Shown: positions 1-35,947 of the stretch, in pieces | Numbering within the stretch: the first letter of the stretch is position 1 | How the letters are laid out: every line of letters begins with the position of its first letter | Source: Planctomycetota bacterium | Lineage (GTDB): Bacteria; Planctomycetota; J132 | DNA: 35,947 bases | Assembly (NCBI GenBank): GCA_003694635.1 | Contig: RFKQ01000045.1 | Coordinates: forward strand, 1-35,947 | Direction: 5' to 3' | Translations under genes and position numbers: made by a program | The notes under the pieces: model-generated | Databases searched by the model: none | What the model was told of the DNA's origin: nothing | The model's input: the letters and a program-made list of their open reading frames with translations, nothing else

Positions 1-1656
1 CCTACCCCCGAAACTCCAAAAGAAGAAAAAAAAGAAGAAGACAACTCTCCCCCACCCCCCCTACAAATCGACCTAGAAGGCATCCAACACCGCATCGAGC
101 CCTTTCCCCTCAAAGAAGCCAACTACACCCAAATCTGGGCAATTCCAGGAAAAGTCCTCCTCAGCCACCGCCCCATCCTAGGCTCGCTGGACCAAAGCTG
201 GTACAACGGCTCCGAACCCCCCGCCCATGCAACCTTGGAAGTGTTTGACCTTCAAACCCAAAAAACAAAAACCTTCCCCTTCACCATCACCCACTTCAAA
301 GCCACAAAGGATGGTAAAAAACTTATCTACCAAGCGGGCTATAAACTCCGCGTAGTCGATGCAGAACCTGCCGAAAATGACTCCCCCACCCAAGAACCCG
401 GCCCCGAGAGCGGCTTCCTCGACCTCAACCGCCTAAAAGTAGAAGTGATCCCCGAGGTGGAATGGCAACAAATGTTCGAAGAAATCTGGCGCCTCCAACT
501 CCATCACTTCTGGGTCGAAGATATGTCCGGGGTGGACTGGCACCAAGTCAAAAAACGCTACCGCCCCCTGCTCCCACGAGTGGCTAGCCGCAGCGAATTC
601 TCCGATCTCATCTGGGAAATGCAAGGAGAACTAGGCACCTCACACGCCTATGAATTGGGCGGCGACTACCGAAAAGGGCCCCAGTACAAACAGGGCTTCC
701 TAGGCGCAGAGTTTCGCTTCGACCCCGACAAACAAACCTACCGCATCGAAAAAATCCTCCAAGGCGATCCCTGGCAAGAAGATTACGCTAGCCCCCTACA
801 GCGAATCGGCGTAAACGCAAAACCAGGCGACTACCTCATCGCTATCAACGGACAACCCCTCCATAAGGATTTCTCCCCCGCCCAAGCCCTCGTCCACCAA
901 GCCAACCAAGAGGTGGAACTAACCCTCGAACAAAATGGACAACAACGCACTGTACCCGTAAAAACCACCGGTAGCGAATTTCCCATCCGCTACCGAGACT
1001 GGGTGGAAAATAACCGAAACTACGTCCTCCAAAAAACCAAAAATCGCGTAGGATACCTCCATATCCCCGATATGGGACCAAGAGGCTATGCGGAATTCCA
1101 TCGCTACTACCTCGCAGAACTGGAAAAGGATGCCCTAATTGTAGATGTGCGCTACAACCGAGGCGGACATGTTTCCCAACTTCTCCTAGAAAAGCTCGCT
1201 CGCAAAAGACTAGGCTTCGACCTCCCCCGATGGGGGCAGCCTGAACCCTACCCCGCCGATAGCGTCCTTGGGCCCCTAGTGGCCATCACCAACGAATATG
1301 CCGGATCCGATGGGGATATCTTTAGCCATTGCTTTAAGCTGATGAAACTGGGAAAACTAGTCGGAAAACGGACCTGGGGCGGGGTGATTGGCATCTGGCC
1401 TAGGCATAAATTGGTCGATGGTAGCATCACCACCCAACCAGAGTTTTCCTTCTGGTTCGTCGACGTAGGCTGGAAGGTGGAAAACCACGGCGCTGACCCC
1501 GATGTGGAAGTGGAAATCACCCCTCAAGACTGGGCGCAATACAAAGACCCTCAGCTGGATGCCGCCATTGAAATTCTCTTAAAAGAATTGGAAGAAAATC
1601 CTCCACAACTCCCAAAATTTGACAACAAGCCCAATCTAGCTCTCCCTTTTTCCTAA
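1..1656 (+). CDS. Tricorn-like S41 family peptidase (C-terminal part; 5' end outside window)
   Basis: Frame +1 is open from base 1 (PTPETPKEEKKEEDNSPPPP...) through the listed ORF. Contains GTSHAYE, a PDZ-like segment (GDYLIAINGQPL), EYAGSDGD and KVENHGADPDVEVE, matching Tricorn catalytic-region motifs. Confidence 0.9.
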   Translation, partial: PTPETPKEEKKEEDNSPPPPLQIDLEGIQHRIEPFPLKEANYTQIWAIPGKVLLSHRPILGSLDQSWYNGSEPPAHATLEVFDLQTQKTKTFPFTITHFKATKDGKKLIYQAGYKLRVVDAEPAENDSPTQEPGPESGFLDLNRLKVEVIPEVEWQQMFEEIWRLQLHHFWVEDMSGVDWHQVKKRYRPLLPRVASRSEFSDLIWEMQGELGTSHAYELGGDYRKGPQYKQGFLGAEFRFDPDKQTYRIEKILQGDPWQEDYASPLQRIGVNAKPGDYLIAINGQPLHKDFSPAQALVHQANQEVELTLEQNGQQRTVPVKTTGSEFPIRYRDWVENNRNYVLQKTKNRVGYLHIPDMGPRGYAEFHRYYLAELEKDALIVDVRYNRGGHVSQLLLEKLARKRLGFDLPRWGQPEPYPADSVLGPLVAITNEYAGSDGDIFSHCFKLMKLGKLVGKRTWGGVIGIWPRHKLVDGSITTQPEFSFWFVDVGWKVENHGADPDVEVEITPQDWAQYKDPQLDAAIEILLKELEENPPQLPKFDNKPNLALPFS

Positions 1657-1733
1657 CAAAAACCTGAAAAAAGGGAATTTTTCCCTCCCCCTTGACGTAC
1701 AAAAAAACAGATACGAAACCAGATTCAGCGCGG

Positions 1734-1767
1734 GAAGCGATGAAAACTAAGAAGCGATGAAAACTAA
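1734..1767. repeat. 17-bp direct tandem repeat (gaagcgatgaaaactaa x2)
   Basis: Two adjacent exact copies read directly in the intergenic sequence. Confidence 0.85.
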
Positions 1768-1925
1768 AATGTATACGAAGCGAGAAAAGCGCGGATTCAG
1801 CTAAATGAAAAGGGAGAATGGCCAGTTGTGCAAGCATGGAACAGGTGCGGATTTGGAAAGCCTTGCGCTATCGTAGAGGAGACCTCTCTCCACAGACCTC
1901 CTAAGTTTAAAAGTTTTCGGAGGTG

Positions 1926-1952
1926 CGGAACCTTTTTTTCAAAAAGTTTCCG
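1926..1952. repeat. Intergenic palindrome, family A (cggaacctttttttcaaaaagtttccg)
   Basis: Imperfect inverted repeat; resembles palindromes near 10.6 and 34.6 kb. Confidence 0.6.
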
Positions 1953-1984
1953 AGTAAGACGAGTGAGAAGAGTTTTTGAAATGT

Positions 1985-2014
1985 CTGAAAACCCTTTTTC
2001 AAAAAGGTTTTCAG
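1985..2014. repeat. Intergenic palindrome, family A (ctgaaaaccctttttcaaaaaggttttcag)
   Basis: Near-perfect 14-bp arms; very similar hairpin at 34714-34744. Confidence 0.75.
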
Positions 2015-2046
2015 GAAGAAAAAAAAAGCAAGAAAGGAAAGTCTAG

Positions 2047-2289
2047 ATGAGCGCGAGTATCGAGGAAATTCAGTCTTGTGTTCGGGAGGCTTTGGGAGAT
2101 GTTCGAGAGGTGATTGTCGAAGATCTTACTGGGGGGGGAGATCATTTCCGGATTCAAGTTCACTCCCCCGTTTTTGTGGGAAAGCCGCTACTGGAGCAAC
2201 ACCGCTTGGTACAGTCTGCCCTTCGCTCGTTTTTGGACAGCGGAAAAATTCATGCCATTGAGGTAAAAACCGTTCCTATAGAAAGTTAG
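2047..2289 (+). CDS. BolA family protein
   Basis: 80 aa; GGGDHFRIQVHSPVFVGKPLLEQHRLVQSAL is BolA-like; adjacent to a monothiol glutaredoxin. Confidence 0.88.
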   Translation: MSASIEEIQSCVREALGDVREVIVEDLTGGGDHFRIQVHSPVFVGKPLLEQHRLVQSALRSFLDSGKIHAIEVKTVPIES

Positions 2290-2308
2290 CCCGGAAAGGA
2301 GCCAAAAC

Positions 2309-2650
2309 ATGAGTCAAAAATCCAAAGAAGAAATTTTAGAGGAAATTAAAAAAGATATCCAAAATCACAAAATCATCGCCTTTATCAAAGGGGAGAAGCT
2401 AATGCCCGTGTGCGGTTATTCTCGCACTGTGGTCAATATCTTTCACCAACTAGGCGTTCCCTTCGAAACCCGAAATGTCTTACAAAGCGAGGAATACCTG
2501 CGAACCCTAAAAGAATACACCCAATGGCCCACCACGCCTCAAGTCTTCATCAATGGAGAGTTTATTGGAGGCTGCGATATCACCCTAGAACTATATGAAA
2601 GCGGTGAACTGCAAAAGAAAATAGAAAAAGCCCTCCAAGCCGAAAACTAA
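2309..2650 (+). CDS. grxD: Monothiol glutaredoxin, Grx4/GrxD family (CGYS active site)
   Basis: FIKGEKLMPVCGYSRTVV...WPTTPQVFINGEFIGGCDI is diagnostic of the family. Confidence 0.93.
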   Translation: MSQKSKEEILEEIKKDIQNHKIIAFIKGEKLMPVCGYSRTVVNIFHQLGVPFETRNVLQSEEYLRTLKEYTQWPTTPQVFINGEFIGGCDITLELYESGELQKKIEKALQAEN

Positions 2651-2660
2651 ACCCTTTGCT

Positions 2661-3503
2661 ATGAGCGATATTCATTTGTACGAGGGCTTCTATCCAGGCG
2701 CACCTCCGTGCCGGATTTATTACCGCTTCTATCAACGCCATCAGCGCTCCTACGCCCCTACCATTCTGATTGTGCACGGTCTAGGGGAACACAGCGGACG
2801 ATACCAAGAGCTGATCCAACACCTTCTGAAACTAGGTCTTCAGGTGGCCTGCCCGGATCTGCGCGGGCATGGCCTATCCTCTGGTACCCGAGGACATACC
2901 TGGAAATTCGCCCATTACTACGAGGATATTCTGCGCCTGCAAAAACGTCTTTCGCTCTATCGTCCAATTCTTCTTGGCCATAGCATGGGTGGCCTGATCG
3001 CCCTGCGATTTGCCCAGCTGTACCCCGAACATTGCCGCGCGCTTGTTCTCTCCTCCCCCCTGCTCGGGGTAGCGGTGGAGGTCCCCCCTCTTAAGCAAAT
3101 CTTCGCAAAAATCGCCTTCCACCTCCTCCCTACCCTCCGCTTAGCCAACGAAATCGACCCTCAACACCTCAGCCACGACTTGGAAAAAGTCCGTCAATAC
3201 CAAAACGATCCACTGGTCCACGCTTGGGTAACACCACGCTGGTTTGGCGAAATGCAAGCTCAACTTGCACTAGCGCATAGAAACGCTCAGAAACTTCGCC
3301 TTCCCCTGCTGCTTCAACTGGCCGGAGACGACAGAATTTGCGATCCTGCGCAAGCGGAAAATTTTTTTCACCACTGCGCCAGTAGCCCAAAAACAATCCT
3401 TCGCTACCCAGGGCTTTTTCACGAAATCTATAATGAGCTAGAACGCAAGCAAGTTTTTCTAGATCTCGCCCAATGGCTAAAAAATACGCTAAAAATTCCT
3501 TAA
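2661..3503 (+). CDS. Alpha/beta hydrolase, monoacylglycerol lipase-like
   Basis: LIVHGLGEHSGRY, LRGHGLSSG, LGHSMGG nucleophile elbow, late His (GLFHEIYNE). Confidence 0.92.
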   Translation: MSDIHLYEGFYPGAPPCRIYYRFYQRHQRSYAPTILIVHGLGEHSGRYQELIQHLLKLGLQVACPDLRGHGLSSGTRGHTWKFAHYYEDILRLQKRLSLYRPILLGHSMGGLIALRFAQLYPEHCRALVLSSPLLGVAVEVPPLKQIFAKIAFHLLPTLRLANEIDPQHLSHDLEKVRQYQNDPLVHAWVTPRWFGEMQAQLALAHRNAQKLRLPLLLQLAGDDRICDPAQAENFFHHCASSPKTILRYPGLFHEIYNELERKQVFLDLAQWLKNTLKIP

Positions 3504-3718
3504 CCTTTTTGGCAAATTTCTACCTCAACTAAACGCAAACTTTTCCCCTCTCCTCCCCCCACTCCAACCACAAACCAAAATCCCTCGTTTGCCGGAAAAC
3601 AAAAAAAACAGTTCTCTCATTGAGAAAAATCAAAAATCCTCTACAATATTTTACCAAACCAACTAAAATTTTTCCCAAGCCAACCGCTCGCTGGACCTTT
3701 TTCAGGAAAAATAAAAAG

Positions 3719-4771
3719 ATGAAGTTATCTTTTTCCACAAAAAAGTTTTTTAAAATGCGCTTTTTGGGGACCATAGCCATCGTGATTTTCTCGGTGGAAT
3801 TCCTGATTATGTTTCTCCTCGACTACCTTCCTCCCCTTACTCCCTTCCAAGAAATGCTGCTGGATTCTACCTCTTTGGTCTTGCTTTCTACCCCTCTGCT
3901 CTATAAATTTCTCTACGCCCCCCTCATCAGTCAGCTGCAACTCCAACTACAAAAGCTAGAGAAAACCAGCACAGAGGTCTCCTATCAATCCAGAGAAATC
4001 CTAGCTACCGTAAAAAGCCAAAAAATAAGTGTTGAGCAAACCTACAAGGCATTGCGAGACTTTACCGTCAACCTCGAAGAACTCACCCAAAGCTCCAAAC
4101 AAATCGCCCAGCTGGCCAAAGAAATTCTTGAACTTTCCAAACTCTCTTATAATCTAAGCCAAAATACCTCTCAAACCCTCCAACATAGCAAAGAAGCTAT
4201 GGAAAATATCGAACAATCCACCTCCACTTTGACCGCCAGAATCTTAAAACTTCAAGAAAGAAGTGACGAAATCACCAATACTTTGGAAATCATCAGAGAA
4301 ATCTCCAATAAAACCGATATCCTCTCCCTCAACGCCGCCCTGGAAGCCACAAAAGCCGGAGAAAGCGGCAAAAGCTTCGCACTTGTCGCCAAAGAAATGC
4401 GCCGCTTGAGCGAAAAAGTCAAGCAGTCCGCCAACCAAATCAAAAAAATCATTCAAGATACCCAGTCCGCTATCCACGCCAGTGTCGTGGCCGCAGAAGA
4501 TGGGAAAAAAACCACTCAAACCAGCATCCAAACAATCAAATCTACCATCGGTGAATTTCAAAATATCTTCGAACTCTCCGAATCCATCAATCAAGCCACC
4601 AATCAAATCTCCGTTGCCACAGAACAACAAAACCTAGCCACAGAACAAACCCTTTCCCAATTGCAAGATACCTTCGATTCTATGAAAAAAATACAAGAAG
4701 GCATCCAAGAAATCCAAACCTCCCTAGATGAGCTAAACTCCATCACCACCCATCTACAACACATTTTTTAA
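3719..4771 (+). CDS. Methyl-accepting chemotaxis-like signalling protein without an obvious sensor domain
   Basis: ATG at 3719 (the listed 3620 start is TTG); two N-terminal hydrophobic helices, then a coiled coil and ISNKTDILSLNAALEATKAGESGKSFALVAKEMRRLSEK, an MCP hairpin-tip variant. Confidence 0.85.
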   Translation: MKLSFSTKKFFKMRFLGTIAIVIFSVEFLIMFLLDYLPPLTPFQEMLLDSTSLVLLSTPLLYKFLYAPLISQLQLQLQKLEKTSTEVSYQSREILATVKSQKISVEQTYKALRDFTVNLEELTQSSKQIAQLAKEILELSKLSYNLSQNTSQTLQHSKEAMENIEQSTSTLTARILKLQERSDEITNTLEIIREISNKTDILSLNAALEATKAGESGKSFALVAKEMRRLSEKVKQSANQIKKIIQDTQSAIHASVVAAEDGKKTTQTSIQTIKSTIGEFQNIFELSESINQATNQISVATEQQNLATEQTLSQLQDTFDSMKKIQEGIQEIQTSLDELNSITTHLQHIF

Positions 4772-4821
4772 CCCTCGATTTCCCCAAAACAAAGCCCTCC
4801 CTTTCAAAGCCTATCCCTATA

Positions 4822-5508
4822 ATGGAAACCATCCTGATCATCGAAGATGACCCATCCATCCTCCTCGGTTTAGAAAAAAACCTCCGCTTCGAAGGCTACC
4901 ACGTCCTCATCGCCAAGGATGGCGAAGAAGGCTTAAAAATGGCTATCGACTTTCAACCGGATGTCATCGTCCTCGACATTATGCTCCCGAAAATTAACGG
5001 ATTTGAAATCTGCAAAACCTTGCGAAAAAACGATATCCATATCCCCATCCTTATCGTTTCCGCCAAAAACCAAGAAATGGACAAAATCCTAGGTCTGGAT
5101 CTGGGAGCCGATGATTATATCTGCAAACCCTTTTCTATTCGCGAACTTCTTGCCCGCATCAACGCAGTCCTGCGAAGAAAACGAAGATATGACCAAACAA
5201 CCGAATCCATCCAATTCGGCTCTATCTCCGTTAATTTTAGCGCCAGAGAAGTCCAAAAAGATGGGAAAACCCTCGAAATCTCTCCCAAAGAATTTGAACT
5301 CCTAAAATTCCTTATCCAAAATAAAAACAAAGTCCTCGACCGCAAACTTATCCTAAACAAAGTCTGGGGCTACAACTACTACGGAACCGCCCGAACCATC
5401 GATAACTTTATCACAAAACTTCGCCAAAAAATCGAAAATAACCCCAACCAACCCAAATATATCCTCACCGTCCGAGGAGTGGGCTACAAATTCTCCCTAC
5501 CAGATTAG
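4822..5508 (+). CDS. OmpR-family response regulator (REC + winged helix)
   Basis: ILIIEDDPSILLGLEKNLR, DVIVLDIMLPKINGFE, and C-terminal wHTH ending LTVRGVGYKFSLPD. Confidence 0.95.
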   Translation: METILIIEDDPSILLGLEKNLRFEGYHVLIAKDGEEGLKMAIDFQPDVIVLDIMLPKINGFEICKTLRKNDIHIPILIVSAKNQEMDKILGLDLGADDYICKPFSIRELLARINAVLRRKRRYDQTTESIQFGSISVNFSAREVQKDGKTLEISPKEFELLKFLIQNKNKVLDRKLILNKVWGYNYYGTARTIDNFITKLRQKIENNPNQPKYILTVRGVGYKFSLPD

Positions 5509-5618
5509 CAAAGACTCTCCCTTTATTCGTTCCTACGGCTTTTCCCCGCGACCCTTTGGCTTGGCCAAAATTTTTATATCTAAAACTCTTTCGAACGCCT
5601 CTATCTCCTCTTTTTTTC

Positions 5619-8600
5619 TTACCTCACAAGCTCAATAGAATACGTAAACTTCGTCTTCTTCTTATCCTCCCGTACAATCTCTATCGTCTCCCTACGCGGA
5701 AAAACCCAATTGAACTTGCTCTTGCTCCAATAGGAAATAAAATCCGGCTTCGTGGTCCGGTATTTCCCCAAAATATCATCCCCTCCCCGTGGCCACCCGT
5801 CTTGATCGCAAACCCAAACCTCAATCACATCCCCATATTTCCACTGAAACCGAATGCTGTGGTTCCACTTGGGATACCAACTATCTGTGATAACAGGGGT
5901 GCGCCCCACTTCCTTTCCATTGATCTTAAAAATAATGTAGCCGTCCGGTTTTTCGTTCTGAATATCCGGTAGATCCCCCTCATGAAAAGTGATAATGTAG
6001 GTTTTGGGAGTAAGGATGCGCTTGTAGAAATTTACATCGATACGCAACTCCGTAGTTCGCTTTCCCTGAGGGAACAATTTTAAATATCGCTGCGCCAGTT
6101 GAAAGCACTTGGGGATATCGTTCTGATCCAAGTGCAGACGATAAAACCAGTAGAGAATTTCCGACTGATAGAGGCGAATTCGCTGCTTTTGCTGCAAAAG
6201 CCGCTTTTCCAAAGAAGGATCAGGGCTTTTTTTTAGCCAAAAAGAAATATACTTATCCACCCTCTCTTGCAAAGATTGAGCCCTCGAAAGCCTGATTTGA
6301 AACTGGGCCACCTGGACCACACTGGAGATGGTTTTCATAAACTTTTGAGAGTCTTCCTCAAAATCTTTCAGTGCCCTGAATAACTCTCTCCGCTCTTTTT
6401 GCTTGGCCGAGCTATAAAAATCCTGAACTCTTTTAAAAATTTCTGGATAAGATCCTCCGGATAGAGAAGAAAATTTCTTCTCCAAACGTCCCAACTTCTG
6501 GTACAAATCCAAATGGGGATTTTGCACAAGCTCCTCCAACTCCAATAAGCGATCCAACCGCTGCTTCTGCTCTTTCGCCTTTTCTACCAACGGAGATTTG
6601 GGATTGGAGGTAATAAACGACAAAAGTGCTTTTTGATAACCCTTAAGCTTGGCCAAATCCCTTCCCTCATAAACCGGCAATGAACGAAAAAGCCGCTCTT
6701 GCAACCGCTGAATCTGGGAAGAAGCCTTCTCTTCAAACGGTTTTAAATTCGAAAATGTAGAATCCACCGCCATCAGCTGCCGAATCTGATGGCGCAAATC
6801 CTCTAACATATCAATACTAGACTGAATTTTCAACACACTCTTGGCCTGCTTTTCAAGAGCTTGGAGAAAGTTGGAAAAAAACGTCTGAAAAATAGGATAA
6901 ATCCTAGAAAAAAACTCTGGCCTCGCCCTCAAAATCTGCCAAAGCTCCCGCTGAATTTGGCGCAACTTGACCACATTTCCTTTCGCCTGAGCTAGGCTAT
7001 GCTTAAGCAAAGTAAGAGACTTTTGAACATTTTTCTCCTGAATGCGCTGCTCCAAACTTAACCGGACAGAACGAATCAAAGAAAGCAAGGACGCCTTCTC
7101 CAACGACTGAGAATAGGAATTCTCCACCGCCACCAATTGGTTATAAAACTGCTGAGAAGCGGTGTTGGCCTCTAAACGACGTAAAAATTTTTGCACCTTT
7201 AATCGAAGTTTGTATTTTAAATCCCCATCTGCATAAGCAATGTACAACGCCAACGGCTCCATCGATTTGGCCAAATCCTCCAAGCTCTGAAACTTAGCAA
7301 ATCGTTGCAAAAACTCCTGAAGTATGCCATTGGCCAAATATACAATTTTTTTCTGAACATAGGCAACATGAGCCGAACAGCGCTTCTTGCCGCTAAGATA
7401 GGATTTGTAAAGCTGGAAAATCCTCCGCTTATCCTTTTCTCTCTTTGCAAGAAACTCGATCCGTCTCAAATCCTCCTGACAAATCTTTAACTCTATCTCC
7501 AAAATGGCTTTGGCAACCTCTGAAGAATAGGGGCAGTTCTTGTGCTGAAGCTTGTGCGCCTTCCACCTCCTCAATACCTCCAACATACCATTCGGAGACG
7601 AGGTTTTGGAAAAAAGGCGAATCCTCCAATACTCCTTATCCTGAAGCCTGCGCCTCCAATCATGGAGCTTTCTTTGCAACCGATCAGCATAGATAAAATC
7701 ACCAAAATACTTCCCTATCTTCTTAAAATTGCGATATACCTCCAAATAACGCTCTGGATACTGCTGGAATTTCTTCTCCAACTCCAATGCCTGTTGAAAC
7801 ACAATCTTTTGCGCCTGAATTTTTAGATCCTCTAACCTCTGGATGAGCGATTTGGAGAGGAAAGAATAAGTTAGATAACTCTGCGCCCTTTGGTAAACAA
7901 GAAAAGGATTTTCCCGAATGTTTTCTTTTGACCAATCCAAAAAATTTTGGATCTCCCGCTGCCGCCCCCTCTCCGCCTTCGCATAAATCCCCATCACAAA
8001 AGAATGAAGCGGAAAATAAACCGAAAACCGCTCCGCACTCCGATAACAACGCTGAGCAAACTCACCCCCCACGTTTCTCTCCAGCATCTTCAACAACCGC
8101 CTCCCTTCCCATACCCCCCAAAGAAGATACAAAAAACAAATCCCAAGAAAAAACAACCCAACCCATTTCATCCGCTTCCGAGCACGCAAAACCGCCTGCT
8201 GCTGCAACTTCTCAAACAGAAAAAAAAGCGGCTCCTCCACCTTGTACGGAGCAATGGTTGCCACCAAACGCCAACGCTGACCCTCCGACTCCTCCCGCTG
8301 AGCGTTCCCATTGCCTACAGCAGAAACCGCAAAAATCGAACCGTAATCCTTGACGTGATGCTGGAGATACTTGTGAATGCGCCCTAGACGATCCTGGACA
8401 AAATCCTCCAACTTCTCCCAAATCTGAGGATTGGAATCCGCCTTGGTCACAGCCACCGCTACCGGCGGCGGCAAAACACGAGCGCCCGAGGCCGCCCTCT
8501 CAATCGCCCGCTCAAAAAGCGCCAAATCATCCTGATAACGCTTCAAATCCGAGGAATTTAAATCATCCGCCGCCGCCAATAATAAATACGCATCCGCCTG

Positions 8601-8945
8601 AAGAAAATACGCCTCAATCTCCTTTGTGCGCTCGTTTTGCACGTGCGAATCCAACCACTCCCTTAAGTCAGATCCCCGAAAATCTTTGGTATAAACCGAA
8701 AAACTCTTCCCCTCCTTCTCATGAAAAAGCTCAAAAAATAACGGCTTACTCTCCAACGTCGCCGGAGGAAATTCCTTCTGCTCTAGACGAAGTATATTCT
8801 CCCGATAAAAACGACTGGTGTTTAAATCCGGACGAAGTACCCACTCAGAATGATGATAAAAATAATGCATCAAAGCCGTCAAATACGTGGTCTTCCCACT
8901 CCCACTTGGACCCACAATGGCTATGGAAAACCGCTTTTTCCACAT
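5619..8945 (-). CDS. P-loop GTPase-like protein with TM helix, long helical region and C-terminal C2-like domain
   Basis: 1108 aa; Walker A GPSGSGKTTYL, DFRG switch II-like motif, TKAD motif; hydrophobic KWVGLFFLGICFLYLLWGVW; C-terminal YIITFHEGDLPD...DGYIIFKINGKEVGRTPVITDSWYPKWNHSIRFQW...VIEVWVCDQDGWPRGGDDILGKYR resembles a C2 domain. Confidence 0.8.
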   Translation of the reverse strand: MWKKRFSIAIVGPSGSGKTTYLTALMHYFYHHSEWVLRPDLNTSRFYRENILRLEQKEFPPATLESKPLFFELFHEKEGKSFSVYTKDFRGSDLREWLDSHVQNERTKEIEAYFLQADAYLLLAAADDLNSSDLKRYQDDLALFERAIERAASGARVLPPPVAVAVTKADSNPQIWEKLEDFVQDRLGRIHKYLQHHVKDYGSIFAVSAVGNGNAQREESEGQRWRLVATIAPYKVEEPLFFLFEKLQQQAVLRARKRMKWVGLFFLGICFLYLLWGVWEGRRLLKMLERNVGGEFAQRCYRSAERFSVYFPLHSFVMGIYAKAERGRQREIQNFLDWSKENIRENPFLVYQRAQSYLTYSFLSKSLIQRLEDLKIQAQKIVFQQALELEKKFQQYPERYLEVYRNFKKIGKYFGDFIYADRLQRKLHDWRRRLQDKEYWRIRLFSKTSSPNGMLEVLRRWKAHKLQHKNCPYSSEVAKAILEIELKICQEDLRRIEFLAKREKDKRRIFQLYKSYLSGKKRCSAHVAYVQKKIVYLANGILQEFLQRFAKFQSLEDLAKSMEPLALYIAYADGDLKYKLRLKVQKFLRRLEANTASQQFYNQLVAVENSYSQSLEKASLLSLIRSVRLSLEQRIQEKNVQKSLTLLKHSLAQAKGNVVKLRQIQRELWQILRARPEFFSRIYPIFQTFFSNFLQALEKQAKSVLKIQSSIDMLEDLRHQIRQLMAVDSTFSNLKPFEEKASSQIQRLQERLFRSLPVYEGRDLAKLKGYQKALLSFITSNPKSPLVEKAKEQKQRLDRLLELEELVQNPHLDLYQKLGRLEKKFSSLSGGSYPEIFKRVQDFYSSAKQKERRELFRALKDFEEDSQKFMKTISSVVQVAQFQIRLSRAQSLQERVDKYISFWLKKSPDPSLEKRLLQQKQRIRLYQSEILYWFYRLHLDQNDIPKCFQLAQRYLKLFPQGKRTTELRIDVNFYKRILTPKTYIITFHEGDLPDIQNEKPDGYIIFKINGKEVGRTPVITDSWYPKWNHSIRFQWKYGDVIEVWVCDQDGWPRGGDDILGKYRTTKPDFISYWSKSKFNWVFPRRETIEIVREDKKKTKFTYSIELVR

Positions 8946-8964
8946 ACCAATAACATCCCTTCTA

Positions 8965-10551
8965 TCACAATCGAACCTGCACCAAAGAGATCACATCCTC
9001 CAACTGCCGAAGCTCCTCCAATACCTCCACCGAAGCAGGACTATCCACATTCCAAAAAGAAATCGCACGATTGCGCCTCCGATCCAAACCAAGCTCCAGC
9101 CGCGAAATGTTGATCCCGTGCCGCCCTAAAAGCGAACCAACCCGGCCAATCACACCAGGACGATCCCTGTTCTCCATCACCAAAATAAAACCCTCCGGAG
9201 TAGCCTCCAGCGGAAATTCATTCAAACGCACAACCCGCAACTCCTTCTTGCCAAAAAGCGTCCCCCCAATCTCTACACTCCTCCCCCCTCCCCAAACCTC
9301 TACTCCAATAGACGAATGAAAATCCAAACTTTCTTCCTGGATCTGACGAAAAGAAATCCCATGCCGCCTCAACAAAAACGGAGCATTCACCAAATTGACC
9401 GTGCTGTGAAAATTCTCTAATACTCCCTTCTGAACCGCAAGCCCAATCGGCTCCAACGATAACCGACGTACCTCCCCCTGATAATGAACCGAAAGACGCT
9501 CCACCGGCGCCTGCAACAGCTGCGCCGCCATGCTCCCTAACTTCTCTCCCAACCGCATATAACTCAACACCAACGGCCGATTCTCTAATGGCAAAGCCGG
9601 AAAATTTACCCCATTCCTCACCTCCCGATAAAGCAAATAACGACAAATCTGCTCCGCTATCGCCCGAGCAATACTCCGCTGCGCCTCCTGGGTAGATGCC
9701 CCTAAATGTGGCGTGCATATGAAATTCTCTAAAGCCAACAACGGATGATCCACCGGCGGTGGCTCCTGCACAAATACATCAAACGCCGCCCCTGCTATCC
9801 TCCCCTCCCGCAACGCCTCCGCTAAATCCTCTTCATTGACAATCCCACCCCGAGCACAGTTGATAAGATAAGACCCCGGCTTCATCAACGAAAGATTGCC
9901 CCGATGAATCAAATCCCGAGTGCCCTCGTTCAACGGCGTATGACAAGTCACCACGTCCGACTCCCGAAGCAACTCCTCCAACGTCCTCCTCTCAATATGA
10001 AGCTCCAAAAACCTCTCCTCCGACGTGTAAGGATCATACGCCACTACCCTCATCCCCAATCCCTGCGCCTTCTGAGCCACCACCCGACCAATGTTGCCCA
10101 ACCCAATAATCCCCAACACCTTGTTGTGAAGCTCCCGACCTACCAACCTCCCCTTCCACCACTTCCCCGACTTCAAAGACTGTACCCCCTGCGGAATGTT
10201 CCTCACAAGCGCAAACATCAAAGCAATCGTATGCTCCGCCGTCGTAATTGTACTCCCCTCCGGAGTGTTCATCACCAAAATCCCTCTCTGCGTCGCAAAC
10301 TCCACATCTATGTTGTCCACCCCTATCCCCGCCCGACCTATCACCTTCAAACGCGAAGCAGACTCAAGTACCTCCCTATCCACCATAGGCGCAGAACGTA
10401 CCACCAACGCATCAAAATCCGAAATAATCTGCGCAAGCGACGATGAATCTAATCCCACCTGAACCTCCACCTGAACCTGCGAATACGATGCAAAAACCTC
10501 AAGCGCCTCCGGCGCAATCTTCGTGGCCACAAGCACCCTATAACTATCCAC
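8965..10551 (-). CDS. serA: D-3-phosphoglycerate dehydrogenase (with C-terminal ACT domain)
   Basis: 528 aa; GRAGIGVDNIDVEFATQRGILVMNTPEGSTITTAEHT; GLGNIGRVVAQ; C-terminal ILVMENRDRPGVIGRVGSLLGRHGINIS. GTG start preceded by aggagg. Confidence 0.96.
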   Translation of the reverse strand: MDSYRVLVATKIAPEALEVFASYSQVQVEVQVGLDSSSLAQIISDFDALVVRSAPMVDREVLESASRLKVIGRAGIGVDNIDVEFATQRGILVMNTPEGSTITTAEHTIALMFALVRNIPQGVQSLKSGKWWKGRLVGRELHNKVLGIIGLGNIGRVVAQKAQGLGMRVVAYDPYTSEERFLELHIERRTLEELLRESDVVTCHTPLNEGTRDLIHRGNLSLMKPGSYLINCARGGIVNEEDLAEALREGRIAGAAFDVFVQEPPPVDHPLLALENFICTPHLGASTQEAQRSIARAIAEQICRYLLYREVRNGVNFPALPLENRPLVLSYMRLGEKLGSMAAQLLQAPVERLSVHYQGEVRRLSLEPIGLAVQKGVLENFHSTVNLVNAPFLLRRHGISFRQIQEESLDFHSSIGVEVWGGGRSVEIGGTLFGKKELRVVRLNEFPLEATPEGFILVMENRDRPGVIGRVGSLLGRHGINISRLELGLDRRRNRAISFWNVDSPASVEVLEELRQLEDVISLVQVRL

Positions 10552-10580
10552 GATATTCCTCCTTATAAATCCTTACTCAG

Positions 10581-10751
10581 AACCTTTTTAGAAAAAAGGT
10601 TTCAAACCTCTAAAAACTTTTCGCACTTTAGGGGAAAAACTTTTTGAAAAAAGTCTTTCCCCTAAAACCCCTTTTCCAAAACTTTTGAGACGTAAGGGGA
10701 ACCCTTTTTAAAAAAGGTTTCCCCCTACCACCCCCTCCCAAAAACTTCTCC
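10581..10751. repeat. Cluster of intergenic palindromes, family A
   Basis: aacctttttagaaaaaaggttt (about 10581-10602); 18-bp arms with one mismatch at 10628-10645/10648-10665; ggggaaccctttttaaaaaaggtttcccc 10696-10724, followed by ccctaccaccccctcccaaaaacttctcc that recurs at 34.6 kb. Confidence 0.8.
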
Positions 10752-10771
10752 TTCTCCACTTCTCCCCCCCT

Positions 10772-12637
10772 TTACCCGCCCGGCGAAGCCGGCGCATAAA
10801 GACTCCGATGAAGACGATAATAACGCCCCCTGCGCCTCAACAACGTCTGGTGATCCCCCACCTCCTCTACCCGACCTCGATGAAGAACAACAATCTTATC
10901 CGCCCCCTGAATCGTACTCAATCGATGCGCAATCACAATACTCGTTCTCCTACGCAGCAACCTCCCCAATGCCCGCTGAATCAACCGCTCCGTCGGCGTG
11001 TCAATCAGCGACGTAGCTTCGTCCAAAACCAAAATTGCCGGCTCCACTACCAACGCCCGCGCAAAACTCAACAACTGCCTCTGACCCGCACTAAGCGTCC
11101 GCGCCCCCTCCTCCAAAAAATGATTATACCCACCCGGCAAACGCTCAATAAACTCATCCACAAATATCTCCCGACAAACCCTCCGTACCCTCTCAAACGA
11201 AACCGCCGAATCTCCCAAACAAATATTGTCCAAAATGGTGCCCCGAAATAAAAAAACATCCTGAGGAACCACCGCAATATACCTCCGCCATCGCTCAGGC
11301 GAAATCCGATCCAAATCCACCCCCCCTACCTCTATCCGCCCCCTTGTAGGAAGATAAAATTTTAACAATAACTGAATCAACGTGCTCTTCCCTGCCCCAG
11401 TATGTCCCACCACCGCTACCGTCTCCCCCGGCCGGATGGTAAACGAAATATCCTCTAACGCATAACCCTCCCCACCATAAGTAAACCAAACTCCCTGAAA
11501 ACAAATCTCCGAAGAAAGAATTCTATCCCGCCCCCAGCTGCCTACCTCCTCAGAAACCCTCTCCAACACAGGATCCGGGCTCGCATCAAAAACCCTAAAA
11601 ATCCGCTCACAAGAAGCCATCGCCGACTGCAAAAGATTGTACTTCTCCGCCAAATAACGAATGGGCTCATAATAATAACCAAGCAACCAAATCAATGTGC
11701 TCAACGTAGCAATATCCAACTCCCTTTGGGTAATATAAAAATGCCCAAAATAAAGCAACAACGCCAAACTAAGCCCCTCCAAAAACTGCACCGTGGGAGC
11801 GTAAAAAGCCCGCACCCGAACACTCTGAAGATAGCTCCGCTTCAAATCCTCGTTGAGAGCGCAAAAACTCCGCTTCTGCCACTCCTGCTTGTTGCACAAC
11901 TGAATCAAAGACATGCCAGCGATATTCTCCGCCATAAAAGCGTTAAACTCAGAAATACGCTGGCGCAACTGCCGATAAGCCCTCCGAGCAAAATAACGAA
12001 ACACCCAACTCACCAACACCACCAACGGCAGAATCCCAAGAGCTATTGCCCCTAACCTCCACGAAAGATACGGAATCGCCACCGAAATCGCCACCACCGT
12101 AAAAATATGACGAAAAAGATCTATCAATCCAAGACTGACAAACTCCTGAATCGATTGAACATCATTGCTCACCCGCGTAACCAACCGCCCCACCGGATTT
12201 CGATGAAAATACGAAATAGGCAAGCGAAGCATGTGCTCAAAAAGCTTGGTGCGAAGCAAATAAATCACCTTCTGACCAAAATACTGCAAAATAAACTGCT
12301 GCCCCACACTCAACAAAAAAATCAAAACGGAAACCACAAAAAAAAGTACACCTAACCCCAGCAAATGACTCCCCCCATGAAAAAACGACTGCCCAAATAA
12401 ACCCCATAACCACTCCAAAAACCCACTCTCCAAACGCCGCTGCTGAGCTAAATCCGCCACCACCCAACCCTGCACCACAACGTAAAGAATGCGCAAAGCC
12501 GCAATCATTACCCCCAAAATCCCCCCAAAAATAGCAAAAAAAAGATACGGACGCAAAAACGGATAAAGCCTGCGAAGCAAAGGAAGATCCACCGCCCTTT
12601 CCCGTATCTCATCCGAGTGAAAATAACTATCCGACAT
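10772..12637 (-). CDS. ABC exporter half-transporter, catalytically canonical Walker B subunit (YheH/BmrD-like)
   Basis: Six-TM region + NBD; Walker A VGHTGAGKST, signature LSAGQRQLLSFARAL, Walker B ILVLDEATS. ATG at 12637 (MSDSYFHSDE) preferred over the longer ORF; overlaps upstream gene by 11 nt. Confidence 0.92.
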   Translation of the reverse strand: MSDSYFHSDEIRERAVDLPLLRRLYPFLRPYLFFAIFGGILGVMIAALRILYVVVQGWVVADLAQQRRLESGFLEWLWGLFGQSFFHGGSHLLGLGVLFFVVSVLIFLLSVGQQFILQYFGQKVIYLLRTKLFEHMLRLPISYFHRNPVGRLVTRVSNDVQSIQEFVSLGLIDLFRHIFTVVAISVAIPYLSWRLGAIALGILPLVVLVSWVFRYFARRAYRQLRQRISEFNAFMAENIAGMSLIQLCNKQEWQKRSFCALNEDLKRSYLQSVRVRAFYAPTVQFLEGLSLALLLYFGHFYITQRELDIATLSTLIWLLGYYYEPIRYLAEKYNLLQSAMASCERIFRVFDASPDPVLERVSEEVGSWGRDRILSSEICFQGVWFTYGGEGYALEDISFTIRPGETVAVVGHTGAGKSTLIQLLLKFYLPTRGRIEVGGVDLDRISPERWRRYIAVVPQDVFLFRGTILDNICLGDSAVSFERVRRVCREIFVDEFIERLPGGYNHFLEEGARTLSAGQRQLLSFARALVVEPAILVLDEATSLIDTPTERLIQRALGRLLRRRTSIVIAHRLSTIQGADKIVVLHRGRVEEVGDHQTLLRRRGRYYRLHRSLYAPASPGG

Positions 12638-14447
12638 CCGGGCCTCCCTCAATACACTGCAGCAACTGCTGCTGGCGATAAGTGTGAGCGTACCAACCGC
12701 CTCGCCGTAAAAGCTGATCGTGGGTGCCCTGCTCAAGAATTTGACCACCCTCCAAAACCACAATCCAATCCGCATCCTGAACCGTATGCAAACGATGCGT
12801 GCTCACAAGAATAGTAGGACGAGGACAAAGGGTCCGTAAATTGGCCAAAATCCTCCGCTCCGTCTGTGGATCCACCGCACAAAGACAGTCATCCAGCACA
12901 AGAATAGGCGGAGACATGGCCAACGTCCGAGCAAGCGCTAAGCGCTGCTTCTGACCACCCGAAAGATTGACCCCCTTCTCCCCTAAACGCGTCCGGTATC
13001 GCTCAGGTAGAGCCTCAATCTCCTCATGAATGCAAGCAAGCCTAGCCGCCCGCTCCACCACCCCAAAATCAACACCTTCCAAACCAAACGCAATATTCTC
13101 CTCCACCGTCATGGAAAAAAGAAAGGTCTCCTGAGGCATATAACCTATACTCCTACGCAACTGAGCAAGAGAAAGCTCCTCCACAGAAAAACCATCCACC
13201 CGAATCTCCCCCTCCTGAACAGAATAAAGCCGAAGAAGCAACCGCATTAACGTGGATTTCCCACTCCCCGTCGCCCCCACCAAAGCAACCGTCTGACCAG
13301 GCTCTACCCTCAACGTGATATTCTCTAACGCAGAATGAGAACTTTGAGGATAAGTAAAACAAACCCCAGAAAAGTCAATTTTTCCACGCAAAGAAACCAC
13401 AGAAACCGAAGATTCCAAAGAAAATGACGAAGGATGACCCAAAACCCCCTTTAACCTCCCCAAACTAGCCATACCCTTCTGATACATGGACATGGTCCAA
13501 CCCAACGCAATCGCAGGCCAAGTCAACAGCCACATGGCGTAAATAAATCCCACCAACTCCCCAGAACTCATCTCCCCCTGCTGCACAAATTGCCCACCTA
13601 TCCAGAGAACCAATAAACTCTGAAGAGAGACCACAAAAGCCATAAACGGCCAAAAAAGAGACTGGTACTTGGCCAAATCCAAATTGTAGCGCAAATAGTC
13701 CTGATTCTCCCGATGAAATCGCTGGATTTCCTGAGGCTCTCGCAAAAAGTTTTTGATTACCCCAATCCCGCTAAAGGTCTCCTGAGCATGAGCACTAATC
13801 ACAGCCAATTGCTGCTGAACTTTCTTGAAATGAAAATGAATCTTCCGAGAAATGTACAAAACCACAAAAGGAAGAAACGGAAGCGTCAACGCTAAATAAA
13901 AAGTTAACTCTACATTCCACGAAATCAACAAAAAAAGAACAAAACAAAAATAGCACAACGTGTCCACAAATAAAAGGAAACCAGCCCCCATCATCATGCG
14001 CACAGCGTCCACATCGTTAGAAGCTAGAGAAAGAAGCTCACCCGTTTGTGCCTTGGTGTAAAAATCCGTATCTAACTCCAAAAGCTTATAATAGTACCGA
14101 CGCCGAATGTCCCGCGCAATGTACTCCTGGGCAAAAAAGAAACATATCCGCCAAAGATAACGCAAAATCCACTGTAAAAAAATCGCACCTAGAAAAATCC
14201 ATAAAATCACGCCAATCTCACCACCACTAAACCTCCGCAAAGTGGTGGCCAATACCCCCGAAGACGGCAACCCCTGAAGAGTGTCTATAGTAATGGAGAT
14301 CAAGAGAGGCGGAATAAGCTCCAAAACATCCACCAATATAAGCACCAAAATGCCAAAAAAATAGCGGACTTTGTAGGCCCTCAGAAAAGGAAGAATGTCC
14401 ACCAAACTGGCCGAGTCCGGCGAAACCGACGAAGAAGACGAGTTCAT
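12627..14447 (-). CDS. ABC exporter half-transporter, degenerate Walker B subunit (YheI/BmrC-like)
   Basis: TM region + NBD; Walker A VGATGSGKST, signature LSGGQKQRLALART, Walker B ILVLDDCLCAVD. ATG at 14447 (MNSSSSSV); listed 14462 start is TTG. Confidence 0.92.
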   Translation of the reverse strand: MNSSSSSVSPDSASLVDILPFLRAYKVRYFFGILVLILVDVLELIPPLLISITIDTLQGLPSSGVLATTLRRFSGGEIGVILWIFLGAIFLQWILRYLWRICFFFAQEYIARDIRRRYYYKLLELDTDFYTKAQTGELLSLASNDVDAVRMMMGAGFLLFVDTLCYFCFVLFLLISWNVELTFYLALTLPFLPFVVLYISRKIHFHFKKVQQQLAVISAHAQETFSGIGVIKNFLREPQEIQRFHRENQDYLRYNLDLAKYQSLFWPFMAFVVSLQSLLVLWIGGQFVQQGEMSSGELVGFIYAMWLLTWPAIALGWTMSMYQKGMASLGRLKGVLGHPSSFSLESSVSVVSLRGKIDFSGVCFTYPQSSHSALENITLRVEPGQTVALVGATGSGKSTLMRLLLRLYSVQEGEIRVDGFSVEELSLAQLRRSIGYMPQETFLFSMTVEENIAFGLEGVDFGVVERAARLACIHEEIEALPERYRTRLGEKGVNLSGGQKQRLALARTLAMSPPILVLDDCLCAVDPQTERRILANLRTLCPRPTILVSTHRLHTVQDADWIVVLEGGQILEQGTHDQLLRRGGWYAHTYRQQQLLQCIEGGPDVG

Positions 14448-14499
14448 ATCTTTTCTGCGCAAAATAACAACTTAAGAATCGCACCCCAAAAAAAAAAGT

Positions 14500-14527
14500 A
14501 TCTTACAGATTTTATAAAAAATTGCAA
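14500..14527 (-). promoter_or_regulatory. Candidate sigma70-type promoter for the ABC operon (TTGCAA-N16-TAAGAT)
   Basis: Read on the minus strand upstream of the gene starting at 14447. Confidence 0.35.
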
Positions 14528-14608
14528 GACTTGGCCCACAATCTCCAACTCTCCTAAATAGGCAAAAAAAAACAAAACACCAAAACCCCAATTTTTGATA
14601 CAAAGCCC

Positions 14609-14636
14609 TTGACAAAATGAAGATTTTTGGTTTACT
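14609..14636 (+). promoter_or_regulatory. Candidate sigma70-type promoter for the RNase E/G gene (TTGACA-N16-TTTACT)
   Basis: Perfect -35, 4/6 -10, about 160 nt upstream of the ATG at 14795. Confidence 0.45.
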
Positions 14637-14794
14637 TTCCCATACCGTCTAAATCCTCAACCCAAGAAGGTGCCCCAACTCTGCAAAAGGCGCCGCTGAT
14701 GGAGAAACTCTCCGCGCCAGCAGAAGCTAGTCCGCCCCGCTGGCCGATAAGTCCTGATTTGCCTTAGACCGGAAATAAAAACAAGAGCTAGAAT

Positions 14795-16264
14795 ATGACC
14801 AAAAGAATGCTAATCAACGTAGTGGAGCCAGAAGAAATTCGTATCGCCATCCTAAAAAACAACTCGCTAGATGAACTCTACATCGAACGCACCGCCCAAA
14901 CACGATATCTAGGAAATATTTACAAAGCTAGAGTGGTACACCTAGAGCGAAGCATCCAAGCCTGTTTCCTAAACTTTGGCGAAAAACAAAACGCCTTTCT
15001 CCACGTCTCAGATACCCTAGAAAGCTGGCTGCGATCCTCCCAAAAAAATGGGAAAAAAGACAAACCTCTCTATATCCAGGATTTGTTCCGCAAAGGCCAA
15101 GAAGTCCTTATCCAAATCACCAAAGAAAATGTCGGAAATAAAGCACCAACCGTAACCAGCTGTATCAGCTTACCCGGACGATACCTCGTCCTCTTCCCCT
15201 TCCTACCACGCCGAGGCGTGTCCAAAAAAATCGAAGATGAAGAGGAACGACGACGACTCAAAGAACTGATCCACGAATTGGAATGCCCACCAAATATGGG
15301 AATCGTCGCGCGCACCGCGGCCTGCAACCAACCCAAAAAACTCCTCGAACGAGACCTACAATACCTCCTCAAACTCTGGGACCTAGCCTACCAACGAGCG
15401 AAAAAAGAACCAGCCCCCGCACTCATCTACAAAGAAAGCGACCTGGTGATCAAAACCATCCGCGATGTCTACTCCCAAGATATCAAAGAAATTATCATCG
15501 ACGAAAAAGAAGTCTACCAAAAAGTGCGAGACTTCCTGAAAATGATCATGCCCCGACATAAACGAAATGTCACCCTCTACGAACAACAAGAACCCCTCTT
15601 CTACGCCTTCGGAATAGAAAAAGAAATCGAAAAAGTCTATCAACATAAAGTAGAATTGAAAAGCGGTGGAACCATCGTCATCGATCAAACCGAAGCCCTC
15701 GTGGCCATCGATGTCAATAGCGGCCGCTCAAAAGGCGAAGGTACCCTCGAAGCTACCGCATACAAAACAAACCTAGAAGCCGCCGAAGAAATCGCTCGAC
15801 AACTGCGAATGCGAGACCTCGGTGGCCTAATCGTATGCGACTTTATCGATATGATCGACGACCGCCATAAAAGAGCTGTGGAACGAGCCTTCCGAGAAGC
15901 CCTCAAAGAAGACCGCGCACGGATTAAAATGGCCCGCATGTCCCGCTTCTGCATCGTAGAACTAACCAGACAACGACTGCGTACCAGCCTCAACACCGCT
16001 ACCTACACCACCTGCCCTACCTGCCGAGGAACAGGAAAAATCAAAAACCTCGATAGCATGTGTGTCCACATTATACGAGAAATTAAACTGCAAATGACCA
16101 AAAATAGCCGAGAAAAAATTACCCTCACCCTGCACCCCAAATTGGCCAATTATATCCAAAATACACGCCGAGCCACCCTCGCCAATCTGGAAAAAGAATT
16201 CAATATCTCCATCTTTATCGACAGCAACCCTGAATTCTCACTGGAAGAATACCGATTTCAATAA
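14795..16264 (+). CDS. Ribonuclease E/G family protein
   Basis: RTAQTRYLGNIYKARVVHLERSIQACFLNFG (S1-like), EALVAIDVNSGR, IVCDFIDMIDDRHK, Zn-link CPTCRGTG; followed by rplU-rpmA. Confidence 0.95.
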   Translation: MTKRMLINVVEPEEIRIAILKNNSLDELYIERTAQTRYLGNIYKARVVHLERSIQACFLNFGEKQNAFLHVSDTLESWLRSSQKNGKKDKPLYIQDLFRKGQEVLIQITKENVGNKAPTVTSCISLPGRYLVLFPFLPRRGVSKKIEDEEERRRLKELIHELECPPNMGIVARTAACNQPKKLLERDLQYLLKLWDLAYQRAKKEPAPALIYKESDLVIKTIRDVYSQDIKEIIIDEKEVYQKVRDFLKMIMPRHKRNVTLYEQQEPLFYAFGIEKEIEKVYQHKVELKSGGTIVIDQTEALVAIDVNSGRSKGEGTLEATAYKTNLEAAEEIARQLRMRDLGGLIVCDFIDMIDDRHKRAVERAFREALKEDRARIKMARMSRFCIVELTRQRLRTSLNTATYTTCPTCRGTGKIKNLDSMCVHIIREIKLQMTKNSREKITLTLHPKLANYIQNTRRATLANLEKEFNISIFIDSNPEFSLEEYRFQ

Positions 16265-16289
16265 ACCCCTCTATACAAAGGAGAAAAAT

Positions 16290-16607
16290 ATGATCTACGC
16301 TATTGTAGAAGATCGCGGTAAACAATACAAACTCAAAGAAGGTATGGTCTTCCATGTGGACCTCCTACCCCTTACAGAAGGGCAAGAAGTAGAAATGGAA
16401 AAAGTACTCCTCCTCTCCAGCAACCAAGGAACAGAAGTGGGCACCCCTTATCTAAAAAACGTTAAAGTCGCCTGCCAAGTGCAAGGTCATAAAAAAGGTA
16501 AAAAAGTCACTGTCTACAAATACAAACGAAGAAAAGGATATCATAAAAAACAAGGACACCGACAACGCTTTACCACCCTCAAAGTTCTCGCCATCCAAAA
16601 AGGATAA
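16290..16607 (+). CDS. rplU: 50S ribosomal protein L21
   Basis: MIYAIVEDRGKQYKLKEGMVFHVDLLP...KGYHKKQGHRQRFTTLKV; synteny with rpmA. Confidence 0.95.
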   Translation: MIYAIVEDRGKQYKLKEGMVFHVDLLPLTEGQEVEMEKVLLLSSNQGTEVGTPYLKNVKVACQVQGHKKGKKVTVYKYKRRKGYHKKQGHRQRFTTLKVLAIQKG

Positions 16608-16646
16608 GCTACATAAAATTATCACCCCAAAAAAAGGAGTAACACC

Positions 16647-16883
16647 ATGGCCCATAAAAAAGGACAAGGCTCTTCCCGAAACGGACGAGATAGTAACCCC
16701 AAATTTCGCGGTATCAAAAAGTACGCAGGCGAACGAGTAAAAGCCGGCAACATCCTAGTGCGCCAGCTAGGAACTAAGTTCAAACCCGGCAAAAACGTAG
16801 GAATGGGAAGGGATTTTACACTCTTCGCCCTAAAAGACGGTATGGTGCGCTTTGAAAATAAACGCCGTATCTCGGTAATCTAA
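16647..16883 (+). CDS. rpmA: 50S ribosomal protein L27
   Basis: [62 protein letters not shown]. Confidence 0.97.
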
Positions 16884-16925
16884 AAAGCTTAAAGCAAGCC
16901 AATCAGAAACTACGCTCCGCACGTA

Positions 16926-16970
16926 AGTGCGAGCACTCACTTCACTAGCCACCTGACAAGTGCTCGCACT
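16926..16970. terminator. Inverted repeat between convergent rpmA and moaE (agtgcgagcact ... agtgctcgcact)
   Basis: 12-bp perfect arms 16926-16937 and 16959-16970; one arm lies in the moaE 3' end; no clear T-tract. Confidence 0.45.
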
Positions 16971-17370
16971 CGCTCCACTGAGCAGTGCCGTCTTCATAAA
17001 ATTCCTTCTTCCAAATGGGCACAGACCTCTTGATCTCATCAATGACGCCATCCACCACCTCCAACGCCGCCTTGCGATGAGGAGCAGAAACCACCACCAA
17101 CAAACTCACCTCCCCAATCTCCACCCTACCCAAACGATGAACAATCGCCATGTCCTCAATGGCAAAACTATCCAGCATATCTTGACGGAGCTGAGTCAAC
17201 CTCTTCTTGGCAAACAGCTCGTAGGCCTCATAAAACAAATAACTCACCGCCTTCCCCCGATGATGGTTGCGCACAACTCCCAAAAAAGTAACCAGCGCAC
17301 CACAACAAGGATGAAAAAACTTTCTCTGAATCTCCTCCACCGGAATCGCCCGATAAGTGAGCTGAATCAT
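16945..17370 (-). CDS. moaE: Molybdopterin synthase large subunit MoaE
   Basis: FHPCCGALVTFLGVVRNHHRGK...YEAYELFAKK...IVHRLGRVEIGEVSLLVVVSAPHRKAALE...VPIWKKEFYEDG. ATG at 17370; listed start is TTG. Confidence 0.95.
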   Translation of the reverse strand: MIQLTYRAIPVEEIQRKFFHPCCGALVTFLGVVRNHHRGKAVSYLFYEAYELFAKKRLTQLRQDMLDSFAIEDMAIVHRLGRVEIGEVSLLVVVSAPHRKAALEVVDGVIDEIKRSVPIWKKEFYEDGTAQWSECEHLSGG

Positions 17371-17375
17371 CCCCC

Positions 17376-17633
17376 TCAACCTCCACTTACCGGCGGTATA
17401 AGCGCCAGCTCTCGATGCTCGCCAGTCAAAACCTGATCGTCTTGAACAAACTCCAGGTCCACCGCCAAACGACTGCGCCCAATCAAAGCCGCCAGGTCGG
17501 GATAAACCCGCTGCAACTCCGCCTTCAACTGCGACGCCTGCAAAGGAAACTCCAACTCCACCTCAAGAGGCCGATTGCCATTCTCCTCCCGAAGAAGAGC
17601 AAAAACCTGTACCTGCACCGCTTTGCTGGACAT
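17376..17633 (-). CDS. moaD: Molybdopterin synthase sulfur carrier MoaD
   Basis: Small ubiquitin-like protein ending ELALIPPVSGG, next to moaE. ATG at 17633. Confidence 0.9.
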   Translation of the reverse strand: MSSKAVQVQVFALLREENGNRPLEVELEFPLQASQLKAELQRVYPDLAALIGRSRLAVDLEFVQDDQVLTGEHRELALIPPVSGG

Positions 17634-17671
17634 CCCAAACCTCTCTTTCCAAAAACAAAAATAAAATCCTA

Positions 17672-18868
17672 TCACCGCCTAGGCAAAAAAATCACCTCCC
17701 CCTCCACACCCTTATTGGCCTCTACCACCCCAAAACCATCCATCAAACGAAGGCAAAATAAATCTCCCGAACCCTTCGTAGGTACCCATTCCCCCTCCCC
17801 ACCCCGCAAACGTAAAGGAAGATAACGCTCCCTAGAATGAGGCGAGAGCGACTCTCCCACCCGAACAAAATACGTCATAAACTCCACCGAACTAGCCCCC
17901 ATCATCTTGGCCATCACCGGCCTCACCAACGTAAGAAATGCCACCAACGAAGACACCGGATTGCCCGGCAATCCAAATACCACCACGCAACGCTCCTCCC
18001 CCCGCCAAGTGCCAAAAATTACCGGCTTGCCAGGCTTGATATGAACCCTCCGGAAATGAAGCTCTACCCCCAATTCCTCCAAAACACCCGGAACAAAATC
18101 CTTTGTCCCCGCACTCACCCCACCCGTAAGTAAAACAAGATCATAACCCAAAAGCGCCCTAGCAATCCTATCCTTCAGCTCAGACTCCCTATCCCCTATC
18201 CCCCCCAAAAGATCCGGTACACAAGGAAATTGCTCCCGAATCAAAGCAAATAACATCGGACCATTGGAATTGCGAATCTGACCCGGCCCCGGCTCCTCAT
18301 CCCAAGAAACCACCTCATCCCCTGTGGCCAAAATAGCCACCCGCGGAGAAGAACCTACCCAAACCTCCGTCTGACCCAACGTGGCCAAAATGGCTATCTC
18401 CTCCGGCCGCAACCGACTGCCCTTGGCCACCGCCAACTCATCGGCCTGAATGTTCTCTCCCCGACGACGCACCGCCTCCCCCACAGATACGCAGCGAAAC
18501 ACCTGTACCCTTCCCCCACCAAAACCACTGGTGTCCTCCACCTTCACCACCGCATCCGCTCCCTCAGGAAGCGGAGCACCCGTCATAATCTCCGCCGCCT
18601 GACCAGCTCGAATCACCCTCTCCGGCATGCAACCAGCAGGAATCCTCTCCACCACCTCCAGCTCCACCGGCGCCGAAACCGTATCCCGCGACCTTAAAGC
18701 AAAACCATCCATCGCCGCCGTGTCCCAAAGAGGATGAGGAAATGAAGCAAAAATGTCCTCCGCAAGATAATAACCGAACGAAGAAAGCAACTCCCGCCGC
18801 TCCACCGAAAGAAGCGGCGCCCTCTCCAACGCTATCCGCAAAGCCTGAGAACGAGAAATCGCCTCCAT
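17672..18868 (-). CDS. moeA: Molybdopterin molybdenumtransferase MoeA
   Basis: WDTAAMDGFALRS, EIMTGAPLPEGADAVVKVED, LLTGGVSAGTKDFV, VFGLPGNPVSS. ATG at 18868 (MEAISRSQAL). Confidence 0.95.
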   Translation of the reverse strand: MEAISRSQALRIALERAPLLSVERRELLSSFGYYLAEDIFASFPHPLWDTAAMDGFALRSRDTVSAPVELEVVERIPAGCMPERVIRAGQAAEIMTGAPLPEGADAVVKVEDTSGFGGGRVQVFRCVSVGEAVRRRGENIQADELAVAKGSRLRPEEIAILATLGQTEVWVGSSPRVAILATGDEVVSWDEEPGPGQIRNSNGPMLFALIREQFPCVPDLLGGIGDRESELKDRIARALLGYDLVLLTGGVSAGTKDFVPGVLEELGVELHFRRVHIKPGKPVIFGTWRGEERCVVVFGLPGNPVSSLVAFLTLVRPVMAKMMGASSVEFMTYFVRVGESLSPHSRERYLPLRLRGGEGEWVPTKGSGDLFCLRLMDGFGVVEANKGVEGEVIFLPRR

Positions 18869-18952
18869 CACCAAAGTGCCTTCATCCCAATAGACTAGAA
18901 AACTATACCCAAAATAAAATAAAAAAAATCCCCCAACCAGAAAAACCATAAA

Positions 18953-20362
18953 TCACAATCGCTCAAAACGCTTGGGATCGTTTGCATAATAAATCGCAGT
19001 CTCTTTATCTATCACCTTCTTGCGCAATAACTCCATAATGGATTCATCCATTAACTTCATCCCATACTTCCTACCCGTCTGCATCACCGAATACAACTGA
19101 AACGTGCGCGCCTCCCGAATCAAATTGCTCACCGCAGAAGTGGTAAACAATAACTCAATCGCCGGCACCATACCCGTACCATCCGCCCGCGGAAGAAGCT
19201 GCTGGGAAATAATCCCCCGCAACGACTCCGAAACCATCGCCCGAATCTGCGCCTGCTCCTTGGGAGGAAAAACATCTAAAATGCGATCCACCGTGCGAAT
19301 CGCATTCGTGGTGTGCAACGTCCCAAAAACCAAATGCCCCGTCTCCGCCGCCGTGATCGCCGTGGAAATGGTGTCCAAATCCCGCATCTCTCCAATCATA
19401 ATAATGTCCGGGTCCTCCCGCAAAGCCGCACGAATCGCTGTCCCCCAACCACTAGTGTGACGCTCCACCTGACGCTGAGTGACATTGCAACCCTTCGACT
19501 CAAAAACAAACTCAATCGGATCCTCCACCGTAATAATGTGATCGTGACGCTCCTGATTGACAATCTCAATCAACGCCGCTAAAGTGGAGGATTTACCAGA
19601 ACCCGCCGGACCTGTCACCAACACAAGCCCCTGATGAAAAGTGGTAAACTTGCGAACACTCTCCGGAATCCCTAACTCCTTAAGCGTGGGAATCTTCTGA
19701 GGTATTAAACGAAAAGTACCATCCACGCCACGCCGCTGCTGACACATGTTCGCCCGAAAACGACCTAAACCCTCTAGCTCAAAAGAAAAATCTAAATCCA
19801 AAGTCTCTAAAAACTTCTCCCTATCCCGCTCGTCCAAAATCTCCAATAACTGCTTCTTGTTCACCTCCGGCTCCAAAACCGGATGATTCATGTAGATAAT
19901 ATGACCATTCAAACGCATAAACGGCTTCGCACCACTAGCCAAATGCAAGTCAGAAGCCCCTACCTGCCGAGCAAATTTCAAATAATTCTTGACGCCCTTC
20001 CCATAAAAATGACTCACATCCTTCGCCTCAATCTTCGCTAAATTAGGCGGCAACTTTATCTTCTTCGCCTCCGCCCCCCCCATCGCCTCATCCCCTACAG
20101 AAGCCGATGAAGATCGCAACTTGGAAGAAACTGGCCTGGACTTGGGCTTCGTAATCCCCTTCTTGGCTAAATGCTTCCAACGAGCCTTATCAATGGCAGC
20201 AAATTGCTTCTCAGAAATGTAATCCAAGTCCAATAAAATCTGGCCAATATCCTTATCCGGCTCCGTATTCTCCTGAATCTCCCGGCACTCCTCCGCCTCC
20301 TCCTTAGTGATGATCCTATTGTGAACCGCAATTTTGATGAATATTTTGTCCTCTTCGCGCAT
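18953..20362 (-). CDS. pilT: PilT-family type IV pilus retraction ATPase with ~115-aa N-terminal extension
   Basis: GASDLHLASGAKPFMRLNG, GPAGSGKSSTLAALI, ITVEDPIEFVF, ALREDPDIIMIGEMRDLDTI, GHLVFGTLHT. Confidence 0.93.
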   Translation of the reverse strand: MREEDKIFIKIAVHNRIITKEEAEECREIQENTEPDKDIGQILLDLDYISEKQFAAIDKARWKHLAKKGITKPKSRPVSSKLRSSSASVGDEAMGGAEAKKIKLPPNLAKIEAKDVSHFYGKGVKNYLKFARQVGASDLHLASGAKPFMRLNGHIIYMNHPVLEPEVNKKQLLEILDERDREKFLETLDLDFSFELEGLGRFRANMCQQRRGVDGTFRLIPQKIPTLKELGIPESVRKFTTFHQGLVLVTGPAGSGKSSTLAALIEIVNQERHDHIITVEDPIEFVFESKGCNVTQRQVERHTSGWGTAIRAALREDPDIIMIGEMRDLDTISTAITAAETGHLVFGTLHTTNAIRTVDRILDVFPPKEQAQIRAMVSESLRGIISQQLLPRADGTGMVPAIELLFTTSAVSNLIREARTFQLYSVMQTGRKYGMKLMDESIMELLRKKVIDKETAIYYANDPKRFERL

Positions 20363-20416
20363 AAACCCAGCCCTCGAGTGGTGAAATGGTGAAAATAAAT
20401 GAAAATCTAGCTAAAA

Positions 20417-20489
<73 letters not shown>

Positions 20490-20538
20490 ATAATTAATCA
20501 AACCGATTACTCTTCTAAAAACTTCATTTGATGATAGA

Positions 20539-20566
20539 ATTATACAAAAAGAAAAGAAGAAATCAA
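20539..20566 (-). promoter_or_regulatory. Candidate sigma70-type promoter for tRNA-Arg (TTGATT-N16-TATAAT)
   Basis: Consensus -10 on minus strand about 50 nt upstream of the tRNA. Confidence 0.5.
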
Positions 20567-20588
20567 TATTAAAAAAAGTAAATTGACC

Positions 20589-20643
20589 TAATCCATAAAA
20601 TGGATTACTCTTCATTTTAAAGACTCCCCCACCCTGGGTGGGG
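20589..20643. repeat. Two short hairpins (taatcca/tggatta; ccccaccc-t-gggtgggg)
   Basis: Inverted repeats 20589-20607 and 20627-20643 read directly. Confidence 0.6.
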
Positions 20644-20727
20644 AAAGTTATAGGAAAACATAACCCTCTCCATCTCCCTTCTCCCTTTGTTGGGCTAGAA
20701 GGCAGTCTGCCAGGGTGAGGAATAAGA

Positions 20728-20796
20728 GGGTTTTCCCCTTCCGATCTCGCCCCATTCCGACCCGCCTCCCGAGGGGGAGAGGAGAGGGGAAAACCC
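20728..20796. repeat. GC-rich REP/MITE-like element with perfect 11-bp terminal inverted repeats
   Basis: gggttttcccc (20728-20738) and ggggaaaaccc (20786-20796) flank a GC-rich core containing cctcccgaggg. Confidence 0.6.
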
Positions 20797-20933
20797 AAAT
20801 ATGGAAAGTGATTATCAGTTTAGCAAAAATCGTGCCTATTTAGGAGAGAAATATAACTTTTATAATCAGATTTGCAACTAATTTTTTATATCTCGTTTTT
20901 TAGCAATGGGTTATGTGTGCAGAAAAATGCGTT

Positions 20934-20972
20934 CCAATTTTGAAAAATTTTTGCATTGACTTGCAAAATTGG
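20934..20972. repeat. Inverted repeat ccaattttg ... caaaattgg
   Basis: 9-bp perfect arms at 20934-20942 and 20964-20972, with an inner tttgca/tgcaaa dyad. Confidence 0.6.
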
Positions 20973-21222
20973 TCAATTTTTTTAAAGTAACCCTGTCTCG
21001 TTTTGGGACACTTCGGAAAAAGCGAATATTTTTCCCCCCTCTCCGCCCCCTCTTCCCCATCGTTACAAAACAACACACTGCCCATCAATTACTACTCCCC
21101 AAAACTTCTTTCCTAAGAGAAGAACTATTTCCTGCAAGTACAGCTTTCTGGAAACAAAAAAAAGTTAATATATAATGAAATTAAAGCAAACACCGCAAAA
21201 CTCAAAATTTTGCTATTTTTCC

Positions 21223-21251
21223 TTGTCAATCCCCTCCTTTGTTGATAGAAT
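21223..21251 (+). promoter_or_regulatory. Candidate sigma70-type promoter (TTGTCA-N17-TAGAAT)
   Basis: Good -35/-10 with optimal spacing, about 125 nt upstream of the ATG at 21376. Confidence 0.5.
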
Positions 21252-21375
21252 TACAAAAGAAAAAAAACAAATCCCTTAAGCCTATGAAAAGTATTTTCCA
21301 AAGTAATCGCTTCCCTCTGTCCTAACAAGAAAACGTTGGCACATAGCCAGAATTTAGCAAAAAGGAACAAGTACC

Positions 21376-22941
21376 ATGAATTGGATTTTATTGCTAAATA
21401 TCCTCTCAGGTTTGTATATCGCAGGAAATGTCCTCTACTACTCTTCCAAAGGTGTAAACAAAGCTCTGATCAAAAACATCGCCGCTATCCCCTCTCTCAT
21501 CCTCTCTGTCGTTGTGCTGATTAAGTTTGGAGGACAAATCGGGGAGCTGACACACTTTTTTGATGAACCTATCCTCGATTTGTTCATCTCTTACATTCTT
21601 GTTTTTCTTATCATTTACAATACGTCCATGTTCCTTTTTGAGCGTCTGTTGACGAAACTAAAAGAATTGTTTCTCGAAAAATTCAAAGATTCCCCCCAAA
21701 TTCTAAAAAAAACTTTCGTTCGAACACGACCATCGAACCTCCCCTTCAACAGCCAAGAAAACAGACCAGCCTCAAAAACAACACCTTCTCTCTCTACTTT
21801 TCTAGAAAACCGCTCCAAGTCCGAAGCATACAAGCTCAGCCCGCCTCCAACAGGCCCAAAAAACTTTTCCAAAAGCAAAAAAGTTCTCATAATACTTGTG
21901 GCTCTTGTCCTTTTCTTCGCATTTCTCGCCTTTCCCAAAACTACTTTTCTCTTTGTGGTGAGCACCTTGATCACCCGACTCTATAAAAAAAGCGACCAGA
22001 ATCCGCCATCTCTGCAGCAGCAGCAGCAAAGAGCAAAAGAGCAGCAGCAAAGAGCAAAAGAGCAGCAGCAAAGAGCAAAAGAAAAACAAACTATCCGAGG
22101 TCTTGTCTTTTCCTTTGTCTTGCTTCTCTTTACCGCTTTCTTACTACTAATACCTAAAAGCAATTCCTTCCATCTCTTGCACACAGTTGCTCTCTTCCTA
22201 TTCTCTCTATTCTTCATTTTGTTCGGGTTTTACCTAATTCGATCTATCTATTTTGCAATCCTAGATTTTCTTTCTCGATTGAAGCAAAATCTTAACCATC
22301 TTTCACAATGGAAAAGAGATTTTACCTCCACTCTTAAAAAAGCAAATTTAGAAAAAACAAGGTTAGAAAAAGTAGAGAAAAATATCCCCTCCATTTCCTA
22401 CTCCACCACCGCTCCAAACAACTTCCCTCCTCGCTTGCCCGAAAGCAAAAAAATTTCCAAACAAGAACAAAATTTGGCCAGCCTACTCGCAGCCATCCAA
22501 AGCGTGGCCTCCATTTTCTACCTCCTGTTTCTCTTTTATCTATTTCCCATCCTTCCTGGCAATTGGATAGACAAAGTGGATAAAACATTCGCCGGGCAAA
22601 TCTACCGACAAACTATCGTCTCCCCTTTGGAAAAAGAATCCCTCTTCTTCAAAGCCATAAGCCACAGCGGATACCTCCTAGAAATCGGCGAAAAACTCCA
22701 AAAAGATCATAAAAAAACCCTCCAAAAACTTCAACAAGATCCCCGCATCCAACCATTGCTCCAAGAACCTAGTATCCAAAAACTCATCCAAAATCCTGAC
22801 TTCTGGCGCAGATTTCGTCAAAAACCATTCCAAACCCTAAATGATAATAGAGAAATCCAGAGCCTACTCCAAAATCCCAGTATCCGTCAAAAATTGCTCC
22901 AAATCCCTATCAAAGACGCCTGGAAACTGGTCAAAACCTAA
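21376..22941 (+). CDS. Polytopic membrane protein, possibly CvpA-like with a large inserted low-complexity region
   Basis: 521 aa; ATG with aaagga upstream; multiple hydrophobic helices; N-terminus and segment ASLLAAIQSVASIFYLLFLFYLFPILPGNW loosely CvpA-like; QQQRAKE repeats; C-terminal repeats LLQEPSIQKL / LLQNPSIRQKL. Confidence 0.6.
   Translation: MNWILLLNILSGLYIAGNVLYYSSKGVNKALIKNIAAIPSLILSVVVLIKFGGQIGELTHFFDEPILDLFISYILVFLIIYNTSMFLFERLLTKLKELFLEKFKDSPQILKKTFVRTRPSNLPFNSQENRPASKTTPSLSTFLENRSKSEAYKLSPPPTGPKNFSKSKKVLIILVALVLFFAFLAFPKTTFLFVVSTLITRLYKKSDQNPPSLQQQQQRAKEQQQRAKEQQQRAKEKQTIRGLVFSFVLLLFTAFLLLIPKSNSFHLLHTVALFLFSLFFILFGFYLIRSIYFAILDFLSRLKQNLNHLSQWKRDFTSTLKKANLEKTRLEKVEKNIPSISYSTTAPNNFPPRLPESKKISKQEQNLASLLAAIQSVASIFYLLFLFYLFPILPGNWIDKVDKTFAGQIYRQTIVSPLEKESLFFKAISHSGYLLEIGEKLQKDHKKTLQKLQQDPRIQPLLQEPSIQKLIQNPDFWRRFRQKPFQTLNDNREIQSLLQNPSIRQKLLQIPIKDAWKLVKT
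22021..22083 (+). repeat. 21-bp in-frame tandem repeat x3 (cagcagcaaagagcaaaagag, encodes QQQRAKE)
   Basis: Two exact units and a third differing at the last base. Confidence 0.95.
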
Positions 22942-22997
22942 AGCCCCCCAACAAAACCCCCAAACCAAACTTAAACTCCCTTATCTTGAGAATAATC

Positions 22998-23276
22998 ATG
23001 AAAAGCACAGATAAAATCCTTGAAAAATACCTCAACCAACAAGTCATTGTAGACACCAACACCAATTTCGTCTTTATCGGCACCCTTGTAGAAATGACCC
23101 CCGACTACGTCCTGCTTCAAAACGCAGACGCCCACGATATCACCCAAGGTTCCTCCTCAAAAGAGCGCTACCTTATTGAATCCAAAAAATATGTGGTAAA
23201 AATAAACCGCAAAGAAGTCCTTATCCGAGGCGATAAAGTAGTCAGTATTTCCCTTCTGGAGGATCTAATCGTATGA
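22998..23276 (+). CDS. Small conserved-looking protein, possible Sm-like beta fold
   Basis: ATG at 22998 (listed start is TTG); QQVIVDTNTNFVFIGTLVEMTPDYVLLQNADAHD resembles an Sm/LSm strand pattern; 4-nt ATGA overlap with next gene. Confidence 0.5.
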   Translation: MKSTDKILEKYLNQQVIVDTNTNFVFIGTLVEMTPDYVLLQNADAHDITQGSSSKERYLIESKKYVVKINRKEVLIRGDKVVSISLLEDLIV

Positions 23277-24205
23277 AAAATCCTTACTTTCTGTGGATAA
23301 AAATAAAAATCTACCTTCTTCTGCTCCTGCTCATCCTAGTCTACCCAACAACCGCCCAAGCGGATATCCTTGTACTCAAAGATGGACGACGAATTGAAGG
23401 CAAAATCGTCGAAAGCAACCCCTCCACCATCGTCGTCCTCGTCAAAGTAGGCACCTCCTCGGCAAAAATCTACCTGGAACGCAAGATGATCCTCCGCATC
23501 CATAAACAGAAGAAAACCTCCTGGGAACAAATTTTAGAGGAATATGAATATCGACTCAAATCCGCCCAAAAAAGCCAAAAACCTCAAGAATGGGAAGCTC
23601 TCGCCAAGTGGTGCCAACGGGAAAAACTCCACAACAAAGCCCAAATGGCCCTGCAAAAAGCGCTTAAACTATACGAAAACAACACTCAAAAACAAAACAA
23701 TACAAACAGCTGGCTGGAATTTGCCAAATGGTGTGTCCAAAACAAATTTTTTAAAAAGGCAGAACAAGCCTACCAAAAGGTAATCTCCCTAGACCCTGAA
23801 AATGCTACAGCGCGGAATTATTTGGGATACGTACGTTATAAAAATAAATGGTACCGAGCGGAAGAAATAGAAAAAATTCGCGACAAAGAAATGCGCCTAA
23901 AAGGCTACCTGAAATACAAGGGAAAATGGTACACACCAAAAGCTCTAAATACACTCCTTCAACTGGAAAAAAACAAAAAATGGGAAGAAAAACTGAAACT
24001 CCTTCAACAAAAAAATGACCATCTATCTCAACTCCTCCAACAATCCCAAATCAAAATCTCTAACCTCGAACAAAAACTCCAAACCCTTGAGCAAAACTAC
24101 CTTCACCTACTTCAAAAGTTTAAATCCCTCTGGCTATCTCTCTACCAAAAAATGCAAGAACAAGATAAAAAAATCCTAGAACTCCAAAAATCTCTCTACA
24201 AATAA
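23273..24205 (+). CDS. Secreted/anchored TPR-containing protein with N-terminal beta domain and coiled coil
   Basis: N-terminal hydrophobic segment; DILVLKDGRRIEGKIVESNPSTIVVLV; TPR-like ALAKWCQREKLHNKAQMALQKAL, AEQAYQKVISLDPENATARNYLGYVRYKNKWY; C-terminal coiled coil. Confidence 0.75.
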   Translation: MKNPYFLWIKIKIYLLLLLLILVYPTTAQADILVLKDGRRIEGKIVESNPSTIVVLVKVGTSSAKIYLERKMILRIHKQKKTSWEQILEEYEYRLKSAQKSQKPQEWEALAKWCQREKLHNKAQMALQKALKLYENNTQKQNNTNSWLEFAKWCVQNKFFKKAEQAYQKVISLDPENATARNYLGYVRYKNKWYRAEEIEKIRDKEMRLKGYLKYKGKWYTPKALNTLLQLEKNKKWEEKLKLLQQKNDHLSQLLQQSQIKISNLEQKLQTLEQNYLHLLQKFKSLWLSLYQKMQEQDKKILELQKSLYK

Positions 24206-24467
24206 AAAACTCAATCCCCAATATATTTTTCTGATGCTCCAAAAACCCGATTGAATTTTATTTCCAGACCCCGCTTCTCCCCCACCTTTAAAAAGCTCTA
24301 CCCGGGAAACCAAGTCTTCGCAAGGTCCCCTTATCCCCCCTTGCCCAAGGCAGCTTTCATCAATCAATCAACCAACTCTAACTTTATCAAAAATAAAGGC
24401 TTTTAAACTCCCTCTTTGTTCCTCAAAAAAATTTACCCACTTCAAAATAAATAAAGTTTACAAAAGA

Positions 24468-27239
24468 ATGAAAAAAAACCTCTACTCGTTTCTAGCTGAA
24501 TTCGCCATCCGCTACAAAAAACAAATCCTAATCACCACCCTCCTACTCTCCCTCCTACCCCTGAGCCTACTCCCCTCCCTAGAGCTTCGCACCGACTACG
24601 CGGAGCTCATTCGCCAAGAAGCACCCTACCAAAAAAAATTTAACCAATACCTCAAGAGCTTCGGAGCCTCAGAAGCTCTCTTTGTTATCATCCGCTCCCC
24701 CTACGCCCGAGAGATAGCCCAAACCGCCAATGACCTCCTACTCCAACTCAAAGATAAAAACAATCGCCCCCTTGTGCGCCGAGTGCTCTTCAAAATAAAT
24801 AAAAAATTTATGTACAAATACGGAATACTCTTCGCCAACCAAAAAGAATTCCAAGAAAGCATAGAAAACGCCACCTTCCTTGCCTACCTCCAAACAGCCA
24901 CCAATCTAGCCGAGTTTCTCTCCTCCATCACCCTTGCCATGGATGAGGCTAGCCGCCACCTTAACCTAAACTCCTCACCCTCCGACCTCATCTTCATCGA
25001 ACAGCTCCTTCAAGGCATACAAAACGCCTTAGTAAAGAAAAAAGTAGACCTCCCCCCTATCCTAAAACGCCATCAAAAATCCGTCTTCAAAGAAATCGAC
25101 CCCGACGGCTACTTCGTCCTCCCCAACCATCAACTTATGATCCTCATGCAGGTGTTCCCAGAAACCACAAGCGACGATTACCAAAAACTAAAAATCTTTC
25201 TCAATGGCGTAAAAAAATGCTTCCAACAAGCCGCCCAAAACTATCCTAATACCAAAATCTTCTACACCGGCAGCCCCCAGCTCACCGTGGATGAAATGGA
25301 AGACTCCTCCCGCGATATCCAACGTCTCACCCTCTTCTCCATCCTAGGCGTAGGCCTAATCTTCACCCTTTTCTTCGGCCGCTTCATCTGGCCTATCCTC
25401 TCCATCCTAGTGCTAGGAATCGCCATCCTCTGGACCTTCGGCTTGGCCGTCATCCTCTTCGGATATCTCAACATTGTCTCCGTCGTCTTTGCCGCCGTTC
25501 TCATCGGATTAGGAATAGACTTCGGCATCCATATCATCGAAAGATACTCCGAATCCATCTGCAGCAGCGCAGAAATCACCCCCCACAAAGCCGCCAAAGA
25601 AGCCGTTGTCAAAACAGGCATCGCCATCACCACAAGCGCACTCACCACCTCCGCAGCCTTTTTTATAAGCGCCTTCTCCGGATTTAAAGGCTCCTTCCAA
25701 CTGGGAATCCTTGGCGGATTGGGAATCTTAATCTGCCTCGCTTTCATGGTCACTCTCCTCCCCGGAATACTGGTCTGGATCGACCAAAAACGCCCCCTAC
25801 CGAAAGTCCACCCAGAATGCAAAACCTCCCGCATCATCCACCTCGTTCTACGCCTACTGAAATACCCAAAAACCGTAATCGCCCTCACCATGCTCGCCGT
25901 CTTCCTCTCCAGCTTCAGCGTCTTTTCCACCCAATTTGATACCAACCTCCTCAACCTTCAAAGAAAAAACTCCCAAGCCAAACTCCTCGAAGAAACCCTT
26001 ATCGAGGACTACGGTATCTCCGCTAGATTCGCTATCCTCCTAAAATCTTACCCCTCCCTAACCCAAAAAGAACACAACCTCAAAGCCAAAGAAGCCCTGG
26101 AACAAATCCGAACCCTCGTGGAAAAACTCAAATCCCTCCCCAGCGTCAACCCCTCCAAAGTGGAAGCCATCACCAATCTCCTCCCTCCCGAAAAAGTACA
26201 GGAAAAACGCCTCCAAATTCTCCTCCACTCCCCAAAACTACAACGATTCCGCCAGCTCTACCCCACCCTCCAATCCCAACCACCAAAACCTATCTCCCCC
26301 CAACCTCCTAGCCGAAAAAATCTAATCCAAGCCCTGGAAAAACTCCAAGAAAAAATCGAAGACCTCCAAGAAAAAACCTTCGGAAAAGAAGAAAACTGGA
26401 CCGTCTTCTTCGAAAAAATTATTCAAAAAATCGACAACCTCCTCCAACTTCTCTCGAAAACAAACTATGAAAAAAAACACCTCCTCCAATATCAACACCT
26501 AATCCTACACAATTTCCGGGAAAATGCCAAAATCCTTCCCGCCCTCTATAAACCTCAAAAACTAACCCTTAAAGATATTCCCCCAGAACTCAAAACCTAC
26601 TTTATCTCCCCCAATGGACTATGCGCCATCTATGTCTACCCCAAAGAAAATATCCGTATCCAAAAAAATCTCGAAAACTTTATCCAAGAACTCCGCTCCG
26701 TCGACCCTCACATCACAGGCCCTTCCGTCCAAACCTATGAAGTGCTCAAAGAAATGAAAGAAGGATACCAAAAAGCCGGCCTAATCGCCGTCTGCGTCGT
26801 CTTTCTTATCCTTCTGCTAGAATTTCGCAACCTCTGGATCGCTTCCCTCGCCATCTCCCCCCTAATCTTCGGCTCCCTCCTCATGCTCGGATGTATGTAC
26901 CTCCTCAACGTCCACTTTAACCCCGCTAACCTCATGGCTCTCCCCCTCCTCTTCGGCGTCGGCATCGATAACTCCATCCATATCCTACATCGATTCTATC
27001 GAGAAAAAGAATATAACCTGCCCACCATTCTCCACTTCACCGGCAAAGCTATCCTCATCACCTCCCTCACCACCATCGTCGGCTTTGGTAGCTTCCTCCT
27101 CGCCAGCCACCAAGGCCTCAAAAGTCTCGGGATCATCATGAGTATCGGTATTCTCTGCTGCCTATTCACCAGTCTTGTGCTCCTCCCATGTATGCTAAAA
27201 CTCCTTTCTAAACAAGGTAAAACCCATGACGACCCCTAA
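24468..27239 (+). CDS. RND/MMPL superfamily exporter (HAE3-like)
   Basis: 923 aa, two homologous halves: GLGIDFGIHIIERYSE and GVGIDNSIHILHRFYRE, TALTTSAAFF / TSLTTIVGFGSF. Confidence 0.9.
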   Translation: MKKNLYSFLAEFAIRYKKQILITTLLLSLLPLSLLPSLELRTDYAELIRQEAPYQKKFNQYLKSFGASEALFVIIRSPYAREIAQTANDLLLQLKDKNNRPLVRRVLFKINKKFMYKYGILFANQKEFQESIENATFLAYLQTATNLAEFLSSITLAMDEASRHLNLNSSPSDLIFIEQLLQGIQNALVKKKVDLPPILKRHQKSVFKEIDPDGYFVLPNHQLMILMQVFPETTSDDYQKLKIFLNGVKKCFQQAAQNYPNTKIFYTGSPQLTVDEMEDSSRDIQRLTLFSILGVGLIFTLFFGRFIWPILSILVLGIAILWTFGLAVILFGYLNIVSVVFAAVLIGLGIDFGIHIIERYSESICSSAEITPHKAAKEAVVKTGIAITTSALTTSAAFFISAFSGFKGSFQLGILGGLGILICLAFMVTLLPGILVWIDQKRPLPKVHPECKTSRIIHLVLRLLKYPKTVIALTMLAVFLSSFSVFSTQFDTNLLNLQRKNSQAKLLEETLIEDYGISARFAILLKSYPSLTQKEHNLKAKEALEQIRTLVEKLKSLPSVNPSKVEAITNLLPPEKVQEKRLQILLHSPKLQRFRQLYPTLQSQPPKPISPQPPSRKNLIQALEKLQEKIEDLQEKTFGKEENWTVFFEKIIQKIDNLLQLLSKTNYEKKHLLQYQHLILHNFRENAKILPALYKPQKLTLKDIPPELKTYFISPNGLCAIYVYPKENIRIQKNLENFIQELRSVDPHITGPSVQTYEVLKEMKEGYQKAGLIAVCVVFLILLLEFRNLWIASLAISPLIFGSLLMLGCMYLLNVHFNPANLMALPLLFGVGIDNSIHILHRFYREKEYNLPTILHFTGKAILITSLTTIVGFGSFLLASHQGLKSLGIIMSIGILCCLFTSLVLLPCMLKLLSKQGKTHDDP

Positions 27240-28659
27240 CGAAAATCAAGAAGAAACCTTCGTGGCCCTCCTACTAGAAAAACACAGAGACTTTCCAGTC
27301 TCCACCATCGCAGAAATCGTCTCCAAACACCTCGGAGGTACCCTCGCAGATATCACTGGAATGATCCGATATGGACGAGGAATCATCCAAAAAGGAATAG
27401 AGCTTCATCAAGCCCAAGCCATACAAAAAGATCTAACCCAAATCGGCGAATCTAGCTTCCTTGTGAATATGAACGAGTATATCCCTCCACCACAAGTCTA
27501 TAACATAAATAAAGCCGCCTTTGAAAACGATGGCCTAAGAGTATTCATCAGCGGATACAAAGAAAAACTCCTCCCCTGGAAAGATATCTTGGCCATCAAT
27601 GTCCTCACCCTCAACCTCCCCGCCAAAAAAGAAGAAATCAAAAAACGCTCCATCCTAGTTCAAGAAAATGAACAAACCATCAGCGATCTAGCACAAAAAC
27701 TTCTAGAAGACCTCGAGAGATACCGCCACAAGGGCTTTATCCCAAACCTTTTTGTAGATATCTTTTACCGCAAAGGCCCCGCCATCTATCGAGTTCATAC
27801 GGACCGATTTAACTACCAATTCCTCCCCTCACCACAACCTCATTCAATAGATAATTTTATCAATTTTGTCCTGCTTTTGTTGGAAAAAACTCCCCAAGCC
27901 TTGCGCACCTACGAAACTCAAGGATTTTTAAAAGGCATAGAAAACGCCTTCCAAAAAACAACCAGCCTAGAATGGCCAGAAATCCTAGATAAAACGCTTG
28001 TCTACAAAAAAGAAGAACTCCTCCACTACAACGAATGGCTAGCCCAACACCTGCAAAGAAAATTCGGCCTAATCTACGAAGAAAATCAAACCCTAAAAGA
28101 AAAACTAACCACCCCCTACCAATCCAGCCAAACTACCTCCTCCAGCAGCGGCTACCGCGGCCCCATCCTGCTCGGCGGCCTCGGCGCCATTTACTTCCCC
28201 ATAGCCCTCTACCTATGGTGCTTCTACCGCCATAGCCAAAACCTACCCGCCATCCCTATCTCCACCTCATCCCTGGAAATCGCCATCCTCTCCCTCACCG
28301 GCGCAGTTATCGCAACCTTGCTCCTGCTCAAACTCTTCCTAAAATCCATCAATCTCAAGTATATCTTCTCCCTCCTCTTCATCCTCATCGTATTCTTCCT
28401 AACCTACCCCTGGATCCTGATCATCACAAAAGAACCCCAATTCCAAGCCATTCACCAACAAACCCAAATCTACAAAAAAGTCGAAAACTACCGCCTCCAA
28501 CACAAAAAACTCCCCCCAAACCTAGAAACCCTATTCCACGGCATCCACCCAAAAGACCCCTGGGGAAACCCCTGGCAGTATACCGTCCAAAGCCCACAAC
28601 AATACAATATCCGATCCTATGGCCCCGACGGCCTACCAGGTACCGCAGACGATCTCTAA
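27226..28659 (+). CDS. Membrane protein with L7/L12-CTD-like N-terminus and GspG-like pseudopilin C-terminus
   Basis: 14-nt overlap with upstream MMPL gene; C-term YKKVENYRLQHKKLPPNLETLFHGIHPKDPWGNPWQYTVQSPQQYNIRSYGPDGLPGTADDL matches GspG pattern; preceded by three hydrophobic helices. Confidence 0.7.
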   Translation: MTTPNENQEETFVALLLEKHRDFPVSTIAEIVSKHLGGTLADITGMIRYGRGIIQKGIELHQAQAIQKDLTQIGESSFLVNMNEYIPPPQVYNINKAAFENDGLRVFISGYKEKLLPWKDILAINVLTLNLPAKKEEIKKRSILVQENEQTISDLAQKLLEDLERYRHKGFIPNLFVDIFYRKGPAIYRVHTDRFNYQFLPSPQPHSIDNFINFVLLLLEKTPQALRTYETQGFLKGIENAFQKTTSLEWPEILDKTLVYKKEELLHYNEWLAQHLQRKFGLIYEENQTLKEKLTTPYQSSQTTSSSSGYRGPILLGGLGAIYFPIALYLWCFYRHSQNLPAIPISTSSLEIAILSLTGAVIATLLLLKLFLKSINLKYIFSLLFILIVFFLTYPWILIITKEPQFQAIHQQTQIYKKVENYRLQHKKLPPNLETLFHGIHPKDPWGNPWQYTVQSPQQYNIRSYGPDGLPGTADDL

Positions 28660-28697
28660 AAACCCCCTCCTTCCTCCACCTCCACCGACCCCCAAAG

Positions 28698-30260
28698 CTA
28701 CAGTAAACTAATCTTGCCTAACCACCGATCTAAATGAGCTACCGCATTAAGCAACCTCTCCAAATCCCTATCGCAAATGGGACGATTGTGGGCCACTTTA
28801 TTGCGAACGCGATTGAGAACAGTAAGATAGACCTTAAATTGGTCCTGAGAACCAATGATCTTCTTAAAAATATTCCTCCAATTCTTTACGATAATATTCT
28901 CCAAATCCTTCAAAGTAGCATAGCAAATCAAAGGATCATCACAATCCTCCAGCGTATTGTCCTCCTCTTCCCGCCTCTTGCGCAAAACCAATACCTCTCC
29001 CAACTCCCTCTCCGTCCTGCCCCTCCAACGCTCCGGCTCCGTATACACCCCCGCCAATCCCCGCCTCGCCCACTCCTCCCCATACTCGCTGTAGAGCTGG
29101 CTGACCACAAAATTGCGCAGACGATTCTCCACCTGATTGATAATCCCATAGCAAAATTGATTGGAAGCCAACATAAACTGGCCTACCAATAAATCCTTGG
29201 GCGCTACATCACAAACCTGAGAAAAGTGCCGCCTTAAAAGTGGATCTTTGCGCAAAAATAACTCGTAAATTCCATTGCGTAAGCATACCTTCCGATCCGG
29301 ACCTAACCGCAAAACTCCAAGCACAATCAACTCTTCCAAAAATCGCTGAGGCGCCATCAAACTAAGCTGGACCACCTCCCCCAATAAAATTCGCCCCAAA
29401 GCTCTTAAATCCTGCGGAGAAGCCTGAAGAATCCGCTGGCGAATCGCCTTTAAATGAAAGTCCCCCTCCTCAATAAACTCCTCCACAGCTCGATCAATCT
29501 GCCGAAACTGAACCTCACTTGGATGCTTGCTCCAAATGATGCGAAAAAGATTCTGACAAAAATAAGGATGACCACCGGTCTTCTCGTAAATGTAACGCGC
29601 ACCAATATCATGAATAGAACAACCATGTTTCTGAAAGTAAACCTTGGCAAACTCCACCGTCTGATCCTCACTAAAGTCCGATAAATGTATCTTGGAAGCC
29701 GCATTGGAAAACGGCGAAGTCCTCTCAGGATCTAAATTCTTCCATAAAATCGCGCCACCTAGCACAAAAAACATTTGCTTTAAATAAGGGTATTGATCGC
29801 GATAAGTATGAAGCTGCCGTATAAGAGAAACAAATTCTTTTTGCCTAGAGAAAGAAAGATTTTGAAAGTCGTCCAAAAAGAAAATAAAATTTTTTGAACA
29901 CCCCCTCAACACCTCCTCAAAAAGAAAAGATAACCCCTGACTCTCCAATCGCCTAAACTTCTCAAGGCGCCGATGAACATACTTCACCGGCCTAAGCTGC
30001 TGAGAAATCTCTAACGCCAACAACACAAACAAAGAATCATTCCAACTGGAAACATTGATCAACAAAGGAACGTACTGCTGGTAGTCCGGCAAGCTCTTTA
30101 AATACAAAATACACTGCCTAAAAAAAACACTTAACCCACTCTGCAACGGCGCTGAAACAATGACATACTCCAAACGCCTCAAACAAAGCTCCAGTTGAAG
30201 GATTTCCTTCTCGCGCCAAACTTCCCAAATTCCATCTCGCTCAATCACTCGACTCTTCAT
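28698..30260 (-). CDS. STAND/AAA-like ATPase with degenerate Walker A and C-terminal Swt1-type HEPN-like domain
   Basis: SAPLQSGLSVFF in P-loop position, Walker B FIFFLDDFQ, GGHPYFCQNL; C-term QVENRLRNFVVSQLYSEYGEEWARRG...VLNRVRNKVAHNRPI with RxxxxH. ATG 30260 (alternative GTG 30275). Confidence 0.72.
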   Translation of the reverse strand: MKSRVIERDGIWEVWREKEILQLELCLRRLEYVIVSAPLQSGLSVFFRQCILYLKSLPDYQQYVPLLINVSSWNDSLFVLLALEISQQLRPVKYVHRRLEKFRRLESQGLSFLFEEVLRGCSKNFIFFLDDFQNLSFSRQKEFVSLIRQLHTYRDQYPYLKQMFFVLGGAILWKNLDPERTSPFSNAASKIHLSDFSEDQTVEFAKVYFQKHGCSIHDIGARYIYEKTGGHPYFCQNLFRIIWSKHPSEVQFRQIDRAVEEFIEEGDFHLKAIRQRILQASPQDLRALGRILLGEVVQLSLMAPQRFLEELIVLGVLRLGPDRKVCLRNGIYELFLRKDPLLRRHFSQVCDVAPKDLLVGQFMLASNQFCYGIINQVENRLRNFVVSQLYSEYGEEWARRGLAGVYTEPERWRGRTERELGEVLVLRKRREEEDNTLEDCDDPLICYATLKDLENIIVKNWRNIFKKIIGSQDQFKVYLTVLNRVRNKVAHNRPICDRDLERLLNAVAHLDRWLGKISLL

Positions 30261-30279
30261 CAAAACGCCTCTCACTCTC

Positions 30280-33042
30280 CTAACCAGTGCACCGCTTCCT
30301 CATAACTTCTCCATAGTAAGGATTGCTCAAACGATAACGCCTTCCCATCTTTTTCAAAATTCCTAAAAAAAACAACTCCTCTAACCCCTTTTCCACCTGC
30401 AGCAAGGGAAGGTGGATAGAAATATCTTGGGATGTAAATTTTTCTTTGGAAAGAGATAGAATCGCCTGAAGAAGACACTTTTTCCCCTCGTCCAATCCCC
30501 CCTCATACAGACAAATCAACGCCTCGTGAAAATCTTCCAAGTGGCTTACTTGCTCAATATCCTCCTCCAAAACCACCCTTCTACCTCCCCCTTTAAGACG
30601 CCTTTGAATAAGAGCTATCAGCTTCTCTAAAAGAGCTGGATTCCTACCCGTATACTCCAACAACAGCTCCAGAAGACTCTTATCTTCCAACTCCAAGCCC
30701 CTCTGTTTGATGAAATGAAAAGCCAACACCTTCGCCTCCCTCTCATCTAACGGAGTTAAATGAAGAATCTCCATATCCAAAAGAGGCAAAAGCCCAATCC
30801 CCCCCGTAAGAATAACGCGAAACCCTTCACTAAGCTCCGCAGACAGCTGCTCAAAAGCCTCCAAAACTCTCTCCGCCTGCGACCGCTTCCTCAGAAATAC
30901 CCCCTCCACATCGTCCATAAGCACCAACACCCGCCGGCCATGGCAAAAACTCTCGGCAACAAACTCCTTTAAAACCTCCAACCCCTCCTCCAACGTAGAA
31001 CTCTTGATATGAAAATTCGTCAAAATTCCCTGAAGAAGGTCCTCAAGACCCCTCATCGCCTTGGCCTGGACATAAGCCATTTTGTAGCTTAAATCCATAC
31101 CATAGATCTCTTTTAGCGTCGCTAACATAGAGCTCTTACCCACCCCATTTCCCCCTAAAATCGCATAATTCTGCCCAGAATCCTTGAGAATTTGCTCAAT
31201 CTCCCTCCGCCTAAGAATAAATATCTCCGACTCCTCCTCCGCAACAACATCGTTCCTCTTCCTCTTCAAAAGCTTCTGAGCTTCCTCCACCAACTGCAAA
31301 AGAATATCCGCCAAATTCTCCCTCTCCCTCAAAATACGCGGATAAATGGAGTTGGTAAATCTATAATACTTCTCCTCTTTTTTTAATACACTCGTCATCG
31401 TCAGCTTCCTCAATTCACTTCTAAGCTGAAACGGCTCCATCTCTAGCTCCAATGACTTCAAAGATTCCATCAACTGGAGCTCCGTAAACGAATCCCAGTC
31501 TTCAAAAATAATATGACATACCAACAGCTTGGGCAAAATATCCCCCTGCTCCTCTCCCTCCCGAAAGTTATCCAAGTGATTCCCTACCACCAAATCCCGA
31601 TACGCCTCACTGCGATACACATCCTCCACATCCTCCTCCTGAATATAACGCCGATTCTCCGAAGCAATCTTCTCGATCAAACACTTGCAATAGTGCTGGA
31701 CAAAACAAGGATGCCCCGCTGTATACTCATAGATTTTATCCACTATTTTCTTTTTTGCCAGAAAGCGAATCCCCAAACGATGGCACATAGGCTCTTCAAT
31801 AAGACGTCGACAGTCTTTCTTGCTCAACTCCTTAAGCTCAAAAGGCTCCGCAAAATTCCGAAAGGGAGCATAAAGGCGGTAAAATTCAGAATAAAGTTTC
31901 TTAAAACCCGCAAAAAAGAAACGACATCTACTCTTGAAATCATTGTGGATATTGCGAAGAGACACAAATATCTTACTCGCAGACCTCCGATCAATATCCA
32001 CCAAATCGTCCACCTCATCGATAAAAACCGTCACCCTATCCGGCCTAGAACGCAAATAGTCGCGCAACCTCTGCTCAAAATCCTCCACCGTCTCCACCTC
32101 AGCTGAGTCCACCCCCAGCTGCTTTAAAATCTCCCTTCCTAAAAATAAGTTGTTCTTTACCCCCTCGCAAGTGATAAACACCGTCTTCTGCCCCGATTCC
32201 TCATTCAAAATTTCCTGAATCTTCTTTAAAAGCGAAGTTTTCCCCATCTGACGTCCGCCATAAATCGCATAGCTGATAGCCTGATCATTCATCATCAAAT
32301 CAATGGCCTTCTTTCTACCAAAAAACATCAAGCTAGACGTGCTCCCATGAGTGCGATAAGGCTGTATGTCAAGCAAATCCAACTGCTCTGTGATCGCCTG
32401 GTTAAACGCAATCGGGGTCTTGCTCGCTAACAAAATGTTTTTAAGATTTCTAAGGTGCAAAACCACAAAACGATAACGACTCTCCTTGGTAAGATGAATA
32501 AAATCCTCCGTATTGTACATTGTCAAAATAAACGCCACTTTCCGAAAATACTCCTGAGGACCACTCTCTATCAGATTGACAAACTGCTGAAGCTCCTGAG
32601 AGGGAGCGTCACCTTTGGAGTAAAAGAAAAATAAATTCCCTTTCAAACACTCCAAAAACGGATTGATCAACTGGATATACGCCACCTCCTCTTTCATCAC
32701 CCGATTTATCCGAAAATCCCCAAACTCCCCCAACGCCCCCAAAAAACCAGAAAGGCTTCCCTCTTTTTGCTTTTTTCCTTGCGCTGTATGAAGTAAACTT
32801 TTATAATATTTAATAAGCTGAAGAATCTTCGACCAACGGTTGGCGTTGATCTCCAAAACCTGAAAAAATGTCTTAGTATTGGACCTTTTTTCAAAAACCC
32901 GATACACCTTTTCTAAAGTGATCAAGTTCAATTGCTCCCGAATAAACTCCCTGGAAACGCTTCTCTTCTTCCCTACCGCAGTGCAACGTATCATCTCTAC
33001 CAATCTACGCACCTCTTCGTCAGAAACATTCTCAAATTTCAT
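30280..33042 (-). CDS. Tandem STAND/AAA-type ATPase (two P-loop modules)
   Basis: 920 aa; PYRTHGSTSSLMFFGRKKAI...YGGRQMGKTSLLKKI, VTVFIDEVDDL; second module LGGNGVGKSSMLATL, RVLVLMDDVEGVF; winged-helix-like segments after each. Confidence 0.8.
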   Translation of the reverse strand: MKFENVSDEEVRRLVEMIRCTAVGKKRSVSREFIREQLNLITLEKVYRVFEKRSNTKTFFQVLEINANRWSKILQLIKYYKSLLHTAQGKKQKEGSLSGFLGALGEFGDFRINRVMKEEVAYIQLINPFLECLKGNLFFFYSKGDAPSQELQQFVNLIESGPQEYFRKVAFILTMYNTEDFIHLTKESRYRFVVLHLRNLKNILLASKTPIAFNQAITEQLDLLDIQPYRTHGSTSSLMFFGRKKAIDLMMNDQAISYAIYGGRQMGKTSLLKKIQEILNEESGQKTVFITCEGVKNNLFLGREILKQLGVDSAEVETVEDFEQRLRDYLRSRPDRVTVFIDEVDDLVDIDRRSASKIFVSLRNIHNDFKSRCRFFFAGFKKLYSEFYRLYAPFRNFAEPFELKELSKKDCRRLIEEPMCHRLGIRFLAKKKIVDKIYEYTAGHPCFVQHYCKCLIEKIASENRRYIQEEDVEDVYRSEAYRDLVVGNHLDNFREGEEQGDILPKLLVCHIIFEDWDSFTELQLMESLKSLELEMEPFQLRSELRKLTMTSVLKKEEKYYRFTNSIYPRILRERENLADILLQLVEEAQKLLKRKRNDVVAEEESEIFILRRREIEQILKDSGQNYAILGGNGVGKSSMLATLKEIYGMDLSYKMAYVQAKAMRGLEDLLQGILTNFHIKSSTLEEGLEVLKEFVAESFCHGRRVLVLMDDVEGVFLRKRSQAERVLEAFEQLSAELSEGFRVILTGGIGLLPLLDMEILHLTPLDEREAKVLAFHFIKQRGLELEDKSLLELLLEYTGRNPALLEKLIALIQRRLKGGGRRVVLEEDIEQVSHLEDFHEALICLYEGGLDEGKKCLLQAILSLSKEKFTSQDISIHLPLLQVEKGLEELFFLGILKKMGRRYRLSNPYYGEVMRKRCTG

Positions 33043-33188
33043 CTCTATCTCCCTTTAAGCCTTTTCGCATCTGAACTCACTCAACGTTTCGAAAAAAAAA
33101 TCAAAATTATCTTTTCTAACCAAATTTAGCAAAATAAAAAAACATTCCTGTTAAATCCATAATAAAACTCAAGATTTGAGGAGGACTT

Positions 33189-34568
33189 ATGTGGAGAGAA
33201 ACGCATGTCTACCTAAGACGTAAAAAAATCTGGTTTTCCCTTCTCTTCTTTGCTTTTATTTTTAATCCCAAACCCAGCCAAGCCGCTCCCAATCCTCTTC
33301 AGAAAGACATCGATAACGCCATCAAAAAAGGCGTCAAGTACCTCCTCTCTCGCCAAATACCACAGGGACACTGGGATGTGGATACCTTCTCCGGCTACCC
33401 CCTAGGTAGCACCGCCCTGATCACACTTACCCTACTAAAATGCGGAGTCTCCCCCAACCATATCGCCATTCGACGCGCCTTCAACTATATGAACCAACTT
33501 CCTTTCCAAAGAACCTACAGCGTGGCCCTCTACATTATGGCGCTAGAAGCTAGATATACCCCGCCGAAAAAAATTTTAAAAAAATACGCCAAACGCCATA
33601 TCCGCCGAACAACCGTCCTCCGCCGCCGCTTTCGCAAATACGCCAATCGACAAGATAGAGCTCGTCTTTTAGACGCCGTCAATTGGCTAATCAATAATCG
33701 CAACCCAGACGGAGTCTGGAGCTATGCAAAGTCCACCTACTATGACCACTCTAATACCCAGTACGCCCTGCTAGGCCTAGCCGCCGCAGAACGACTAGGG
33801 GTAAAAATTAAATCCGAAGTCTTCTTTAAAGTAGCCGAACACTTCCTCAAAGTACAAACGCCCGATGGAGAACAAGTCCAACCCTTCCCCGTGCCAGCAG
33901 CCGAAGAACCCATTAGCCATGTCCTGAGAAAAAAACTGGAAAGAAAATGGAAACACGTCCCTAGGCGTAGCCGAACCGTCAAACGAAAAGCCTACGCCTA
34001 CGGAACCTCAAATAAAGAACAAATCTATAAAGCGCGCGGCTGGGGATACCGTGCCATCACTCCCTCTTCCGATCAAAAACAAAGAAAAATCTCCCCATTC
34101 TTCCGAGCTTATGGAAGCATGACCGTCGCAGGCATCGCCTGCCTAGTCATCTGCAAAGCACACCTGGAAAAATGGGCCGCACGCACCTACAAATGGAAAA
34201 AACTTCGCCCCGAACTCAACCGAGCTATCCGCGATGGCTGCGCTTGGATAGCCAAAAATTTCAGCGTCCAACGAAACCCTGGAATAGGTGGCTGGAAATG
34301 GTACTACCTCTACGGACTAGAGCGCGCTGGCGTACTTAGCGGCATCCAATATTTCGGAAAATACGACTGGTATCTACTAGGCGCCAAAGAAATCCTAAAA
34401 GAGTTCCAAAACAATAAAGACCATATCAGCGGCCAAAAAGGTCACGGATCCTCCCCAGAAATCCGTACCTGCTACGCCCTCCTCTTCTTAAAACGCGCCA
34501 CCGTCCCCCTCCGCCAACAACCACCCACCCCCAAACGCGTGGTCACCGGCGCAGGATATAGACGCTGA
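33189..34568 (+). CDS. Secreted prenyltransferase/squalene-cyclase-like alpha-barrel repeat protein
   Basis: aggagga RBS; signal peptide-like FSLLFFAFIFNPKPSQAA; NAIKKGVKYLLSRQIPQGHWDVDTFSGYPLGSTALITLTLL, AVNWLINNRNPDGVWSYAKSTYYDHSNTQYALLGLAAAERLG. Confidence 0.75.
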   Translation: MWRETHVYLRRKKIWFSLLFFAFIFNPKPSQAAPNPLQKDIDNAIKKGVKYLLSRQIPQGHWDVDTFSGYPLGSTALITLTLLKCGVSPNHIAIRRAFNYMNQLPFQRTYSVALYIMALEARYTPPKKILKKYAKRHIRRTTVLRRRFRKYANRQDRARLLDAVNWLINNRNPDGVWSYAKSTYYDHSNTQYALLGLAAAERLGVKIKSEVFFKVAEHFLKVQTPDGEQVQPFPVPAAEEPISHVLRKKLERKWKHVPRRSRTVKRKAYAYGTSNKEQIYKARGWGYRAITPSSDQKQRKISPFFRAYGSMTVAGIACLVICKAHLEKWAARTYKWKKLRPELNRAIRDGCAWIAKNFSVQRNPGIGGWKWYYLYGLERAGVLSGIQYFGKYDWYLLGAKEILKEFQNNKDHISGQKGHGSSPEIRTCYALLFLKRATVPLRQQPPTPKRVVTGAGYRR

Positions 34569-34610
34569 CAAAACTCTTGAAACGCAAAAAACGAACCTTT
34601 TTCTTCGCAG

Positions 34611-34744
34611 GGGGAACCATTTTTAAAAAAAGTTTCCCCCTACCACCCCTTCCCAAAAACTTCTCCGATTTAGAGGAAATACCTTTCCCCTAAAAACCCC
34701 TTTCCACTTACTCCTGAAACCCTTTTTAGAAAAAAGGTTTTCAG
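34611..34744. repeat. Cluster of intergenic palindromes, family A
   Basis: ggggaaccatttttaaaaaaagtttccccctaccaccccttcccaaaaacttctcc (34611-34666) nearly identical to 10696-10751; ctgaaaccctttttagaaaaaaggttttcag (34714-34744) similar to 1985-2014. Confidence 0.85.
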
Positions 34745-34772
34745 ACTTCACCTCCAAAAACCCTCGCTTTTT

Positions 34773-35947
34773 CTACCCCTTGATCACAACCAAAGGCTTT
34801 ACCCTAGCCACAATCTTAGAAAGCCCCGCACGCTCCACCACATCCACCACCTCCGCCACATCCTTATACGCATGCGGCATCTCCTCCGCAATCGTACGCT
34901 TTCCTGTGGCTTTGACAGTAACCCCATACCCCTCTAAAACCTGAAACATATCCATATTCTGACACTTCTTGCGAGACTTCACCCGGCTTAAAATCCTCCC
35001 AGCCCCATGACAGGAACTACCAAAACTAGCTTCCATTGCTCCCGGCGCCCCCACAAGTACATACGAATAACGACCCATATCACCCGGAATTAAAACCGGC
35101 TGGCCAATTTCTCTATATTTGCGCGGAGTCTGAGGATGACCCGGCGGAAAAGCACGAGTGGCCCCCTTACGATGAACACATACCCGACGCTCCTTCCCAT
35201 CCACTTTATGCACCTCAAACTTCGCAATGTTATGACAAACATCATAAATTATCTCCATTCCCAACTCACTCCCCCGAATTTGAAACGTGTGCAAAAACGA
35301 CTTCTTCGCCAAATACATAATCACCTGCCGATTTGCCCACGCAAAATTGGCCGCGCAAGCCATCGCCGCTAAATAATCCTTCGCCTCAGGACTACTCAAA
35401 GGAGCACAAGCCAACTGTTTGTCCGGTAAAGAAATCCCATATTTCTTCACCGCCCTCTCCATCACCTCAATGTACTCCGAAGCTATCTGATGCCCATATC
35501 CCCTCGAACCACAATGAATGATCACCACAATCTGACCCTTCTCCAAACCAAGCACCCCGCCAATCGACGTATCATAAACCTCCTCCACCACATCCACCTC
35601 AAGAAAGTGATTTCCAGATCCAAGTGTCCCCACCTGCTGCATCCCCCGCTTCACCGCATAAGAACTTACCAACGAAGGATCCGCTCCCCCTAAACATCCT
35701 CCCTCCTCAATAAACTCCAAATCCTCCTCCCTACCATACCCCTCCTCCACCGCCCACCTTGCACCCCGCAAAGCCAACCTCTCCATCTCTCGCTCGCTAA
35801 GCTTGCGAATCCCCCCTCGCGCCGCCACCCCCGTAGGTACATCCCGAAAAAGCCGCCGAGCCAACTGCTCCCTCTTCCCCAAAACCTCCTCCTCCCGCAA
35901 ATGAGTGCGCAATAAACGCACCCCACAGTTGATGTCATAACCCACCC
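34773..35947 (-). CDS. rtcB: RNA-splicing ligase RtcB (5' end outside window)
   Basis: GYDINCGVRLLRT, GTLGSGNHFLEVD, IIHCGSRGYGHQ, HNIAKFE, HRKGATRAFPPGH, SSCHGAGR; frame stays open to the window edge. Confidence 0.95.
   Translation of the reverse strand, partial: VGYDINCGVRLLRTHLREEEVLGKREQLARRLFRDVPTGVAARGGIRKLSEREMERLALRGARWAVEEGYGREEDLEFIEEGGCLGGADPSLVSSYAVKRGMQQVGTLGSGNHFLEVDVVEEVYDTSIGGVLGLEKGQIVVIIHCGSRGYGHQIASEYIEVMERAVKKYGISLPDKQLACAPLSSPEAKDYLAAMACAANFAWANRQVIMYLAKKSFLHTFQIRGSELGMEIIYDVCHNIAKFEVHKVDGKERRVCVHRKGATRAFPPGHPQTPRKYREIGQPVLIPGDMGRYSYVLVGAPGAMEASFGSSCHGAGRILSRVKSRKKCQNMDMFQVLEGYGVTVKATGKRTIAEEMPHAYKDVAEVVDVVERAGLSKIVARVKPLVVIKG

Follow-up and report, generated by a model that had tools for sequence, protein, structure and literature searches.

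A two-gene ATPase module with a predicted pseudo-ATPase-HEPN subunit in planctomycetes, probably a switch of the nSTAND2-predicted kind

Two adjacent minus-strand genes of a planctomycete, both with ATPase-like modules and one ending in a candidate ribonuclease domain, raise the question whether they form a single switch, which of the two proteins would do the switching, and whether the output is directed against invaders. The window (the whole stretch of 35,947 nucleotides that was analysed) is contig 106 of an incomplete planctomycete genome (66.8% complete), a close relative of which was absent from the genome sample. The open reading frames of both genes, originally predicted to lie about 20 nt apart, were confirmed (genes A and B; Table 1). 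The ATG of gene A is preceded by the Shine-Dalgarno-like sequence AAGGGAGA. Gene B probably starts with the ATG at 30260, whose ribosome-binding site (GAGAGG, seven nt 5' of this ATG) is better than that of the GTG at 30275; the intergenic gap to gene A is then 20 nt, versus 4 nt with the GTG.

Table 1. Features of the two-gene module, with positions in the window.
Feature	Position	Strand	Basis
Gene A, 920 aa	30280..33042	-	ORF; 51% identical full-length ortholog in G070
Alpha/beta domain of A, ~residues 110-230, before ATPase 1	32353..32715	-	alignment
Walker A, ATPase 1 of A: GGRQMGKTS, residues 262-270, intact	32233..32259	-	sequence
Walker B, ATPase 1 of A: VFIDEVDD, residues 339-346	32005..32028	-	sequence + alignment
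Walker A, ATPase 2 of A: GGNGVGKSS, residues 630-638, intact	31129..31155	-	sequence
Gene B, 525 aa from GTG (~520 aa from ATG 30260)	28698..30275	-	ORF; 41% identical G070 ortholog
Degenerate Walker A of B: SAPLQSGLS, residues 41-49, lysine to leucine	30129..30155	-	alignment
Walker B-like strand of B: FFLDDF, residues 132-137, kept	29865..29882	-	alignment
R185 of B, arginine just before fifth strand	29721..29723	-	position from alignment
Winged-helix-like segment of B, ~residues 285-350	29226..29423	-	model, modest confidence
Swt1-type HEPN domain of B, ~residues 375-520	28716..29153	-	Pfam + alignment
RNKVAH, predicted catalytic R491-x4-H496 of B	28788..28805	-	alignment

Gene A codes for an N-terminal region and an alpha/beta domain, followed by two ATPase modules that each precede a winged-helix-like segment. 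Both P-loops are intact, in agreement with the original prediction, and AAA_22 matches the protein in two stretches (Pfam, 3.1e-20), other STAND/AAA models matching more weakly. The GxRxxGK[TS] motif of ATPase 1 is common to all A proteins compared by alignment, and the Walker A of ATPase 2 reads GGNGFGKTS in the ortholog of a second planctomycete, G070 (contig JAJDCR010000055.1, isolate OFTM357). The alpha/beta domain gave no Pfam match and is alignable across the A proteins described below, whether of the HEPN type, the kinase type or the giant plasmid form. As to a possible arginine finger, the equivalent arginine in A is not found at one fixed alignment column. The AlphaFold model of A was weak (pLDDT of 40) and did not confirm the fold of the N-terminal region.

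Gene B codes for an ATPase-like module, a winged-helix-like segment and a C-terminal HEPN domain. The ATPase-like module is matched by AAA_35 (Pfam, 5.5e-9), yet the Walker A lysine is missing from it (SAPLQSGLS versus GxxxxGK[ST]), so that, as far as can be read from the sequence, this module is a pseudo-ATPase rather than the working ATPase that had been predicted. The same position reads SSSPQSGLT in the G070 ortholog, and SAPP[RH][ST]GV[ST] or CAPPHSGVT in the kinase-type relatives; the P-loop is dead in all seven planctomycete B proteins aligned. These seven proteins retain the Walker B-like strand, D135 and F137 being invariant, as well as R185, which may sit where an arginine finger is usually found. 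The AlphaFold model of B, made from an alignment of two sequences, was weak (mean pLDDT of ~57) and did not confirm the four-helix HEPN fold, but displayed a helix-helix-strand-strand arrangement, at modest confidence, in the winged-helix-like segment and successive helices at residues 366-519. Foldseek searches with this low-confidence model returned weak, ORC/Cdc6-like matches, the RdrA and Avs STAND proteins being listed among them.

The active site of HEPN ribonucleases combines the R-x4-H motifs of two subunits. The second part of the prediction for gene B, a HEPN domain carrying this motif, was borne out at the level of sequence. HEPN_Swt1 (PF18731) matches the C-terminus of B with 1.3e-13 and 51.7 bits, against a curated cut-off of 27.5, and the G070 ortholog scores 34.7 bits; in addition, the candidate-defence profile PDC-M34B of PADLOC matches the same region at 2e-16. 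The RNKVAH of the window corresponds to RNKLAH in G070 and to RNTIGH and RNPVAH in annotated Swt1-HEPN proteins from plasmids of Paracoccus, Pseudosulfitobacter and Sphingobium, with which the domain shares the block PLICYATLKDLENII...W..IF..I..SQ..F...L..L..VRNKVAHNRP, the R and H included. The C-terminus of B is thus almost certainly, on these profile and motif matches, a HEPN domain, and likely one with RNase activity. Inactive HEPN domains do exist in the Swt1 family (PMC3710099), and that of B could accordingly be a non-catalytic RNA-binding or scaffold module, making B merely an adaptor; this is very unlikely, given that neither the R nor the H of RxxxxH has been lost in the window, in G070 or in distant relatives.

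The pair recurs outside the window genome. In G070, which belongs to another planctomycete family, the orthologs of A and B adjoin in the same order, with the dead P-loop and an RNK[VL]AHNR motif common to both B proteins. The recurrence of genes, order, motif and module layout in a second genome indicates that the pair is not due to chance. Moreover, the neighbours differ, the window having T2SSG/HpnN genes and a gene related to squalene cyclase, and G070 having cytochrome and transposase-like genes, which points to the A-B pair as the conserved unit. A search with A among 392 planctomycete genomes gave its best matches (E <= 3e-34) in seven genomes, and in all seven a B gene directly follows A, overlapping it or close to it; the linkage that was part of the original prediction was thereby borne out, in the HEPN-type as well as the kinase-type genomes. 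A profile of the seven B modules retrieves those seven by construction; no comparable B apart from A was found elsewhere in the 392 genomes, the next matches (6e-25 and weaker) belonging to another family. A calculated probability of co-occurrence of A and B was discarded, as most B sequences had been located next to A before being put into the profile. These weaker matches (G129, G268, G285, G319, G329, G080 and others) were rejected, their readable P-loops being intact (e.g., HAARQTGKTTL). Several of them have a nuclease-like end and resemble AAA-ATPase/DUF1703-type proteins, as judged from the sequence. Similarly, an operon of G036 (L024) encoding a kinase-FHA-ATPase and an AAA_35-kinase protein was set aside as a possible cousin only, since the P-loop of the second protein is intact. 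GTDB contigs scanned with B alone yielded no relative, and an alignment-based scan of them with A yielded the G070 locus and nothing else; viral contigs scanned with A gave no match.

The seven planctomycete pairs differ in the effector carried by B, which is HEPN in two (the window and G070) and a Ser/Thr kinase in five (G170, G055, G075, G109 and G140, all from one family). The kinase-type A proteins (780 aa) are 26-28% identical to the window A across ATPase 1 and the last part of the alpha/beta domain. The B gene directly behind them encodes an N-terminal dead ATPase of the same kind (SAPPRSGVTTF and similar) and a kinase domain (Pfam, 8e-53) with intact HRD and DFG motifs. A profile of the five kinase-type B proteins retrieves the window B with an E-value of 2e-6 for the whole protein and 1e-4 for the best stretch. 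The occurrence of the same pair with either HEPN or kinase indicates that the conserved unit consists of an active and a dead ATPase with an exchangeable effector. This exchange is consistent with the originally proposed division of labour, the 920-aa protein as regulator and the HEPN protein as effector, except that the latter contains a pseudo-ATPase instead of an ATPase.

The exchange also bears on a toxin-antitoxin-like arrangement, in which A would restrain B as a HEPN RNase toxin, invader sensing would play no part and toxicity would follow from loss or degradation of A. The tight coupling of an ATPase gene with a HEPN RNase gene would suit such a module, and pairings of a HEPN toxin with a ParA-like ATPase or an MNT antitoxin are described or suggested in the literature (PMC3710099). 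However, A is far bigger than known antitoxins, carrying an additional alpha/beta domain besides its two ATPases, and in relatives a kinase replaces HEPN while A and the pseudo-ATPase remain. A switch with interchangeable output fits this better, and the toxin-antitoxin arrangement is considered distinctly unlikely.

A plasmid search with A retrieved relatives of ~1900-3400 aa, which share this alpha/beta domain and in most cases have a GGRQLGK[TS] ATPase. The gene directly downstream encodes a HEPN-type R[NR]xxAH motif and a P-loop-less N-terminus at 7 of the 13 loci (Microvirga, Azospirillum, Bradyrhizobium, Agrobacterium, Salinibacter, Thiodictyon and Methylocystis, hence Alphaproteobacteria, Gammaproteobacteria and Rhodothermota), against a background of 11 such motifs per ~94,000 residues in other reading frames and other regions of these plasmid loci. 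At other loci, A relatives were followed by DrmE_C (DISARM; two cases), a helicase (one case) or an 895-aa protein of unrecognised type (one case), and the remaining plasmid loci had no clear partner gene beside the A relative. Profile comparison of the B pseudo-ATPases from planctomycetes and plasmids was not significant (probability of 4%), so homology of these modules is not established, and the HEPN parts align weakly (E-value of 3e-4, probability of 40%).

Some of the plasmid relatives adjoin recombinases and restriction- or defence-type genes. Enrichment near defence genes, suggested as a check in the original prediction, was not found for the planctomycete HEPN-type pairs, as neither in the window nor in G070 do such genes lie beside A and B. 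Indeed, the window is a housekeeping region of ordinary composition, and the neighbours in both genomes are housekeeping, hopanoid-transport or cytochrome genes. This chromosomal location among housekeeping genes, together with the restriction of the five kinase-form genomes to one family, could suggest an endogenous signalling or stress module, in which the pair, prompted by an internal cue, would target host RNA, or host proteins in the kinase form, without a role in conflict. Such a function is rather unlikely in view of the patchy occurrence (7 of 392 planctomycete genomes), the spread of the HEPN form over two families and the neighbours of the plasmid-borne relatives. A defence role of the pair may be proposed from the setting of these plasmid relatives and from its resemblance to the nSTAND2 family.

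The nSTAND2 module has been predicted to be a mobile two-gene counter-invader system (Kaur, Iyer, Burroughs and Aravind, eLife 2021, PMC8195603, Fig. 6C), comprising two STAND NTPases, one of which has eroded NTP-binding motifs and is linked to a variable effector, most commonly GT4 or HEPN. Its proteins were suggested to build a hetero-ring via arginine fingers, and inactive STAND domains were proposed to bind nucleic acids (PMC8195603). In the literature searched, this was the only paper to use the name nSTAND2 for such a two-gene system, and no experimental test of the predicted switch was found. Likewise, genes A and B are adjacent on the same strand and both encode STAND-type NTPases (AAA_22/nSTAND1 in A, AAA_35 in B), one intact (A) and the other eroded (B, as in its six relatives), and it is the eroded one that carries the variable effector. 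Likened by architecture to the published description, the window pair is probably a further example of the nSTAND2 two-gene kind. The kinase effector of the five relatives is not named in the text of PMC8195603; the kinase swap is the new part, the two-gene ATPase switch as such having been predicted already. In addition, A is compact (920 aa), with tandem ATPases, compared with its plasmid relatives.

Other known systems resemble the pair in part. Fusions of Swt1/Abi2-type HEPN domains to STAND ATPases, with RxxxxH mostly kept, have been reported (Anantharaman et al. 2013, PMC3710099), and B shares both the HEPN family and the ATPase fusion with them. The fusions listed there are single proteins with STAND, TPR and S1 modules (e.g., Npun_F6454), whereas the ATPase fused in B is dead and the live ATPases reside on the partner A. 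In DUF499/Hma-type BREX-related systems, HEPN is fused to an ATPase of the ORC/Cdc6-STAND type as well, but these systems need a methyltransferase and a helicase and have an N-terminal HEPN (PMC12839542), while the window pair has neither gene. Unlike RdrA (RADAR) and Avs, the pair is devoid of a deaminase and of an Avs-type repeat region.

Altogether, the pair probably represents a two-gene NTPase switch of the nSTAND2-predicted kind, in which A switches and B docks and delivers the HEPN RNase effector. Protein A, with its apparently intact ATPases, would act as the switch and probably bears the sensor, whereas the catalytically dead B would dock into the A assembly and provide either an arginine finger or a surface that binds nucleic acids. 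A trigger, along with ATP binding by A, would bring about assembly of A and B, upon which the HEPN domains would pair as dimers and cut RNA, so that growth of the cell or of the invader would stop.

The planctomycete set provides compact, clearly paired examples of such a module, with HEPN and kinase versions on one scaffold. Tentatively, and with less confidence than the switch itself, the dead-ATPase subunit may be a general effector adaptor in planctomycete two-gene switches that are sequence-distinct from nSTAND2, triggering either RNA cleavage or phosphorylation. As both versions occur on one scaffold, this role of the dead ATPase as an effector adaptor is directly testable by domain exchange.

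Gene A is the member of the pair with two intact ATPases. The gene following a giant A-like ATPase protein on Cupriavidus and Burkholderia plasmids encoded the DrmE C-terminal domain of DISARM (1e-12 and 2e-11), and in a Brasilonema giant protein sigma-70 regions 1.2 to 4 were fused N-terminally to the ATPase. Several plasmid HEPN partners, encoded directly downstream of A relatives (L068, L072, L073, and L075), carried an extra C-terminal AAA_33 domain (polynucleotide-kinase-like), possibly an add-on for RNA-end handling.

RNA ends of the type left by HEPN RNases can be rejoined by RtcB. A gene for this RNA ligase was located 1.7 kb away from the pair; none was recognised near the orthologous pair of the planctomycete genome G070. 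The window also encoded a DO-GTPase protein; DO-GTPases are members of a different conflict system that has been predicted (Kaur et al. 2020, PMC7159879).

Features in the window and at related loci
Feature	Location	Strand	Detail
DO-GTPase protein	window 5619-8945	-	1108 aa; N-terminal DO-GTPase1/2 domain (1e-8), C2 domain close to C-terminus
HpnN-like hopanoid/sterol RND transporter	window 24468-27239	+	match 1e-129
Squalene-cyclase-related gene	window 33189-34568		
RtcB	window 34773-35945	-	
Giant A-like ATPase protein, then DrmE-domain gene	L067 6226-8790; L078 7046-9877		
Sigma-70-ATPase giant protein	L081 306-7175		
Kinase-FHA-ATPase and AAA_35-kinase	L024 4171-7494; 2259-4214	-	overlapping genes

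Finally, the look-alike operon at L024 of the planctomycete genome G036 may represent a cousin of the pair that retains an intact second ATPase.
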